Part shown: piece by piece, positions 1-64,000 of the stretch | Numbering within the stretch: position 1 is the first letter of the stretch | Layout of the letters: the number at the start of each line of letters is the position of its first letter | Origin: Clostridiales bacterium | Lineage (GTDB): Bacteria; Bacillota; Clostridia; Oscillospirales; UBA644 | Assembly (NCBI GenBank): GCA_016281915.1 | Contig: JAEEJO010000050.1 | Location: 1 to 64,000 of the forward strand | Direction of reading: 5' to 3' | Length of the DNA: 64,000 bases | Position numbers and translations under genes: made by a program | Notes under the pieces: model-generated | Told to the model about the DNA's origin: nothing | Seen by the model: only the letters and a program-made list of their open reading frames with translations | Database searches by the model: none

Positions 1-1266
1 GCCCTGATTTACGGTATAAGACGCAGTTGTGTCTCTGTTCGGGACAATAGCAACGTCGGAACCGACGATAATGCCGCTTCCATCCTTATAAGTCATATTA
101 AACTGCTTGAATATCGCGGCATAGTAGGTCACGGTGGAGTTGCTGCCGTTAAGATCAGCAGCTCTTTCAATAGCATCGGCACGAACCTGAGCTATTGTGA
201 GCAAGGGAGTAGCGACAGTGTAGTTTTGTTCGGTAGTCCAGCCCTTGAAGACCTGACCGTTTGGAACTGTTCCGGCACCCGGATCCCAGATGATTTGGTC
301 AACTTCTTCAGCGGTATCGCTTTCTTTGATGATCATTGACTCGATCTCGCTGTCGCCGTTTTTGAACGTAACGGTAAGACGGGGAACGGTGCTTTCAACA
401 ACAACGTATACGGAGAAATGAGATGCTTTGAACGTAACGCTGCCGTTTTCGGGTCTTATATCTTCCGCGACGAGCTCTCTTCCGTTTTCGCCCTCATGAT
501 AAACGTTTACAAAAGGAACGGATTCAAAGCTTTCATCGTAGATGGTTACTTCTACCTTTTTACCCTCTTCGGGCTGCCATAAGGTGTTGTTGCCGTCATA
601 GATAGTAATATCATAGCTGGCAAGGTCAGCACCGGCAGGATCAGATGATCTGATACCGAATAAATTCTTTAAGCCCTTGATGAAGTTCTTCTCGACGGAT
701 GCCGCATCGATATGCTTTTCGGCCGTTACGGAACCGTCAACGGGCAGTTCGCCTTTCAGCGTTACGTTGCTGTAAGACGAATAAAGGGTAATATTATCCG
801 TAACAACAGCGTCCGCTTCAGCACCTTCCGCAGGTTCATCCGAAGAGACATCTTCGTTTGCGGAGGTATCGCCGGTCGAGTCATCTGCTGCGGGCAAATC
901 CGTGTTTTCGGAGGAAGCAGGAACTTCTGAATTATCCGAAGATTCCGAAGCAGTGTTTTCTTCGGAAGATACAGCGTCTGAGCTTTCAGTTGCTTCAGCC
1001 ACTTCTTCGGCAGCAGCGTCCGTAGCTTTATCGGAGCCTTCCGACTGCTCGGCAGCGCCGACGTCTTCATCAGACGGCGTGTAATCGCCTGAGTCGGGTA
1101 TTTCTTCCGAACCGGTTTCCTCCTCTCTAGGAGTTACGAAATCGATGATACCGGGGTCTTCGGTATCGATTGTCTCTGCGATGATATCCAGAGGCATCAG
1201 GCTGACGATCATCACAACGGAGATGAAAAACGCCAGCATTCTGGTGATTCCCGATGTTTGTTTCAT
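1..1266 (-). CDS. Secreted InlB-repeat-like surface protein, N-terminal 422 residues (runs off the left edge)
   Basis: This ORF is not in the supplied track because it has no stop inside the window. It starts at ATG 1266-1264, with AGAGG about 8 nt upstream. Residues 1-30 (MKQTSGITRMLAFFISVVMI...) form a signal peptide. Next comes a long low-complexity Glu/Ser/Ala/Asp linker to about residue 145. Then there is a beta-rich module with VTFKASHFSVYVVVEST, and a segment resembling an InlB B / Listeria-Bacteroides repeat (VTFKNGDSEIESM...FKGWTT). Such proteins are exported and usually cell-wall attached, acting as adhesins or scaffolds. The sorting signal would lie outside the window. It is preceded by its own promoter and sits downstream of, but is not cotranscribed with, the nucleotide-sugar operon. 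Its ligand is unknown. Confidence 0.85.
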   Translation of the reverse strand, partial: MKQTSGITRMLAFFISVVMIVSLMPLDIIAETIDTEDPGIIDFVTPREEETGSEEIPDSGDYTPSDEDVGAAEQSEGSDKATDAAAEEVAEATESSDAVSSEENTASESSDNSEVPASSENTDLPAADDSTGDTSANEDVSSDEPAEGAEADAVVTDNITLYSSYSNVTLKGELPVDGSVTAEKHIDAASVEKNFIKGLKNLFGIRSSDPAGADLASYDITIYDGNNTLWQPEEGKKVEVTIYDESFESVPFVNVYHEGENGRELVAEDIRPENGSVTFKASHFSVYVVVESTVPRLTVTFKNGDSEIESMIIKESDTAEEVDQIIWDPGAGTVPNGQVFKGWTTEQNYTVATPLLTIAQVRADAIERAADLNGSNSTVTYYAAIFKQFNMTYKDGSGIIVGSDVAIVPNRDTTASYTVNQG

Positions 1267-1345
1267 AGTGTGAACCTCTTTTTATTAATGAAATATTAAT
1301 AATAAACAATCTGAAGTATGATATACTGACAGATATACATTATAG

Positions 1346-1374
1346 ATTATAACATATAAAGTTCAAATTGTCAA
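1346..1374 (-). promoter_or_regulatory. Sigma-A promoter of the surface-protein gene
   Basis: On the minus strand TTGACA (1369-1374) and TATAAT (1346-1351) are separated by exactly 17 bp. This predicts a 5' UTR of about 70 nt before the ATG at 1266. Confidence 0.8.
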
Positions 1375-1487
1375 GCTTTCCAGTTTAAATAAAGGCAAAA
1401 AAACAGAACTATTTTTATTTGAGTTTTTATACTTAAAACGCGAATCTTATGCGTATAATCGGCAGCAATATTCAAAAATACCTCAAA

Positions 1488-1525
1488 CGGACAAAATAAA
1501 GCCCATACGGGCATTTCCGTATGAG
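1488..1525 (-). terminator. Intrinsic terminator of the nucleotide-sugar operon
   Basis: An 11-bp stem with one mismatch (AGCTCATACGG / CCGTATGGGCT on the minus strand, about 1500-1524) has a 6-nt loop. It is followed on the minus strand by TTTATTTT. It lies about 70 nt after the epimerase stop codon. Confidence 0.7.
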
Positions 1526-1594
1526 CTGAAAAGGTCACAAAGTCATTAAATTGTCAAAAAAGTTGCCGAATAACAGTTGCAAAAACAGGCGAAA

Positions 1595-2659
1595 TCATTT
1601 AGTATATTCCGCATACCACCGTGCAAAACGCCTGAGCCCTTCTTCAATGCCGATGCGCGGACGGAAGCCGTAGTCTTTTTCGAGAGCTTCAGAGTCGGCA
1701 TACGTTACGGGGACATCGCCGGGCTGCATACCGACGAGCTGTCTGTGTCCCTCAAAATCGTAGTCCGCAGGAAGGACGCCGGCGGCAACGAGCTCATTCT
1801 GAAGGACTGAAACGAAATCAAGAAGGTTTTCCGGCTGGCCGCCACCGATGTTATAAACCGCATACGGAGGAAGAGGAAGCCCGTCCTCGCCGTTCTGCTT
1901 TTCGGGAGCGCCCTGCAGCACGCGGTATATGCCCTCGACGATATCGTCAATATATGTGAAATCGCGCTTGCAGCTGCCGTAGTTGAAAATCTTTATCGTT
2001 CCGCCCTCCGTAAGGGTTTTTGCTGCGGAAAAATAGAACATATCGGGTCGTCCGGCAGGTCCGTAAACGGTAAAGAAGCGAAGACCGGTAGACGGGATAT
2101 TATAAAGCTTTGAATATGCGTGCGCAAGAAGCTCGTTGCTCTTTTTTGTTGCGGCATAGAGGCTGACGGGATTATCGACCTTGTCGTCCGTGCTGAACGG
2201 AACTTTTTTGTTTCCGCCGTATACTGAAGAGCTTGACGCATATACAAGGTGCTCGACAGGAAAGCGGCGGCACGCCTCGAGAATATTGTAAAAGCCTATA
2301 ATATTGCTTTCGATATAGACGTCAGGATGATCGATTGAATATCTCACGCCTGCCTGAGCTGCGAGATTGACGACGGCATATGGTCTGTATTTCTCAAAAA
2401 TCCCGTCAACGAGCGCTTTATCGGCAATATTGCCCTCTATGAAAACGTGTTTGGCTCCACTGCTTTTTGCCTTTTTTTCAATAAGCGAAAGGCGGTAGCG
2501 TTTGAGCGCGGGATCGTAATAGTCATTCATATTGTCGAGCGAAATAACAGTGCCGGAAGGCATTTCGTCCAGAAGACGAAGAACGAGATTTGCCCCGATA
2601 AAACCGGGAGAGCCTGTGACAAGAACGGTTTTTTCGCTGAGATCTAAACGTTTTTTCAT
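1595..2659 (-). CDS. UDP-glucuronate 4-epimerase (extended SDR)
   Basis: At 354 aa this has the length of an extended short-chain dehydrogenase/epimerase. It has the Rossmann motif TGSPGFIG near residue 15, the NDYYDPALKRYRL segment typical of UDP-glucuronate 4-epimerases, the SSSSVYG serine region and the catalytic YAATKK (YxxxK). The family interconverts UDP-GlcA and UDP-GalA in the cytoplasm using bound NAD. Its start overlaps the stop of the upstream nucleotidyltransferase by 4 nt (ATGA), with AAGGGG as ribosome binding site, so the two are translationally coupled. It is the last gene of the operon and is followed by a terminator. The exact substrate is inferred from sequence resemblance and from the UDP-glucose dehydrogenase in the same operon. 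Confidence 0.88.
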   Translation of the reverse strand: MKKRLDLSEKTVLVTGSPGFIGANLVLRLLDEMPSGTVISLDNMNDYYDPALKRYRLSLIEKKAKSSGAKHVFIEGNIADKALVDGIFEKYRPYAVVNLAAQAGVRYSIDHPDVYIESNIIGFYNILEACRRFPVEHLVYASSSSVYGGNKKVPFSTDDKVDNPVSLYAATKKSNELLAHAYSKLYNIPSTGLRFFTVYGPAGRPDMFYFSAAKTLTEGGTIKIFNYGSCKRDFTYIDDIVEGIYRVLQGAPEKQNGEDGLPLPPYAVYNIGGGQPENLLDFVSVLQNELVAAGVLPADYDFEGHRQLVGMQPGDVPVTYADSEALEKDYGFRPRIGIEEGLRRFARWYAEYTK

Positions 2660-3393
2660 TTTGTTATCCCCTTATAGTATTTGCAGACCGCCTGATAGCT
2701 TTCAAGGTTGCCTATATCGTATCTGTTGCCAGGCATTTCCATGCTGTGGACCGCGGTATGCTTGCACATCCATGAAACAAGGCTGCCCGGAGCGTCCGTT
2801 CCGCAGCCGTCCGCAATTGCATCACGGATCTTTGCGGCGTCTTCGCGTTTATAGTAATAAAACGGGGGCGTGCACCAGTGAGATCTGGGATTTTCGGGTT
2901 TTTCTTCGAGGCAGAGGAGAAGATCGTTGCTGTCTGCCTCTGCAATACCGCATTTTCTGAGCTTTTTCTCATCTTTTTCATAATATCTCATCGTGCAGGA
3001 CGTGTTTTTTGCTTTTGCATAGTTCAAAAACGACGTAAGAGAGAAATCAAGGACGTTATCGCCTGCGATAACGAGTATGTCATCGTCGATCCCGAGCTTT
3101 TCGACAGCGAAAAGCATATCGCAGACTGCGCCGAGACGCGTTTCGTTTGAAGAGGTTCCGTCGTCTAAAACAGTGATGGGGAGACGGTGAGAAGACGCCC
3201 AGTCGTTAAAATGGCCGACGAATCTGTGATTGGATATAACGATATATCCGTCAACTTCACCGGAAGACGAAATATCGTCAAGAAGCCAGTCAAGTATGGT
3301 TTTTTCGCCAACTTTCAGGAGAGGCTTGGGGAAGTTTTCGGTAAGAGGGTAAAGACGGGTGGCGTAACCCGCGGCAAGGATAAGACATTTCAT
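2656..3393 (-). CDS. Sugar-1-phosphate nucleotidyltransferase
   Basis: This 245-aa protein is a GT-A fold NTP-transferase. The N-terminus MKCLILAAGYATRLYPLTE is the nucleotide-binding signature (LAAGxxTRLxPLT), and the Lys of FPKPLLKVG follows. IAGDNVLDF supplies the Asp of the metal site. It is shorter than RmlA or GalU (about 290 aa) and closer in size to HddC- or Cps2L-like enzymes. It would join NTP and a sugar 1-phosphate. The preceding gene is a uronate-kinase-like GHMP kinase and the next an epimerase of UDP-uronates, so I infer UDP-galacturonate formation from GalA-1-P. Base and sugar specificity cannot be read from sequence. It starts 10 nt after the kinase stop with a GAGG ribosome binding site. 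Confidence 0.82.
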   Translation of the reverse strand: MKCLILAAGYATRLYPLTENFPKPLLKVGEKTILDWLLDDISSSGEVDGYIVISNHRFVGHFNDWASSHRLPITVLDDGTSSNETRLGAVCDMLFAVEKLGIDDDILVIAGDNVLDFSLTSFLNYAKAKNTSCTMRYYEKDEKKLRKCGIAEADSNDLLLCLEEKPENPRSHWCTPPFYYYKREDAAKIRDAIADGCGTDAPGSLVSWMCKHTAVHSMEMPGNRYDIGNLESYQAVCKYYKGITK

Positions 3394-3403
3394 TTTTTCG
3401 TCC

Positions 3404-4579
3404 TCATTTCTGATTTTCGATACCGTCTGCGCTTTCGCAGATATGGAAGCTGTATTTTCCTTTCATTTCGGGGAAGCACGAAAGATATTCGCGATCTACA
3501 TGTTCGGAAATGCTATCGGCTTTTGAAGGGTCTATAAGCGCCATGCAGCAGCCCTTGAAGCCCGCGCCGCTGAAACGGCCGCCGTATATACCGTCGGTAC
3601 CGCGCATGATTTCATAAAGCTTTATCTGCTCGGGAGCACCGGACTCCCAGTTATTTATGCTGCTGAGTCCAGATTCAAAGGAAAGACGGCCGTATTCTTC
3701 GATATCTCCCCTTCTCCATGCCTCCGCGCCTGCCTCTACACGGCGAAATTCCGTAAACCAGTGTTCGCAGCGTTTTGCCCACGGAACCGGCAGTTTGCTT
3801 TTATATTTCTCGAACACTTCGAAATCAACGTCTCTTGCGTTTGTCTGACCGAATTTGCCGTAGTCAAGACCTGCAAACGCTTTGAGGGCATATACTCCCG
3901 CGCGAAGTTCGTCAACGCGCATATTGTATTTTGAACCTGCAAGACTGTGTTCAAGGCCGCTGAAAAAGATCGCGATCTTATACGGTTTCATGGACGGATT
4001 GGCAGGAATAAGCTCATAAGAGTTGTCTTTGCAGTCAAGGTAGAGAAGGTGGTCTTTTTTGCTAAGGACCTCGCAGCTCTGGTCGAGCGTTCCCACGTTT
4101 ACGCCTACATAGTTTTTTTCTCCGTCAAACGCAATATCGATAAGCTGCTGCGACGTAAGGGTGATGCGGTTCACCCTGCAAAGAGCATCGAGAAACGCGA
4201 GAATGACCGCCGCGGAAGATGAAAGACCGCCTATCGGGAGACTGCCCTCGATAACTCCGCAAATGCCGTAAGACAGCTGATGTTTTTTGCTGAGCGCCCA
4301 CGTCGCGCCTCGCAGATAGTCCGCCCAGTCGCCTGTTTTTTCTCCGACGTCTTTTATGTGCCACTGAGCGCGTTTAGGAAACTGCAGGCTCTGCATTTCA
4401 ATAACTCCGTTCTGCTTCGGACGGAACGCTATATGTATGCCTTTATCGATCGCAAAACCTGTTATTTTGCCGAGATTGTGGTCGCTGTGCGCGCCGATCG
4501 GACAGATTCTGTAGGGTGAAAAAGTTACTCCGTCGGCGTCTTTGCCGTATATTTCAAAAAATCTTTCTTCACAATTCAT
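3404..4579 (-). CDS. GHMP sugar kinase, galacturonokinase-like
   Basis: At 391 aa it has galactokinase length. Near residue 22 it has SPYRICPIGAHSDHNLG, which occupies the galactokinase sugar-binding position (normally GRVNLIGEHTDYNGG). As I recall it, this form is closer to that of plant galacturonic acid 1-kinase, with PYRICP and AH.DH instead of NLIGEHTDY. The ATP-binding GLSSSAAV motif and a C-terminal GRFSGAGFKGCCMALI (GHMP motif 3) are present. The expected reaction is GalA + ATP to GalA-1-P. A galactokinase or another uronate kinase remains possible. The SD is GGGAG. The gene lies 27 nt behind the UDP-glucose dehydrogenase and 10 nt before the nucleotidyltransferase, as expected for a salvage pathway. 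Confidence 0.78.
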   Translation of the reverse strand: MNCEERFFEIYGKDADGVTFSPYRICPIGAHSDHNLGKITGFAIDKGIHIAFRPKQNGVIEMQSLQFPKRAQWHIKDVGEKTGDWADYLRGATWALSKKHQLSYGICGVIEGSLPIGGLSSSAAVILAFLDALCRVNRITLTSQQLIDIAFDGEKNYVGVNVGTLDQSCEVLSKKDHLLYLDCKDNSYELIPANPSMKPYKIAIFFSGLEHSLAGSKYNMRVDELRAGVYALKAFAGLDYGKFGQTNARDVDFEVFEKYKSKLPVPWAKRCEHWFTEFRRVEAGAEAWRRGDIEEYGRLSFESGLSSINNWESGAPEQIKLYEIMRGTDGIYGGRFSGAGFKGCCMALIDPSKADSISEHVDREYLSCFPEMKGKYSFHICESADGIENQK

Positions 4580-4606
4580 AAAAGTATTCTCCCTGGTCTG
4601 GATTTA

Positions 4607-6100
4607 TCAGTCTCTGTAAAAGAGATCTCGCGTGTATACTCTTTCCCGAACGTCGTCAAGAACGGGATCGTAGCGGTTTGCGATTATGCATCCGCACATC
4701 TTTTTGAATTTCTTCAGATTGTTAACGACAACAGAGCCGAAAAACGTTGTGCCGTCTTCGAGCGTAGGTTCATAGATAACAACCGTTGCACCCTTTGCCT
4801 TTATGCGTTTCATAACGCCCTGTATCGACGACTGACGGAAATTATCGCTGCTGCTTTTCATGGTAAGACGGTAAACTCCTACGACAATGTCCTTCTGCAT
4901 GTTTTCGCGCGCTTTTGAGTAGGACTCGTTATTGCCGTAAGTGCCTGCGATCTGCATAACTCTGTCGGAAATGAAATCTTTTCTTGTTCTGTTGCTTTCA
5001 ACTATCGCCTGAATCAGGTTTTCGGGAACGTCGCGGTAATTGGCAAGGAGCTGTTTTGTGTCTTTGGGCAGGCAATATCCTCCGTAGCCGAAAGACGGGT
5101 TGTTGTAGTAGTCCCCTACGCGAGGATCGAGGCATACGCCCTTTATGATCGGCGCAGTCTCCAGATGTTTGATCTCAGCATAAGTGTCAAGCTCGTTGAA
5201 ATATGAAACACGAAGTGCAAGATAAGTGTTTACGAAAAGCTTTGTAGCCTCCGCTTCCGTTGTCCCCATAAAGAGGATCGGAACGGATGTTTTCAGAGCG
5301 CAGTTGCAAAGAAGAGATGCAAATTCCTCTGCGGCAGCGGCATTGAGCCCGTCTGTGCCGACGATTATCCTGCTTGGATAAAGATTATCGTAAAGCGCTT
5401 TTGACTCCCTTAAAAACTCCGGGCTGAATATGATATTGTTCATACCTGTTTTTTCGCGGATACGCTCGGTATATCCTACCGGAACGGTTGATTTGATAAC
5501 GATGACGGGACGGGTCTTTCTTTTTTCGGTCGCCTTTTTAATGAGCTCGAGCACTTTTTCGACCGCTGAACAGTCGAAAAAATTCTCTTTCGGGTCGTAA
5601 TTGGTGGGTGCGGCTATAACGATATAGTCCGCCTCTGAATAGGCGGCCTCGCCGTTTGTTGTTGCGCGAAGAGAAAGCCCTCTTTCGTTGTGTTCCGCCA
5701 TATATCTTTCTATATATTCGTCTCTGATGGGGCTTTGCCAGGCGTTTATCTTATCGACCTTTTCGGAAAGGATATCGACCGCGGTCACGTCGTTATGCTG
5801 TGAAAAAAGAACAGCAAGAGAGAGTCCGACGTAACCAGTGCCGGCTATGGCGATCTTCTTTCTTCCGACAACGCTCTTTTTTGCCTCATCATCGGCAGTG
5901 ACCTCTGAAATGCTGAAATCAAGGACGGAAGAGAGTGAAAGCAATTGATCGACAGACGGGACGTAATCGCCGTTTTCAAGCCGGGAAAGAACGGAACGGT
6001 TGATATTGGCTTTTTCCGACAGTTCCGTCTGCGACATTTTCATAGTTTTTCTTCTGTTCAGAACGGTCCGTGACAGAAGATCGGTAGAAAGGTGCCTCAT
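4607..6100 (-). CDS. XRE-type HTH fused to UDP-glucose 6-dehydrogenase
   Basis: The chosen start is ATG 6100 (GGAG 8 nt upstream, after the predicted TSS); the track start at 6136 has no SD. The protein is 497 aa. Residues about 8-65 form an XRE/Cro helix-turn-helix ([20 protein letters not shown], then [13 protein letters not shown]). From about residue 82 a complete nucleotide-sugar dehydrogenase follows: NAD-binding [13 protein letters not shown], central SPEFLRES, and the catalytic-Cys loop [15 protein letters not shown]. Known enzymes of this family oxidise UDP-glucose to UDP-glucuronate with two NAD. The dehydrogenase half is of normal length, so this is a true fusion rather than a misread start. 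It is the first gene of the operon. Three palindromes surround its promoter, which suggests autoregulation by the fused HTH. Confidence 0.88.
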
Positions 6101-6118
6101 ATTTATACTCCGAATCAA

Positions 6119-6135
6119 TGTTGTTATCGGCAACA
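6119..6135. promoter_or_regulatory. Candidate operator 1, TGTTGTTATCGGCAACA
   Basis: This 17-bp palindrome lies between the predicted TSS and the UGD start codon. On the minus strand it reads TGTTGCCGATAACAACA and shares 15 of 17 positions with operator 3. Binding here would block elongation. Confidence 0.6.
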
Positions 6136-6156
6136 TTTTTTTATTTTGCAGACAAT

Positions 6157-6185
6157 ATTATAGCAGACCGTCTGAAGAAAATCAA
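6157..6185 (-). promoter_or_regulatory. Sigma-A promoter of the nucleotide-sugar operon
   Basis: On the minus strand TTGATT (6180-6185) and TATAAT (6157-6162) are 17 bp apart. The TSS is expected near 6150, giving a leader of about 50 nt. Confidence 0.8.
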
Positions 6186-6191
6186 CACTTA

Positions 6192-6202
6192 TGTTGTCAA
6201 CA
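6192..6202. promoter_or_regulatory. Abutting half-sites TGTTGTCAACA just upstream of the -35
   Basis: The same TGTTG/CAACA arms as in the 17-bp operators occur here as an 11-bp palindrome with a 1-nt centre. It may be a weak or alternative site. Confidence 0.4.
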
Positions 6203-6243
6203 AAATATGAAATTTTCATTCTAATGTCTAAAAACTCGATAAA

Positions 6244-6260
6244 TGTTACCGGCAGCAACA
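6244..6260. promoter_or_regulatory. Candidate operator 2, TGTTACCGGCAGCAACA
   Basis: This second 17-bp copy (consensus TGTTRCCGRNAGCAACA) lies about 95 bp upstream of the operon TSS. Its centre is 33 bp (about three helical turns) from operator 3. Confidence 0.6.
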
Positions 6261-6276
6261 AATAAAAGCAAATATG

Positions 6277-6293
6277 TGTTGCCGAAAGCAACA
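6277..6293. promoter_or_regulatory. Candidate operator 3, TGTTGCCGAAAGCAACA
   Basis: This is the best palindrome of the set: six perfect arm bases, TGTTGC/GCAACA, around CGAAA. It lies between the divergent promoters, nearer the 6451 (+) gene, and could affect both. Confidence 0.6.
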
Positions 6294-6384
6294 TTCCGCC
6301 ACTATTCGAGCGAATCTGCACCATAACGGTTGACCGAAAATGGCAGTTTATTCTGTCATTTTTTCGTTTTAGCATGCAAAACAC

Positions 6385-6413
6385 TTGTAATTATCACAAA
6401 AATGTGCTATACT
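6385..6413 (+). promoter_or_regulatory. Sigma-A promoter of the 6451 membrane-protein gene
   Basis: TTGTAA (6385-6390) and TATACT (6408-6413) are separated by 17 bp. The start codon is 37 nt after the -10. Confidence 0.7.
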
Positions 6414-6450
6414 TAAAATTAAGTAAATTTATGAAAGGAACGATAGGTAA

Positions 6451-7320
6451 ATGAAGGCTGTTAAAATAATCATCACGGTTTTACTGGCGATTATCCTGAC
6501 CGTCGTGCTGTTTTCTTCATGTGTTGCCGAGGGTGTCAGACGTCAGATTTCCGAAGAGGGCATAAACGATATTTCGGAAAGACTCGATATATACGGATCT
6601 CTATCGGAAAATCTGAAAAAAGAAGGAAAAACGCTTGAAAAATGGCTCGAAGAACAGTCTGACAACGATCTTCTCACACGAATCAATTATTCAGAAGAGG
6701 GTCTTCGCGCCGTTTCCGCACTCGGTGCGATCCACGTCGCCGTTAAAGATAAAATAGGCGATTACGTCAGTGATTTTTACAACGGCAACGGCGAGGGAAA
6801 GATAACAAAGGAAGAGATACTTGACCTTGCAAACAGCGTGACAGACGATCTTGAAACATATCTTGACTATAAAGTTGAACCTTCGGATATTCAGGACCTT
6901 GAAGAATATCTTGACACGTGGGATCTTTCGAAATTTGAGCTTAAAAACATCATGGATTCCGTGCCTGCGCTGAAACTCGCGGCAAAAATACTCTCGTCGA
7001 ACATCCTGCTTTATATTGCGATAGCAGTTGCCGCAGTTATCGCCCTTCTGATAATTCTTGTAAACAGAAACGGTTCCGCGCTTGTCGCCGCAGGCGTTTC
7101 TTCAACGGTTGCGGGATGTTTGCTTCTGCTCATAAAATGCGGTGAAATCTTCGCTACAGCATTTACGTCCGCAGCATGGACAGGCGTTGTAAGAGTAATT
7201 CTGGATACGCTGAACATATTCTTCTCGTATATGCTCTGGGGAGGGATCATATTCGTATCTGCAGGAATCATTCTGATCATAGTCGGCGCCGTAATGAAAA
7301 AGAAGGCAGACGCACGATAA
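6451..7320 (+). CDS. Membrane protein of unknown function with large extracytoplasmic domain
   Basis: This 289-aa protein has an N-terminal hydrophobic segment (VKIIITVLLAIILTVVLFSSC) that could be a signal anchor or lipoprotein signal (a Cys follows at residue 23). A charged domain of about 140 residues follows. It contains NGNGEGKITKEEILDLANSV, which resembles an EF-hand-like acidic turn. Three hydrophobic segments end the protein at about 175-200, 205-225 and 250-285. AAAGGA lies upstream of the start. I do not recognise the family. It is divergent from the UGD operon and shares its operator-containing region, so it may be co-regulated with surface-polysaccharide synthesis. Confidence 0.75.
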   Translation: MKAVKIIITVLLAIILTVVLFSSCVAEGVRRQISEEGINDISERLDIYGSLSENLKKEGKTLEKWLEEQSDNDLLTRINYSEEGLRAVSALGAIHVAVKDKIGDYVSDFYNGNGEGKITKEEILDLANSVTDDLETYLDYKVEPSDIQDLEEYLDTWDLSKFELKNIMDSVPALKLAAKILSSNILLYIAIAVAAVIALLIILVNRNGSALVAAGVSSTVAGCLLLLIKCGEIFATAFTSAAWTGVVRVILDTLNIFFSYMLWGGIIFVSAGIILIIVGAVMKKKADAR

Positions 7321-7479
7321 GCAGATAAAACGAAGTTATTAAGTTATTATATTTATGTCACATAGAGGTTTCACGTTGTTATCATAGCATTTATAATAAT
7401 ATATTTTTAACACCATTTACATCTCAAATGATATACACAGCAAGTATATAAATAACAATTAAATAAAGGAGATCACAAT

Positions 7480-7938
7480 ATGTCAACAGCAACACTTAGT
7501 CTGATACTGTTATCGGTTATGCTTCTGATAATTATGGTTGCAACGATCATAATCATCGCTGTGCTCATTTCAAAAAACAAGAGCACTTCCGTTCCACCCT
7601 CGGCAACCGTTCCTCAGATGCTTCACTGCACGTCATGCGGTGAAATGATCCCGGCGGGAACACAATACTGCCCGAAATGCGGTGCGCTGAACGAAAACGC
7701 GTCAAGATATGCAAACGTCCAGCAGGACAGCCCTTCGGCGGGATTTGCGGTTCTGTCTTTCTTCTTCCCGCTTATCGGTCTTATTCTCTATCTTGTCTTT
7801 AAAGATCAGACTCCGCTTAAGGCAAAATCATGCGGTATGGGTGCTCTGACAGGATTTATAACAAGCGTTATTTTCACGATACTGTTTGTTATTATTTATG
7901 TCGTTTTTATCTTCGGCATGCTGTCTATGTACGCCTGA
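7480..7938 (+). CDS. Zinc-ribbon membrane protein
   Basis: The protein is 152 aa with an AAAGGAG ribosome binding site. Residues about 5-30 form one transmembrane helix. Residues 48-68 (HCTSCGEMIPAGTQYCPKCG) are a zinc-ribbon of the CxxC-x10-CxxC type. The C-terminal half has two or three hydrophobic segments resembling DUF4190-like small membrane proteins. Such zinc-ribbon_2 proteins are common and poorly characterised in Clostridia; no function can be assigned. It is followed by a terminator 38 nt downstream and preceded by 159 bp without a clear promoter, so it may be read from the 6451 promoter. Confidence 0.82.
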   Translation: MSTATLSLILLSVMLLIIMVATIIIIAVLISKNKSTSVPPSATVPQMLHCTSCGEMIPAGTQYCPKCGALNENASRYANVQQDSPSAGFAVLSFFFPLIGLILYLVFKDQTPLKAKSCGMGALTGFITSVIFTILFVIIYVVFIFGMLSMYA

Positions 7939-7975
7939 TTCAAAATGTCATTAATTCCGTTAAAAGATATAACAA

Positions 7976-8006
7976 TAAAAACTCCCGTTCAAAGCGGGAG
8001 TTTTTG
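7976..8006. terminator. Bidirectional intrinsic terminator
   Basis: The perfect stem AAAAACTCCCG / CGGGAGTTTTT with a 7-nt loop has T runs on both sides. It lies between the convergent zinc-ribbon (+) and sulfatase (-) genes. Confidence 0.88.
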
Positions 8007-8030
8007 CTATTTTATTATATTATATATCTT

Positions 8031-9488
8031 TCAATGTTTTATATCGCGGAAAAGAGTGACGGTCTTTTCGAAAACACTGTCCCCTTCGCATCGTATCGGG
8101 CCTGACTGACCGCTGCCGTCCGGATCGGTCTTCATGCCGTCAAAAAGAGGAAGCGAGTATTCTGAAAACGTTTTTTCGAGTTCAGATGCAAGTGAATCCC
8201 GTATTGTTTCATAAGCGGGAGATGAAAACAGGTTTTCTTCTTCGTCATGATCTGTTTGAAGATCGTAAAGTTGGTGCGTTCCGTTTACTCCGTTGTGAAC
8301 ATACTTATAGCGGCGCGTTCTTATCATTCTTACAGGACCGTATTCATCCATTATGCAGATGCTTCGGCCAGTTTCTCCGCGTCCATGAGTAAGTTCGGCA
8401 AGAAAAGATTCACCCGGTATAAGCTCTTCCTTCTCATGCTGCGGCATGCCCAGAAAGTCTCTCAGTGTAGGCAGAACATCGCAATGGCTTATAAGGTTAT
8501 CAACGGTTGCCCCGGAACGTATATATCGCGGTCCCCATACGATAAACGGCACTTTGACTGATGAATCATACATATTCTGAGGGTATGTTCCGTTGCCTTT
8601 GCCCCAGACGCCGTGCTGACCGAGATTCATACCGTTATCTCCGGAGAAAACAACGATAGTGTTATCTTCAAGACCGTTGCGTCGAAGCGCTTCCATCACC
8701 TTTCCCACGCCTTCGTCCATCGCCGTTATTGCAGCGTAGTATCCCTTAAGAAGATACTTCCTTTTCTCTTCAGTATCGCCCACTTCGGACATCGCTATCT
8801 GATCGGGATGAAGCTTGTGAAACGGATGACATTTAAACTGACAGTCGTTATAAAGCTCAAGGATATCCTTGCGGTGCTGCTCATGACCCCAGGGCATGTG
8901 AGGCGCAGTATAATGCAGGTGCAGCGAAAACGGTTCGCGAGGATGTTCATCTATAAAACTCACCGCACGCCGCGTGAAATAGTCAGTAACGTATTCGTTA
9001 AGATATCCTGTCCTGCCGTTTTCACAAACGTCCGGATGCATATATTCGCAGCCGCCGCCGAGAAGAACAGTCCACTCGTCAAAACCGCTGCGTTTTTTCA
9101 TGCTGTCACCCATATGCCATTTGCCGACAAGCCCCATGCGATATCCCGTTTTTTCGAGAACGTCGAAGCAGGTCGGTATACCGGCAAGAAAATCGACCGC
9201 CTGAGTATCGGAAGAATATCTGGCGCGAAGGCTTTCGGGAAGAGAATCTCTTGAAACGTTGCCGCCGCAAAGCCAGTCATGAACTCCGTGCGCTGAAGGC
9301 ATCCTTCCGGTTACAAGGCTGCATCTTGCAGGCGAACAGACGGGAGACGCACAGAAAAAATTTCTGAAATATACGCCCTCATATGAAAGTCGGTCCAGAT
9401 TGGGTGTGATTATTTCGGGAGTTTCGCGTCCGAGAGCCCATGCCCCCTGATCGTCCGAAAGAATAAATACGATATTCGGTCTTTTCAT
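8031..9488 (-). CDS. Cys-type sulfatase (alkaline phosphatase superfamily)
   Basis: This is a family S1 sulfatase of 485 aa from ATG 9488 (GGGA upstream), or 489 aa from the in-frame ATG 9500. It has the metal-binding NIVFILSDDQGAW and the signature CSPARCSLVTGR with the Cys that an anaerobic sulfatase-maturating enzyme turns into formylglycine. FSGDNGMNLGQHGVWGKG supplies the second metal-ligand block. No signal peptide is visible, so it probably acts in the cytoplasm on a small sulfated substrate, although a phosphonate- or phosphodiesterase of the same fold cannot be excluded. No maturase gene lies in the window. It sits 42 nt behind the acyltransferase gene and shares its promoter. Confidence 0.88.
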   Translation of the reverse strand: MKRPNIVFILSDDQGAWALGRETPEIITPNLDRLSYEGVYFRNFFCASPVCSPARCSLVTGRMPSAHGVHDWLCGGNVSRDSLPESLRARYSSDTQAVDFLAGIPTCFDVLEKTGYRMGLVGKWHMGDSMKKRSGFDEWTVLLGGGCEYMHPDVCENGRTGYLNEYVTDYFTRRAVSFIDEHPREPFSLHLHYTAPHMPWGHEQHRKDILELYNDCQFKCHPFHKLHPDQIAMSEVGDTEEKRKYLLKGYYAAITAMDEGVGKVMEALRRNGLEDNTIVVFSGDNGMNLGQHGVWGKGNGTYPQNMYDSSVKVPFIVWGPRYIRSGATVDNLISHCDVLPTLRDFLGMPQHEKEELIPGESFLAELTHGRGETGRSICIMDEYGPVRMIRTRRYKYVHNGVNGTHQLYDLQTDHDEEENLFSSPAYETIRDSLASELEKTFSEYSLPLFDGMKTDPDGSGQSGPIRCEGDSVFEKTVTLFRDIKH

Positions 9489-9530
9489 AGTATTTCCCAT
9501 TTTCAGTTAGTTACGCGCCCTGCATGCAGA

Positions 9531-10802
9531 TCACGCAAGTCCGGATCTGCACTGTTTGCCGACGGACTTTTTGTATGCAAAATAAAGTTCTTCGGTAGCA
9601 AGGGCCATTTTGGTGACGGAAAAATCCTTTCCGTGAGGATATATATACCACGTATCTTCAAGTGTGTTCAGATCTACGCAGTCGCCGTGCTTGCCGAGAT
9701 AATCGTATTCTATATGGCATGAGTAAAGAGAGGGAACGGGTTTTGACATTTCAAAGGGATCGCCGTCGACATCTGTTCCACAGACATGGAATCCGTTCAT
9801 ATCATGTATCATTGTCCCTTCGCCCAGCCGTATAAAACGTTTTGCATTGGGGAGGGAATCGACCGTTACCGAAAGTTCTCCGCTTGAATACCTTCCATCT
9901 TCAACTTCTTTTCGAACGTTTGCCCTTTCCCATTCATACCAGTCGGGGATATGCGAAAATTCGGTATCTCCGTCCTCGGCGCAAAGCTCTCCAAGCTCCG
10001 AAAGAGTCCATTTTTTACCGCATTCACGGCAGAAAAGTTCAGTCCCTTCAGAGTCCATTCTGAATTCGGTTTTGCATGAAGGGCACTGATAAAGCACTTT
10101 GTGGAGACCTTCAGCTCTTTTTTTGTATGTTACACGTATATCCCTGTCTTTTTGCCACGCATAATCGTCGTATTGAAAAGCGCTGACTATTTTGTCGTTT
10201 ATTTCGTCAACCGAAGCTTCTTTAAGCTGTTCGGGAGTAAAAAGAAGCGTCATTTCGGCTTCGGTGGGAGAAACGGAACGGTCGTGAAGATTCCAGAACG
10301 GAGAATTGACGTGGTGTCCGTGGCAGATAAGAGAAACTACGGGAACTTTAAGCAGCTTGCAGAACTTGCCGAGTGATTCGGGAAGAACGGCTGTAGTGCC
10401 GCAAAGGGAATAGCGCGCCTCGGGATAGAGAACAACTATGTCTCCGTTTTTCACGGTTCTTTGAAGTTGTCTGACAAGCGTTATATCATTGGTGAATTTT
10501 CTTTTGCAGATGCACCCTACGTCACGAAGCAGTTTCTCTCTGCCTATATAGCCGTCTATGGCTACAACGTAATTGGCTCTGTTTGGAAATATCGCCTTCG
10601 TCGCTACTTTAAAATCAAAAAAAGCGTTATGGTTGCAAAGAAGTAAAAACGGCGGCTTGATTCCGTCCATACCGTTTTTGGTCAGTTTCACCCTGTGGCG
10701 GACAAGATCGGGAAGGCTGATGAGAATAGTAAGAGGCCTGAGATACCATTTTGTGCGGACCGGCGGCGCCGCCATATCAAATCGTTCAAAATCCTTTCGC
10801 AT
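9531..10802 (-). CDS. PlsC-like acyltransferase with C-terminal zinc ribbon
   Basis: The start at ATG 10802 (GGAG 8 nt upstream) is forced because the predicted TSS lies near 10866, inside the longer ORF of the track. The protein is 423 aa. The region CNHNAFFDFK is the NHxxxxD acyltransferase motif, and LYPEARYS corresponds to the EGTR motif with a conservative change. Later CPSCKTEFRM and FCRECGKKW form a CxxC...CxxC zinc ribbon, which is unusual for 1-acylglycerol-3-phosphate acyltransferases. A beta-rich C-terminus follows. It probably acylates a lysophospholipid-like acceptor at the inner membrane face. It forms an operon with the sulfatase. Confidence 0.8.
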   Translation of the reverse strand: MRKDFERFDMAAPPVRTKWYLRPLTILISLPDLVRHRVKLTKNGMDGIKPPFLLLCNHNAFFDFKVATKAIFPNRANYVVAIDGYIGREKLLRDVGCICKRKFTNDITLVRQLQRTVKNGDIVVLYPEARYSLCGTTAVLPESLGKFCKLLKVPVVSLICHGHHVNSPFWNLHDRSVSPTEAEMTLLFTPEQLKEASVDEINDKIVSAFQYDDYAWQKDRDIRVTYKKRAEGLHKVLYQCPSCKTEFRMDSEGTELFCRECGKKWTLSELGELCAEDGDTEFSHIPDWYEWERANVRKEVEDGRYSSGELSVTVDSLPNAKRFIRLGEGTMIHDMNGFHVCGTDVDGDPFEMSKPVPSLYSCHIEYDYLGKHGDCVDLNTLEDTWYIYPHGKDFSVTKMALATEELYFAYKKSVGKQCRSGLA

Positions 10803-10872
10803 GTCAAACGCTCCAATTATCAGATAATAAACCTGTTTCAGATCAATGGTGTTCAAATCGGGATCTGCCTTT

Positions 10873-10901
10873 ATTATATCACATGAATGTTTCTCAATCA
10901 A
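10873..10901 (-). promoter_or_regulatory. Sigma-A promoter of the acyltransferase-sulfatase operon
   Basis: On the minus strand TTGATT (10896-10901) and TATAAT (10873-10878) are 17 bp apart. Confidence 0.8.
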
Positions 10902-11094
10902 GGAAGCGAATGAAAGTCACAAAAATTTAACAATATCACATGAAGTGGTGGGAAAGAGCCATAAGATTCGATTTTTCACCCGTCAAAGTAAGCAACAGTC
11001 TTGAAAACAGGCAAAAAAATCGAAAATGTGCATCAATTAAAGAAAACTTATTGTTTCTGTTCCCGTCTATTTCGGAATTATCCGATTTATTTAC

Positions 11095-11123
11095 TTGATT
11101 TTCGGTAAAAAACATTGTATTAT
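11095..11123 (+). promoter_or_regulatory. Sigma-A promoter of the lipoprotein gene
   Basis: TTGATT (11095-11100) and TATTAT (11118-11123) are 17 bp apart. Confidence 0.7.
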
Positions 11124-11193
11124 ATAAAAAAATGGCGTTAAAAAACAATTCAGAACGCCATGAAACGATAAAAAGAATGAAGGAGAATGAAAA

Positions 11194-11601
11194 ATGAAAC
11201 GTTTTGCAACACTCACAGTAGTATGTCTGTTTATTTTTGCGGTTATCACCGGTTGTTCAGGCGGAGGATCCTCTGCGGCAGGCAAATACGTTCTTAAAAC
11301 AATGAACGGTCTTACCTTCGAGCAGGCAATGAGCGACGCTCTCGGTGGAGAATTCAATATTGAAGACTATTATGAAATTCTCGGCATATCATCAAGCGAA
11401 GAATATATGGTCATTGAACTGAAAGCCGATGGTTCTGCGCTCATATCCGTAGGAGGAGAAGAACCGGCAACAACAACTTGGAAACAGAGCGGAAACACAA
11501 TCACATTTGAAGCAGACGGGGAGATGGTCGAGGCTACTCTTGCGGGAAGCGATCTTTTCATGGTAATTGGAGACGAAGAATACGTTCTGACCAAGAAATA
11601 A
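11194..11601 (+). CDS. Small lipoprotein
   Basis: The protein is 135 aa with SD GAAGGAG. It has a type II signal peptide with lipobox VITGC at about residues 17-21, then a Gly/Ser linker. A compact beta-rich domain of about 105 residues follows (GKYVLKTMNGLTFEQAMSDA; later VGGEEPATTTWKQSGNTITF and EEYVLTKK). The alternation of short strands and the W-K-Q-x-G-N-T-I pattern resemble lipocalin-like or beta-barrel lipoproteins of Clostridia. It would be anchored to the outer face of the membrane. Its ligand and role are unknown. Confidence 0.8.
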   Translation: MKRFATLTVVCLFIFAVITGCSGGGSSAAGKYVLKTMNGLTFEQAMSDALGGEFNIEDYYEILGISSSEEYMVIELKADGSALISVGGEEPATTTWKQSGNTITFEADGEMVEATLAGSDLFMVIGDEEYVLTKK

Positions 11602-11652
11602 TCCCGTTGATCTGGTTTTTGATATGTATGCGGAATGAAGTGGTGACAGAAG

Positions 11653-11895
11653 ATGGTTTGCCCGTATTGCAACAGTGAACTGGAAAAAGGGTTCATTCAA
11701 AGCCCTCATGAAATTGCATGGCATAAGGGCGAAAAAAGGCATATTTTCGGCAGAGCCGCATTTCGTGAAGAGTCGGTCGTTTTATCCGATCTGTCGTTTA
11801 TGAAATGATCTGCCGCAGCAGCATTTCTTTGCAGAAAATGCCGTAAGGTCATTATTGATTATTCGGACCCAGCCTCTGATTTTAATAACCGTTAA
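11653..11895 (+). pseudogene. DUF6487-like zinc-ribbon gene interrupted by an in-frame TGA
   Basis: Read in one frame from ATG 11653 the sequence gives MVCPYCNSELEKGFIQS... up to ...LSDLSFMK. There is then TGA at 11806-11808, and the same frame continues SAAAAFLCRKCRKVIIDYS to TAA 11893-11895. The two halves carry the two CxxC pairs of one small zinc-ribbon domain, resembling DUF6487 (CPYC..MEKG.IQS ... C.KCKK.IIDY). A single T (GGA to TGA) would explain the break. It could be a recent nonsense mutation, a sequencing error, or, less likely, programmed readthrough. The ORF track missed it because the fragments are short. The start has only a weak ribosome binding site. Confidence 0.65.
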
Positions 11896-11912
11896 TTCTG
11901 AAAACGATCATA

Positions 11913-11960
11913 AAAAAACACGATCCCTTCGCTGACAAACAGCGAAGGGATATTTTTTTC
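11913..11960. terminator. Strong bidirectional terminator
   Basis: A 12-bp perfect stem (ATCCCTTCGCTG / CAGCGAAGGGAT, 11923-11951) with loop ACAAA is flanked by A7 on the left and T7 on the right. It ends both the zinc-ribbon pseudogene (+) and guaA (-). Confidence 0.9.
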
Positions 11961-12005
11961 ATCAATGTCGTTTCTGAGAAAATGCCTGTCAAGCGATTAT
12001 ATATC

Positions 12006-13532
12006 TCACTCCCACTCGACTGTTGCGGGAGGTTTTGACGTGATATCGTAAACTATGCGGTTCACGGTTTTCACTTCGTTTGTGATGCGGCGGGAGGCAG
12101 TTTCAAGTATCTCAAATGGAATACGGGTCCAGTCTGCCGTCATAAAATCGTCTGTTGTAACGGCACGAAGCGCAACGGTATGTCCGTATGTTCTAGCGTC
12201 GCCCATTACGCCAACGCTTCTTGTGTCTGTAAGAACTGCAAAATACTGGCTCGGTCTCACGTCCGCCTTTTCGAGTTCCTCTCTGAATATAGCGTCTGCC
12301 TCACGCAGAGTATCGGCTTTTTCTTTGGTTATATCCCCTATTATCCTGACAGCAAGCCCCGGACCGGGAAACGGCTGGCGCATAACGAGATATTCGGGCA
12401 GTCCGAGTTTCAGTCCGACAGAGCGGACCTCGTCCTTAAAAAGCTCACGAAGAGGCTCAACGATGCCCTCAAAATCTATAACAGAGGGCAGACCTCCTAC
12501 GTTATGATGGCTTTTAATCGTTGAAGCGTCGCCTTTTCCGCTTTCGACTACGTCGGGATAGATCGTACCCTGAACAAGATAATCTACCTTTCCGAGAGAA
12601 CGGCTTTCCTCTTCAAATACTCTGATGAATTCCTCGCCTATTATCTTACGCTTTTTCTCAGGCTCGGTAACGCCGGAAAGTTTTGATAAAAATCGTTCCT
12701 CTGCGTTTACTCTGACAAGTTTTATATTGAATTTGCCGCGAAAGATGCGTTCAACGTCATCGCCTTCGTTTTTTCTGAGAAGACCGTGATCAACAAAAAC
12801 ACAGACGAGGTTATCCCCTACCGCGCGATGCATGAGAACTGCGGCAACAGACGAGTCGACACCGCCCGAAAGCGCGCATAAAACGCGCTTGCCTTTAAGC
12901 TTTTCTTTGTATTCCGCAACGGTTTTCTCGATAAAGTCGTCCATTTTCCAATCGCCTGAGCATCCGCAGACGCCGAAAAGGAAGTTGGAAAGGAGTGTTT
13001 TGCCGTATTCGGTATGCGTCACCTCGGGGTGAAACTGAACTCCGTAAATTCTGCGCTTCTCACATGCCATAGCGGCACATGGGCAGCTTGAAGTAACTGC
13101 GGTCGTTTCAAATCCGTCCGGAAGACGGGAGACGAAATCGGTATGGCTCATCCAGCAGACGCTTTTTTCGGGAATATTCTCAAAAAGCGTGCATTTTTTT
13201 ATTTCAACTTCTGTTTTTCCGTATTCGCTGATGCTGCCCGCAGACCTTATTTCTCCGCCCGCAAGATATGCGATAAGCTGATGTCCGTAGCAGATGCCAA
13301 GCAGCGGAACGCCTATATTCAGTATTTCTGCGCTGAAACGTGGAGAGCTTTCTTCGTATACGCTGTTAGGCCCTCCGGTGAAAATGATGCCTTTGTATCC
13401 TTCCGACTTTATCTGTTCAAGAGAGATTTTGTTATACGGCTTTATCTCGGCAAAAACTCCGAGTTCGCGGACACGGCGCGCGATAAGCAGATCATACTGA
13501 CCGCCGAAATCAAGAACAAGTATTTTTTCCAT
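12006..13532 (-). CDS. guaA: GMP synthase (glutamine-hydrolysing)
   Basis: The protein is 508 aa, the normal length. The class I glutamine amidotransferase domain (about 1-190) has the nucleophile loop [10 protein letters not shown] and the His/Glu pair in VQFHPEVTH. The ATP-pyrophosphatase domain follows, with the P-loop [13 protein letters not shown]. The C-terminal dimerisation domain has [12 protein letters not shown] and ends with [13 protein letters not shown], the family hallmark. It converts XMP, glutamine and ATP to GMP in the cytoplasm. It lies 29 nt behind purA with its own AAAGGA ribosome binding site and ends before a strong terminator, so the operon is purA-guaA. Confidence 0.97.
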
Positions 13533-13561
13533 TCAGATATCCTTTCAGAATATTCGGGCGC

Positions 13562-14836
13562 TTATCTCGTTATGATGCTGTCACGCTCGGGTCCGACAGA
13601 GACATAGCCTATATGGCAGCCGATCTTTTCTTCGACGAACAAAACGTAGTCCTGAGCCGCTTTCGGAAGATCTTCAAACTTTCTGCATGAAGAAACGTCA
13701 ACGCCCCAGCCGGGAAGATACTCGATCACGGGCTTTGCGTCGGGAAGGGCGGCAGGGAACGGGAATTCGTCTGTCTGTTCGCCGTTCAGAACGTAGTGCG
13801 TGCAGACGGGTATTTTATCCATATACGACAAAACGTCAAGTTTTGTAAGAGCTATGCACGTTGCAGCCTGGACCTGAACGCCGTAGCGTGTGGCGACTAT
13901 ATCGAGCGGACCTACGCGGCGCGGTCTGCCTGTTTTTGCACCGTATTCTCCGCCCGCTTCGCGAAGTTTTTCCGCTTCGGGACCGAACCACTCGCATGTG
14001 AACGGGCCTTCGCCTACGCATGTGGAGTATGCTTTGACAACGCCTATAATATCATCGATCTTTACCGAAGGACAGCCGGAACCTATAGGAGCGTAAGATG
14101 CGGTCGTGTTTGAAGACGTCGTATATGGAGCGATTCCGAAATCAAGATCTCTCAGAGAGCCGAGCTGAGCCTCAAACATAATGCTCTTTCCGTTTTTCTG
14201 CGCTTCGCGAAGAAGCTTTCCGGTATCGGTGACAAACGGTTTTATTTTATCAGCGTATTTTTCGATCCACTCTTCGATCTCCGCCATTGTGTGAGGTTTT
14301 GCGCCGTATACGCGCTCGATCGTAAGATTCTTCCACTCAAGCAGTTCGGAAAGATGACGTCTGAGCTCTTCAGGATAAAAAAGCTCCCCTGCAAAAACAG
14401 TTTTTTTCTGATATTTATCCGAATAAAACGGAGCTATGCCCTGCTTTGTGGATCCGTATTTTTTATCTGCAAGCCTCTCTTCTTCAAGAGCGTCAAGCTC
14501 TCTGTGCCACGGCAAAAGAAGCGATGCGCGGTCGCTGATCTTGAGATTGTTTTCGTTAATGGCAATACCTTTTTCTCTGACGGTTTCGATTTCCGCCATA
14601 AGGTTTTCCGGGTCAAGCGCTACTCCGTTACCCAGAACGTTTACAACGTTTTTGTGAAAAATGCCGGACGGAAGAAGGTGAAGAGCAAATTTTCCGTATT
14701 CGTTGATAACCGTGTGACCTGCATTGCCACCGCCCTGAAAACGAACGACAAAATCATAGTTTTCGGTTATCAGATCAACCATTCTTCCTTTTCCTTCATC
14801 GCCCCAGTTGATGCCGACTATAGCGCAGTTTCTCAT
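13562..14836 (-). CDS. purA: Adenylosuccinate synthetase
   Basis: The protein is 424 aa, as expected. The N-terminal GINWGDEGKGRMVD is the GDEGKG P-loop signature, with catalytic Asp and His in the GNAGHTV region. GAKTGRPRRVG and TKLDVLSYMDKIPVC are the IMP/GTP-binding segments. It catalyses IMP + aspartate + GTP to adenylosuccinate, the committed step to AMP. SD is GAGGTG. Cotranscription with guaA places the AMP and GMP branch points of purine synthesis in one operon. The leader contains an intrinsic terminator, so the operon is probably under transcription attenuation. Confidence 0.96.
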   Translation of the reverse strand: MRNCAIVGINWGDEGKGRMVDLITENYDFVVRFQGGGNAGHTVINEYGKFALHLLPSGIFHKNVVNVLGNGVALDPENLMAEIETVREKGIAINENNLKISDRASLLLPWHRELDALEEERLADKKYGSTKQGIAPFYSDKYQKKTVFAGELFYPEELRRHLSELLEWKNLTIERVYGAKPHTMAEIEEWIEKYADKIKPFVTDTGKLLREAQKNGKSIMFEAQLGSLRDLDFGIAPYTTSSNTTASYAPIGSGCPSVKIDDIIGVVKAYSTCVGEGPFTCEWFGPEAEKLREAGGEYGAKTGRPRRVGPLDIVATRYGVQVQAATCIALTKLDVLSYMDKIPVCTHYVLNGEQTDEFPFPAALPDAKPVIEYLPGWGVDVSSCRKFEDLPKAAQDYVLFVEEKIGCHIGYVSVGPERDSIITR

Positions 14837-14875
14837 TTTTACACCTCGTATAATTTATGGTTTATCATCATTCAA

Positions 14876-14914
14876 ACAAAAAACGCGCCTCTGAACCAAC
14901 AGGTCCAAAGACGC
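14876..14914 (-). terminator. Intrinsic terminator inside the purA leader (attenuator)
   Basis: On the minus strand GCGTCTTTGGACC-TGTT-GGTTCAGAGGCGC forms a 13-bp stem (three G-T wobbles), followed by the T-rich GTTTTTTG. It begins only about 13 nt after the predicted TSS (14927) and about 40 nt before the purA start codon. Unless it is overridden, transcription would stop after about 50 nt. Confidence 0.78.
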
Positions 14915-14933
14915 CATGCCTTCAACATCGATA

Positions 14934-14962
14934 ATTATACATCTATACATTTAATATGTCAA
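14934..14962 (-). promoter_or_regulatory. Consensus sigma-A promoter of purA-guaA
   Basis: On the minus strand TTGACA (14957-14962) and TATAAT (14934-14939) have 17-bp spacing. Both hexamers are perfect. Confidence 0.88.
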
Positions 14963-15012
14963 GTTAATTTTTGCAACTTTTTTTTGAAATCCCCAATAAA
15001 CGAATTTTATCA

Positions 15013-15041
15013 TTGACATAATCTGCTTGACGGAGTATAAT
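15013..15041 (+). promoter_or_regulatory. Consensus sigma-A promoter of the DUF4298 gene
   Basis: TTGACA (15013-15018), 17 bp, TATAAT (15036-15041). The TSS near 15048 rules out the track start at 15027. Confidence 0.88.
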
Positions 15042-15101
15042 ATCCGTGGTATAATATATGGTAGAAAATTAAGAATTCCGCTGGAATATGAAAGGCGAAA
15101 A

Positions 15102-15413
15102 ATGAAGAAAAAATACGATTCAGAGCAGGTAGGACGAATAAAACGCAACGAAGAAGCCTTTAACAGGGTCGCGGCTTCGGTATCAGCGCTGAAAGAAGCG
15201 ATAAAAAGCTACGATGATGTGAGCGAAGATATAAAGAGCCTTACAGAGTATTACGAAAGCAGCGACTGGAAGAAGGATTTTTCTGATGATGAAAACAATC
15301 TGATTCCCAAAGACCTGAAACGCGGAGTTTTATCCGAAGACGGGATTTACAATCTGCTTGACGAAGTAAAAGAATTGAATCAGATCCTGAAAAGGGATGA
15401 CGTGAATGATTGA
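15102..15413 (+). CDS. DUF4298 family protein
   Basis: From ATG 15102 (AAAGGCG upstream, after the promoter) the protein is 103 aa. It matches the pattern of DUF4298: an N-terminal helix with IKRNEEAFNRV, then a LTEYYESSDWKKDFSDDE core, then the conserved PKDLKRGVLSEDGIYNLL segment. These small helical cytoplasmic proteins are widespread in Firmicutes and have no known function. The stop overlaps the start of the next gene by 8 nt, so the two are translationally coupled. Confidence 0.85.
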   Translation: MKKKYDSEQVGRIKRNEEAFNRVAASVSALKEAIKSYDDVSEDIKSLTEYYESSDWKKDFSDDENNLIPKDLKRGVLSEDGIYNLLDEVKELNQILKRDDVND

Positions 15414-16371
15414 TTTTTTCAGGCGCAAAAAAGAAAAACACCCGAAAGATAACGAAAAAGAACAAAAAATTGTTGTGATAAAGAAATCAGACCCGCACGT
15501 CTGCGGCGGAACAGACGCAACGCAGGATATAAACGCGCCGAAAACCATAGATTCAAAAGATATCACAGTTTTTGACGTTACATCTGCGCTTCATACGGTC
15601 AGAACCGCGGAAACAGGGGAAGAAAACAGATATACACCCGGCTATGTTTCCGCTTTTGCCGTTCCTGCGAAGAAAGGAACATTCATGTTTCTTGAAACAG
15701 GTGAAAGTTTTCATTATCGCGACAAGAGGGATTCTGTATGGGCACTTGTAAAGGAAAACCCTTTCACAGAACTTGCGGAGCTCGTAAAAAAGTATGATCT
15801 GGCGTGCAAAAACGGTTTCCATTCAAGAACGCACGGACTTCCCGAAAATTTCGGCGGAAGCGTGTATATTCTTTACGCCGACGGAGAAAAAATAAGTTTT
15901 TCAAACAATCAGGTGCCGATAATAACAAGCGAGGCAGGTTTAGGAATAGCGGATTTTTTTAAAGGAAAAATAAGCGGAACAAAAGTCTGTCTTCCGGCAG
16001 CGGATGACATTATTGAAATACGCTATTTTGAAGAGCATGAAAACGGGGCTTTCACTGAATCCGTTCTGACCATTCGGGAGAGCGGTGGAATTCTCAGAAA
16101 AACAGTCAGCTCAGGTAATTCCGAAGCCCGCATGGCAGAGCACACCGTTTCTGAGGAAACGGTTGACACGATAAAGAAAACGGTCGAAAATTGCGGAGTA
16201 TTTGCTTGGGAAGGGATACCCGACGGCATTCACCGCTCAAACGGTTGTAAAACGCTGACTTTTAAATTCAGGAACACGGAAGAGATCACCGTTAAAAATC
16301 ACAGGCTCCTGCCTGAAAAAATAGGTGAAGCATTTTTCAGAATCGAGCTTGAAATGACGGTCAGATACTGA
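15406..16371 (+). CDS. Uncharacterised protein, 321 aa
   Basis: I do not recognise this family. It starts inside the 3' end of the DUF4298 gene. The first 45 residues are very basic and disordered (FFRRKKEKHPKDNEKEQK). From about residue 50 a globular mixed alpha/beta region follows, with no signal peptide or transmembrane helix. Residues about 115-160 contain FTELAELVKKYDLACKNGFH and about 210-321 are beta-rich (VLTIRESGGILRKTV, KTLTFKFRNTEEITVK). It is probably a cytoplasmic partner of the DUF4298 protein, inferred only from coupling. A related fragment seems to follow. Confidence 0.7.
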   Translation: MIDFFRRKKEKHPKDNEKEQKIVVIKKSDPHVCGGTDATQDINAPKTIDSKDITVFDVTSALHTVRTAETGEENRYTPGYVSAFAVPAKKGTFMFLETGESFHYRDKRDSVWALVKENPFTELAELVKKYDLACKNGFHSRTHGLPENFGGSVYILYADGEKISFSNNQVPIITSEAGLGIADFFKGKISGTKVCLPAADDIIEIRYFEEHENGAFTESVLTIRESGGILRKTVSSGNSEARMAEHTVSEETVDTIKKTVENCGVFAWEGIPDGIHRSNGCKTLTFKFRNTEEITVKNHRLLPEKIGEAFFRIELEMTVRY

Positions 16372-16597
16372 CAGAAGACCACGAGATGAAAAAGCACCCG
16401 ACGGAATATGGGAAAGACCCGGCGTGAGACGAACAATAGTCGGAATAAGCGGAAACATTATAATCGTTCTTCGAAGAGGTGCCTCTGTACTGCTGATAAC
16501 CTTTACAGATAAGACCGACGGTCTCAGTGAGCTGAATCTCAGAAAAGCAGGGCTTAGATATCCTGCCACGGTACGGGATATGCCGGCGGAGCGATAA
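16358..16597 (+). pseudogene. Open frame without a start codon, probably a gene remnant
   Basis: A frame open from 16358 to TAA 16597 reads DEKAPDGIWERPGVRRTIVG... to ...GLRYPATVRDMPAER. The beta-rich APDGIWERPG...IIIVLRRGASVLLITF pattern looks like real protein, a small beta-barrel. However, no ATG exists in frame upstream, and the only possible start is a GTG lacking a good ribosome binding site. It may be the end of the preceding gene after a frameshift, or a decayed small gene. Confidence 0.4.
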
Positions 16598-16766
16598 AAG
16601 CAAGGCGGACAGTTCGATAAACGCCTTTGCCGGGAATCGTTTTTAATCCCGCTCGTTATTTTTTAACTGTGTGTGAATATCCTTCATGGCGTAACGCCGC
16701 AGAGGAACAAATAGATTTAATCATGAAAGGAATGCGGAGCTGAATATTGCTCTGCTGGTAAAAACA
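16598..16766. other. Leader before the clostripain gene
   Basis: With the remnant above, this makes about 395 bp without an intact gene. It holds an 11-bp palindrome GGCGTAACGCC near 16690 and a GGAG 6 nt before an ATT codon in frame with the protease. I see no clear promoter. Confidence 0.5.
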
Positions 16767-19238
16767 ATGGATAATCGTCCGACCGGAAGAAAGCGCAACG
16801 TATCAGGCAGCGCCTCCGGAGTAAACAGAAAAGGTTCCGGATTAGGAACAGGAAGAGTCGGAAGAACGGATTATTCCGGCAAAAATACATCTGCGGGAAA
16901 CGGACAGCAGTCCTCACCTTTTTCAGCGAACAACACAGGCAGCAACAGAGGATCGTCACAAAGAGTTACAAGGGCGGGACTGAACCTCGGCAAAGGCTCG
17001 ATCGTTGTGATAATCGTTGTGATAGCGGCATATCTCCTTTTGAAAAACTGCGGCGGGGTCGACCTGCTTGGCGGCCTTGGAAATATCGGAGAGCTTGCCG
17101 GAGGTTCGGACGTTGCTCAGGGCGGAGATCTTTTTGGCAATATTGACCTCACCTCGCTTCTTTATCAGAGCACCGGAGCATCTCAATCTGCTCAGAACAC
17201 TGTTACGGATACCGGTTCATCTGCATGGAACAGCTCTCAGAACAACGCAGGCAGCGTGAATACATCCGTATCTTCCGGTGTTCGCGATAAATATACTGAA
17301 ATATTGGGCAACGGCAACGACGTTGTTACGCTTATGATGTATATGTGCGGAACAGACCTTGAGTCTAAATACGCTATGGCATCAAAAGATATCCAGGAAA
17401 TGTGCGCAAGCACGCTCTCAGATAACCTCAACGTGATCATTTACACAGGTGGAACGAAAACGTGGCAGAATTCCGTGATCAGCAATTCCAAAAACCAGAT
17501 ATACCGTGTTGTAAACAACGGACTTCAGAAAATCGAGGACAATATGGGCAACGGCTCGATGGCAAGTCCCGATACGCTTGAATCATTTGTGAAATACTGT
17601 GCGAAGGCCTTCCCCGCAAACAGATATCAGCTTATCATGTGGGACCACGGCGGAGGAACTGTTTCCGGTGTATGCTTTGACGAAAAAGCAACCACAAAAC
17701 AGGCGATGTCGCTTACCGGTATTCAGAGCGCACTGAGAAAAGCCGGTGTTAAGTTTGATTTCATCGGTTTTGACGCATGCCTTATGGGAACGCTCGAAAC
17801 AGGCACGATGCTCAGTGAGTTTGCGGACTATATGATAGCTTCCGAAGAGACTGAACCCGGCATAGGCTGGTATTATACAAACTGGCTTACAGCGCTTTCA
17901 CGAAACACTTCGGCATCAACGCTCGATATAGGCAAAACCATCATTGACGACTTTATTACGCAGTGCGACCGCAGCTGCAGAGGTCAGAAAACCACGCTTT
18001 CGCTTACCGATCTTGCAGAGCTTGAAGCAGCTGTTCCGCAACCGCTTTCAACATTCTCCGAAAAGCTCACAAAAGAGATAAAGAGCGGTAATTATTCCGA
18101 AATATCCAAAGCGAGAGCAACGTCAAGAGAATTTTCAAAAAACAAGATAGACCAGGTCGACCTCGTTCATTTCGCTCTGAACACCAACACATCAGAAGGC
18201 AAAGCTCTTGCCGATAAACTGCTCGGCGCGATAAAGTATAACAGAACGTCCGCAGAAATGACTAACGCATACGGCCTTTCCGTTTACTTCCCCTATCAGA
18301 GAACCTCTTACGTTGACAGCGCAGTTAACACAAACTCAAAGATAGGCATGTCCGACAGTTATTCAGCTTGCATCAAGCAGTTTGCTTCGCTTGAAGTAAG
18401 CGGTCAGGCGGCAACCGGCGGAACATCAAATCCGCTTTCGAGCCTCAGCGGATCGTTTACAGGCTCATCATCATCGCTCTCAACTATCGGTTCGCTTCTG
18501 GGAAGCTTTCTTGGCGGCGATTACGGAGTTGTAGATGGTCTTTCGAATCTCAACATTGGCTTCCTTTCTGACAGAGCAATGTCCGATGACGACACGGTGA
18601 AGTATATTTCCGACAACTATCTTGACACCACGTATCTCAAGTGGAAGGAAAACAGTGAAGGAAAGCTTGCGATCGGTCTGGCCGATGAAAAGCAGTGGTC
18701 GCTTGTTAACGATATCGTGCTCAACACATTCTATGACGACGGCAGCGGATATATCGATATGGGTATGGACAATGTTGTCGAATTTGACAACGACGGATAC
18801 CTGCTTGCGCCCGAAGGCAAGTATTGCATGGCGGTAAACGGAAATCCTGTGGCTTACTATTATGAAAGCACGCAGAACGGCGTTATTTACGGTTATATCC
18901 CTGCAATCCTCAACGGTGAGAAGGTTGAACTTCTTGTTCAGTTTGCAGATGACAAGGGTGTTATAACGGGCGCGAACACCGTTTACGACGACGTTGAAGT
19001 TGAGGCGAAAAACATATTTGAGATAAACGAAGGTGACACTCTGATATTCACCGCAGATTATTATTCTTATAAAAATGAATTTGTAGACGCATACCCGATA
19101 AGCGATCCGATCACCGTTCCTGCATCGGGTCTGACTGTTTCGGATATCGTACTGGATGACGGAGAGATGGTTTACACCTACAGATTCACCGATATTTACG
19201 GTCAGAATTACTGGACGGAGTCGGTTGTAGCGGAATAA
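16767..19238 (+). CDS. Clostripain-family (peptidase C11) membrane-anchored cysteine protease
   Basis: The protein is 823 aa. It has a basic Gly/Ser/Asn-rich cytoplasmic N-terminus of about 70 residues and one transmembrane helix (SIVVIIVVIAAYLLL). A Ser/Asn-rich linker to about 180 follows. The C11 caspase-fold domain comes next: VVTLMMYMCGTDLES, catalytic His in LIMWDHGGGTVSG, catalytic Cys in FDFIGFDACLMG. A beta-rich C-terminal third of about 250 residues probably folds as sandwich domains. Clostripains cleave after Arg/Lys; this one would act outside the cell while tethered. ATG 16767 has no good ribosome binding site, so a rare upstream start is possible. It leads a run with the antiporter and MgtC genes. 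Confidence 0.88.
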   Translation: MDNRPTGRKRNVSGSASGVNRKGSGLGTGRVGRTDYSGKNTSAGNGQQSSPFSANNTGSNRGSSQRVTRAGLNLGKGSIVVIIVVIAAYLLLKNCGGVDLLGGLGNIGELAGGSDVAQGGDLFGNIDLTSLLYQSTGASQSAQNTVTDTGSSAWNSSQNNAGSVNTSVSSGVRDKYTEILGNGNDVVTLMMYMCGTDLESKYAMASKDIQEMCASTLSDNLNVIIYTGGTKTWQNSVISNSKNQIYRVVNNGLQKIEDNMGNGSMASPDTLESFVKYCAKAFPANRYQLIMWDHGGGTVSGVCFDEKATTKQAMSLTGIQSALRKAGVKFDFIGFDACLMGTLETGTMLSEFADYMIASEETEPGIGWYYTNWLTALSRNTSASTLDIGKTIIDDFITQCDRSCRGQKTTLSLTDLAELEAAVPQPLSTFSEKLTKEIKSGNYSEISKARATSREFSKNKIDQVDLVHFALNTNTSEGKALADKLLGAIKYNRTSAEMTNAYGLSVYFPYQRTSYVDSAVNTNSKIGMSDSYSACIKQFASLEVSGQAATGGTSNPLSSLSGSFTGSSSSLSTIGSLLGSFLGGDYGVVDGLSNLNIGFLSDRAMSDDDTVKYISDNYLDTTYLKWKENSEGKLAIGLADEKQWSLVNDIVLNTFYDDGSGYIDMGMDNVVEFDNDGYLLAPEGKYCMAVNGNPVAYYYESTQNGVIYGYIPAILNGEKVELLVQFADDKGVITGANTVYDDVEVEAKNIFEINEGDTLIFTADYYSYKNEFVDAYPISDPITVPASGLTVSDIVLDDGEMVYTYRFTDIYGQNYWTESVVAE

Positions 19239-19280
19239 CAAAACAGTATAAAGATCATAAAACGGAAAGGGGAAATTGTT

Positions 19281-20720
19281 ATGCTTAACGACATATACGG
19301 CGATCTGCCTCCTGTCGCTATAACGATAATCTCCCTTTCCGTTATGCTTCTGGGCGGATTTTTGCTGTCACGGTTAACAAAACTTCTGCGTTTGCCTAAC
19401 GTTACGGCGTATATCGTTACGGGAATAATACTGGGACCTTTCTGCCTGAACCTTATTCCTGGATCGATACTTGTTCACACGGAATTTCTGCCCGATATTG
19501 CGCTTGCATTCATTGCTTTCAGCACGGGAGAGTTTTTCAGACTGAAAACGTTGAAAAAGAACGGCTTGAAGGTGGTTGTGATAACTGTTTTCGAGTCGCT
19601 TGCAGCATCGCTTTTTGTATTTGTTCTGACATGTTTCGTTCTTCGCCTTGATTTCGCGTTTTCGCTCATCCTTTCCGCTCTTGCGGCAGCCACCGCACCT
19701 GCGTCAACGCTTATGACGATACGTCAGACCGGAGCAAAAGGAGAATTTGTGGATACGCTTCTTCAGGTAGTTGCACTTGACGATATCGTAGGTCTTGCAG
19801 CATATTCAGTGGCGATCTCGGTGGCGATAGCGTCGTTTTCACAGACCGGCATAGATGCGGGCGGAATTCTTCTTCCGATTGCGATAAATCTTGCCGTGAT
19901 CCTTCTCGGTGCGGTTTTCGGACTGATAATGAAGATAGTGATATCAAAGAGCAATTCGTCTGATAACCGTCTTATCATAGCTCTGTCGCTGATCTTTGCC
20001 TTTTGCGGGATATGCGCCGTAACGGAGGTCTCCCCCCTGCTCGGCTGTATGTCCATGGGTATGGTATATATAAACGTTTCCGAAGACGACAAGCTTTTTA
20101 AGCAGCTCAACTATTTCAGTCCGCCGATACTTCTTCTGTTTTTTGTAAGAAGCGGCGTATCGTTTGATCTGAATGCGCTGATAAGTCCTTCCGGAGCGAT
20201 AGGCAGCGTATCGCTGCTTACTATCGGGATCCTTTATTTTTTCATAAGAATTCTCGGCAAATACGGCGGCGCATTTTTAGGGGCGCTTATAACGGGAAAG
20301 AGTAATGAAATAAGGAACTTTCTCGGTCTTGCGCTGATACCGCAGGCAGGTGTTGCGATAGGTCTTGCGGCTCTCGGGGCGCGGACGCTTTCGCTTTCAG
20401 GATATGCGGAACTCGGCAACGCTTTGCAGACGATAATTCTGTCTTCAAGCGTTCTTTACGAGCTTATCGGTCCTGCATGCGCAAAGCTGTCGCTTTATCT
20501 GTCCCACTCTTATTCAAACAAGCTCGAAGCTGCCGTGCCGATGGACGAGAAAGAAATATCGGAGAAAAACGAAGTGGAACTGCTTATTGCGCGCATAGAA
20601 AAGATCAGAAAAGAGCTTCCGGAGGAAAATCCTTCGGAAAAGGCATTCAACGAAGCGGCGGAAAGCTACGATATTTACTATCCCAACAATCAGCGTAAAT
20701 TCGGAAATAAAAGGAGATAA
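19281..20720 (+). CDS. CPA2-family cation/proton antiporter
   Basis: This 479-aa protein has about 12-13 hydrophobic helices and a hydrophilic C-terminal tail of about 65 residues. The N-terminal helix pattern (GFLLSRLTKLLRLPNVTAYIV, GIILGPF) is typical of Na+/H+ or K+/H+ exchangers of the KefB/NapA type. LALIPQAGVAIGLAALG is the conserved late-helix segment. The tail has no full RCK/TrkA domain. It probably exchanges Na+ or K+ for protons across the cytoplasmic membrane. SD GGAAAGGGG. It is 5 nt upstream of an MgtC-like gene and probably cotranscribed with it. Confidence 0.85.
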   Translation: MLNDIYGDLPPVAITIISLSVMLLGGFLLSRLTKLLRLPNVTAYIVTGIILGPFCLNLIPGSILVHTEFLPDIALAFIAFSTGEFFRLKTLKKNGLKVVVITVFESLAASLFVFVLTCFVLRLDFAFSLILSALAAATAPASTLMTIRQTGAKGEFVDTLLQVVALDDIVGLAAYSVAISVAIASFSQTGIDAGGILLPIAINLAVILLGAVFGLIMKIVISKSNSSDNRLIIALSLIFAFCGICAVTEVSPLLGCMSMGMVYINVSEDDKLFKQLNYFSPPILLLFFVRSGVSFDLNALISPSGAIGSVSLLTIGILYFFIRILGKYGGAFLGALITGKSNEIRNFLGLALIPQAGVAIGLAALGARTLSLSGYAELGNALQTIILSSSVLYELIGPACAKLSLYLSHSYSNKLEAAVPMDEKEISEKNEVELLIARIEKIRKELPEENPSEKAFNEAAESYDIYYPNNQRKFGNKRR

Positions 20721-20725
20721 ACGAT

Positions 20726-21442
20726 ATGGATATAATAGGAAATCTGCTTGGAGCGTGGGCGGAAGAGATAAATATATGGTCGGTACTTTTCCGCATAGCA
20801 GTATCGCTGTTATTTGCGGCAATAATCGGATGCGAACGGTCAAGCAAACGTCATTCGGCAGGACTTCGAACGTTTATCGTTATAGCCATCGGCACCACAT
20901 TTGCGATGCTGACTGATATGTTTATTTTTGAGAAAACGCAGAGCGGTTTATTCATCCTTTCAGGGGCTTCCGTCATCGCTACCGCGCTCATCACGTCAAA
21001 TTCCATTCTTTTCAGCTCTCGAAATCAGATAAGAGGTCTGACCACCTCTGCAGGGCTGTGGGCGGTAGGGCTTCTCGGTCTTGCCGTAGGCGCCGGATTT
21101 TATACGGTCGGTCTTCTGGGATTTATAGCAGTGCTTGTAAGCCTTGCTTTCTTTAACGGAATGGAAAAATATCTGAAAAACCGATCGAATCATTTTGAAA
21201 TTCACCTTGAACTCACAAGCAGCACCTATCTGAAAGAATTCATTGCAACCGTCCGCAAGCTCGGGCTGATAATAGATGACGTTGAGTTCAATCCCGCATA
21301 CGTCAATTCGGGACTGAGCGTTTACACTATATCGCTCACCGTTGCAAGCCCCGAACTGAAAAAATATAAAACGCATAAAGAAATAATCGAGGCATTGTCT
21401 TCAATCGATTACGTTTACGATATCGAAGAGCTGAGCGTCTAA
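20726..21442 (+). CDS. MgtC/SapB family membrane protein
   Basis: The protein is 238 aa. It has four to five N-terminal transmembrane helices with the family motif IIGCERSSKRHSAGLRTF (the conserved ER...H.AGLRT) and GLTTSAGLWAVGLLGLAVGAG. A C-terminal cytoplasmic ACT-like domain of about 85 residues follows (HFEIHLELTSSTYLKEFIATV). MgtC proteins help cells survive low Mg2+ or act on ATP synthase; the biochemical role in Firmicutes is unclear. Pairing with an antiporter suggests an ion-homeostasis operon. A strong terminator follows directly. Confidence 0.88.
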   Translation: MDIIGNLLGAWAEEINIWSVLFRIAVSLLFAAIIGCERSSKRHSAGLRTFIVIAIGTTFAMLTDMFIFEKTQSGLFILSGASVIATALITSNSILFSSRNQIRGLTTSAGLWAVGLLGLAVGAGFYTVGLLGFIAVLVSLAFFNGMEKYLKNRSNHFEIHLELTSSTYLKEFIATVRKLGLIIDDVEFNPAYVNSGLSVYTISLTVASPELKKYKTHKEIIEALSSIDYVYDIEELSV

Positions 21443-21450
21443 GAAGAACG

Positions 21451-21492
21451 AAAAAAGAGATCCTGTATGAAGATCATACAGGATCATTTTTT
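21451..21492. terminator. Bidirectional intrinsic terminator
   Basis: A 12-bp perfect stem GATCCTGTATGA / TCATACAGGATC (21459-21485) with a 3-nt loop has A6 before it and T7 after it. It lies between convergent mgtC-like (+) and glycosidase-like (-) genes. Confidence 0.9.
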
Positions 21493-21506
21493 TATTCACA
21501 TTTTTT

Positions 21507-22781
21507 TTACGCCAGACATTCCGCGGTCTTTCCGTTTTCGACAGTTACGGTTTTTGTTCCGGACGGGAATTCGGCGATCCATGTCAGATCATATCCCGAA
21601 CGGTTGGTAATAACCGTTTTTTTCTTCTCCTCATGGCATACATCAACGGTTCCGTTCCAAAGCGGGAAACCTGTTACGCACGACGTTTCGGCACAGGCAG
21701 AGCGTGTTTTGAGGATACGTCCGTCAAAGTCTGCCCCTATACCCATATAGCCGCATAAAAGAGCTTCTATGACTGCATATGAAACCTCGGGGTATTCTCT
21801 TCTCTTATAGTTTTCATCTGTCATTTTGAGCCACACATGCATCGCTTCGTCATCTCTGCCGTATTTCCATAAAAGCATCGGAATATAAGAACGGATCTCA
21901 ACGTTCATGGAGTCTTCCAATTCCATAAGAGCTCTGAACTGTCTTTCTATCTGACTGCTGTCAGTGATTATTCCCGTTCTGAGCGGAGTCATAAGGTTAT
22001 TGTCGCTCCGTTTCGGATTGAACGAACCGTCGCCGTTACGGAATTCAAAGAAACGCTGCTCTTCGCTGCCCCACCATTCATTATTAAAAATATCATGAAG
22101 GCGTTCTGCTTTCTTCAGGCATTCCCCAGCTTTTTCATGATCATTTTTCATAAGGAACATACGCGCACCGGCTTTGAAAGCGCTGTATTCGAGAGAGAGA
22201 GCATCTGCTGCACACGCATAGCCCGTCGTTCCTGCTTCCTCATATGAGGCTACGCCGCGCCTTCCGTCGCTGTCCACACGATCAACAATGCCGTCCCCGT
22301 CGCGGTCCCACTTCGGGATATATTTTTCCAAAGTAATTCTGAAAAAGTTCTCGATAGACGGAGAGAGAAGATAACTGCTGTCTCCCGTAAGATCGTAAAG
22401 GCGGGATGCTGTATCCATGATGTCGAAATTTGACGGCAGATTATACCAGAAGTCCGAGTCATTTGTATAATCAACGGGCGTAGGTTTCCCTTCAAACGTG
22501 ATTTCCCAGAATGTGCACCAGTCTTTAGATTCACTCACTCCGTCTGTAAAGGCACGCATCATGTTTCTGTTATGTTCGGCAAGCCCGAGACAGTTAGCTC
22601 CGACAGACTGGTGAGAAAAGTCTCTCATGCAAAAAGAGTCTCTGCCGGGAAGCGTTGCTTCATAGCACGGACCTACTGCGGCGTCATCACGGACGAACTC
22701 TTCCGCCTGTGCCTTTGCCCATTCGAATCCTTTGCAAAGTCTTTTGTTATCCGATGTGAATTTTGCGGGTTGTCTGCTCAC
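21507..22781 (-). CDS. Six-hairpin (alpha/alpha)6-barrel glycosidase-like protein
   Basis: This 424-aa protein lacks a signal peptide. It has the alternating helices of (alpha/alpha)6 glycosidases, with GRDSFCMRDFSHQSVGANCL and FWYNLPSNFDIMDTASRLYDL. It also has an acidic loop (WDRDGDGIVDRVDSDG) that may bind calcium, and VSYAVIEALLCGYMGIG near the end. A small beta domain closes it (NRSGYDLTWIAEFPSGTKTV). It resembles GH78, GH15 or debranching-enzyme-like catalytic domains, but I cannot fix the family or linkage. The candidate acid is the Glu of YEEAGTTG. It is downstream of the SDR (40 nt gap), probably in the same transcript. Confidence 0.72.
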   Translation of the reverse strand: MSRQPAKFTSDNKRLCKGFEWAKAQAEEFVRDDAAVGPCYEATLPGRDSFCMRDFSHQSVGANCLGLAEHNRNMMRAFTDGVSESKDWCTFWEITFEGKPTPVDYTNDSDFWYNLPSNFDIMDTASRLYDLTGDSSYLLSPSIENFFRITLEKYIPKWDRDGDGIVDRVDSDGRRGVASYEEAGTTGYACAADALSLEYSAFKAGARMFLMKNDHEKAGECLKKAERLHDIFNNEWWGSEEQRFFEFRNGDGSFNPKRSDNNLMTPLRTGIITDSSQIERQFRALMELEDSMNVEIRSYIPMLLWKYGRDDEAMHVWLKMTDENYKRREYPEVSYAVIEALLCGYMGIGADFDGRILKTRSACAETSCVTGFPLWNGTVDVCHEEKKKTVITNRSGYDLTWIAEFPSGTKTVTVENGKTAECLA

Positions 22782-22821
22782 GTTAACGATACCCCCGATT
22801 TATCATTTTTTTGTTAAGTAT

Positions 22822-23640
22822 TCAGCGCTGTTCTGGATTTTTATCGGAACTTCCGAGAATTTTACGGATAATATAAAATCTCATTCCCGACGGCAGCGCG
22901 TCAAAGAGGATAAGAAGGGCGTTTCGGTTAAGGGAATATGCGAATCTCGGATTTTTTGATTCAAGCACGGTCAGTATCTTTTTTGCTATCATCACAGGTG
23001 AAATTCGCCGAGATTCAACGCTATCAACGATCTTCCCGAACCTTTCCGCATTATACTTGTAGCGTTCCGTTTTTGCACAAAAAGCGTTCAGCTGTTTTAC
23101 CGATTCATCAAGCATTCCGGTATCCACCGCGCCTGCGCGCAGAACGGATACTTTTATCCCGTCAAGCTGAAGCTCCATACGAAGAGAATATGCATATTTA
23201 TCGAGAGCTGCTTTTGTTATTCCGTATATTCCGGTGAAAGGAAGCGGGGCGCGAGGCGCAAGTTCGCTTGTGACGATGATAACCGAAGATCCTTTTTTAA
23301 GAAAAGGACGGAACACCTTGTTTATAATAAATGCGCCTCCGACGTTTATTCGGAATATCTTTTCAAAGTCTGCGGCAGGCATTTCAACTAGAGAATCGAG
23401 CATATAGATACCTGCAAGATGGACTATCCCGCAAAGCTCGTCTGTAACCGCGCGTATTTTTCGGGACAGATCGCAAACGCTTTGCTCATCCGTGATATCT
23501 GCCTGAATCGGAATTACGTTTTTCTGTTCCGCGCAGAGCGCTATATCTGACGCGAACACGGTATACCCGTTTGAGACCAGAGCATCAACGACCGCCTTTC
23601 CCATCCCACCGTTTGCTCCCGTAACGAGTATGTATTTCAT
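22822..23640 (-). CDS. Short-chain dehydrogenase/reductase
   Basis: The protein is 272 aa. The nucleotide-binding motif VTGANGGMGKAVVDAL is at residues 5-20 and the Asp after strand 2 (FASDIAL) suggests NAD preference. HLAGIY stands for NNAG, IIVTSELAPRA gives the catalytic Ser, and YGITKAALDKY gives the catalytic YxxxK. The C-terminus (FDALPSGMRFYIIRKIL) is hydrophobic and amphipathic, as in membrane-associated SDRs. The substrate is unknown. It leads a two-gene transcript with the glycosidase-like gene. Its promoter overlaps an 18-bp inverted repeat, which suggests repression by a dedicated regulator. Confidence 0.87.
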   Translation of the reverse strand: MKYILVTGANGGMGKAVVDALVSNGYTVFASDIALCAEQKNVIPIQADITDEQSVCDLSRKIRAVTDELCGIVHLAGIYMLDSLVEMPAADFEKIFRINVGGAFIINKVFRPFLKKGSSVIIVTSELAPRAPLPFTGIYGITKAALDKYAYSLRMELQLDGIKVSVLRAGAVDTGMLDESVKQLNAFCAKTERYKYNAERFGKIVDSVESRRISPVMIAKKILTVLESKNPRFAYSLNRNALLILFDALPSGMRFYIIRKILGSSDKNPEQR

Positions 23641-23729
23641 AAAATCGTTCCTTCCCGTTGAATGTGCCGCTTTTCAGGTCATGCACCTGTCTCATGGATT
23701 CAGCCCCGGACTGTTTCAGCCTTTCTTTT

Positions 23730-23758
23730 ATTATATCACAGATAAATATTGATGTCAA
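23730..23758 (-). promoter_or_regulatory. Consensus sigma-A promoter of the SDR-glycosidase operon
   Basis: On the minus strand TTGACA (23753-23758), 17 bp, TATAAT (23730-23735). Confidence 0.85.
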
Positions 23759-23783
23759 TATTCGATATTTCACGTTTACGTGA
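23745..23783. promoter_or_regulatory. Two inverted repeats over and upstream of the SDR -35 (candidate operators)
   Basis: AATATTGA-TG-TCAATATT (23745-23762) is a perfect 18-bp inverted repeat covering the -35 box. TCACGT-TT-ACGTGA (23770-23783) is a perfect 14-bp one just upstream. Confidence 0.55.
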
Positions 23784-23856
23784 TCATACAAAACAATGAC
23801 GAATTGCATTATAATGCCGCTGATCCGAGAAATTCCGTACAGACGCGCGCTCATAA

Positions 23857-23895
23857 TAAAAAAAAGCGGAGAAGCCGTAATGACTTCTCCGTTTT
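23857..23895. terminator. Intrinsic terminator of the oxidoreductase-sulfatase-isomerase operon
   Basis: The stem CGGAGAAG / CTTCTCCG with a 9-nt loop is followed on the minus strand by CTTTTTTTT and on the plus strand by TTTTC. It lies 18 nt beyond the stop of the 23910 gene. Confidence 0.82.
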
Positions 23896-23909
23896 CAACA
23901 ATAATAAAC

Positions 23910-24983
23910 TTAAAGAACGATGCCGTGAGCGTGAACATTGGGAAGCGGATTGACGCGAACGAGTGCGCCGCCGTTTTCGTAAGAATCAATGACCGCGAAA
24001 GTATATTCAAGAGTTGCAAGAGCATCTCTGCCCGAAGCTCTGATAAGCTCTCTGGGAACCTTGTTTGTGATATCTTCGAGGAATGCATGGATTCTGTTCG
24101 GGAACGTTGAGCCGAAGTCTGTAATACCGGTATTGGTAACTACGGGCTCCTGACCGGCGGTCCAGTAAGTGAGTTTTTCAACGCAGTTTTCAATGCAGAA
24201 CGTGCCGCGCGTTCCTGCCATTTCAAAGCACCACCATCCGCCAAGACCGAAGGATGCGTCGCCGCGCTGGGAGATGATATATCCTGCGGAGCCGTTCTCA
24301 AAGCGCATATGGATAGATGCGATCGAGAGCATAAGGTCGTCTGCTGATTTTCTTACGCCGGGCTTATTCATGAACGCCTGGATATGGGTGATATCACCGC
24401 CGAAACGGCGCATTACCGAGAACGGATGAGCAAGGAAAGCCTTGAGGTGAGAATAAGGACGCTGCCATCTGCCCGTAGAAGCTCCGCCGTAGCCCATTTC
24501 GCTGCCGTTGAAGCCCATTTTCTGCATCAGGTATACAGGCTCGCCTATTTTCTTGTCAGCTATGAGCTGAAGCGCCTGTTCTGCGGGTTTTGTAAAGTAG
24601 TGATTGAGGTTGCAGCCGAGATAAACGTTTTGTTCCGCTGCAAATTTAACCATTTCGCGAGCTTCGCGAACATCGTTTGAGATCGGTTTTTCAACAAGAA
24701 CGTTTTTGCCTGCCGCGAGCGCTTCCATAGCCGGTTCATAGTGCCACGATCCGTTTTCGTAACCTGAAGTGGTAACGTCTACGATATCGAGCTCAGGATG
24801 CGCCTTAAGCATTTCTTTGAGTGAGTAAAAAGCCTCTACACCGAATTCCTCTGCTGCCTGATCTGCTTTTTCTTTTATGATATCGCAGACCGCGATAAGC
24901 TCGGCGAGAGAATCGTTTTTGTAGCATCTGCAGTGGGTATGGCCTATTCCGCCCATACCTACAACGCCAACTTTAAGTGCCAT
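23910..24983 (-). CDS. Gfo/Idh/MocA family oxidoreductase (copy 1)
   Basis: The protein is 357 aa. The N-terminal Rossmann motif is VGVVGMGGIGHTHCRCY. NVLVEKPISNDVREA is the family EKP motif with the catalytic Lys, and GCNLNHYF follows in the NRF position. The C-terminal beta-sheet domain carries SHLKAFLAHPFSVMRRFGGD with the conserved H..D/H region. Members reduce or oxidise sugars, inositols or amino sugars with NAD(P). It is the last of four genes running from the isomerase at 28367. SD is GGAGGT. A paralogue precedes it with about 115 bp between, which contain a GTGGCGG hairpin. Confidence 0.88.
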   Translation of the reverse strand: MALKVGVVGMGGIGHTHCRCYKNDSLAELIAVCDIIKEKADQAAEEFGVEAFYSLKEMLKAHPELDIVDVTTSGYENGSWHYEPAMEALAAGKNVLVEKPISNDVREAREMVKFAAEQNVYLGCNLNHYFTKPAEQALQLIADKKIGEPVYLMQKMGFNGSEMGYGGASTGRWQRPYSHLKAFLAHPFSVMRRFGGDITHIQAFMNKPGVRKSADDLMLSIASIHMRFENGSAGYIISQRGDASFGLGGWWCFEMAGTRGTFCIENCVEKLTYWTAGQEPVVTNTGITDFGSTFPNRIHAFLEDITNKVPRELIRASGRDALATLEYTFAVIDSYENGGALVRVNPLPNVHAHGIVL

Positions 24984-25025
24984 CTTTTACCTCCGATGTT
25001 ATAATTATTCTTTCTTTCACTGTTG

Positions 25026-25047
25026 TGGCGGTGTCGTTCCCGCCACT
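25026..25047. other. Intergenic hairpin between the two Gfo/Idh/MocA genes
   Basis: GTGGCGG-TGTCGTTC-CCGCCAC is a perfect 7-bp stem without a T run. It may be an mRNA processing or stability element. Confidence 0.4.
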
Positions 25048-25099
25048 GTTTAAACTGTCTGAAAAAGTTTGCTGAACACGTTTTCGATCACAGGTAACG

Positions 25100-26110
25100 T
25101 CAGATTGTTACAGACTCGACCTTTACCGGGACGTTGCCGCGTTTTATCGACTCGATCGCCGCATGGATAACACGGCTTGCTTCAAGGCCCGCTTCGCCCG
25201 AACCGTTGATCTCCTCGGGCTTGGCGCCGTCTCTGATCTGTTCGGCAAAGCATGTGACACGCGCTTTGAATGTGTCAAAAAAGCTTTCGTAACCGCCGAA
25301 AACGGGGTTTACGTATTCTTCTCTTACCATATTTCCTCTCGGGAAAAGGGTGGAGTGTAGCCACATATCCTCAACAACGAATCTGCCCTGTGTTCCTGCG
25401 ACCTCGCAGCGTTCCATAGGATGACCGCGTTCGATGTCGTAGGAGCTTGTGAGATGTCCCACAATACCGTTTTTGAAGCGCATATTGATGGACGATGACG
25501 AATATATCCATCTTCCGGGCGCCTTCATCGCATAGCACTGGACTTCGTCGATATCTCCGCAGAAATAGCGCATCATGTCAACGCTGTGGGGATTAAGCGC
25601 TTTAAGATGATAAAATTCGCTTTCAAGAGGCATAAATTTGCCTATCCAGAGCGCCATATTTACGAAAATAAGGTCTCCGAGCCGTCCGTCCTGCTGCCAC
25701 TTTTTTGCCTGCAGCGCTGCGGGAGTGAAACGGTGATTGAAATCTATGCCGAAGCACCGGTTATACTGTTTTGCTGTATCTACCATGATCTTTGCGCACT
25801 GGATATCGTTTGATATAGGTTTTTCGCAAAGAACGTGTGCGCCTGAGCGCAGAGCCTGCAATACAGGCTGGCAGTGATCGGATGAATATTCGTAACCGCC
25901 CGTTGCAACAGATACGATATCGGGCTTTATCTCGTCAAGCATAGTCTGAGCATTGAGATAATACGGAACGTCGTATGCTTTTGATGCGGCTTCCGCTCTG
26001 TCACGCCTTATGTCGCACACTGCGGCAAGTTCGACAAAATCGAGTGATTTATATATTCTGGCATGGTTGTTTCCGATAGGACCCATGCCTATAACACATA
26101 CACGAAGCAT
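25100..26110 (-). CDS. Gfo/Idh/MocA family oxidoreductase (copy 2)
   Basis: The protein is 336 aa. VCVIGMGPIGNNHARIY is the Rossmann motif, HVLCEKPISNDIQCAK the EKP motif, and FGIDFNHRFTPAA corresponds to NRF. FYHLKALNPHSVDMMRYFCGD aligns with the same catalytic region as copy 1. The two copies share architecture and the EKPISNDV/I segment but differ widely otherwise, so they are old paralogues rather than a fresh duplication. The adjacent sulfatase-like hydrolase and TIM-barrel isomerase suggest catabolism of a substituted sugar or cyclitol, in which two successive oxidoreductases could act as an oxidation/reduction pair. Substrate unknown. Confidence 0.88.
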   Translation of the reverse strand: MLRVCVIGMGPIGNNHARIYKSLDFVELAAVCDIRRDRAEAASKAYDVPYYLNAQTMLDEIKPDIVSVATGGYEYSSDHCQPVLQALRSGAHVLCEKPISNDIQCAKIMVDTAKQYNRCFGIDFNHRFTPAALQAKKWQQDGRLGDLIFVNMALWIGKFMPLESEFYHLKALNPHSVDMMRYFCGDIDEVQCYAMKAPGRWIYSSSSINMRFKNGIVGHLTSSYDIERGHPMERCEVAGTQGRFVVEDMWLHSTLFPRGNMVREEYVNPVFGGYESFFDTFKARVTCFAEQIRDGAKPEEINGSGEAGLEASRVIHAAIESIKRGNVPVKVESVTI

Positions 26111-26135
26111 CTGATTTGCGACCTCTGTTTATATA

Positions 26136-27527
26136 TTATTCGTCATCATCGAGGATCTGAAGTTTTCTTGCATCATCGGGGTTGCCGATATGCATCTTCG
26201 AGTATGCCTCCTCAGATGATTCGAAGGGTCTGCCGATACCGTTCCACGTGGTTGCGTTGGTATAGATCGGAGCGGTGCGTTTCGTTGCTTTTTCGCGTTT
26301 TTTCACATGCTTTTCAAGGCGTTTTGTAAGCGCTGCAACGATTTCGGGGTTTTCCTTGGCAACGTTGACGGTTTCGCCGGGATCTTTGATAAGATTGTAA
26401 AGCTCAACGTTTTCTCTGAAATGAAAGTCGGGTTCGAGAGCGCAGATAAGCTTCCATTCGGGAGTACGCCAACCGTGCTTTCTTTCCCATGTTGCCTCGG
26501 TGATATACATCTCCGGCTCTTCCTTGAATTTGTCGGTATTGTAAACAAGATTCATCATGCTCTGTCCGTCAAATTTAATACCGGATTTTATGCCGATAAT
26601 GTCAAGCAGTGTGGGCATGATATCTTTGAGCTGGCAGAATTCGGAGAAACGCTTGCCTTCGGGCAGATGTCCTTTATATCTGATCGCAAACGGAACTACG
26701 AGAGTGCAGTCGTAAAGACCGTGATGGTCATAATAGCACTCGTGTTCGTTAAGAGTTTCGCCGTGGTCGGAAGTAAGAATAACGATAGTTTCTTCTTCTA
26801 TTCCGAGATCTGCTATCTTTGTGAAGATCTGAGACAGGCAGGAGTCAAGATATGCAACCGCGCCATCATACTGAGCGTTTACGTATTCCGCGTCTGTGCA
26901 GTGAGGCGGGAACCAAGAGCAGAAATAATCGCGGAAGGGTTTGAATTTATAGCATCTTTCAAGCGACTTGTTGTTTTTATCGAACTCGTCGCCCTGATAG
27001 AACATCCTTGAGAACGGTTCCGGCGGGAGATACGGAGAGTGAGGATCCATATGGCGCATAAAGAGCATGAAGGGCTTGTCCTGCTTTGCAAGTCTTTCAA
27101 GTTCGGGAAGAGCTACCGAGTTCATGGATTCAGCCTTTGCGGAACGGCCGGAAGCCCAGGAACCCCATGAAACGGGATATTCAAGATAGTTGTCGCAGCC
27201 TACCGAAATAGGACAGTTATATCCGATCGCAGTGGTAGTATAGCCGTTTTCCTTGAGAACTGTGGGAAGATTCTTTACGCCTTCGGCAAGAGGACCCTGA
27301 TGACGGAGAGCAACAACGTTGGTTCCGAAGCAGTCCATACCGGTAAGCATGGAAGCATAACCGGGTGTGGTGGGGATAGACGGAGAGAAGCAGTTTTCAA
27401 ATACAATACCGTCTTTGAAGTAATCGGAAATGTGCGGAGTTGTGAGACGATGATAGCCGTAAAGGCTCATTCTGTTGCGCCTGAGGCTGTCTACGCCGAT
27501 AAAAACTATGTTAGGTTTCTTTTTCAT
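26136..27527 (-). CDS. Sulfatase-superfamily hydrolase with Thr in the nucleophile position
   Basis: This 463-aa protein has the alkaline-phosphatase fold of sulfatases: KPNIVFIGVDSLRRNRMS for the first metal ligands, and VILTSDHGETLNEH...YDHHGLYDC for the second set. At the active site it reads SIPTTPGYASMLTG where true S1 sulfatases have C/S-x-P-x-R. Aligning from the TG end, the nucleophile position is Thr and the Arg is Tyr. This resembles the T-x-P arrangement of nucleotide pyrophosphatase/phosphodiesterases. I therefore expect a phosphodiesterase or phosphomonoesterase, or a sulfatase independent of formylglycine. No signal peptide. It lies between the oxidoreductases and the isomerase in one operon. 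Confidence 0.85.
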   Translation of the reverse strand: MKKKPNIVFIGVDSLRRNRMSLYGYHRLTTPHISDYFKDGIVFENCFSPSIPTTPGYASMLTGMDCFGTNVVALRHQGPLAEGVKNLPTVLKENGYTTTAIGYNCPISVGCDNYLEYPVSWGSWASGRSAKAESMNSVALPELERLAKQDKPFMLFMRHMDPHSPYLPPEPFSRMFYQGDEFDKNNKSLERCYKFKPFRDYFCSWFPPHCTDAEYVNAQYDGAVAYLDSCLSQIFTKIADLGIEEETIVILTSDHGETLNEHECYYDHHGLYDCTLVVPFAIRYKGHLPEGKRFSEFCQLKDIMPTLLDIIGIKSGIKFDGQSMMNLVYNTDKFKEEPEMYITEATWERKHGWRTPEWKLICALEPDFHFRENVELYNLIKDPGETVNVAKENPEIVAALTKRLEKHVKKREKATKRTAPIYTNATTWNGIGRPFESSEEAYSKMHIGNPDDARKLQILDDDE

Positions 27528-27566
27528 GGCAAGCTCCTTGAAAAGTAAAATATTGATCAGATTCGT

Positions 27567-28367
27567 TTATTTTCTCGCGCCGAGAATTCTGAGGCATGCG
27601 TTCATATAGCCGTAGCTTTCAGCTGCGACAAGCGTGGATTCTTCGACACGGAGATTAGGACCGATAACCTCGAGGCATACCGGACCGTCGTAGTTAGCGT
27701 CAACAACTGCTTTGAAGTATCCGAAGAGGTCTATCTCGCCACTGCCGCACATCTGTTTGAAGGGATGACCGGGCGAGGACTGTCTGCCTGTGCAGTCGCG
27801 GATGTGAATATGTTTCATTGAGGAGATAACTTGTTTGATGGATTCTTCGGGCTGTTCGCCGCCGCGGTATATGTGAGAAGGATCCATGTCGATACCGAAT
27901 GCAGGAGCGGTTATCTCCCTGATTGCGCGCAGAGTTGTTGGGGTGTTGTAAATCGCTCCGCCTACGTGCGCCTTAGCGCAGAGCGTAACGCCGTAAGGTT
28001 CAGCCATTTCGGCAAGCTTCTGAAGCGTTTCAACGGTTTTCTTGAACGCCTCCTCGTCATCGGAAGGTCCGCCGGGACCGACATTGACAACGGGGATACC
28101 GAGGGTTGCCGCTGCTTCGAAAGCCTTCTGAAGTCTTGTAAAATCATGAGAAGCGACTTCGGTTGAAAGGAATTTAAGATCGTTTGCCTCCATTATCGCA
28201 CGGAGTTCGCCTGCCTGAGACTGCCAGTTATCGAGATTGAGGTGTTCGCACATACCCTGAATTGCTGAAATCTCAAGTCCGTCATAGCCGCATATCTTTA
28301 TCAGACGCGCCGCCTCTGCAAAGGAGACCGTTTTGAAGAGGACTGTGTTTACGCCGAGTTTAATCAT
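27567..28367 (-). CDS. Sugar phosphate isomerase/epimerase (xylose isomerase-like TIM barrel)
   Basis: The protein is 266 aa with AP endonuclease 2 / xylose-isomerase-like fold: KICGYDGLEISAIQG near the start, VVNVGPGGPSDDEEAF, and CAKAHVGGAIYNT. AFGIDMDPSHIYRGGEQ supplies metal ligands D and H, HIHIRDCTGR and DGPVCLEVIGP the C-terminal ones. The arrangement fits IolE/IolH-like or hydroxypyruvate-isomerase-like enzymes. It is the first gene after the promoter at 28443-28471 and is followed by the Thr-type hydrolase (39 nt) and two Gfo/Idh/MocA oxidoreductases. An inositol- or sugar-acid-type catabolic route is inferred. Confidence 0.86.
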   Translation of the reverse strand: MIKLGVNTVLFKTVSFAEAARLIKICGYDGLEISAIQGMCEHLNLDNWQSQAGELRAIMEANDLKFLSTEVASHDFTRLQKAFEAAATLGIPVVNVGPGGPSDDEEAFKKTVETLQKLAEMAEPYGVTLCAKAHVGGAIYNTPTTLRAIREITAPAFGIDMDPSHIYRGGEQPEESIKQVISSMKHIHIRDCTGRQSSPGHPFKQMCGSGEIDLFGYFKAVVDANYDGPVCLEVIGPNLRVEESTLVAAESYGYMNACLRILGARK

Positions 28368-28442
28368 ACAGTAATCAGCTCCTGTTTAATAATTTGTCTT
28401 TTACGTTTTTGCCGGCATTGAAGCCGACGAATGCTTTAGAGT

Positions 28443-28471
28443 ATTATATAATATAAATAAAAATATGTCAA
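28443..28471 (-). promoter_or_regulatory. Consensus sigma-A promoter of the isomerase operon
   Basis: On the minus strand TTGACA (28466-28471), 17 bp, TATAAT (28443-28448). Confidence 0.85.
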
Positions 28472-28491
28472 GAATAAAAATGAAAATCCGT

Positions 28492-28522
28492 CATGTTTTT
28501 TTGCGAAAACGCAAAAAAAACA
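28492..28522 (-). terminator. Possible terminator of the cdaA operon
   Basis: TTTTTTTGCG-AAAA-CGCAAAAAAA forms a 10-bp but AT-rich stem ending in T/A runs. It lies 24 nt after the activase stop. It is weak because only three G-C pairs close it. Confidence 0.5.
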
Positions 28523-28545
28523 CAGCGGACCCATCATATTTTTCT

Positions 28546-31500
28546 TCAGACAGTCTTTTTATTGCCGTCTGTTTCTTTCGCAAGGTTTTCTTTTGCCGCG
28601 GACATCATCAGTTTCAGTCTGTTTATCTGGTTGACCTCTGATGCGCCGGGGTCGTAATCTATGGGCACGATATTCGCCTGAGGATAGCGGCGGCGGATCT
28701 CTTTTATCATGCCCTTGCCGGTTACGTGGTTAGGCAGACACGCAAAAGGCTGAACGCAGACGATGTTCGGGATGTTGTGATCAATCATTTCAAGCATTTC
28801 CGCGGTAAGAAGCCAGCCTTCGCCCGTGATATTGCAGGTTGAAAGGATAGTTTCGGCTTTTGCGGCAAGCTCGTCTATTTCTGAGATTTTGCCGAACCGC
28901 GGGAATTGATCAAGTGCTCTTTCGGAGTGAACGCGATAAAGCTTTGTCAGCACCTTGTTGAACTCGGTGAAGACAACGGCGTTTATTTTGTTGCCCGAAA
29001 GCTTTTCGTATTTTGTCTGAGACTGATAGCAGATATAGGAAAAGAAGTTTACAAGGTCTGGCAGATATGCTTCGCCGCCTTCTCTTTCTATATTGCCTAT
29101 AAGGTCATTGTTGCCGAGAGGATGATACTGAACGAGTATCTCCCCTACTATTCCTACTCTCGGTTTTGGTGTGTCGTCTATTTCAACTTCCGAAAAATCC
29201 TTCAGGATACCCATTGACGTTTTGTATATTTCCGAACGTTTTCCGCGGACCGCCTTCTGTTTGATGATATCGAGCCATTTGCGGTAGAGTTTTTCGGACG
29301 TGCCCTTTACCTTTTCATAAGGACGGGTGCGGAGAAACGCCCGTGAGAGAAGATCGGCATAAACGATACCGATAATAGTCTGATGAAGCATTGACGCCGT
29401 GAATTTGAAACCGGGATTTTTCTCCATTCCGACAAAGTTGAGGGAAAGGACTGGAACAGAGCCGAAGCCGGCGTCCTTCATAGCTTTTCTGAGGAAGGCT
29501 ATATAGTTTGTGGCACGGCATCCGCCGCCGGTCTGCGTAATGATAACAGACGTGTTGTTAAGATCATACTCTCCCGATTTAAGTGCGCTTATAAGCTGAC
29601 CGACGACTATAACCGAGGGATAGCATGCGTCGTTGTTTACGTATTTCAGCCCTTCGTCAACGGTGCTGCGATCGGGTTTTGCAAGTATCACCATATTGTA
29701 GCCTGCATGTCTGAAGACAGCTTCGAGAACTTCGAAATGGACCGGCGACATCTGAGGCGCGATAATTGTGTGGCGTTTTTTCATTTCGCCGGTAAAGATT
29801 ACCCTGTTGAGGCCGTAATCGGCAACGTGAGGCGTAAAGCCCGATTCCTTGCGATCGTAAATAGCCGAAATGAGAGATCTTATTCTGACTTTCGCCGCAC
29901 CAAGATTATTTACCTCGTCTATTTTAAGGACTGTATATATTTTTTCCGCAGATTCAAGTATTTCTGCGACCTGATCGGTGGTAACGGCATCAACGCCGCA
30001 TCCGAACGAGTTGAGCTGAATAAGCTCAAGATTTTTTGTTTCACGAACGACGTGCGCGGCGGCATAAAGTCTTGAATGATATGCCCACTGGTCAACGACG
30101 CGCAGAGTCTGTCTGTTTTCGGCAAGATGGCAGATACTGTCTTCGGTAAGCACCGCCATACCGCAGGACGTGATAATATTGTGAAGACCGTGGTTTATCT
30201 CAGGGTCAACATGATACGGTCTGCCCGCGAGAACTATGCCCGTGATACCGTTTTTGTTTATATATTCGAGCGTTTCCTCGCCCTTTCTTCGCATATCGTC
30301 TCTGAATCTGTCGTGTTCTTCAAAAGCAGCTTTCGCAGATGAAGCGATTTCATCCGGTCTGAATCCTCTTTTTCCAAACTCTTCGGTCAGATGTTTAACG
30401 AGTTTTTTCCTGTCAAGAAGTGAGAAGAACGGATTTATAAACTCTATATGTTTTTCCGAAAGCTGCTCAACGTTGTTTTTTATTACTTCCGGATATGAGC
30501 ATACAATCGGGCAGTTATAGGCGTTATTTGAGAAGTCTATCTCCTTGGCCTCATAAACGATTCCCGGGTAGAATATACGGGTCACGCCCTTGTTGATGAG
30601 ATTCACGATATGTCCGTGAACTATCTTTGCGGGGTAGCAGGCGGATTCAGATGGAATGGATTCGATTCCGCTTTCATAAAGCTTTTTGGAGCTGTTGTCG
30701 GAAAGGACGACTTCATAACCGAGGTTTGTGAGGAAAGTGAACCAGAACGGGTAGTTTTCATACATATTAAGAACGCGCGGTATACCTATCTTACCGTGAG
30801 GAGCGTCCTTTCGCGGTTCGTATGAAAAAAGTCGTTTGTATTTGTATTCATAAAGATCGGGGATATCCTTTGAGCTTTTCTCTATACCTGCGCCCTTATC
30901 GCAGCGGTTGCCGGAGATGAAGCGTTTGCCGTTATCGAATTTTAGGATTGTGAGCAGACAGTTGTTCGTGCATCCTCCGCAGCGCCGCATAGTGCTCTGA
31001 TACGAGAATTTTTCAAGGTTTTCCCTGCTGATGAGCGCACTTGTTTTTCCTGCTTTGTTTCTGGCTATAAGAGCCATGCCGAACGCGCCCATAAGACCTG
31101 CAATGTCGGGTCTGACAACGTCTCTTCCCGATATTATCTCAAAACTTCTGAGTATGGCATCATTGAAAAACGTTCCGCCCTGAACTATTATTTTTTCGCC
31201 GAGGTCTTTCGGGTCTTTTATTTTTATAACCTTCTGAAGAACGTTCTTTACAACGGAATATGACAGACCGGCGGAAATATCGGCAACGGATGCTCCGTCC
31301 TTCTGAGCCTGCTTTACTTTTGAATTCATAAAGACCGTGCAGCGCGAACCGAGATCTGCCGGTTCTTTCGCTTTGAGCGCCTCGTTGGCAAACTCGGCAA
31401 CGGACATTCCTATGGATTTTGCGAATACTTCTATAAAGGAGCCGCATCCCGAAGAGCAGGCTTCATTGAGCATGATATTTTCTATTGCGCCGTTTTTCAG

Positions 31501-32781
31501 ACGCGTGCACTTCATGTCCTGACCGCCGATGTCGAGAATGAAATCAACGCCAGGGAGGAAAAACTCAGCAGCCTTGTAATGCGCGATGGTTTCCACTTCG
31601 CCGATATCGAAGCTGTACGCCGTCATGAGCATTTTTTCTCCGTAGCCGGTCACGCCTGCGCAGCGAATGTGAGCCTCTTCGGGCAGAACAGAGTAAAGTT
31701 CGGTAAGTATCTCGCCTATTTTTTTCAGCGGATTTCCGCTGTTTGATCCATAATGCGAATAAAGGATCGCCCCGTCAGAGTCTATAAGCACCGCTTTCGT
31801 GGTAGTGGAGCCTGCGTCGACGCCAAGGAAGCAGTCACCGTGAAAATCTTTGAGAGGACGCGTTTTTGCGGTGTCCTTTGCATGACGCGCGCGAAAAGCT
31901 TCAAGCTCTGCGCCGTCCCTGAAGAGCGGAGGAAGAACGTTGAGCTTTTCAAACGATGAATTGCCGAGTTTTTTTATTCTTTCGGCAACTTCCGTCAGAT
32001 CGTATTCATTTCCTTCCGCAGAAAGAACGGCTGCACCGAACGAAACAAAAAGGTGCGCGTTTTCAGGGAAAACAACGTTTTCGGGAGAAAGGTGAAGCGT
32101 TTCGATAAAACGTTTTCTCAGTTCGGAATTGTAGTAAAGCGGGCCTCCGAGGAATGCGATGTTGCCTCTGATCGGTTTGCCGCAGGCAAGGGTCGAAATA
32201 GTCTGGGTAACAACCGCCTGAAAGACCGATACGGCTATGTTTTCTTTCGACGCGCCTTCGTTAAGAAGAGACTGAACGTCGGTTTTGGCAAAAACGCCGC
32301 ATCTGGCGGCTATGGGGTATATCTCAGTATAGTTTTTTGCAAGTTCGTTAAGTCCGTCGGCATCGGTCTGAAGAAGCGACGCCATCTGATCGATAAAAGC
32401 ACCCGTTCCGCCTGCGCATGTGCCGTTCATGCGCTGTTCGGGAGATACTTCAAAATATGTTATCTTCGCATCCTCGCCACCGAGCTCGATCGCAACGTTC
32501 GTCTGCGGAGCAACGCGTTTTACGGCAGCCGTTCCCGCGATTACCTCCTGAACGAAAGGAACGCCAATATGCTGAGAAAGACCGACGCCGCCTGATCCCG
32601 TTACAGCGAGTGTGGAGCGGATGGGACCGAGCTCGTCGCACGCCTCGAGAAGAAGCGACAAAACGGCATTGCGGACGTCGGAAAGATGACGTTTATATCT
32701 GGTGTATACGGTAGACATATTCTCGTCTACCACAAATATTTTAACTGTTGTTGACCCTACGTCAAGACCTGTATGATACAT
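28546..32781 (-). CDS. Large 2-hydroxyacyl-CoA dehydratase activase-like ATPase (double BadF/BcrA domain + DUF2229)
   Basis: This 1411-aa protein has two ASKHA ATPase domains: residues 1-270 ([31 protein letters not shown]) and about 315-580 ([33 protein letters not shown]). The second domain holds the Cys-Gly-Cys type [4Fe-4S] ligands of HgdC-like activators. [12 protein letters not shown] near 600 is a further cysteine motif. A DUF2229 domain ([20 protein letters not shown]) and an HgdB-like region with more cysteines complete it. HgdC activators use ATP to push a low-potential electron into 2-hydroxyacyl-CoA dehydratases; the substrate protein of this giant version is unknown. It is the last gene of a five-gene operon. 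Confidence 0.9.
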
Positions 32782-32792
32782 TTTTTTATCCT

Positions 32793-33197
32793 TTACTTCT
32801 GATTTTCATCCTTAGCTTTTTCGATAATGCGAACGATCTTCACCTTCGGATCGAAATTTTTGTCAAGCACCTTCAGCCCGATAAAATACGCCGCAAACAT
32901 CGCTATACCCGCCAGCGCAAGGTAAGGATTTATAACGAAAAGACCGTATGCGGCAAATAAGATCGCCACTGGAACAAGGAATATATATAATATCACGAGA
33001 ACCGATTTTGCGTCCTCGCGCGTTTCAACCTCAACAAGATCGCCCACGGAAACCCCCAAAGGGTCGTAAGCGCGTAATTCAGATTCGTTCTTTGTGCAGA
33101 TCGCACTGTTTTCGCAATGCTCACAGCTTTTCGGGCGCGCGCATTTTACCTGCGCCATACCGCCTTTTTTATTGTAAACAATACCTTCGGTAATCAT
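32793..33197 (-). CDS. RseC/SoxR-reducing system family protein
   Basis: The protein is 134 aa. The N-terminal cysteine cluster [16 protein letters not shown] is the RseC pattern, followed by [19 protein letters not shown]. Two transmembrane helices follow (about 70-90 and 95-115) and a basic tail. In Gammaproteobacteria RseC accompanies Rnf-like electron transport, either reducing SoxR or acting on RseB; in Clostridia it often sits near Rnf or cell-envelope genes. Here it lies between a flavin dehydrogenase (4-nt overlap) and an iron-sulfur activase (11 nt), which points to an electron-transfer role at the membrane. Confidence 0.88.
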
Positions 33198-34711
33198 TTT
33201 TCCTCACTATCTGCGCCGATAATCTTTTCGGCAACTCTCAGTCCGTCAACTGCGGAAGACATTATACCGCCTGCGTATCCCGCGCCTTCGCCGCACGGAT
33301 ATAACCCGCTTGCGCCGACTGCCTGAAGATTTTCATCCCGGACGATACGCATAGGCGCGGAAGTGCGTGTTTCGGGAGCGGTCAGAACACCGTAAGGGTC
33401 GTAAAAAAACCGTTTTGAAAACTCCCCCATTCCCTCTCTCAGCATCGAAAGCGTTTTTTCGGGAAAAAGCGTATCGAAGCTTCCGAGCTTTACGCCCGGC
33501 AAAAACGTCGGGGCAACGCGACCGAATCTATCCGGGGATGTGCCGTCTATAAAATTCTTTACGAGCGTTGCGGGGGCATAGCCTCCGTGAAGCGAATATG
33601 CCGCCTGCTCAATCTTTTTTCTCAGTTCAAGCGCCTCTCGCGGCGATGCGGAAGAAACCGTTGCAAGAAATGCGGCATTTGCGTTTTTTCCGTTTCTGCC
33701 GCTGTAGCTCATCCCGTTTGTAACGAGTCTTTTTTCGTCGGAAGACGAATTGACGACGTATCCGCCAGGACACATGCAGAACGTATAGAACGTTCCGTCT
33801 TTAAGATGTCTGAAAAAACTGAAGTCAGCCGGAGGAAGACGGCTGTCGTCCGCATTTTTGCCGTAAGACGCGGCATTGATGTCCGACTGCAGAAATTCCG
33901 CCCTGAAGCCTACGGAAAAAGGCTTGTTTTCGATAAGCAGCGGTTTTTTCATCATCAGCTCGTAAGTATCGCCCGCTCCGTTTCCGGTAGCGAGGATCAC
34001 TGCATCAAAATATCTCTTTTCGCCGTTAAGACAGACGTTTTTAAGACGTCCGTTTTCTACGGAGATATCGGTAAGCTTTGTATTATAAAGTATTTCGCCG
34101 CCAAGTGAGATTATTTCTTTTCTCATTGCTTTTACGACCGAGCGAAGAACGTCTGTGCCTATATGCGGTTTTGCTGCGGATAAAACCGATCTGTCCGCTC
34201 CGAAACGGCAGAACGTATTAAGAACGAATCTGCATCTTTCGTCATTTATTCTTGTTGTGAGTTTCCCATCCGAAAACGTTCCCGCGCCTCCTTCACCGAA
34301 CTGAACGTTCGACTCGGGGTCAAGCACGCCCGTTTTCCAGAACGTTTCAACGTCTTTTATCCTGTCATCCACAGGCTTTCCGCGCTCTGCGACGGTAGGA
34401 CGAAAACCATATGCGGCAAGAAGGTATGCGGCAAACAGACCTGCGGGTCCGAAACCTGCGACCAGGATTTTTTTTTCGCTGCGATACTGTTTTGAAAAAT
34501 CGTAGGAAAACTCGGAGTAAACATCGGACAGCGCGACGGTAAAAACCTCGGTTATCTCTTTTCTTCTGGCGTCAAGAGACCGCCTGAGCACAAATGCGCT
34601 CAGTGTTCCGGGCAGTCCTTCTCTGCGAAGAGCTTCTCTGACCGCTTCTTCATCGGAAAGTCCGAACGGGAGACGGACGTCGCGAATAAGTCCGTTTTTA
34701 TCAACACTCAT
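33194..34711 (-). CDS. FAD-dependent dehydrogenase (COG2509-type)
   Basis: This 505-aa protein has an N-terminal domain of about 75 residues (RDVRLPFGLSDEEAVREALR) that is typical of this uncharacterised group. It has the FAD-binding motif ILVAGFGPAGLFAAYLLAAYG near residue 82, FGEGGAGTFSDGKLTTR, the NAD-like segment VILATGNGAGD, and a C-terminal GLYPCGEGAGYAGGIMSSAVDG. The C-terminal motif is the FAD ribityl-binding signature of these proteins. Substrate unknown. It overlaps rseC by 4 nt and follows cdaR by 15 nt. A cytoplasmic electron-input role for the downstream activase is possible but only inferred. Confidence 0.87.
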   Translation of the reverse strand: MSVDKNGLIRDVRLPFGLSDEEAVREALRREGLPGTLSAFVLRRSLDARRKEITEVFTVALSDVYSEFSYDFSKQYRSEKKILVAGFGPAGLFAAYLLAAYGFRPTVAERGKPVDDRIKDVETFWKTGVLDPESNVQFGEGGAGTFSDGKLTTRINDERCRFVLNTFCRFGADRSVLSAAKPHIGTDVLRSVVKAMRKEIISLGGEILYNTKLTDISVENGRLKNVCLNGEKRYFDAVILATGNGAGDTYELMMKKPLLIENKPFSVGFRAEFLQSDINAASYGKNADDSRLPPADFSFFRHLKDGTFYTFCMCPGGYVVNSSSDEKRLVTNGMSYSGRNGKNANAAFLATVSSASPREALELRKKIEQAAYSLHGGYAPATLVKNFIDGTSPDRFGRVAPTFLPGVKLGSFDTLFPEKTLSMLREGMGEFSKRFFYDPYGVLTAPETRTSAPMRIVRDENLQAVGASGLYPCGEGAGYAGGIMSSAVDGLRVAEKIIGADSEEK

Positions 34712-34726
34712 ATCCGCACCCGGCCG

Positions 34727-35995
34727 TTACTGCACGTCTTCTATAGCAACGTTGACGTAGTATCTGTTCATAAAGCCGCCGTAAACGCCGCTCGGCAGCT
34801 CGACCTTAAGCTGATACTCTCCGTTTTCGTTCGGAACGGATGACAGATCGACTGAAAGCCTGAACGAATCCGGGAAGATCTCGGCAAGCGTGTAGTCCTG
34901 CGCGCGGAGTGTGATAACTTTATAAAGATCGGTGATCCTTGCGACCTTACCTTCGGGAACGTTCAGGAAAGATGCATTTTGCAGGTTAGCGGAAGAAAGA
35001 CGGAATGTTTTTGTCTCCGCGTTGCCGAGGTCGACCGTTACAGTTACCGTTTTACTGTCACTGACAACTTCTATGCCCGACTGGTTCTGAACGGTGAAGT
35101 CAAAAGTCTTTTTAGAATCGGTCACTTCGGCAAGGTTGATGCTGCCTATATTGTAAGTATCGATATACGAAAGGACATCCTCTTCCCCCTGCAGCTGCAG
35201 ATAAGGCGACGGAGAATAGGATACGGTAGCGTACGGCGTTTCGTCTCCACCGTAAGGATTCAGCAGCGACGTTGATATTTTCACGGATTTTCTATACTGA
35301 AGCGCCACGGACACCGTTGCCTGCGACGGTGAGAGCGAGAGGTAGGTGCGATCCACATAAGCCCTGTCGGAGGTAAGCAGAAGGATATCGCCTGACTCGA
35401 CGATGTTTTTTTCTGCATTCGTAACGTCGATGAGGACCTCTGCGAAGCTTATCGTGTCAACAACGCTTTTCGGACCTTCGACGGTTATGGTCTCGGGAGA
35501 AACGGTCTGTTCGACAACGGAGTATCCGGTCTTGAAGGTGCCGCTGCTTTTTACGTCGACCCTGAGCGTTGTGCTGCTCTTTTTGACGAATTCAAGCGTT
35601 ATTGAATCAGAACCGAGTATCTCATACGTAAGGCTGTCATCGCCGAGGGATATGCTGATGGGAACCTCGTAGATCCCTTCCGCCGCGACGGAGTTGAAGT
35701 TGAGTGATGCAGAGATTTTATCCTTTGAGTAATTCATGAGACTTGTTCTCGGTCCCGACACGCGAAGATTGACAAAAAACGAACGGCTCGTAACAAGAGG
35801 CATAAGGGAGTTATTGTAGGGAACCGTTCCCTCATATACGAACGAAATGGGAACGTTTGTGTATTCCTCGGATCTTCTCGGATCGGCAACGTTTACTATA
35901 TACAGCCATATGCCTATGGCGATTATTACGGAAAGGATCTTCAGAAAAAGTGAATTGCGGAAAAGCCGTTCGAAAAAAGCGGAAATTTTACTCAT
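34727..35995 (-). CDS. cdaR: YbbR-domain protein, CdaA regulator
   Basis: This 422-aa protein has one N-terminal transmembrane helix (LFLKILSVIIAIGIWLYIVNV) and then four beta-rich YbbR-type repeats outside the membrane. Examples are VPISFVYEGTVPYNNS, TLRVDVKSSGTFKTGYSVVE and ETITVEGPKSVVDTISFAEV. CdaR binds CdaA and adjusts c-di-AMP synthesis in Bacillus and Listeria. Its start overlaps the cdaA stop by 8 nt, which supports the call. glmM, the usual third member of the locus, is not next to it. Confidence 0.92.
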   Translation of the reverse strand: MSKISAFFERLFRNSLFLKILSVIIAIGIWLYIVNVADPRRSEEYTNVPISFVYEGTVPYNNSLMPLVTSRSFFVNLRVSGPRTSLMNYSKDKISASLNFNSVAAEGIYEVPISISLGDDSLTYEILGSDSITLEFVKKSSTTLRVDVKSSGTFKTGYSVVEQTVSPETITVEGPKSVVDTISFAEVLIDVTNAEKNIVESGDILLLTSDRAYVDRTYLSLSPSQATVSVALQYRKSVKISTSLLNPYGGDETPYATVSYSPSPYLQLQGEEDVLSYIDTYNIGSINLAEVTDSKKTFDFTVQNQSGIEVVSDSKTVTVTVDLGNAETKTFRLSSANLQNASFLNVPEGKVARITDLYKVITLRAQDYTLAEIFPDSFRLSVDLSSVPNENGEYQLKVELPSGVYGGFMNRYYVNVAIEDVQ

Positions 35996-36872
35996 CTTTC
36001 GTCTTTTCTCCTTTCAGCAGACCTTTAAGGACGTCCTTTTTACTGCGCGGCGTCTCATCTTTTATAAGCAGTTTGGTCAGCGCCTGGGGAAGAACGTCGG
36101 GAGTATAGCGACGGTTGAGCTTTCCGTCTACCGCAAGGGAGATAATGCCCGTTTCCTCCGAAACGATCACTGCAACGGCATCGGATACTTCAGAAATGCC
36201 GACACCCGCTCTGTGCCGCGTTCCGAGCTCTTTATCGATAAGCGATTCTGAAAGAGGAAGAACGCAGCCTGCCGCGATTATGCGGTTGTTGCGGATTATC
36301 ATTGCACCGTCGTGAAGGGGCGCTTTATTGAAGAAGATATTCATTATCAGTTCGGGAGTGGTATCTGAGTCAAGGGGGACTGATTTGCCGGATGAAATGA
36401 TGTCGCCGAGTTTGATGCTGCGTTCGATAACGATCAGCGCGCCTGTTTTGGTCGCGGAAAAATATGCAACGGCTTTGCAGAGGTTATTGATCATTTCTGT
36501 CGTGGATCCCTCACGGGCAAGGTTTTCCTCAAACGGAAGCAGCGGAATGTTTTTCAGGCCGTTTCTGCCTACCTTTTCAAGGGCAGAGCGAATCTCGGGC
36601 TGAAAAATAATGATTATCGCAAGCGCACCGAACTCAAGGAACGACTCGATTATAAAACTGGTCGCAGTGAGTTTGAACACACTTGAAAGTAAAAACAGCG
36701 CTATTACAAGGGCAATGCCCTTGAAAAGAAATGCGGCTCTCGTATCTCTGAAGAATTTTACCACGACGTAGACAAGAACGGAAACCAGCGCGATATCCAG
36801 GATATCAAAAAAGCTTATCGTTGAAACAGTTGAGACTATAAAGCTCCAGGCTTCCGAAAAGAACTCGCCCAT
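35988..36872 (-). CDS. cdaA: Diadenylate cyclase CdaA
   Basis: The start chosen is ATG 36872 (GGGGGTGGA upstream), giving 294 aa. The track start at 36932 lies in the -35 box and is impossible. Three N-terminal transmembrane helices (about 10-90) precede the DAC domain, which has the catalytic motifs DGAMIIRNN (DGA) and GTRHRAGVGISE (RHR). It makes c-di-AMP from two ATP at the membrane, a signal controlling K+ import and cell-wall homeostasis. It leads an operon with cdaR, a flavin dehydrogenase, rseC and the large activase. Confidence 0.94.
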   Translation of the reverse strand: MGEFFSEAWSFIVSTVSTISFFDILDIALVSVLVYVVVKFFRDTRAAFLFKGIALVIALFLLSSVFKLTATSFIIESFLEFGALAIIIIFQPEIRSALEKVGRNGLKNIPLLPFEENLAREGSTTEMINNLCKAVAYFSATKTGALIVIERSIKLGDIISSGKSVPLDSDTTPELIMNIFFNKAPLHDGAMIIRNNRIIAAGCVLPLSESLIDKELGTRHRAGVGISEVSDAVAVIVSEETGIISLAVDGKLNRRYTPDVLPQALTKLLIKDETPRSKKDVLKGLLKGEKTKDE

Positions 36873-36903
36873 ACATTCCACCCCCATTATAGCATACGAT
36901 GTA

Positions 36904-36932
36904 ATTATATCATTATTCAAGAAGAAAATCAA
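36904..36932 (-). promoter_or_regulatory. Sigma-A promoter of the cdaA operon
   Basis: On the minus strand TTGATT (36927-36932), 17 bp, TATAAT (36904-36909). A second TATAAT lies just downstream, close to the start codon, but has no matching -35. Confidence 0.82.
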
Positions 36933-37172
36933 GAGTTTATTGAGATATTTTGAGTCATTTTATCGAATTAATAAAGTCAATTGCGTATTTTTTCAAAAAA
37001 AGCCCGGAGTGCGTGATACCTCTCCGGCAGCACGGCAAAGCACAGACGGGAAAATGAAACGGATACGGCGCGAGGGAAATTTCGGGCAAGCGCTGCATCC
37101 CGAAGACGGTCAAATTCGAAAAGTTGTTTTTTTATAACAAAAAATTCACAATTAAATATTGCTTTTTTAATG

Positions 37173-37200
37173 TTGATATGATAATATAAATGTGTATAAA
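37173..37200 (+). promoter_or_regulatory. Probable promoter of the NfeD-SPFH operon
   Basis: TTGATA (37173-37178), 16 bp, TATAAA (37195-37200). An alternative TTGCTT-N17-TAATAT overlaps it. Confidence 0.55.
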
Positions 37201-37263
37201 TATTGCAATTTATTCAGTAGTTCATCTTTCATACGGCTGAGAAGTGTGCCCGGAGGTGATTTT

Positions 37264-37722
37264 ATGCCTGTTTTACCCGATTTTATTAATATGACAATTT
37301 TATGGTTAATTATGCTGTTTATATTTGTCATAATTGAAGCCGTTTCGGTACAAATTGTTTCAATATGGTTTGCATTCGGAGCGCTTTGCGCACTTATAGC
37401 ATCGGCTCTCGGTGCCGAACCGTGGCTTCAGATCGTTTTGTTCATAGTTTTGTCCGCGCTCTCTCTGATCCTTACACGTCCGCTCGTGAAAAAGTATATT
37501 CTGCCCAAAAGAGTTGCTACAAACTACGAACAGGCAATAGGTAAAATCGCGGTCGTTTCGGAAGAAATAGACAATATCGCGGCAACCGGAGCCGTTAAGA
37601 TAAACGGTATTGAATGGACGGCAAGAAGCGAGGACGGAGCTAAGATCGCGGCAGGCAAGGAAGTTACCGTTGTTGCCATAGAAGGAGTAAAAGCTATCGT
37701 GTCGCAAAAAACGGAGCAGTAA
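37264..37722 (+). CDS. NfeD-like membrane protein
   Basis: From ATG 37264 (GGAGGTGA upstream) the protein is 152 aa; the track start at 37192 precedes the expected TSS. It has an N-terminal hydrophobic segment (ILWLIMLFIFVIIEAV), then two more transmembrane helices (WFAFGALCALIASALG and QIVLFIVLSALSLIL). A cytoplasmic OB-fold domain of about 70 residues follows (GKIAVVSEEIDN...GIEWTARSEDG), ending as in short NfeD proteins. NfeD proteins pair with SPFH scaffolds in membrane microdomains, and the next gene is one. Confidence 0.9.
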   Translation: MPVLPDFINMTILWLIMLFIFVIIEAVSVQIVSIWFAFGALCALIASALGAEPWLQIVLFIVLSALSLILTRPLVKKYILPKRVATNYEQAIGKIAVVSEEIDNIAATGAVKINGIEWTARSEDGAKIAAGKEVTVVAIEGVKAIVSQKTEQ

Positions 37723-37767
37723 AAAGAAATTCGCAAACTAATCAAAATAAAACGGAAGGACGTCTTT

Positions 37768-38736
37768 TTGACACAGGTAAAAAACATGCCCTATGATCTT
37801 GACGCAGTATTTGTTGCCGTAGGGGCGGTAATAATTCTGCTAATCGTAATCATCATCAGCAATATCAAAATCGTTTCACAGGCCCAGGCAATGGTCGTTG
37901 AACGCCTTGGAGCTTACGTGAAAACATGGCAGACGGGACTTCATGTAAAAGTACCATTTATCGAACGCGTTGCAAAGACGGTCACGCTGAAAGAACAGGT
38001 AGTCGATTTTGCACCGCAGCCCGTTATCACAAAAGACAACGTTACCATGCAGATAGACACGGTCGTTTATTTTCAGATAACAGACCCCAAGCTTTACGCA
38101 TACGGCGTTGACAACCCGATGTCCGCAATCGAAAATCTTACGGCGACCACACTTCGTAATATCATCGGTGACCTTGAACTTGACTCTACGCTGACGTCAA
38201 GAGACATCATCAACACAAAGATGAGATCGATCCTCGACACCGCTACCGACCCCTGGGGAATCAAGGTTAACCGCGTTGAGCTCAAAAACATCATTCCGCC
38301 CAAAGAAATCAGAGACGCGATGGAAAAACAGATGAAGGCGGAGCGTGAAAGACGTGAAGCGATCCTCCGAGCGGAGGGCGACAAAAAGAGCGCGATACTT
38401 GTGGCGGAAGGTCAGAAGGAAAGCGTTATCTTAAAGGCAGAAGCGCAGAAACAGGCTGCAATACTTGCCGCGGAAGCAGAAAAAGAAGTAAAAATAAGAG
38501 AAGCCGAAGGAGAGGCTGAGGCTATTCTCAAGGTTCAGAAAGCAGCTGCGGAGGGTATAAAGCTGATGAACGAAGCAAATCCGTCAGACTCGGTAATAGC
38601 GATAAAATCGCTTGAAGCATTCACCGCAGCGGCAGACGGTAAAGCAACAAAGATAATCATACCCTCGCAGATTCAGTCCATAGCAGGGCTTGCAGCATCT
38701 GTGAAGGAACTTGTAAACAATGAGAAGGAGAGTTAA
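37768..38736 (+). CDS. SPFH/Band-7 (stomatin-like) membrane scaffold protein
   Basis: This 322-aa protein is most likely started by TTG 37768 (AGGA 7 nt upstream), or by ATG 37786. One N-terminal transmembrane helix is followed by the Band-7 domain: AMVVERLGAYVKTWQTGLH, KEQVVDFAPQPVITKDNVTM, YFQITDPKLYAYGVDNP. An Ala/Glu-rich coiled coil (about 190-275) and the conserved IPSQIQSIAGLAASVKEL tail complete it. It fits the paraslipin/stomatin group. Such proteins oligomerise into membrane platforms that help protease or quality-control complexes. It lies between NfeD and an HTH protein beginning 1 nt after its stop. Confidence 0.93.
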   Translation: MTQVKNMPYDLDAVFVAVGAVIILLIVIIISNIKIVSQAQAMVVERLGAYVKTWQTGLHVKVPFIERVAKTVTLKEQVVDFAPQPVITKDNVTMQIDTVVYFQITDPKLYAYGVDNPMSAIENLTATTLRNIIGDLELDSTLTSRDIINTKMRSILDTATDPWGIKVNRVELKNIIPPKEIRDAMEKQMKAERERREAILRAEGDKKSAILVAEGQKESVILKAEAQKQAAILAAEAEKEVKIREAEGEAEAILKVQKAAAEGIKLMNEANPSDSVIAIKSLEAFTAAADGKATKIIIPSQIQSIAGLAASVKELVNNEKES

Positions 38737-38737
38737 G

Positions 38738-39328
38738 ATGGCGCAGAAAAAATATACCACAGAATATAAGCTTTCAATAGTTGACAGAATAGAAAACGGC
38801 GAATCGCGAAATTCAGTATCCAAGAAAACAGGGCTTTCTTCACTGACGATAAAGAGCTGGATAGATAAAAAGGATCAGCTTATCAATACGCTTTTTGAAG
38901 AGGCAAGGAACAGAAAGAAAGCAAACCGCAAAAAACGTTACAACGACAGAATAAAGGAACTAGTTGTAAAAAGGATCGAAGACGGCGAAAGCGTTTATAA
39001 GGTTAGCAAAGAGCTCGGTATCCCCTACCTTACGATCAAAAACTGGGTAATCGTTTCGCAAAACGAGAAAGAGCCCGCATCAGAGATAAATATCCCCGAT
39101 ACGAGCGACGTGATCATATCCGAAGAGGAGAAAAAAGAGCTTATCTCCTATATGGAAGAAAACGCAAAGAAAGAAACACCGGAAGATTCGATGCTCAGAA
39201 GCATTGACAGACAGAATGAAGAAATCGCAGCGCTCAAACAGCAGATATCGGAACTTCATGAAGAAATAGATATGCTGAAAAAAGCCGCTATCGCATTTGC
39301 AAAGCTGATCCCGTCGGATCTGACCTGA
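38738..39328 (+). CDS. Tandem HTH protein resembling a domesticated IS3-type OrfA
   Basis: The start is ATG 38738 (GGAGAG upstream); the track start at 38720 is inside the SPFH gene. The protein is 196 aa. It has two copies of a transposase-type HTH: residues about 4-45 (KYTTEYKLSIVDRIENGESR, then KKTGLSSLTIKSWIDKKDQL) and about 70-110 (VVKRIEDGESVYKVSKELGI, then PYLTIKNW). A leucine-zipper-like helix ends it (DRQNEEIAALKQQISELHEE...LKKAAIAFAKL), matching the ENEILKKAAAFFAKE end of IS3 OrfA proteins. No OrfB integrase or terminal repeats lie nearby. I infer a DNA-binding regulator derived from a transposase. Confidence 0.8.
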   Translation: MAQKKYTTEYKLSIVDRIENGESRNSVSKKTGLSSLTIKSWIDKKDQLINTLFEEARNRKKANRKKRYNDRIKELVVKRIEDGESVYKVSKELGIPYLTIKNWVIVSQNEKEPASEINIPDTSDVIISEEEKKELISYMEENAKKETPEDSMLRSIDRQNEEIAALKQQISELHEEIDMLKKAAIAFAKLIPSDLT

Positions 39329-39352
39329 AAACGCAGATCATAAGAGAAAGAC

Positions 39353-39386
39353 GAGACTCTTCAAAAAGAAGGGTCTCTTTTCTTTT
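39353..39386 (+). terminator. Intrinsic terminator of the NfeD-SPFH-HTH operon
   Basis: GAGACTCTTC-AAAAA-GAAGGGTCTC is a 10-bp stem with one wobble, followed by TTTTCTTTT. Confidence 0.82.
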
Positions 39387-39690
39387 ATGAATTTCCGAAA
39401 TCAGACCGTAATAAAGAGATCAGGGCACAGCTTCCGACACTATAAATAATTATCTCCCGTTCTGTGCAGGATTACGAAACAGTATCAAATCGCTGCGCAG
39501 GCAAAAAAAATGATAAAAAAAGGATTTTTCGGCGATATTTCAGAAATTTATAAACCATACATCCGAATTGCACCGAATATATCCGTTTTTCTTCGTTTTT
39601 CAAATTCCGTTTTCTGCGTCGTTATCGTTTTTTAGACGTGAAAAAGGCACCGTTTCGTTGGCGCAAATGTGAAATTTTAAATTTGAGATC

Positions 39691-39733
39691 GAGAAAAACG
39701 GAGGAATAACGAGAAAAACGGAGAAAAACAGAG
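39691..39733. repeat. Direct repeats GAGAAAAACGGAG upstream of rplM
   Basis: Copies start at 39691 and 39711 (20 bp apart) and a variant GAGAAAAACAGAG starts at 39721. The inverted sequence TCCGTTTTTCTTCGTTTTTC lies at 39582-39601 and could pair with them. Confidence 0.6.
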
Positions 39734-39771
39734 ATTATAAAATCGCAGCAATAAAAATTTCAAAACAGGTA

Positions 39772-39800
39772 TTGACAAATAATAAAGTCTGTGATATAAT
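39772..39800 (+). promoter_or_regulatory. Consensus sigma-A promoter of rplM-rpsI
   Basis: TTGACA (39772-39777), 17 bp, TATAAT (39795-39800). Confidence 0.88.
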
Positions 39801-39835
39801 TTCCGGGTATTGAATCTTAAACGGAGGGAATAATC

Positions 39836-40267
39836 ATGTCAACATTCATGGCAAACGCTGCGAACATTGAACGTAAATGGTACGTTGTAGACGCGGCAAA
39901 CAAGCCTTGCGGTCGTGTAGCCGCTGAGGTCGCCGTTCTTTTAAGAGGTAAACATAAGGCGACATACACACCTCACGTTGACTGCGGCGATTTTGTAATC
40001 GTTGTCAACGCAGACAAAGTTATCTGGACAGGAAAGAAACTCGACCAGAAACATTACCGTCATCACACCGGTTGGGTAGGCGGACTTAAAGAAGTTAAAT
40101 ACAGAACGATGATGGATAAAAACCCCGAATTCGTTTTCGAACTCGCCGTCAAGGGTATGATCCCCAACAACGTAATAGGCCGCAGCGCAATGCGCCGCCT
40201 TCGCGTATACAGCGGTGCAGAGCACAAACATGCAGCTCAGAAGCCCGAAGTATACAATATTGACTAA
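39836..40267 (+). CDS. rplM: 50S ribosomal protein L13
   Basis: The 143-aa length is standard. The sequence shows the L13 core: [53 protein letters not shown] and [22 protein letters not shown] is GGAGG 6-7 nt before ATG 39836. L13 is an early assembly protein of the large subunit. In many bacteria rplM and rpsI form one operon, and rpsI follows here after 14 nt. The long repeat-bearing upstream region is unusual. Confidence 0.98.
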
Positions 40268-40281
40268 GGAGGACGAAACTG

Positions 40282-40683
40282 ATGTATGAATCTAAAAGAC
40301 CGTATTTTTACGGCACAGGCAGAAAGAAACATTCCGTAGCCCGCGTTCGCGTATACCAGGGCACCGGTAAAATTACCATAAACGGCAGAGATATAGACGA
40401 TTATTTCGGTCTCGAAACTCTTAAACTCATCGTCCGTCAGCCTCTTGAGACCACAAATCTCACAGGCAAATACGATATAGAAGTTACCGTAGTAGGCGGC
40501 GGCGTTTCCGGTCAGGCAGGCGCTATCCGTCACGGTCTTGCAAGAGCTCTCGTTGTTTCCGACGAAAACCTCAAATCCACGCTTAAAAAAGCCGGATTCC
40601 TCACAAGAGACCCGAGAATGAAAGAAAGAAAGAAACCCGGTCTCAAAGCAGCAAGACGCGCTCCTCAGTTCAGCAAACGATAA
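40282..40683 (+). CDS. rpsI: 30S ribosomal protein S9
   Basis: The protein is 133 aa. It has the S9 features: [47 protein letters not shown], and the basic C-terminus [13 protein letters not shown] that reaches the P-site tRNA. SD is AGGAGG. It ends the rplM-rpsI operon, with a strong terminator 23 nt downstream. Nothing is unusual. Confidence 0.98.
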
Positions 40684-40702
40684 TCGCAACTGCAAAATAC
40701 TC

Positions 40703-40740
40703 AAAAACCCCGGAAAACATTTGTTTCCGGGGTTTTATTT
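40703..40740. terminator. Bidirectional terminator after rpsI
   Basis: The 11-bp stem AACCCCGGAAA / TTTCCGGGGTT with a 7-nt loop has T and A runs on the two sides. It also serves the convergent solute-binding protein gene. Confidence 0.9.
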
Positions 40741-40773
40741 ATAACTTAAAAATAAATGTACAGGCAATAGCCT

Positions 40774-42177
40774 TTACGGAGCAACGATATCTTCGAATAC
40801 CCAGTTAACGTCCTTTGCGATCGCAGCCTCTACAACGGAACGAATCGAATTGAACGCCTCTGCGGGAGAACGACCTCTCGTTATCGCCAGAGAGAATGCA
40901 TCGTCCATTTTGCTTGAAGCGTTTTCGCCAAGATCGAGATCGTGTCTGTAATTAATGTGTTCAAGCATAAAGCTGTAATTTTTAAAATCTCTCTCATCGT
41001 GGAAGAGGTATCGCTCAAGAGACGTGCGCCAGCCGCCTTCGTCGTCAATCGGGTCAAACATACGGTCAAGGAATATGCCGATATCAGAAAGTTCATTGCC
41101 GCTGTATTTTATAACCCAGTTTAACCGTCTTACCTTATGGACATATGCGGAAACGCAGTTCTCGTCACCGTTAGGTCCTTGCGGATAATTTATAAAGCCG
41201 TATGTGAAATCATTTCCCGGCAGATAAGCGCTTTCGTTATTTTCGGTAAAGTGTGTTGCATAGTAGGATTCTGTGGTAAGGAATGCCGCATTGCGGTCTT
41301 TGATAAAAACGTTTACATCGCCTGTTACGTACAGTTTTTCGTTGTATAGGCGTTGCAGATATGTCAGAGCGTCTATTCCGCTTTGATTATCAAGCCCGAA
41401 AATGTAATTTCCGTTGGAGTCTTTTTCGATTACCTGACATCCGTTCACAAGCATAAAGCCTATAGCGTCACGCTCGGGCATATTGGCGACGTGCGGAGCA
41501 AAGTGAGCGTCATAACCGTAGTTTTTTGCAGCGTCGGCAACTCTGAAAAGAAGGTCTTCATACTCTTTCCATACCCATCTTCCCGTTTCCTGATATTCAT
41601 ACGGAAGAACAAGACCGAATGAATTGAGCATATCCGTATTGAACATCATCGCGCATGCGAATTCCGGAGGGAAATCCCAGTTATACTGATAAAGTCCGTA
41701 TAATTTTCCGTCAAAAATGCCGTACTGACGAAAACGCAGAGGACCGAATTTGTCATCATATCCGTTTATATTCGGGATATCTTCAACAGGTGCAAGCAAG
41801 CCGGCACGATAAAGCTCTATACCTGCATTAGTGGCATGGCTGTCTATTACGTCTAAAGTTTTCATACCGGCGGCTACCTGTTCCATAACTCTTCTTCCGC
41901 CGTCTTCCCAGGCAAGGAATTCAATTTTACAGCCGAGCTCTTCTTCAATCTTTCGGTAATGGGCGCGCATCTTGTCTCCGGCATTGCTGAAACCTTCGCT
42001 CGGATAAAACTGTGCCAGCCACCCTGTTCCCCATCTGAACGTGACGTCCGAAAGATCAACGGGGAGTTCCGTATCAAATTCGACATCGAACACCTCTGTC
42101 TGCTGAGTGCATGAAACAGAGGTGATCGTAAAGGAAACGATCAAAAGCAACGAAATAAAAGCAACGATTTTTCTCAT
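40774..42177 (-). CDS. Extracellular solute-binding lipoprotein (ABC sugar transporter type)
   Basis: The start at ATG 42177 lies just after the TSS predicted near 42192; the track start at 42219 overlaps the promoter. The protein is 467 aa. The signal peptide ends at lipobox TSVSC. The rest has the layout of family 1 extracellular sugar-binding proteins: TFRWGTGWLAQFYPSEGF, MRAHYRKIEEELGCKIEFLA, MKTLDVIDSH, MMFNTDMLNSFGL and ETGRWVWKEYEDLL. It would deliver a carbohydrate or peptide to an ABC importer. No permease or ATPase gene lies nearby, so the importer must be elsewhere or it acts as a sensor. A divergent winged-helix regulator gene shares its upstream region. Confidence 0.85.
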   Translation of the reverse strand: MRKIVAFISLLLIVSFTITSVSCTQQTEVFDVEFDTELPVDLSDVTFRWGTGWLAQFYPSEGFSNAGDKMRAHYRKIEEELGCKIEFLAWEDGGRRVMEQVAAGMKTLDVIDSHATNAGIELYRAGLLAPVEDIPNINGYDDKFGPLRFRQYGIFDGKLYGLYQYNWDFPPEFACAMMFNTDMLNSFGLVLPYEYQETGRWVWKEYEDLLFRVADAAKNYGYDAHFAPHVANMPERDAIGFMLVNGCQVIEKDSNGNYIFGLDNQSGIDALTYLQRLYNEKLYVTGDVNVFIKDRNAAFLTTESYYATHFTENNESAYLPGNDFTYGFINYPQGPNGDENCVSAYVHKVRRLNWVIKYSGNELSDIGIFLDRMFDPIDDEGGWRTSLERYLFHDERDFKNYSFMLEHINYRHDLDLGENASSKMDDAFSLAITRGRSPAEAFNSIRSVVEAAIAKDVNWVFEDIVAP

Positions 42178-42198
42178 TATTTCACCGGCTTTTTTTTC

Positions 42199-42227
42199 AT
42201 TATAGCACATATCGACCAATATGTCAA
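42199..42227 (-). promoter_or_regulatory. Consensus sigma-A promoter of the solute-binding protein gene
   Basis: On the minus strand TTGACA (42222-42227), 17 bp, TATAAT (42199-42204). Confidence 0.86.
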
Positions 42228-42457
42228 TCTGTTTTTCAAAATTCAGTTCTATTTACCCGAAACTGAGGGTTTGTTATGTAATAATGATTCTACCGTGACG
42301 TCGAGGGGCAGACAATCACAAAATAATATTATATAGATACAAACGGTATTTTTACTGTTTTTCGGCATATTTTAACGCCACAAACATTACAATTTCATAT
42401 TTTCGCTGATTCAATAAAAATATCAATAAATTAATTATAAAAAAATTCATTTTTCCA

Positions 42458-42486
42458 TTGACAAATTGAATAAAATGAAGTAGAAT
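42458..42486 (+). promoter_or_regulatory. Sigma-A promoter of the winged-helix gene
   Basis: TTGACA (42458-42463), 17 bp, TAGAAT (42481-42486). Confidence 0.76.
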
Positions 42487-42563
42487 ATTATATAAAACAA
42501 ACACTATACAATTTTTACAACACCATACCGCAAATAAGTATTACAAGTAAGGAGGTAAGCGAA

Positions 42564-43625
42564 ATGGTATTTAATCCCGAGGCGGGCAAAATTTTTGATA
42601 CGGCATTTTATTTTACCGATTATTACTATCGTGATTTCGCGTCAAGCAAGTATATTTCGGTATATGAAGACACTGAATTTATGCTTAAGTGTCTGATTTT
42701 TATAAGAGAGAGAACAGAAACCATGCCGGATTTTCTAGCGCCACTGGCTTCAGTTAATCCCGGCGGAACATCACCCCTTCTTAAGTTTTTGAAAGATGAA
42801 AGAAGGAAAATTGACGGAAACTTTGACCTAAACACAGTAAAAAAGCTTTTTAAGAACGAAAAAAACGAATTTTACAATATATTTGTTAACCACATGTTTG
42901 GCAACGACTTGAATATTGACGAGCTAAAAACAGACGCCAAACTGTTTATGACAAAAATGGACAGTCTTGACAAGCCGGCAGATTTCAAGCTGAAAATAGC
43001 GTATATTCTCAACGATTTTGATTATGCGATCTCCGTTCTTGCCGAATGCTTCGAAAAAATCTACGAGACTGTCAGCGAGCTTCACGCAAAATACGAAAAA
43101 GAGATACTTTACACCTTTGAACAGATCAACAGCGGAGCAAATCTTGAGCTTTATATGCAGGAGTTCAAATACGTTCCCGAAAAATTTACCGAAACTACGG
43201 TAGGTATCACTCTTCTGAATCAGTTTGAGCTTTTCTGCAGCTTCAACGGAAGCAAAGCTTATATGATACTTGGCTACAGACATACCGAATGTTTCTGGAA
43301 TATGGGCAAGGCAAAGACTGTTGACGCCAAAAAGTTTGTTATAACGGCAGGAAACGACATCCGCATGGATCTTATCGACCTTATAGCAAAAAACGGCAAG
43401 ATAACGATTTCAACGCTTTCAAAGATCATGGGTGTTCCCATCACAACGGTCGGCCGCCATGTAAGCGGACTGAGAAACGACAATATCATATATATTTCAA
43501 AACGCGACGGTCTGCAGCTCTTTTACAGCATCAACACGTCTTATTTCAAGAGACTGAAATCTGCGTTTGACGATTACGTCGACAAGACGCTGACCATTGC
43601 AAACAGAAGCAAAAACAAACAGTAA
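42564..43625 (+). CDS. Winged-helix (ArsR-like) transcriptional regulator with large N-terminal domain
   Basis: The protein is 353 aa with SD AAGGAGGT. The C-terminal 85 residues form a winged helix: DLIDLIAKNGKITISTLSKI, then MGVPITTVGRHVSGLRNDNI (recognition helix) and the wing IIYISKRDGLQLFYSI. The first 250 residues are helical with no recognised fold (YFTDYYYRDFASSKYISVYE, FDYAISVLAECFEKIYETV). They probably sense a ligand or dimerise. ArsR-type regulators with a long N-terminal domain are known in Firmicutes. It is divergent from the solute-binding lipoprotein gene and may regulate it; this is inferred from position only. Confidence 0.78.
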   Translation: MVFNPEAGKIFDTAFYFTDYYYRDFASSKYISVYEDTEFMLKCLIFIRERTETMPDFLAPLASVNPGGTSPLLKFLKDERRKIDGNFDLNTVKKLFKNEKNEFYNIFVNHMFGNDLNIDELKTDAKLFMTKMDSLDKPADFKLKIAYILNDFDYAISVLAECFEKIYETVSELHAKYEKEILYTFEQINSGANLELYMQEFKYVPEKFTETTVGITLLNQFELFCSFNGSKAYMILGYRHTECFWNMGKAKTVDAKKFVITAGNDIRMDLIDLIAKNGKITISTLSKIMGVPITTVGRHVSGLRNDNIIYISKRDGLQLFYSINTSYFKRLKSAFDDYVDKTLTIANRSKNKQ

Positions 43626-43626
43626 A

Positions 43627-43667
43627 CAAAAAAAATCGGACGTCATAAAGACGTCCGATAGTTTTTT
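43627..43667. terminator. Bidirectional terminator
   Basis: The stem ATCGGACGTC / GACGTCCGAT with loop ATAAA is flanked by A8 and by T6. It lies between the convergent winged-helix (+) and GGGtGRT (-) genes. Confidence 0.9.
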
Positions 43668-43673
43668 CTAGGA

Positions 43674-44672
43674 TTATTTAAGCGCTTCTGCCACAGCGAC
43701 AGCGCAAGCGACGGTCATACCTACCATCGGGTTGTTGCCTGCTCCGATAAGTCCCATCATTTCAACGTGAGCGGGAACTGAAGAAGAGCCTGCAAACTGA
43801 GCGTCACCGTGCATACGTCCCATAGAGTCGGTAAGTCCGTAAGAAGCAGGGCCTGCCGCCATGTTGTCGGGATGAAGCGTTCTGCCTGTTCCGCCGCCGG
43901 AAGCTACGGAGAAGTATTTCTTTCCGTTTTCGATAGCCCACTTTTTATAAGTGCCTGCGACGAGATGCTGGAAACGTGTGGGGTTAGTGGAGTTTCCTGT
44001 AATGGAAACGTCAACTTTTTCATATTTCATGATCGCAACGCCTTCAAGAACGTCGTTCGCGCCGTAGCAGCGGACTTTTGCTCTTTCGCCGTCGGAGAAT
44101 TTAACTTCGCGAACGATTTTCAGTTCTTCGGTAGCAAAGTTATAGTCGGTTTCAACATATGTGAAGCCGTTAATTCTTGAAATAATGTAAGCAGCGTCTT
44201 TGCCGAGACCGTTAAGGATTATGCGCAGCGGTTTTGTGCGGACTCTGTCTGCTTTTCTTGCAATTCCGATAGCGCCTTCCGCAGCAGCGAAGCTTTCATG
44301 TCCTGCAAGGAAGCAGAAGCAGTCTGTTTCTTCGCGAAGAAGCATTGCGCCGAGGTTGCCGTGTCCGAGACCAACTTTACGGTTTTCGGCAACGGAGCCG
44401 GGGATGCAGAATGCCTGGAGACCGATACCGATCGCTTCGGAAGCATCTGCAGCGTTGTTTTTATTCAGCTTGAGAGCTATTGCGCATCCGAGGGTATAAG
44501 CCCAGACAGCGTTTTCAAACGCAATAGGCTGAACGCCCTTTACGATCGATTCAACATCGATGCCTTTTGAGAGGCAGTAGTCGCGAGTTTCTTCTATAGA
44601 AGAGAAGCCGTATTCTTTTACGGTTTTGTTTATCTTGTCGATACGTCTTTCGTATCCTTCAAACAATGCCAT
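43674..44672 (-). CDS. GGGtGRT family protein
   Basis: The protein is 332 aa. It contains the naming motif FSVASGGGTGRTLHPDNMAA, preceded by VDVSITGNSTNPTRFQHLVAGTYK and followed by SYGLTDSMGRMHGDAQF. The family is found in anaerobic Firmicutes and related bacteria and is functionally unknown, but it usually lies next to an IscU/NifU-like scaffold, as here (14 nt behind it). A role in iron-sulfur or metal-centre assembly is inferred from that linkage. No signal peptide or membrane helices are seen. Confidence 0.88.
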   Translation of the reverse strand: MALFEGYERRIDKINKTVKEYGFSSIEETRDYCLSKGIDVESIVKGVQPIAFENAVWAYTLGCAIALKLNKNNAADASEAIGIGLQAFCIPGSVAENRKVGLGHGNLGAMLLREETDCFCFLAGHESFAAAEGAIGIARKADRVRTKPLRIILNGLGKDAAYIISRINGFTYVETDYNFATEELKIVREVKFSDGERAKVRCYGANDVLEGVAIMKYEKVDVSITGNSTNPTRFQHLVAGTYKKWAIENGKKYFSVASGGGTGRTLHPDNMAAGPASYGLTDSMGRMHGDAQFAGSSSVPAHVEMMGLIGAGNNPMVGMTVACAVAVAEALK

Positions 44673-44686
44673 CAGATCCTGCCTCC

Positions 44687-45403
44687 TTATTCATGACGCG
44701 GGTCGATGTATTTCGCCGCGTTATCATATCTGCCGTAAGTACCGATGTTTTTCTCGTATGCTTCTTTCGGGTCAACGCCTTTTTTGATAGCATCCATCAT
44801 TTTGCCGAGATGAACGAATTTGTAGCCGATGATCTCGTTGTTTTCGTCCATAGCTACGTTGAGGATATAGCCTTCTGCCATTTCAAGGTAGCGGACGCCT
44901 TTTGCTTTGGTGCCGAACATGGTACCGATCTGAGAACGGAGACCTTTACCGAGGTCTTCAAGGGAAGCGCCGACAGGAAGTCCGTCTTCAGAAAAAGCGG
45001 TTTGGGAACGGCCGTATACGAGCTGCTTGAAAATCTCTCTCATCGCAACGTTTATAGCGTCGCAGACAAGGTCTGTATTAAGAGCTTCAAGAAGGGTTTT
45101 GCCCTGAAGTATCTCTGCCGCCATAGCAGCGGAATGAGTCATACCTGAGCAGCCGAGAGTCTCAACGAGAGCTTCCTCGATAATACCGTCTTTAACGTTA
45201 AGGGTAAGCTTGCAGGCGCCCTGCTGAGGTGCGCACCAGCCTATACCGTGAGAAAGACCGGAAATGTCTTTTATTTCGTATGCTTTTACCCAGCGACCCT
45301 CTTCGGGTATCGGGGCAGGTCCGTGATGAGGACCTTTTGCAACAACGCACATTCTTTCAACTTCGTTTGAATACTGAAGCTCGCGTGAGCATTGTTCGTT
45401 CAT
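44687..45403 (-). CDS. IscU/NifU-like iron-sulfur cluster scaffold protein
   Basis: The true start is ATG 45403 (GAAAGGAG 6-9 nt upstream); the track start is a TTG. The protein is 238 aa, longer than IscU (about 130). The scaffold core holds three cysteines: HGIGWCAPQQGACKLTLNV and VETLGCSGMTHSAAMAAEIL. A C-terminal extension of about 110 residues (RSQIGTMFGTKAKGVRYLEM, EIIGYKFVHLGKMMDAIKKG) is specific to this subgroup. It presumably carries a transient [Fe-S] cluster for the GGGtGRT partner or another client. It leads a two-gene operon. Confidence 0.86.
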   Translation of the reverse strand: MNEQCSRELQYSNEVERMCVVAKGPHHGPAPIPEEGRWVKAYEIKDISGLSHGIGWCAPQQGACKLTLNVKDGIIEEALVETLGCSGMTHSAAMAAEILQGKTLLEALNTDLVCDAINVAMREIFKQLVYGRSQTAFSEDGLPVGASLEDLGKGLRSQIGTMFGTKAKGVRYLEMAEGYILNVAMDENNEIIGYKFVHLGKMMDAIKKGVDPKEAYEKNIGTYGRYDNAAKYIDPRHE

Positions 45404-45446
45404 ATATATTTCTCCTTTCAAGAGTTGAATTTTTCAATTGTTTTAT

Positions 45447-45475
45447 ATTATAAAACAAAACAAAAGTAATTTCAA
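45447..45475 (-). promoter_or_regulatory. Promoter of the scaffold-GGGtGRT operon
   Basis: On the minus strand TTGAAA (45470-45475), 17 bp, TATAAT (45447-45452). The leader contains the short palindrome CAATTGAAAAATTC. Confidence 0.75.
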
Positions 45476-45555
45476 TAGAGACTTTTTGACAAAAAAAGCA
45501 CACTTCTAAAAAACGAGTGAAAAGAACAAAAAGTGGTTCTCTTAAAGACACACAG

Positions 45556-45596
45556 CGGCTCCCTCTCTGTGTTATGCGGAGGGAGCCGTTTTTGTT
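45556..45596. terminator. Intrinsic terminator
   Basis: The 10-bp stem CGGCTCCCTC / GAGGGAGCCG with a 13-nt loop is followed by T5 on the plus strand. On the minus strand it follows the solute-binding pseudogene (stop at 45626) but has a poorer T run there. Confidence 0.7.
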
Positions 45597-45625
45597 TTAC
45601 AGTATTCAGTGTGAAGAGGTATTTA

Positions 45626-47044
45626 TCACCCGAATATATCTTCTGCGTATGATTCTATGTTAACGGCGTATTTCAGTCTGTTTTCTTCATCTGCATTTGC
45701 AAATTCTTCAAGTCTATCCTGCATGGTTTTGTTCCCGCCTATGCCTATGTAGGCATCAGTAAGACTCTCATACCTGTAGTTATACAACTCTGTTTTATTC
45801 ATTTTCACCAAGTTATATACGTCTCTGTCGTCGTAAAAGAACTGTTGCCTCAAATACTCTATGGCGTCTTCCTCCGTTTCATAGCCGGGAAGAGGCTCAT
45901 AAATCGCATTGAGAATGACGGCGGACATCACAGGGTCTTTGCAGAGAGTGGGAATACTTGTGGTAAATCTTGTTTGCGTAATTGTGGCACCCGTATTATC
46001 CGCAGTTCCGTGAGGACCATGAGGAAAAGGAACGACGCCGAAATTTTCCATATTATATGCAACAGATTTTTCCGATCCGCAAAGGTCTGTTCCGCTCATA
46101 AGAGTCATGACGGATTTTCCGTTCAGAAAAGCATTAAGCATCGTAATCTGATCGCTTCCGTCTATGCGGACGTAGGTACTGAGTCCACCAAAAGTCCAGT
46201 TCCACGCAGTCTGCATAGCTTCGAATGTTGCGGGTGAGTAGTGAAGGCTCAGCTGAAATTCACCCTTTTCGTCCTTAACAAATACGTGGACCCCATTTGT
46301 TGTATGCATCGTTCTGAAAACCCAGTGAACACTTGTCTGAAATGCCTTGACCTCATCTCCCGAGTCATTGATATGATTGTATACAGGCATCAGATCCTCA
46401 ACTGTTTTCCATGTCCACTCGTCGCGTTCAACAAACTCGCGCGGGTCTGTCTGACGAAGGGCGGCTATATAGTCCTCGTTAACGACCATAACACCGTCAA
46501 TAGTAAGATATTTATTGATGGGCCATGCGGCAGGAGCAACCCCGAAAAGGCCATTGTTCCAGCACATAGGTTTGAGCTCTTCTATCAATCCCCATTTTTC
46601 ATGATTTGTGTAGTCTATTATGTCTTTTAAATAAGTCAGATCGTATAAATATCCCGACCTTGCAAGACCGGAAAGTCCGGCAGACCCTGTCTGAACAGCA
46701 TCGAAAGGAACCATGCCGGCAACGGAATTTGACGTGATAAGATTGTTGATATCCGGCCCGGAATCATTGACGGTTACGGTAACATTGTATTTTTTTCAAC
46801 TTCTCTGATCCTTTCCAGTGCAAGATCGGCAAACTCGGTGTTTACGACATAGCCGAAGTATTCTTCACCGGTTGAATATGTCCCGTTTCGATGAGCGATC
46901 GAGAATTCAGCGCCCATATATATAATCGATATCGCCCAGGTCTGTTGAAAACTCGGGAATCGTTTCTGTCTCTGAATTCTGTGTGCATGAGCAGATGGTA
47001 AAAATAATACAGATTACAAATAATGCTGACATTATTTTTTTCAT
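45626..47044 (-). pseudogene. Solute-binding lipoprotein gene with two frameshifts
   Basis: ATG 47044 (SD AAAGGAAGAG) opens a lipoprotein signal peptide (MKKIMSALFVICIIFTICSC) and runs to IDYIYGR-stop. A shifted frame resumes at the TATATATAT tract near 46915-46925 (MGAEFSIAHRNGTYSTGEEY...LERIREVEKNT). A second shift at the A7 tract (46790-46796) leads into the long ORF (YNVTVTVNDSGPDINN to the end at 45626). All three pieces together give one complete solute-binding protein, paralogous in layout to the 40774 gene. Both breaks lie in simple repeats, so they may be sequencing errors, true decay or phase-variable tracts. Confidence 0.75.
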
Positions 47045-47108
47045 ATTACTCTTCCTTTCACACCTGATCAGTTATCTATGACAACAGATATTATCCGTAC
47101 TGTAGGGT

Positions 47109-48344
47109 TTATCTTACCTGTCCGCTGCCGTACACGCAGTATTTAACGGTAGTAAGTTCATTCAGTCCCATAGGTCCTCTGGCGTGAAGTTTCTGTGTGG
47201 AAATGCCTATCTCTGCGCCGAGACCGAACTCTCCGCCGTCGGTAAAGCGTGTGGATGCGTTGACGTATACGGCTGCAGCGTCAACGCGGGCAAGGAATTC
47301 GCGGGAGTTTTCATAACTTGAAGTAACAATGCATTCGCTGTGTTTCGTGCCGTGTTCGTTTATATGATCTATCGCATCGTCAAGAGAATCGACGATTTTG
47401 ACCGATATAACGTAGTCAAGGAATTCAGTATAAAAGTCCTCCTCGGTAGCAGCAACGCACGGGATGATCTGTGCGGTGCGCTCACATCCGCGTATCTCAA
47501 CGTTTCTCGCATCCAGTTTTTCCTTGACGTAGGGAAGAAAAAGTTCCGCTACGTCCTTATGAACAAGGAGGCTTTCCACGGCATTGCATACGGACGGACG
47601 CGAACATTTTGCGTTATAGACTATTTTAGCCGCCATATCAAGGTCGCAGAGAGAGTCGACGTAAATATGGCAGTTTCCCGTACCTGTTTCGATAACGGGA
47701 ACAGTTGAGTTTTCAACGACCGATCTGATAAGCCCTGCGCCGCCTCTGGGAATAAGAACGTCAACGTATCTGTTCAGACGCATCAGCGCGTTTGCGGTTT
47801 CACGGGAAGTATCTTCGATCAGCTGAACGGCATCCGGGTCTATCCCCTCTTTTTCAAGAGCTGAGCGCATAACGTCAACGATAGCCTTATTTGAACGTAT
47901 CGCTTCTTTTCCGCCGCGCAGAATTACCGCGTTGCCTGATTTGAGAGTAAGTGCTGCCGCATCTGCCGTTACGTTGGGGCGAGCCTCATAAATAATTGCT
48001 ATAACACCGAGCGGAACTCTTATTTTTTCTATTTTCAAACCGTTCGGACGGATATGAGATCCGAGCCCCTCTCCTATCGGATCTGGAAGAGCAACAACCG
48101 ATTCAATGCCATCCGCCATAGAGTTTATCCGTTTTTCATCAAGAGTTAGCCTGTCTATAAGCGTATCTTTGATACTGCCGCGAGCAGCCGCAATATCTTC
48201 ACTGTTTTTTTCGATTATAAACCGTGCGTTCTCCCTGATAGCCTTTGCCATGGCGATCAACGCGGCATTTTTCCGCTGCGTTCCTTCGCATGCAAGAGAT
48301 ATCGAAGCTTTTTTTGCCGCTGAACCGATCTGATCGAGTGTCAT
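47109..48344 (-). CDS. proA: Gamma-glutamyl phosphate reductase
   Basis: From ATG 48344 (AGGA upstream, 1 nt after the proB stop) the protein is 411 aa, the usual length; the track start lies inside proB. It has the ProA segments IAIIYEARPNVTADAAALTL, NAVILRGGKEA, LIPRGGAGLIRSV and the catalytic Cys in NAKCSRPSVCNA. It reduces glutamyl-5-phosphate to the semialdehyde with NADPH in proline synthesis. The final enzyme, ProC, is not in the window. The 64-bp gap after it has no clear terminator. Confidence 0.97.
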   Translation of the reverse strand: MTLDQIGSAAKKASISLACEGTQRKNAALIAMAKAIRENARFIIEKNSEDIAAARGSIKDTLIDRLTLDEKRINSMADGIESVVALPDPIGEGLGSHIRPNGLKIEKIRVPLGVIAIIYEARPNVTADAAALTLKSGNAVILRGGKEAIRSNKAIVDVMRSALEKEGIDPDAVQLIEDTSRETANALMRLNRYVDVLIPRGGAGLIRSVVENSTVPVIETGTGNCHIYVDSLCDLDMAAKIVYNAKCSRPSVCNAVESLLVHKDVAELFLPYVKEKLDARNVEIRGCERTAQIIPCVAATEEDFYTEFLDYVISVKIVDSLDDAIDHINEHGTKHSECIVTSSYENSREFLARVDAAAVYVNASTRFTDGGEFGLGAEIGISTQKLHARGPMGLNELTTVKYCVYGSGQVR

Positions 48345-48345
48345 T

Positions 48346-49119
48346 TTACTTTTCCTGCTTTCTGCCCTTAAAAAGCGTTCCCGCGCGCTTTCCGTCAAGC
48401 AAATCGTAAATTAGACCGGGGTCTTTGCCGTAAACTATATGAACGTCTATTCCTGCCGCAGTTGCAATCTGAGCAGCAGCAACCTTTGTTGCCATTCCGC
48501 CTGTTCCTTTTGAAGAACCTGCGCCTCCCGCAAGACTTCTGATGCGGTCATCGATTTCTTTGATAACGGGGATCGGTCTTGATTCTTCGTCGTCAGGCGC
48601 TCCGTCGTAAAAAGCGTCCACATCGGTAAGCATAATAAGCTTATCTGCGCCTATAAACGTTGCAACAAGAGCTGAAAGGGTATCATTTTCGCCTATCTTT
48701 ATCTCTTCGACCTCAACGCTGTCGTTTTCGTTGACTATCGGAATACATCCGTATTCAAGAAGCTCGTTGAACGTGTTTGTCACGTTTTCTTTAAGCGCAG
48801 GGATATCTATGACCTGTTTGTTGAGAAGGATCTGACCGACGTTGTATCCGTAATCGGTAAAAAAACGGTCGTAAATTGCCATCAGTTCGCATTGTCCGAC
48901 AGCTGCAAGCGCCTGTTTTTTCGTTATTTCATCCGGTTTTTTTTCAAGGCGGAGCCTCGACATTCCCGCTACCTGCGCACCGGACGAAACAAGCACTACC
49001 TGATGACCGTTATTTTTGATATCCGCAATAACGCGGACAAGACGGTCTATCATCCTGAAATCGAGTTTTCCGCTCTGATGTGTGAGTGTGGAAGAACCGA
49101 CTTTTATTACGATTTTCAT
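48346..49119 (-). CDS. proB: Glutamate 5-kinase (PUA-less)
   Basis: The protein is 257 aa with the amino-acid-kinase fold: IVIKVGSSTLTHQSGKLD at the start, VLVSSGAQVAGMSRL, IPIVNENDSVEVEEI, and KLIMLTDVDAFYDGAP. AGGAGSSKGTGGMATKVAAA is the nucleotide and glutamate loop. It lacks the C-terminal PUA domain of the 367-aa E. coli enzyme, as do many Firmicute ProB proteins. It phosphorylates glutamate with ATP and is normally feedback-inhibited by proline. It lies 18 nt behind the deacetylase gene and overlaps the proA ribosome binding site region. Confidence 0.96.
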   Translation of the reverse strand: MKIVIKVGSSTLTHQSGKLDFRMIDRLVRVIADIKNNGHQVVLVSSGAQVAGMSRLRLEKKPDEITKKQALAAVGQCELMAIYDRFFTDYGYNVGQILLNKQVIDIPALKENVTNTFNELLEYGCIPIVNENDSVEVEEIKIGENDTLSALVATFIGADKLIMLTDVDAFYDGAPDDEESRPIPVIKEIDDRIRSLAGGAGSSKGTGGMATKVAAAQIATAAGIDVHIVYGKDPGLIYDLLDGKRAGTLFKGRKQEK

Positions 49120-49137
49120 TTTACCCCTGCTTTCATT

Positions 49138-50058
49138 TTACGGCTTTTCGGTTTCTGCTATCTGACGTGTTACATAACCGCCCTGAACGAGTACTTCAAA
49201 TCCCATATTGAGCTCTTTTACGCCGTCTATTACTCTCTGAAGAGCAGAGACGGTATCCGCCGTATCGTGCATAAGGATCACGGCTGCCTTATACTCTCTG
49301 TTAAGGCGCTCTTTTGCTCCCGAAACGGCATTCTTTACTATGTTGTCAACGCCTGTTGCCGTAGTGTAGTCTTCGGTATCGACGTTCCAGTCGATTACGG
49401 TATAGCCCTCGGCATAAAGTCTGCTTACGATATCATAATAAACATCTCTGCTGCCTGCGTAGCGTTCGCAGAAAGAACGTGCGGAATAGGTGCCGCTGGG
49501 CAGACGGACTATTTTGGGAGTATATCCCGTCATATCATGAAGCAGTGCCGTTATCTTGGCAAAATCTTCAAAATACGCTTCGGCTGAAGAATATATCTTA
49601 TTATATTCGTGCTCATATGCGTGAATAGCAAGAACGTGTCCCTCTTCAACTATGCGGCGGATAGCTTCCTTGCTTGCGGAGCCGCCGTTTTCGATCTGGG
49701 TACCTACGACAAAGAAAGTGGCTTTTATGTTGTTTTCTTTAAGGATATCCAGAATCTGAAGAGTATGATATGATGTTCCGTCGTCAAAAGTCAGGAACGC
49801 GGTGGGTTGTGTTTTATAAATGATTCTTTTTTTGATGGCGTTTATCTCCGCCTGAAGCGATTCCTTTTCCGCGGATGCCTCTGAGATCTTCGGTGTAAGA
49901 CCGTCTATCTCGGTGCGGTATATAGCGCTTTGCTTTTCAAAGACCTCTGTCTCTTTTTCAAACCGCTCTATATCTCTTGAATCGTTATACATTCCGAAGC
50001 CGAGGACAACCGAAAGAATGATCGCAATGAAAGTTATAAGTACAGATAAAAATCTCAT
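49138..50058 (-). CDS. Membrane-anchored polysaccharide deacetylase (NodB domain)
   Basis: This 306-aa protein has an N-terminal transmembrane anchor (VLITFIAIILSVVLGFGM) and a coiled coil at about 30-75. The NodB homology domain follows: TAFLTFDDGTSYHTLQIL (motif 1, the Asp pair), HVLAIHAYEHEYNKI (motif 2, metal His-x3-His), RLPSGTYSAR (motif 3), and VIDWNVDTEDYTT. Family members remove acetyl groups from peptidoglycan GlcNAc or MurNAc or from other polysaccharides; the TFDD-HxxxH set indicates an active metal enzyme on the outer face. It follows a small coiled-coil membrane protein gene by 11 nt and precedes proB by 18 nt. Confidence 0.9.
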   Translation of the reverse strand: MRFLSVLITFIAIILSVVLGFGMYNDSRDIERFEKETEVFEKQSAIYRTEIDGLTPKISEASAEKESLQAEINAIKKRIIYKTQPTAFLTFDDGTSYHTLQILDILKENNIKATFFVVGTQIENGGSASKEAIRRIVEEGHVLAIHAYEHEYNKIYSSAEAYFEDFAKITALLHDMTGYTPKIVRLPSGTYSARSFCERYAGSRDVYYDIVSRLYAEGYTVIDWNVDTEDYTTATGVDNIVKNAVSGAKERLNREYKAAVILMHDTADTVSALQRVIDGVKELNMGFEVLVQGGYVTRQIAETEKP

Positions 50059-50069
50059 TCTTTCGCCTC

Positions 50070-50387
50070 CTATTCAGACAGAGAATCGTATTCGATTCTC
50101 AGTTTGTCAAGTTCGGCAGTTAAGTTTTCAAGGTCTGTGTTCATTTTTCTGCGCTCTTCGCCAAGTCTTTCGGTTTCATCCTTTGCTATTGCGAGCTTTC
50201 CTGCCGCTTCTTCTCTGCGAAGGCTGACGTCACGGTATCTGAAAAACAGAAATACCGTTACTGCCAGGGCAATAACAGCGACCAGAGCAAAAACGGCGTT
50301 TACCGCTTTTCTGCCGCGGCGTTCTTTTTCGCTGTAGTAGGATGATGATGACCGTGAAGAGGCTCTTACGTAGCTTCTTTGTCTCAT
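50070..50387 (-). CDS. Small bitopic coiled-coil membrane protein
   Basis: The protein is 105 aa. A Ser/Arg-rich cytoplasmic N-terminus (about 1-28) is followed by one transmembrane helix (AVFALVAVIALAVTVFLFF) and an extracytoplasmic coiled coil (EETERL-type heptads, TDLENLTAELDKLRIEYD). The shape is like FtsL or DivIC, but it lies outside the dcw cluster, which has its own FtsL-like protein. The downstream deacetylase has a matching coiled coil after its membrane anchor, so the two may pair. Function unknown. Confidence 0.8.
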   Translation of the reverse strand: MRQRSYVRASSRSSSSYYSEKERRGRKAVNAVFALVAVIALAVTVFLFFRYRDVSLRREEAAGKLAIAKDETERLGEERRKMNTDLENLTAELDKLRIEYDSLSE

Positions 50388-50441
50388 TTCAATCTCCTGT
50401 TTGCTGTAAATTCGGGTTTTTTGTATTTGTGTGTTTATATA

Positions 50442-50470
50442 ATTGTAGCATATTAAAGCGCTTTTTTCAA
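50442..50470 (-). promoter_or_regulatory. Promoter of the coiled-coil/deacetylase/proBA operon
   Basis: On the minus strand TTGAAA (50465-50470), 17 bp, TACAAT (50442-50447). Confidence 0.72.
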
Positions 50471-50531
50471 TATCAAAACGCCGGAAATATATGATTTTTA
50501 CAATTTTTTTAATTTTTCAATAACGTCGGAC

Positions 50532-50560
50532 TTGACACGGGTGGACACGGATGGTATAAT
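50532..50560 (+). promoter_or_regulatory. Consensus sigma-A promoter of the VanZ-like gene
   Basis: TTGACA (50532-50537), 17 bp, TATAAT (50555-50560). Confidence 0.85.
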
Positions 50561-50602
50561 CATTGTATCATTGTGATAATAACAATAAACCGAAACGGAT
50601 TT

Positions 50603-51100
50603 ATGGACAAAATGAAGAACAAAAATAAGGTTTTAACCGTTCTGATTATCGCATCCGTGCTGACTGCGCTGATAATATTTTCAATGTCAATGATCCCCGG
50701 AGAAGAATCCGTGCGCGAAAGCGGGATGATCGTTGAATTTCTTCGCAATATGTTTGACTCTGAGCACAGTCTGACCGTTGACGAGCTTCAGTTTATAGTT
50801 AGAAAGACCGCGCATTTCTGCGAGTTTTTCATTTTCGGCGCGGAGCTGACTGCGATTGCGCTTATCAAAGCTAAAAAGATACTCAGCCCGTGGCTTTTTA
50901 TGCCCCTGTTTTTCTCGCTTCTTACAGCCGTAACAGACGAGTTCATACAGCTTTTCAGAGAAAGAACAAGTCTTGTGACGGATGTGCTGATAGATTTTTC
51001 GGGAGCGCTTTTCGCAATATTTGTTCTCTGCTGTATTTTTGCGATCGCTTCAAGGTCGGCAAAACGGAAAGCTGAGGCAAAAAGAACAGACACGCTGTAA
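50603..51100 (+). CDS. VanZ family membrane protein
   Basis: From ATG 50603 the protein is 165 aa; the upstream GTG 50573 is too close to the TSS. It has four hydrophobic helices with VanZ hallmarks: SMIPGEESV after helix 1, FIVRKTAHFCEFFIFGAEL (the KxxHxxxF motif), and TAVTDEFIQLFRERTSLVTD (DE.IQ....R). VanZ-like proteins confer low-level teicoplanin resistance in the vanA cluster; most chromosomal copies have no proven role. The gene is monocistronic, with its own promoter and a terminator shared with ftsZ. Confidence 0.9.
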   Translation: MDKMKNKNKVLTVLIIASVLTALIIFSMSMIPGEESVRESGMIVEFLRNMFDSEHSLTVDELQFIVRKTAHFCEFFIFGAELTAIALIKAKKILSPWLFMPLFFSLLTAVTDEFIQLFRERTSLVTDVLIDFSGALFAIFVLCCIFAIASRSAKRKAEAKRTDTL

Positions 51101-51114
51101 CCTGTGAATAATAC

Positions 51115-51148
51115 AAAAAGAGACGGAGCTTACGTTCCGTCTCTTTTA
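51115..51148. terminator. Bidirectional terminator between the VanZ-like gene and ftsZ
   Basis: The 12-bp perfect stem AAAAGAGACGGA / TCCGTCTCTTTT with an 8-nt loop ends both converging transcripts. Confidence 0.9.
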
Positions 51149-51169
51149 TATAATTCTGTTTTACTATAA

Positions 51170-52417
51170 TTATTTGCTCTTTGTGATATCGTTTAAGAGC
51201 TTGAGGAAGCTGTCGTTTGCATCGTCGTCATCGGGAACGGAGGTGGATGCTCTTCTTGCGGAAGGACGTTCTGTTCCTATCGGACGCTGAACACTGCCTG
51301 TTCTGGGCTGTCTTGTAGGCATCGGATCATATTCGGGTTCGGGATTAGTCTGTGCGGGAGCCTGCTCGGGAGCCTGTTCAGCTTTGGGTGTGGACGGGAT
51401 ATTGAAGAAGTTATCTATGGGAGTAGCAGACGGCTGTTTTTTAACGGGAGTGTTGACTACAGATTCGTCAAAGCAGGAAGCGATAACAGCTATGCGCAGC
51501 TCGTCCTGAAGAGTATCGTCGAGTATAACGCCCCAGATGATATCGACATCGGGATGAGCCTCTTCTTTGATGATATCAGCCGCTCTGTAAATATCTTCAA
51601 GGTCGATATTGGAGTCTGCGGTGAAGTTGAGAAGGATCTTGCGAGCGCCGGCGATAGACGTTTCAAGCAGCGGTGAGGTGATTGCGTTTCTTGCCGCTGT
51701 TTCCGCTTTGTCCTTGCCTTTTGCTGAAGCGACGCACATATGAGCGTAGCCTGCGTCTTTCATGTTTGACGTAACATCCGCGAAGTCGAGATTTATAAAG
51801 CCGTGGCCCTGGATAAGCTCGGTAATGCTCTGAACGCCCTGTTTAAGGATGCCGTCAGCCATTTCAAAAGCATTGGCAAGAGTGATCTTTGCATCTGTAA
51901 CGAGTTTGAGACGTTCGTTGGGAATAACGATAAGAGCGTCAACTTCCTGAAGAAGTTCTTCTATACCGCGTTCAGCTTGAGCCATTTTACGTGTGCCTTC
52001 AAAAGCAAAAGGTTTTGTGACTATACCTACGGTAAGCACGCCGAGTTCTTTTGCAACTCTGGCTACGAACGGAGCTGCGCCTGTACCTGTGCCGCCGCCC
52101 ATACCTGCGGTGATGAATACCATTTCGGTGCCCTTGAGCACTTCTTCGATCTGAGCCTTGCTTTCTTCCGCAGCTTTACGTCCTATTTCCGGATTGGCGC
52201 CTGCGCCTCTTCCGTGTGTGACGCTTTCTCCGATAAGAACCTTATGGGTAGCCTGCGAGTGGTTGAGCGCCTGCTTATCTGTGTTGACAGCAACGAATTC
52301 CACGCCGAGAACTTCGTCTTTGATCATTCTGTTAACGGCGTTGTTTCCGCCGCCGCCTACGCCTACGACTTTGATGGTTACGAAATTATCCTGTTCCTCT
52401 ATACTGCGAAATGCCAT
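51170..52417 (-). CDS. ftsZ: Cell division protein FtsZ
   Basis: The start ATG 52417 has AAAGGA 9 nt upstream; the product is 415 aa. It has the tubulin-like GTPase core: [15 protein letters not shown], the GTP signature [14 protein letters not shown], and the T7-loop residues in [16 protein letters not shown] Pro/Gln-rich linker ([20 protein letters not shown]) leads to a C-terminal tail [14 protein letters not shown], which deviates from the usual DIPxFLR peptide. It forms the division ring. It has its own promoter, 160 bp behind ftsQ, although it sits at the end of the dcw cluster. No ftsA precedes it. Confidence 0.97.
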
Positions 52418-52493
52418 ACCGTTCATCCTTTCAGAACATTCCATTTAATGTTTTATAATATGAATTGGTGTATATACATAATTATACTCTTAT

Positions 52494-52522
52494 ATATTAT
52501 CATATTTTTTCGTTATAGTCAA
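52494..52522 (-). promoter_or_regulatory. Promoter of ftsZ
   Basis: On the minus strand TTGACT (52517-52522), 17 bp, TAATAT (52494-52499). Confidence 0.75.
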
Positions 52523-52580
52523 TAGTTTTGTTTGAATTATTTTTTAAAAATGCGGTTTTTTATACCGAAAACGGCAAAAA

Positions 52581-53390
52581 TCATTCAAGAGCGCGGTATC
52601 TGCCCTCTCCCGGGTTTCGAACGTTTATCACTGCGCGTCTATCCGACGGGTTTCTGGAAAGAATTTCGAGAAGCATGCCCGTTTTTTTGTCAAGATCCTC
52701 GCTTGTTCCGAGTTCGACCTCGATTATGTCGTCAAGATAAAATACGAGATTGTATTTTTTTGAAAAATCAATATATGTCACCCTCTGCGAAAGATCGTAT
52801 TTTTCAAGAGTGTCAAGAAGATCTGCAAGTATTGATACGTCTATATTTTCGTTAAGATCAATGGTTTTGCCGAGCATATACGATTTTTCCTGAGCTTCGT
52901 CCTCTCCGCTTCCGTTTTGAGCCGCCGTATCCGACGCGAACTCTATACCGTCGATCTTCAGAACACCTTCGACGGGAGAAGGAGTGATCTCAAGGACCTT
53001 GAAATCACCGTCAAGACAAAGATAAACGCCGTTTGACGAAACGGAGTATTTTGCGGTGGCGCCTTCGACAGAAATATTCAGTCTGTCCGGGAATGCGATG
53101 GAAAAAGTTACGTTTTTCACATACGGAAGAGCGGTCTGCAGCTTGTCTTTTGCTTTGTTTTTGTCAAACTGCAGTATGGGCTCGCCGCGAAATTCGTCGC
53201 ATTTTGAAAGAAGCTCTCCGGAACCGTATCTGCTTGCGTTTTCTACGGCAACAACGCCGATACGAAGGAATATGCGCGATAAAACGGAAAGAATTACCGC
53301 TACGGCAATAAGTATTATCAGCACAGTCACCGTCCGCGTGATGCGTCGGCGGCGAAGTGTTCTGTTTATTCGTTCTATCTCGCTTGCCAT
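52581..53390 (-). CDS. FtsQ/DivIB-type cell division protein
   Basis: The protein is 269 aa. It has a short basic cytoplasmic N-terminus (ERINRTLRRRRITR) and one transmembrane helix (VTVLIILIAVAVILSVL). A POTRA domain begins IGVVAVENASRYGSGELLS, followed by the FtsQ beta domain (VKNVTFSIAFPDRLNISVEG, then YSVSSNGVYLCLDGDF). Membership of the family is clear from this layout and from its place between murG and ftsZ. It would bind FtsB/FtsL-like proteins in the divisome. The acidic insert NGSGEDEAQEKS near residue 160 looks disordered. Confidence 0.88.
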   Translation of the reverse strand: MASEIERINRTLRRRRITRTVTVLIILIAVAVILSVLSRIFLRIGVVAVENASRYGSGELLSKCDEFRGEPILQFDKNKAKDKLQTALPYVKNVTFSIAFPDRLNISVEGATAKYSVSSNGVYLCLDGDFKVLEITPSPVEGVLKIDGIEFASDTAAQNGSGEDEAQEKSYMLGKTIDLNENIDVSILADLLDTLEKYDLSQRVTYIDFSKKYNLVFYLDDIIEVELGTSEDLDKKTGMLLEILSRNPSDRRAVINVRNPGEGRYRALE

Positions 53391-53444
53391 ATTTTTCCTT
53401 TCACGTTTCAGTTCGATAAAGGCTTTTTGATTATTTTTAAATAA

Positions 53445-54563
53445 TTATTGTGCGCGGTTCGCGATCAGTTTTTCAGTTTCGGCGCAGATTTCCTCTGCAG
53501 CATTCGTTTTTGCGAGCGAAAGCGCCGCATTTTCCATCTCGTGAAGCCTGTTTTTATCGCTGCAAAGATCCTTAACGAGCTCGTAAAGCTTTTTACCGTC
53601 CAGGTCTTTTTCCTCTATCAGAACCGCCGCGCCCGCATCGGAATACGTTTTCGCGTTATAATATTGATGGTTTTCGGCGACATTCGGCGACGGAATAAGC
53701 ACGGATGCCTTTCCTAACGCGGCAATTTCCGTCAGAGTCATGGCTCCGGAACGGTTTATAACTATATCCGCAGCGGCCATTACGTCGGGCATATTGTAAA
53801 TATACTCCATTATGTGAAGGTTCGGCGCAGAGGCTGTATCGCCGAGCTTTTCGATCACGCGTTCATAGTCCGAAGATGCACCATGAAAATGCGTTATAAT
53901 GCCTTCTTCAGCAGAAAGCTTTGCCATTTCACAGAAAGCGTCGTTTATCTCACGGGCGCCCAGACTGCCGCCGCATGACAAGACGACGGACGCATTTTCA
54001 TCTATCCCGAGCTCCTTGCGCGCCGCTTCCCTTGTTTTAGTAAGAAATTCGCGTTTTATGGGATTTCCCGTAAGCAGGCATTTTTCCGGAGGACAGTCAA
54101 GTTTGTTTTTCAGAGGAAAGCTGAGAAAGATTCTGTCAACTCTCGATGCAAGCATTTTGGTCGTAACTCCGGCAAAAGCGTTCTGTTCGTGGATAACGGA
54201 AGGAATACCCAATTTGCATGCGGCATACATAACCGGTGCGCTGACATATCCCCCCGTACCTATCGCAACGTCGGGAGCAAAGTTTTTTATTACTTTGCGA
54301 AGCTTGGCAGACGTTGACGCAAAGGTAAAAAGAGCTTTTATATTATGTTTTAAAGCTTTAAAGGTCTTTGCCCTTGTAAAACCGTTTGCCTTTACAAACG
54401 TGATGTTGTATCCGGCTCTCGGAACGAGGTCCGCCTCTCTGTTGTTTTTTGTTCCTATAAAGAGGATATCCGCGTCGGGATGCCGTATTTTCATTTCATT
54501 TGCGATTGCGATCGCAGGATTTATATGTCCGGATGTTCCTCCGCAGGCAACCAATATTTTCAT
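53445..54563 (-). CDS. murG: UDP-GlcNAc:lipid I N-acetylglucosaminyltransferase
   Basis: The start ATG 54563 has AAAGGGC upstream; the track start is the GTG 9 nt earlier. The protein is about 372 aa. It has the GT28 signature ILVACGGTSGHINPAIAIA at the N-terminus, FAPDVAIGTGGYVSAPV, and SVIHEQNAFAGVTTKMLA. In the C-terminal half are VVLSCGGSLGAREIND and NRSGAMTLTEIAALGKASVLIPSP, the UDP-GlcNAc binding loop. It converts lipid I to lipid II at the inner membrane face. It lies between ftsW and ftsQ; murC, which usually follows in Bacillus-like clusters, is absent. Confidence 0.96.
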   Translation of the reverse strand: MKILVACGGTSGHINPAIAIANEMKIRHPDADILFIGTKNNREADLVPRAGYNITFVKANGFTRAKTFKALKHNIKALFTFASTSAKLRKVIKNFAPDVAIGTGGYVSAPVMYAACKLGIPSVIHEQNAFAGVTTKMLASRVDRIFLSFPLKNKLDCPPEKCLLTGNPIKREFLTKTREAARKELGIDENASVVLSCGGSLGAREINDAFCEMAKLSAEEGIITHFHGASSDYERVIEKLGDTASAPNLHIMEYIYNMPDVMAAADIVINRSGAMTLTEIAALGKASVLIPSPNVAENHQYYNAKTYSDAGAAVLIEEKDLDGKKLYELVKDLCSDKNRLHEMENAALSLAKTNAAEEICAETEKLIANRAQ

Positions 54564-54577
54564 ACTAATCACGCCCT

Positions 54578-55717
54578 TTATTTCTGATACAGATCTCTAG
54601 ATACGCCCAGAACAAGTCCCATTTCAACAAGCAAAACCATAAGAGCTGTGCCTCCGTAACTGAAAAACGGAAGTGAAATGCCGGTTGTAGGCGTGGAGTT
54701 TGTAACAACGCTGAGGTTAAGAACCGTCTGCAGTGCGACTCTCGTTATGATACCCATTGAAAGGAGCGACATAAACTGATTGTTTGTTTTTACGCTGATA
54801 TAAATACCGCGCCAGATAAGAAGCGCAAAAAGAATTATTATGAGAACTACCCCTATAAAGCCTATTTCCTCCGAAGTGATCGAAAAAATGCAGTCGTTTT
54901 GAGGCTCGGGCAAAAAAAGGTATTTTTGTCTGCTTTTTCCGTAGCCAAGTCCGAAAAGACCGCCGGAACCGATCGTGATCAGAGACTGATAAGGTTGATG
55001 TCCGTTTCCGAGAAGGTCTCTCGTTGGATCAAGCCATACAAGAACGCGTTCCATCATATAATTTACATTCAAAACTGCAACTATTGCGCCTAATATGCCG
55101 ATCGCAGCCGCTACACCGCAGTATAATTTATTGCTGCCGCCTACTATGAGCATTATAAAGCCGACGCCGAAAATAAGGATCGCGCCGGAAAGGTGCGTTT
55201 CAATAAGAACAAGTCCCGCCGGAAAAGCAAAAATGAGAAACGGAATGACAAAGCCTCTGATGAACGTTTTCATTACGTTTTTATTTTTCCTTATATAACG
55301 CGCAAGCTCCATAATAACTGCGAGTTTAGCGAATTCGGACGGCTGGAACTGTACCGAGCCGATATAGAGCCAGCGTTTTTCGGAGTCCTTGCTGACAATC
55401 AGAACAAGAATAAGAAGAGCGACGGAACCAACGTAAAATACGGGGATGAACCTTGAGTAGAAGCTTGCCGGAATCATTGAGGCAATAAACATACCCGCGA
55501 CACCTATAGCCGCATAAATAACCTGACGACGAATAAAGAAGTAACTGTCTCCCGTTTTTGCAAGCGATGCGGCATGACCCGCGGAAAGAAGCATCATAAG
55601 TCCTACCGCAAGAAGCAGAAGGACTATGATAAGCATGGGAAGATCTATGGGTTTGAGCAGTTTTTCTTTTTTAAGGGGTGTTTCGGGCTCGACTGCCCTG
55701 TTTTTGACGGAAGTCAT
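54578..55717 (-). CDS. ftsW: SEDS peptidoglycan polymerase FtsW
   Basis: From ATG 55717 (AAAAGGACA upstream, 17 nt after the mraY stop) the protein is 379 aa; the longer track ORF overlaps mraY. About ten transmembrane helices are present. Family motifs are MLLSAGHAASL, KDSEKRWLYIGSVQFQPSEFAK, GLFGLGYGKSRQKYLFLPEPQNDCIFSI (with the catalytic-loop Asp region), and TNSTPTTGISLPFFSYGGTAL. It polymerises lipid II together with a class B PBP, here the 58160 gene. A RodA or SpoVE identity is possible, but the dcw location favours FtsW. Confidence 0.92.
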   Translation of the reverse strand: MTSVKNRAVEPETPLKKEKLLKPIDLPMLIIVLLLLAVGLMMLLSAGHAASLAKTGDSYFFIRRQVIYAAIGVAGMFIASMIPASFYSRFIPVFYVGSVALLILVLIVSKDSEKRWLYIGSVQFQPSEFAKLAVIMELARYIRKNKNVMKTFIRGFVIPFLIFAFPAGLVLIETHLSGAILIFGVGFIMLIVGGSNKLYCGVAAAIGILGAIVAVLNVNYMMERVLVWLDPTRDLLGNGHQPYQSLITIGSGGLFGLGYGKSRQKYLFLPEPQNDCIFSITSEEIGFIGVVLIIILFALLIWRGIYISVKTNNQFMSLLSMGIITRVALQTVLNLSVVTNSTPTTGISLPFFSYGGTALMVLLVEMGLVLGVSRDLYQK

Positions 55718-55734
55718 TTTTATCTGTCCTTTTA

Positions 55735-56748
55735 TTATATAAGAAGGAGGGCTGCGATAATGCAGGCTATTACGGTTATTCCGGAAAACAGGAGACATAT
55801 CTTTTCTTCGCTCCATCCGGACATTTCAAAGCTGTGATGTATCGGAGTCATTTTGAAAAGGCGTTTGCCGTGGGTTATTTTGAAATATACGCGCTGAATT
55901 ATTACCGAAAACGTTTCTATAAGATAGATTATACCGACAAGAAGAAGAACGATCGGCATATCGAGCGAAAAGGCTATTGTTACAACCATTCCTCCAAGGA
56001 ACATAGAGCCGACGTCGCCCATCATTATCTTGCATGGATGCCAGTTAAAAATGAGAAAAGCTAGCAGGGCTCCTGTAAGCGCAAGAGAAAGAACGGTGAT
56101 ATCGTAACATCCGCGTGCAGCGGAAATAACAACGTAAAAAATAGCCACGGGTATAGTTACGCTTGTGCAGAGTCCGTCAAGACCGTCCGTAATATTTACG
56201 GCATTTGTAAATCCCACCATTATTATCATGGCAAGGACGTACCAGAATATGCCAAGATCGATACTGAATCCGCCTATCTTATCGACAAAGAACGGAAAAT
56301 CAAAACGTATCGTTGTGTCTCCGCCCGTGCGGACGGCATTGAATATAATAAACGCAAGTGAAATAATGAACTGAATGATGATCTTCTGCAGCTCTGAAAG
56401 ACCCGCATTGTTTTTTTGTTTAATCTTAAGAAAGTCGTCGCTGAAACCGAGGATTGCGAAAACAAACGACGTTATCAGGCATATTATGCCTGCAGACGGA
56501 ACAGACGACGATGCGGTATAGTATTCAAAAGCGAGAATAAAATACGAAATGATCACGGCGAACATAAAGATAAGTCCGCCCATTGTGGGAGTTCCCTGTT
56601 TTGATTTATGCCAGGTAGGACCCATATTCTGTATGATCTGCTGACCCGCTTTAAGCTTTCTCAGGAAAGGAATAACTACGGGTGTGAAGATCAGAACAAG
56701 AACAAGAGAAACAAAAAATGCGATTATTGCCTGAAGAGGTATCGTCAT
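55735..56748 (-). CDS. mraY: Phospho-MurNAc-pentapeptide translocase
   Basis: The protein is 337 aa with about ten transmembrane helices. Conserved blocks are HKSKQGTPTMGGLIFMFAV, FTNAVNITDGLDGLCT (catalytic Asp region), FNWHPCKIMMGDVGSMFLGG and HHSFEMSGWSEEKI (His-rich loop). It joins UDP-MurNAc-pentapeptide to undecaprenyl phosphate, making lipid I. It follows murF by 15 nt and precedes ftsW; murD, usually between them, is missing here. Confidence 0.97.
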   Translation of the reverse strand: MTIPLQAIIAFFVSLVLVLIFTPVVIPFLRKLKAGQQIIQNMGPTWHKSKQGTPTMGGLIFMFAVIISYFILAFEYYTASSSVPSAGIICLITSFVFAILGFSDDFLKIKQKNNAGLSELQKIIIQFIISLAFIIFNAVRTGGDTTIRFDFPFFVDKIGGFSIDLGIFWYVLAMIIMVGFTNAVNITDGLDGLCTSVTIPVAIFYVVISAARGCYDITVLSLALTGALLAFLIFNWHPCKIMMGDVGSMFLGGMVVTIAFSLDMPIVLLLVGIIYLIETFSVIIQRVYFKITHGKRLFKMTPIHHSFEMSGWSEEKICLLFSGITVIACIIAALLLI

Positions 56749-56763
56749 AACGATTTCCTTTCT

Positions 56764-58116
56764 TTATTTGGCCTGATTTTTAAGGTTTGCTATAATTTCT
56801 TCGGCGTGCATTCCCCTGCTCGCCTTAAAAAGAATAACGTCTCCGCGGGCAGCGATACGGGAAAGGATATCGGATGCTTCTGCGGTGTTTTTGCAGGTAT
56901 ATATATCAGAAGGCTTAAGTCCCGCCTTTTCAGCGCCTTTTTTATAGCTTTCTGCAAAGTCGCCGAATGCAATTAGAATATCTGCGCCGTGGATCTGTCT
57001 GCCCGTCATTTCATGCAGCTCTTCGGAATGAGAACCAAGCTCGAGCATATCGCCTAAAACCGCTATTTTTCTTCCGTTTTTTGTTCTCAGCACATTAACT
57101 GCCGCAACTACCGAATCAGGGCTTGCATTATAGCAGTCCTCAATAACGGTCATGGAATTCATCTCATAGATATTCTGCCTGAGCGGCGCGTTTCTGAATT
57201 TGAGAAGGCCCGCTTTGATATTATCGTTGTCAATACCGAGTATCTGTCCGACGGCTATTGCGGAAAGGGCGTTGTATACATTATGCACACCCTCTGTGGG
57301 AATGGTGACGTCGATAACACCGGCAGGCGTTTCGGCAAAAAAGCTGCATTGTCCGTCCGCGCCGAGGATATCCTCCGCTCTGAATTCAGCGTTTCTGTTG
57401 CCGATACCGTAATAAATCACACGTTGTCTTATCGACTTAGGATCGATCCTGGAAAGGTATTCGTCATCACCGTTAAGGATAAGTATCCCTTTTTCATCCA
57501 TTCCGTCAAGGATCTCAAGTTTTGCCTTCATTATATTTTCGCGGCTTCCCAGAAACTCGATATGAGAAAAGCCTATATTTGATATGACCGCGATATCGGG
57601 ATATGCAATCCCGGAAAGCAGGCTTATTTCACCGAAACCGCTCATACCCATTTCAAACACGCACGCATTGCTTGTTGACGGCATATTGAGAATGGTGGCA
57701 GGAAGACCGACGGTGCTGTTCTTGTTTCCTTCTGTTTTGTAAACATTGAATCCGCGAGAGAGCACTGCCGCAATAAACTCTTTTGTAGTGGTTTTTCCTA
57801 CGCTTCCCGTAACTGCGACCGTGGGGATGTCAAGAGTTTTTGCATAAAGCCGCGCCGCTGCCTGAAAAGCAGCGAGTGAATCGTTAACAAGAAGATACGG
57901 GATCCTTGTATCCGTTTTATGCGTGCATATTGCTGCCACTGCGCCCTTTTCGGCAGCGCTGTTTATAAAAATGTGTCCGTCCGTTCTTTCCCCCGGAAGG
58001 CACACAAAAAGGCAGCCGGGAAAAGCCTCGCGCGAATCATATGCCGCGCCGATAAATTCCGTATCGCCGCCGATCATTTCCCCGCCGACGGCAGCCTGTA
58101 ATTGAGAAAGCTTCAT
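56764..58116 (-). CDS. murF: UDP-MurNAc-tripeptide:D-Ala-D-Ala ligase
   Basis: The start ATG 58116 has GAAAGAGG upstream (the track uses a TTG 15 nt earlier). The product is 450 aa. It has the Mur ligase layout: an N-terminal substrate domain with AAYDSREAFPGCLFVCLPGER, the ATP-binding VAVTGSVGKTTTKEFIAAVL, NIGFSHIEFLGSRENIMKAK, and the C-terminal DCYNASPDSVVAAVNVL. It adds D-Ala-D-Ala to the UDP-MurNAc-tripeptide. The order pbp-murF lacks murE, which usually lies between. Confidence 0.95.
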   Translation of the reverse strand: MKLSQLQAAVGGEMIGGDTEFIGAAYDSREAFPGCLFVCLPGERTDGHIFINSAAEKGAVAAICTHKTDTRIPYLLVNDSLAAFQAAARLYAKTLDIPTVAVTGSVGKTTTKEFIAAVLSRGFNVYKTEGNKNSTVGLPATILNMPSTSNACVFEMGMSGFGEISLLSGIAYPDIAVISNIGFSHIEFLGSRENIMKAKLEILDGMDEKGILILNGDDEYLSRIDPKSIRQRVIYYGIGNRNAEFRAEDILGADGQCSFFAETPAGVIDVTIPTEGVHNVYNALSAIAVGQILGIDNDNIKAGLLKFRNAPLRQNIYEMNSMTVIEDCYNASPDSVVAAVNVLRTKNGRKIAVLGDMLELGSHSEELHEMTGRQIHGADILIAFGDFAESYKKGAEKAGLKPSDIYTCKNTAEASDILSRIAARGDVILFKASRGMHAEEIIANLKNQAK

Positions 58117-58159
58117 TATATCCTCTTTCAAACCCTTTTAAGGCTACATTGTTTCTTCA

Positions 58160-60394
58160 TTATTCAAATTTTACCGTAACTACCGTTCCCCTGTCTACGC
58201 TTGCGCCTGCTTCGGGCGACTGCGAAACGGCCTTTACTTCCGGATAATTTATATTGGAACCTCGGACCGCTATATTGAGATCTGCGCCTAGAAGCGTTTC
58301 GTTTGATTCAGCCGCGGTTTTTCCGATAACGTCCGGAACGATCGTCTTTTGATCATACGGCGTATCGTTTGTGTAAATGATAACTGTTCCGCCTTCAGGA
58401 ATCTCCTTGTCGGCGGCAGGGAACTGCGCTGTTACAAGGCCGTTTCCGCCGACTATCTTGGCTGAAAAAGATGATGCTGCAAGAGCAGAGGCCGCATCTG
58501 CGGAGTCATATCCGAGAACATTCGGAACCGGCTGCGACAGACTTGTCGATCCGTCTGAATAGCTCGGTTCGATATTCAGATGTTTAAGGCAGTCAAGCAT
58601 AATATCTCTGCCGAGAGGCGCAGCTATATACGAGCCGTAGATCTGTCCGCTGTCAGGCTCGTCAACGATAACAAGAACGCAGATCTGCGGGTCGTCAGCA
58701 GGTGCGAAGCAGACAAAAGATGCGATCTTTTTGCTGTTTTCGTAAGAACCGTTTGAAACCTTCTGTGAGGTTCCCGTCTTACCTGCCATCTTATATCCTT
58801 TAAGGCGGCTTGTTTTGCTGCTATCGACAACGTATTCAAGCATATCCCAAAGCGTTTCGGCAGTTTCTTTTGAAACTATCTGTCTGACCTCTTTAGGTTC
58901 GTTTGATACTATTACGTTTCCGTCAGCATCGATTATTTCTTTTATGATATACGGCTGAAGGTATGTTCCGCCATTGGCTATCGCGCTGACACCGGCAATC
59001 AACTGCATACCGGTGATTTTGAACGTCTGACCGAAAGACGAGGAAAAAAGGTTATAGTCTGTCATCGAAGAAAGTGCGTGATGGATACCCGCGACCTCTC
59101 CGGGAAGACCTACGCCGGTTTTTTCGCGAAGACCGAAGATGGTAATATAATTATAAAAACGCTCTATTCCGATCTTTTCGGCAATCTGAATGAATACCGG
59201 GTTGCACGAGTTTGCAAGCGCCTGTCTGAAATCCTCGTATCCGTGTCCGCTTCTGTCGTGACAGTGATAAGTGATTACACCTTTGGTTATCTGTCCGGAG
59301 CAGTAAAACGTTTCGTTGAGGATCGGCAGTTTTTCTTCGAGAGCCATAGCGGAGGTAAATATTTTGAAAGTTGAACCCGGGTCATACTGCTCAACGATCA
59401 TTTTGTTGGTTCTGAGTTCCGCCGCGGTTTTATTATACTGTTTCAGATATTCGTCTGTGATACCGCCGAACTCGTCAAGATATTCCGAAAGCTTTTCGAG
59501 AATCAGCTCATCATTTATGGTAAACGGATCGTTCGGGTCATAGTCCGGTTTTGTTGCCATACCGAGTATTTCGCCGGTTTTAACGGACATTATGCATGCT
59601 GCGACACGGTTTTGAACCCTATGGTCGACCCTTGTTTTCTGGATATGCTTTTCGAGAAAATACTGCATCTCTATATCCACGGTAAGCTTTACGGTGCAGC
59701 CGTCTTTTGCGCTGATATACTGCTCATATTCAAACGGCATCGAGGTGCCGCGCGCATTGTTTGACGTGATTATCTTGCCATTTGTGCCTTTGAGATAATC
59801 ATCGTAAAGATACTCAACACCTTCAAGTCCGTGATTGTCTGTTCCGACAAAGCCGAGAACCGTTGAAAGAAGGTTGCCGTGCGGATAAAATCTTTTGGGG
59901 ATCTCGGTAATGGTTACTTTATTATATATGCTTTTGTTTGCACGAAGGAATTCTTCGACCTCTTCCTCTTTTTCCTTATTGATGCCACGGATTATCTCGA
60001 TATATCCTACGTCCTTTTTCGTTTTTTCAAGGAGCGTATCATAATCGATCGAGAGGATTTCGGAAAGACCGGAAGCAAGAAGTTCACGGTCGTCGTCAGT
60101 TTCGATGGACCGCGGCGACATCGTTACAAGATATGCCGTTGCCGAAACCGCAAGCTCATTGCCGTTTCTGTCAACTATAGCGCCGCGTTTTGCCTGTATA
60201 GCCGTATCACTTGTCTGCTGCGCGACGGCAAGACGTTCGTAATAATCATGTCTGACTACCTGAAGATAGAAAAATCTGCCTATAAGCGCAATAAGGCACA
60301 CTGTAAAGAGAATACCTACGACTATATATGCTGCTCTTCCGTTTTTTTTCTGCGGCTGCGCAGGAGTTGCAGGGACAGACGGTATGGAATTCAT
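58160..60394 (-). CDS. Class B penicillin-binding protein with PASTA domains (FtsI/SpoVD-like)
   Basis: From ATG 60394 (AAAGGAGG 10 nt upstream) the protein is 744 aa. It has an N-terminal transmembrane helix (AYIVVGILFTVCLIALIGRF) and the dimerisation domain with RGAIVDRNGNELAVS. The transpeptidase domain has active-site STFK (PGSTFKIFTSAM), SCN (ANSCNPVF) and KTGT (AGKTGTSQKV). Two C-terminal PASTA domains follow (QPVPNVLGYDSADAASAL and TIVPDVIGKTAAESNETL). It cross-links peptidoglycan with FtsW at the septum, or at the spore cortex if it is a SpoVD. A 231-bp leader with two hairpins separates it from the FtsL-like gene. Confidence 0.94.
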   Translation of the reverse strand: MNSIPSVPATPAQPQKKNGRAAYIVVGILFTVCLIALIGRFFYLQVVRHDYYERLAVAQQTSDTAIQAKRGAIVDRNGNELAVSATAYLVTMSPRSIETDDDRELLASGLSEILSIDYDTLLEKTKKDVGYIEIIRGINKEKEEEVEEFLRANKSIYNKVTITEIPKRFYPHGNLLSTVLGFVGTDNHGLEGVEYLYDDYLKGTNGKIITSNNARGTSMPFEYEQYISAKDGCTVKLTVDIEMQYFLEKHIQKTRVDHRVQNRVAACIMSVKTGEILGMATKPDYDPNDPFTINDELILEKLSEYLDEFGGITDEYLKQYNKTAAELRTNKMIVEQYDPGSTFKIFTSAMALEEKLPILNETFYCSGQITKGVITYHCHDRSGHGYEDFRQALANSCNPVFIQIAEKIGIERFYNYITIFGLREKTGVGLPGEVAGIHHALSSMTDYNLFSSSFGQTFKITGMQLIAGVSAIANGGTYLQPYIIKEIIDADGNVIVSNEPKEVRQIVSKETAETLWDMLEYVVDSSKTSRLKGYKMAGKTGTSQKVSNGSYENSKKIASFVCFAPADDPQICVLVIVDEPDSGQIYGSYIAAPLGRDIMLDCLKHLNIEPSYSDGSTSLSQPVPNVLGYDSADAASALAASSFSAKIVGGNGLVTAQFPAADKEIPEGGTVIIYTNDTPYDQKTIVPDVIGKTAAESNETLLGADLNIAVRGSNINYPEVKAVSQSPEAGASVDRGTVVTVKFE

Positions 60395-60471
60395 AAAAGA
60401 AGATCCTCCTTTCCCGGAATGCGCGAACACGGATCCCGTAATCAATATATCAATACGTTTTTTGAGAAATC

Positions 60472-60493
60472 AAGGGCCACTTGCGTGACCCTT
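60472..60493 (-). other. GNRA-capped hairpin in the PBP leader
   Basis: On the minus strand AAGGGTCAC-GCAA-GTGGCCCTT forms a 9-bp stem closed by a GCAA tetraloop. A second small hairpin (ACCGC/GCGGT) lies at about 60546-60560. There is no adequate T run, so it is not a clear terminator. Confidence 0.5.
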
Positions 60494-60625
60494 AAGAGTT
60501 TTGGAGATACTGTATGAAAATCAAAAAATAATCCTGGCAATCAATACCGCGAAATGCGGTGTGATCATATGCAGAGGAGTGTAAATCGGAAATTTTTCGC
60601 GGGGACATAAACGATCATGTTTCCG

Positions 60626-61015
60626 TTATTTGAAATATTCCATTGCAACGGAAAATGCTCTCGATATTCTCGGAAGTATCCCCGCTTCTTCCTCCTCTGC
60701 GGCGATCAACAGTGTTTGGTTTGAGTTTTTGCTGACGATATATTCAATCTGGTAATTATTGATTTTAATCATGCCGAGACGGTTTATAGCATAATCTTCT
60801 ACGGCACGGTAATTTGTGCGTTCTTCATACTTGATTTTAAGAAGCTCGCCTTCGTTCTGCGCTTCTGCAAGCTGATTGTTCAGAGATTTCAGCTGAGCAA
60901 TTTTTTCATACTGCGCAATACAGCACATTACGCTCATTGCGCCTACGGCTACTATTATAATGATAAGGATCGCCGTAAGAATGTCTATATTTTTTGTCCG
61001 CGCTGTTTTTTCCAT
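60626..61015 (-). CDS. FtsL-like septum protein
   Basis: The protein is 129 aa. It has a short cytoplasmic N-terminus (MEKTARTKNIDIL), one transmembrane helix (AILIIIIVAVGAMSVMCCI), and a coiled coil (EKIAQLKSLNNQLAEAQNEG). A YAINRLGMIKIN segment follows, which is the FtsL/DivIC end motif. Its place between rsmH and the class B PBP is the canonical ftsL position. It would activate FtsW/PBP together with DivIC and FtsQ. A C-terminal tail of about 30 residues is extra. Confidence 0.88.
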   Translation of the reverse strand: MEKTARTKNIDILTAILIIIIVAVGAMSVMCCIAQYEKIAQLKSLNNQLAEAQNEGELLKIKYEERTNYRAVEDYAINRLGMIKINNYQIEYIVSKNSNQTLLIAAEEEEAGILPRISRAFSVAMEYFK

Positions 61016-61042
61016 TTCTATCCTTCCTTATCATTATATTAT

Positions 61043-61978
61043 TTATAAAACTTCAAATACTCTAAGCTTAGAGCTTCTTGCACGTGGGTTTGAATTAATT
61101 TCGTCTTCCGACGGAATTACGGGTTTTCTTGTAATAACTTTGCCGAGACTTTTTTTCCCGCAGACGCATACGGGGAAATCCGGAGGACACGTGCATGGAT
61201 TTTCGGCGGTGGAAAATGACGTTTTAACGATTCTGTCCTCAAGAGAATGGAACGTGATCACACATATCCTTCCGCCGTGATTCATATGCGGTATTATATC
61301 GGAAAGAATATCTCTTATCTGAGAAAGCTCACCGTTCACCGCGATTCGTATTGCCTGAAAAACTCTTTTTGCCGGATGCTGAGACTCACCGAGCGCTTTT
61401 TTCGGCATAGCGGATCTTATTGCGTCCACAAGCTCATAAGTTGTTTCAAAGGGTTTCTCTTCGCGTTTTGAAACTATTTTTTTCGCTATCTGTCTTGACC
61501 ATCTTTCTTCTCCGTATTCAAAGAAGATACGTGCAAGCTCGTTTTCCGGATATGTGTTTATAAGATCGGCAGCGGTAAACGCATCGTCGCGATTCATTCT
61601 CATATCGAGCGGAGCGTCATGCATATACGAAAACCCGCGCTCTGCGGAATCGAGCTGGTGAGAAGAAACGCCGAGATCAAGAAGAAGTCCGTCAAGCTTA
61701 AGACCTTTATTTTCGAGAATTTCCGGAAGATTCCGGAATTCGGAATGTATTATTTCTTTTTTGCATTTAAGCGGTTCAAGGCGTATCCTGCACGCCTCAA
61801 CGGCTTCGGTATCTCTGTCTGTGCAGATCAGAAGTCCTTTTTCGGAAAGAGCGGAACCTATAGCGAAAGAATGCCCTCCGCCTCCGGCAGTGCCGTCTGC
61901 GTAAATTCCGTCCGGCTTGATCGAAAGATGTTCAAGAGTTTCATTCAAAAGGACGGGGACATGGGAAAACCCGCTCAT
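61043..61978 (-). CDS. rsmH: 16S rRNA (cytosine-1402-N4)-methyltransferase
   Basis: The protein is 311 aa. SAM-binding motifs are YADGTAGGGGHSFAIGSAL and LLICTDRDTEAVE. Further family blocks are GLLLDLGVSSHQLDSAERGF, PLDMRMNRDDAFTAADLIN, HPAKRVFQAIRIAVNGEL and VITFHSLEDRIVK. Two Cys pairs near the C-terminus (PCTCPPDFPVCVCG) are typical of Firmicute RsmH. It methylates C1402 in the 30S decoding centre. The start overlaps the mraZ stop by 1 nt. Confidence 0.97.
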   Translation of the reverse strand: MSGFSHVPVLLNETLEHLSIKPDGIYADGTAGGGGHSFAIGSALSEKGLLICTDRDTEAVEACRIRLEPLKCKKEIIHSEFRNLPEILENKGLKLDGLLLDLGVSSHQLDSAERGFSYMHDAPLDMRMNRDDAFTAADLINTYPENELARIFFEYGEERWSRQIAKKIVSKREEKPFETTYELVDAIRSAMPKKALGESQHPAKRVFQAIRIAVNGELSQIRDILSDIIPHMNHGGRICVITFHSLEDRIVKTSFSTAENPCTCPPDFPVCVCGKKSLGKVITRKPVIPSEDEINSNPRARSSKLRVFEVL

Positions 61979-62463
61979 CAGATTCCGAGCTCCTCAAACG
62001 CAGAAAGAATATCCTGACCGTTTTCTTCGTCATAAACGTCCCATCTGGCTGCATCCCATATTTCTATACGGGTCATTGCGCCTACGACTACAACGTCTTT
62101 TGAGAGCTCTGCGAATTTGCGAAGCCCCGGAGGAAGAATTATGCGCCCCTGAGTATCGATATCGGAACGGAATGCGTTACCGATGACCTGTCTTTGTGAA
62201 ACGATACCTTTGCTTATCGATTTCATGGCGATCTCTTTTGCGAAATCATACCATCTTTTTTCGGAAAAAACGAAAACGCAGTGGTCAGAGCCCTTGGTCA
62301 TATATACGGCGTTTCCTACCGTTTCACGGAATTTTGCAGGAATAAAAACTCTTCCCTTTGCGTCCATGGTATGGCGGTAGTTGCCGATAAGATTCATCGC
62401 GCCGGAAAAAAGATCGTCATCTGCCGTATTGTCTACCGCAGTAATAATTTCTTCATTATCCAA
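61978..62463 (-). CDS. mraZ: Transcriptional regulator MraZ
   Basis: The protein is 161 aa from the TTG codon at 62463 (AAAGGAG 11 nt upstream), or 139 aa from ATG 62397, which has no ribosome binding site. The two SpoVT-AbrB-like double-psi half-domains are clear: GNYRHTMDAKGRVFIPAKFR and FRSDIDTQGRIILPPGLRKF, both with the D.KGR/D.QGR signature. MraZ binds repeats upstream of its own operon and represses the dcw genes. The acidic 22-residue N-terminal extension (DNEEIITAVDNTADDD) is unusual. It leads the cluster. Confidence 0.94.
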   Translation of the reverse strand: MDNEEIITAVDNTADDDLFSGAMNLIGNYRHTMDAKGRVFIPAKFRETVGNAVYMTKGSDHCVFVFSEKRWYDFAKEIAMKSISKGIVSQRQVIGNAFRSDIDTQGRIILPPGLRKFAELSKDVVVVGAMTRIEIWDAARWDVYDEENGQDILSAFEELGI

Positions 62464-62550
62464 TGTTTCCGACGCTCCTTTCTTCTATTTCGGCGTAAAT
62501 CGTGGGCAGATAAACCACAAAAAACCGCTATCCACCACTTCAGTGTCAAC

Positions 62551-62579
62551 ATTATACAATATATGAGTTTTTTTGTCAA
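62551..62579 (-). promoter_or_regulatory. Consensus sigma-A promoter of the dcw cluster
   Basis: On the minus strand TTGACA (62574-62579), 17 bp, TATAAT (62551-62556). The leader of about 80 nt contains GTGG/GTGGGC-like G-rich segments that could be MraZ boxes. Confidence 0.85.
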
Positions 62580-62705
62580 TACGAATAGGAAAATTATTTG
62601 AGAGCAAAACGTAAATCTTTTATCACGCCAAAGCAATATTTTCGTCATTTTGCACAAAAAACATATTAAGAACAACCAAAACAGAAGAATCGGAGCATTT
62701 ATCTA

Positions 62706-62734
62706 TTGATTTTTGGGTGTTCATATGATATACT
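62706..62734 (+). promoter_or_regulatory. Promoter of polA
   Basis: TTGATT (62706-62711), 17 bp, TATACT (62729-62734). Confidence 0.75.
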
Positions 62735-62773
62735 TTAAGAAATACAACAGATACAGACGCGGCGGAGGTCTTT

Positions 62774-64000
62774 ATGTCAGAATACAAGTCTACGACCATT
62801 ATGATGATCGACGGAAACAGCATCCTGAACAGGGCATTTTACGGGGTCCGTCCTCTTAACACTTCAACGGGGATACCGACGAACGCCGTTTACGGTTTTC
62901 TGACGATACTTTTTCGTCATCTTGACGAAGACATGCCCGACGGTGTCGGAATTGCTTTTGACATGAAAGCAAAAACGTTCAGACACCTTATGTATGACGG
63001 ATACAAGGCAGGAAGGAAAGGCATGCCCGACGAGCTTGCCGCGCAGCTGCCATGGATAAAGAAAACGCTTGCGGCTATGGGCTTTTCCATCTATGAAAGA
63101 GAAGGGCTCGAGGCAGACGACATAATAGGAATAATATCAAAAAAGCAGAGCGGAGACGGCGGCAGATGCGTTATTATCACAGGCGACCGCGACGAGCTTC
63201 AGCTTGTAGACGAAAATATTACCGTTAAACTTGCCGTAACGAAAAACGGAGCACCTTCCGACGATATTTACACGCCTGAGGCGGTCGCTGCAAAATACGG
63301 TCTTTCTCCCGACAGGCTTATCGATCTGAAGGCTCTTATGGGTGACGCGTCGGACAATATTCCCGGGGTTCCCGGTGTGGGAGAAAAAACAGCAACGGAA
63401 CTTCTGAAGGAATACGGAACGCTTGACGGCGTTTATGAAAATCTGGGCAAAATAACTAAAAAAGCGCTTCATGAAAAGCTCGAAAACGGGAAAGACAGCG
63501 CATATATGAGCAAAAAACTCGGAACTATCACCACTTCACTGCCGGAAGACGAGATGTTCCCCACCCCGGCACCGTACAATCCCGATCTTCCTGCGCTCAA
63601 ACAGATCTTTACCGAGCTTGAAATGACGAAAATGCTTGACCGCATAAAAATCGCAACACCGCAGCCGGAGCCTGACGTTGCAGAATCAAAAACGGCGGAA
63701 TTTCAAAAAGATCTACACGGACAACTGTTTGAAAGTGAACCGATATATATTATCCATTCTCTTCCCGAAAAAAAAGCTTATATAAAAAACGGCGATGAAG
63801 CGGTCTGCGCGGATATAGATGCCGTTCTGCCCCTTCTGGACAAAAAAAAGATAGTTACTCACGATTTCAAAGCCTTGCTAAGGTATTCTTTGCAACGCTC
63901 GTCAGCCCCTTTTGCAGTTTTTGACACGATGCTTGCGGCATACGTGGTCAATCCGTCAAGAAGTTCCTACGGTCTGAAGACCGCATATCTTGAAATGCTC
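62774..64000 (+). CDS. polA: DNA polymerase I, N-terminal 409 residues (runs off the right edge)
   Basis: This ORF is not in the track because it has no stop in the window. ATG 62774 has GGAGGT 5-6 nt upstream. Residues about 8-255 form the 5'-3' exonuclease: MMIDGNSILNRAFYG, IAFDMKAKTFRHLMYDGYKA, YEREGLEADDIIGIISKK, IITGDRDELQLVDENI, and LMGDASDNIPGVPGVGEKTA (helix-hairpin-helix). From about 315 a region in the place of the 3'-5' exonuclease begins. It keeps VTHDFKALLRY and FDTMLAAYVVNP but shows no DxE proofreading pair in the part visible, as in most Firmicute PolA. The polymerase domain lies outside the window. Confidence 0.95.
   Translation, partial: MSEYKSTTIMMIDGNSILNRAFYGVRPLNTSTGIPTNAVYGFLTILFRHLDEDMPDGVGIAFDMKAKTFRHLMYDGYKAGRKGMPDELAAQLPWIKKTLAAMGFSIYEREGLEADDIIGIISKKQSGDGGRCVIITGDRDELQLVDENITVKLAVTKNGAPSDDIYTPEAVAAKYGLSPDRLIDLKALMGDASDNIPGVPGVGEKTATELLKEYGTLDGVYENLGKITKKALHEKLENGKDSAYMSKKLGTITTSLPEDEMFPTPAPYNPDLPALKQIFTELEMTKMLDRIKIATPQPEPDVAESKTAEFQKDLHGQLFESEPIYIIHSLPEKKAYIKNGDEAVCADIDAVLPLLDKKKIVTHDFKALLRYSLQRSSAPFAVFDTMLAAYVVNPSRSSYGLKTAYLEML

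Follow-up and report, generated by a model that had tools for sequence, protein, structure and literature searches.

The HTH-UGD operon and its promoter region

The window (the whole 64-kb stretch of DNA that was analysed) carries on its minus strand a gene (4607..6100) for a protein of 497 aa, here referred to as HTH-UGD, in which an XRE-type helix-turn-helix (HTH) domain is fused to UDP-glucose 6-dehydrogenase (UGD). The XRE-type domain comprises residues 1-75 (5876..6100, minus strand; Pfam HTH_3, 1.3e-11) and its AlphaFold model (pLDDT 93) has the five-helix HTH fold of the XRE / HTH_3 family, with fold-search matches to SinR, C.BclI and P22 c2. The model and the alignment place the recognition helix at residues 35-42 (RSVLSRLE), where Arg35 is near-invariant and Ser36 is the specificity residue. 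The UGD part consists of the NAD-binding, central and UDP-binding domains (Pfam PF03721, PF00984 and PF03720), and the invariant catalytic motifs GGYCxPKD, PEFLRE and KST are all intact; judged by its sequence, HTH-UGD of the window is a complete, catalytically intact-looking enzyme of the HasB / Klebsiella Ugd type, which would convert UDP-glucose to UDP-glucuronate by oxidation. The closest solved enzymes, Klebsiella pneumoniae Ugd (3phl/3plr; phmmer 4.5e-139) and the first UGDH structure (1dli/1dlj; 7.2e-131), are 53-56% identical with conserved active-site motifs and, unlike HTH-UGD, are without the N-terminal HTH. Residues 291-371 are poorly modelled in the full-length AlphaFold prediction, which was kept out of arguments on oligomer geometry.

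Downstream on the same strand are, by family assignment, genes for a galactokinase-like GHMP kinase, probably a sugar or uronate kinase (3404..4579), a sugar-1-phosphate nucleotidyltransferase (2656..3393) and an NAD-dependent epimerase, probably a UDP-glucuronate 4-epimerase (1595..2659). The GHMP kinase gene adjoins HTH-UGD in other lineages too; within the short flanks available, 48 loci have an epimerase gene near HTH-UGD, and genes for the kinase and for the nucleotidyltransferase occur there in approximately 25 loci each. Based on these families the operon may plausibly supply UDP-uronic acids by two routes, from UDP-glucose and by salvage, and such a supply would be a natural target for feedback by UGD itself.

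An earlier note on this DNA had proposed three 17-bp palindromes with a common consensus around the HTH-UGD promoter, together with a compact palindrome at 6192, and all of these are present. The 17-mers are TGTTGTTATCGGCAACA at 6119-6135 (copy 1), TGTTACCGGCAGCAACA at 6244-6260 (copy 2) and TGTTGCCGAAAGCAACA at 6277-6293 (copy 3), and they have the common consensus TGTTRCCGNNARCAACA once copy 1 is reverse-complemented. A sigma-A promoter for the operon (TTGATT-N17-TATAAT) is predicted from the sequence at 6157..6185 on the minus strand, with the -35 TTGATT at 6185-6180, a 17-bp spacer and the -10 TATAAT at 6162-6157. This prediction puts the transcription start site (TSS) at ~6150 and therefore copy 1 just downstream of it and copies 2 and 3 upstream, in agreement with the earlier placement of one copy past the TSS and two upstream 33 bp apart. 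Specifically, copy 1 reads TGTTGCCGATAACAACA on the coding (minus) strand and would be a proximal operator spanning ~+15 to +31 relative to the predicted TSS, while copies 2 and 3, on the plus strand, would be distal operators centred at ~-102 and ~-135 and lie 33 bp from one another. The start codon is likely the ATG at 6100-6098, which is preceded by GGAG, rather than the ATG at 6136 (at copy 1); hence the coding sequence of the XRE domain would begin ~20 bp from copy 1, as had also been claimed. In many orthologs, proximal sites equivalent to copy 1 are found at -27 to -50 relative to the ATG. The compact palindrome, TGTTGTCAACA (6192..6202, no strand assigned), is situated just upstream of the -35 and its TTGACAACA is present at the same position in 5/5 congeneric loci; as a shortened operator it was rejected, its half-sites being 6 bp closer and its spacing unfit for a 17-bp operator.

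Conservation and genomic specificity of the palindromes

A search of the window with the loose pattern TGTTGN7CAACA, allowing one mismatch, gave three matches, a number that by itself is unremarkable since 1.5 are expected by shuffling; unlike this raw count, the clustering of the three copies at one promoter is remarkable. Over the 2.18-Mb genome to which the window belongs, the consensus with zero mismatches occurs at exactly three places, all at the HTH-UGD promoter, and the next-best matches are four one-mismatch places, all elsewhere.

Site conservation was computed directly from relatives, which were divided by tblastn into 115 distinct HTH-UGD proteins (108 of which passed a strict UGD motif test), 114 having enough upstream DNA, and a control set of 100 distinct upstream regions from genes for UGD that lacks the HTH ("plain UGD"); relatives found in a phylum-wide search were almost all plain UGDs. 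The first 60 HTH-UGD loci served to fix the half-site consensus TG[TA][TC][GA][CT][TC] (17-bp spacing); in them it gave 71 sites in 42 loci against 0.8 expected, with none in 28 plain UGD regions. For the full set, 148 sites were detected in 85 of the 114 HTH-UGD upstream regions (1.9 expected from dinucleotide shuffles) compared to none in the 100 plain UGD regions (1.2 expected with the same consensus and shuffling), so that the absence from orthologous operons that the earlier note had named as evidence against its proposal was not observed. Among the loci added after the consensus was fixed, 43 of 54 have sites. A consensus-free count of 17-bp segments in which seven or more of the 8 dyad pairs match was in agreement, with 86 vs 27 expected for HTH-UGD, and 20 vs 18.5 for plain UGD at the same dyad threshold.

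The fixed consensus detected no site at 24 HTH-UGD loci with Arg35; some of these show weaker palindromes, and in others the gene may sit at some distance from the promoter of its operon. Some close relatives (L023 and L025) lack the proximal copy. We also considered that the sites might serve the divergently oriented gene for a 289-aa protein; this was rejected because that gene was found in five congeneric loci only, and the sites thus track HTH-UGD and not the 289-aa gene.

Genomic specificity, likewise computed directly, is high. In the 16 genomes searched, TGTTGCYNNNRGCAACA with zero mismatches occurs at 12 places in nine genomes, all at HTH-UGD promoters, and the abundance at unrelated sites that had been raised as a counter-indication was therefore not seen; the one-mismatch matches that were inspected fall within open reading frames, except those at cpsB. 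These latter make the genus of the window the exception to a one-gene regulon: two congeners (G001 and G007) have a copy upstream of a gene for a cpsB-like phosphatase. In G001 this copy (L185, G001:C94, 450-466) is identical to TGTTGCCGATAACAACA and is located 369 bp ahead of the conserved DFHSH motif, and the cpsB-like gene is followed by Wzz-like and CpsD-like genes; the G007 copy is that of L188/L194 (G007:C5). In both congeners the copy is nearly identical to the operator and ~370 bp ahead of the gene for the cpsB-like capsule phosphatase. A weaker copy is found beside the cpsB promoter in two further congeners (G005 and G006), and no copy was found upstream of the cpsB-like gene in the genome of the window itself. 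The capsule genes are thus a plausible second HTH-UGD target in congeners, though not in the genome of the window. No HTH-UGD match was found in G002, G004 and G009 of the same genus (the G002 and G009 assemblies being incomplete), nor any cpsB match in G004 and, within its incomplete assembly, G009; HTH-UGD and the capsule genes seem to have been gained or lost together in the genus.

Covariation of the recognition helix and the palindromes

Both the need for an intact HTH and the covariation between helix and palindrome were computed directly. Sites are present at none of the five loci whose HTH-UGD lacks Arg35 compared to 85 of 109 with Arg35 (p = 8e-4). Residue 36, the second position of the modelled recognition helix, goes with the half-site: TGTTGC for Ser, TGTTAT for Ala and TGTCAT for Gly/Thr. 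Specifically, G at half-site position 5 is found in 40/50 Ser36 loci vs 1/20 Ala36 loci (p = 5e-9), and C at position 4 in 7/8 Gly36 loci vs 14/70 others (p = 3e-4). On a tree built from the UGD part alone residue 36 has changed at least 22 times, and phylogenetic GLS upholds both associations (G5 with Ser36, p = 2.7e-4; C4 with Gly/Thr36, p = 6.5e-9), which also hold when early and late loci are analysed separately. As an example, the tree neighbours L240 (Ser36) and L231 (Gly36) have TGTTGTTTTAAGCAACA and TGTCGTTTTAAGCGACA, respectively. By our own alignment we take Arg35 and Ser36 to correspond to Gln28 and Gln29 of the 434 repressor. Base contacts are likewise assigned to the first residues of the recognition helix in the 933W repressor (PMC3317979).

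Because the sites require an intact HTH to be present and change their letters with the helix, there is strong support for the palindromes being operators to which the fused XRE domain binds, as had been suggested. A palindrome alone names no binder, and these genomes hold many other XRE proteins, so a separate stand-alone regulator (another XRE, a LacI-type protein or similar) might occupy the sites while the fused HTH has another role; we regard this as improbable, given that related genomes have no sites upstream of plain UGD genes, that sites vanish where the fused recognition helix is degraded, and that, with phylogeny corrected for, they change along with residue 36 of the fused HTH. That covariation, with a residue of a protein as partner, also speaks against RNA hairpins or terminators of a 5' leader, to which the transcribed and palindromic proximal copy might otherwise belong. 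Moreover, two of the three copies are upstream of the promoter and outside the operon transcript, and no Rfam match came near its gathering score; the RNA reading was rejected and is very improbable. Chance clustering of the TGTTG/CAACA word in A+T-rich intergenic DNA would be in line with the unexceptional number of loose matches in the window, but the excess of sites at homologous promoters (148 vs 1.9) and their absence from the controls led us to reject it, and its probability is close to nil.

Site architecture and proposed regulation

Positions relative to the promoter could be assigned for 46 of the 85 site-bearing loci, i.e. those with a good predicted promoter. Among these, sites are both upstream and downstream in 16, and seven have two upstream and one downstream; in all, at least 23 loci have sites on both sides of the predicted promoter, which is the flanking layout of a loop-forming repressor. 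In the remaining loci with a predicted promoter the sites are on one side only (upstream only in 11) or overlap the promoter. The commonest position is the -40 to -21 bin (44 sites), just downstream of the promoter. Distal and proximal sites are for the most part 96-163 bp apart (mode 130-132), and a second distal site is present exactly 33 bp from the first in nine loci, the window included, and at 32-36 bp in 12.

From these positions HTH-UGD likely represses its own operon. A role as activator, or a dual one, in which RNA polymerase is recruited by the distal pair, would suit the 11 loci with upstream sites only and the distal copies, which in the genus are more regular than the proximal one; against this, the commonest position is where bound protein would block transcription, and the distal centres at ~-102 and ~-135 are remote for activation of the classical class I or class II type. 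We consider that HTH-UGD acts mainly in this way to be unlikely, and repression to be the better reading. Looping between operators about 130 bp apart is possible: helical phasing at 10.5 bp is weak (R = 0.32, p about 0.009) and the loci are not independent, so that looping is something we infer. Of the looping or cooperative autorepression by the XRE domain that was suggested at the outset, XRE binding thus stands on helix-operator covariation and autorepression follows naturally from the site positions, while looping and cooperativity rest on the architecture and the weak phasing.

Taken together, the data suggest, with a probability of approximately 0.87, that the palindromes are operators through which HTH-UGD acts as a self-regulating trigger enzyme, with likely repression, possible looping and probable ligand dependence. 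In this scheme the N-terminal XRE domain would grip the palindromes, making UDP-glucose 6-dehydrogenase its own transcription factor, and a dimer, joined via the UGD core and/or the HTH, would sit on each 17-bp palindrome through helix 35-42. Bound at copy 1 just past the TSS, the protein would block transcription; its binding to the two distal copies, which are 33 bp from each other and ~130 bp from copy 1, would strengthen repression, possibly through a bridge across the promoter. Binding is probably tied to the state of the UGD domain with respect to substrate, product or cofactor, and ligand control of this kind would provide feedback on the supply of UDP-glucuronate/galacturonate.

Among known systems, the trigger enzymes PutA and BirA resemble HTH-UGD in combining a catalytic enzyme with a DNA-binding domain and in having sites at the promoter of their own operon, whereas both the enzyme class (UDP-glucose 6-dehydrogenase) and the DNA-binding type (XRE) of HTH-UGD are different. 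The DNA-binding domain is a ribbon-helix-helix in PutA and a winged helix in BirA. With regard to the trigger enzymes (a term of Commichau and Stulke 2015, as cited in PMC6978683), HTH-UGD is a candidate in which both domains are intact by sequence and the operators conserved. In the gal operon, 16-bp palindromic GalR operators 113 bp apart flank the promoter and form a loop, for which the stand-alone LacI-family protein GalR needs HU (PMC4693257). The two systems are alike in that palindromic operators (16 vs 17 bp) flank the promoter of a nucleotide-sugar operon at spacings (113 bp vs a mode of about 130 bp) of roughly a dozen helical turns; they differ in that HTH-UGD is the operon's own enzyme and in that its looping is suggested by site layout. 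Nor does HTH-UGD belong to the LacI/GalR family, its HTH being XRE-type and fused to UGD. By analogy, the HTH-UGD system would work as trigger enzymes do, with its operators arranged much as those of gal. The fold and sequence family of its HTH are common with SinR (3qq6, 3zkc), the restriction controller proteins C.BclI (2b5a) and C.Esp1396I (3clc), P22 c2 (2r1j, 3jxb) and 434 Cro (2cro). These XRE autoregulators also have short palindromic operators, although the operator sequence is different and HTH-UGD is joined to a metabolic enzyme. Restriction controller proteins also autoregulate via paired operators. The fold search with the HTH model gave, in addition, a match to HppE, an epoxidase of solved structure whose N-terminal domain is likewise XRE-like, and by this analogy an enzyme-borne HTH alone is no proof of regulation.

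We found no paper on an HTH-UGD regulator in the open-access literature, and our data point to a widespread, apparently undescribed enzyme class that would read its own promoter in the capsule-precursor metabolism of gut and rumen bacteria. At even odds, HTH-UGD would represent a so far undescribed family of nucleotide-sugar dehydrogenases that regulate themselves, found in Firmicutes and other bacteria of the gut and rumen. In this reading the enzyme would loop its own promoter according to the state of UDP-sugars or NAD and, in certain species, would control the capsule (cpsB-wzz-cpsD) operon as well, its operator having been re-specified many times by the helix (Ser36, Ala36, Gly/Thr36) as a natural specificity code. 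The more than 80 regulator-operator pairs, with their changes at the specificity residue (at least 22), constitute a natural data set on how XRE helix and operator change together, and a single protein with a single DNA fragment would suffice for a direct test of autorepression.

Three further observations concern individual HTH-UGD genes. The gene at L063 (3229 onward) encodes a degraded recognition helix (IDPADLTRLE) and has no operator, while close relatives have both; helix and operator were apparently lost together. That of [Clostridium] polysaccharolyticum (L086, 6001-7473) has a stop at codon 172 in the assembly and is either a pseudogene or the result of a sequencing error. Finally, two genomes, G1460 and G1434, have two HTH-UGD paralogs each (L239, L241, L267 and L268), the G1460 pair being Gly36 vs Ser36, and such pairs offer a natural setting in which to see whether the operators of paralogs are insulated.
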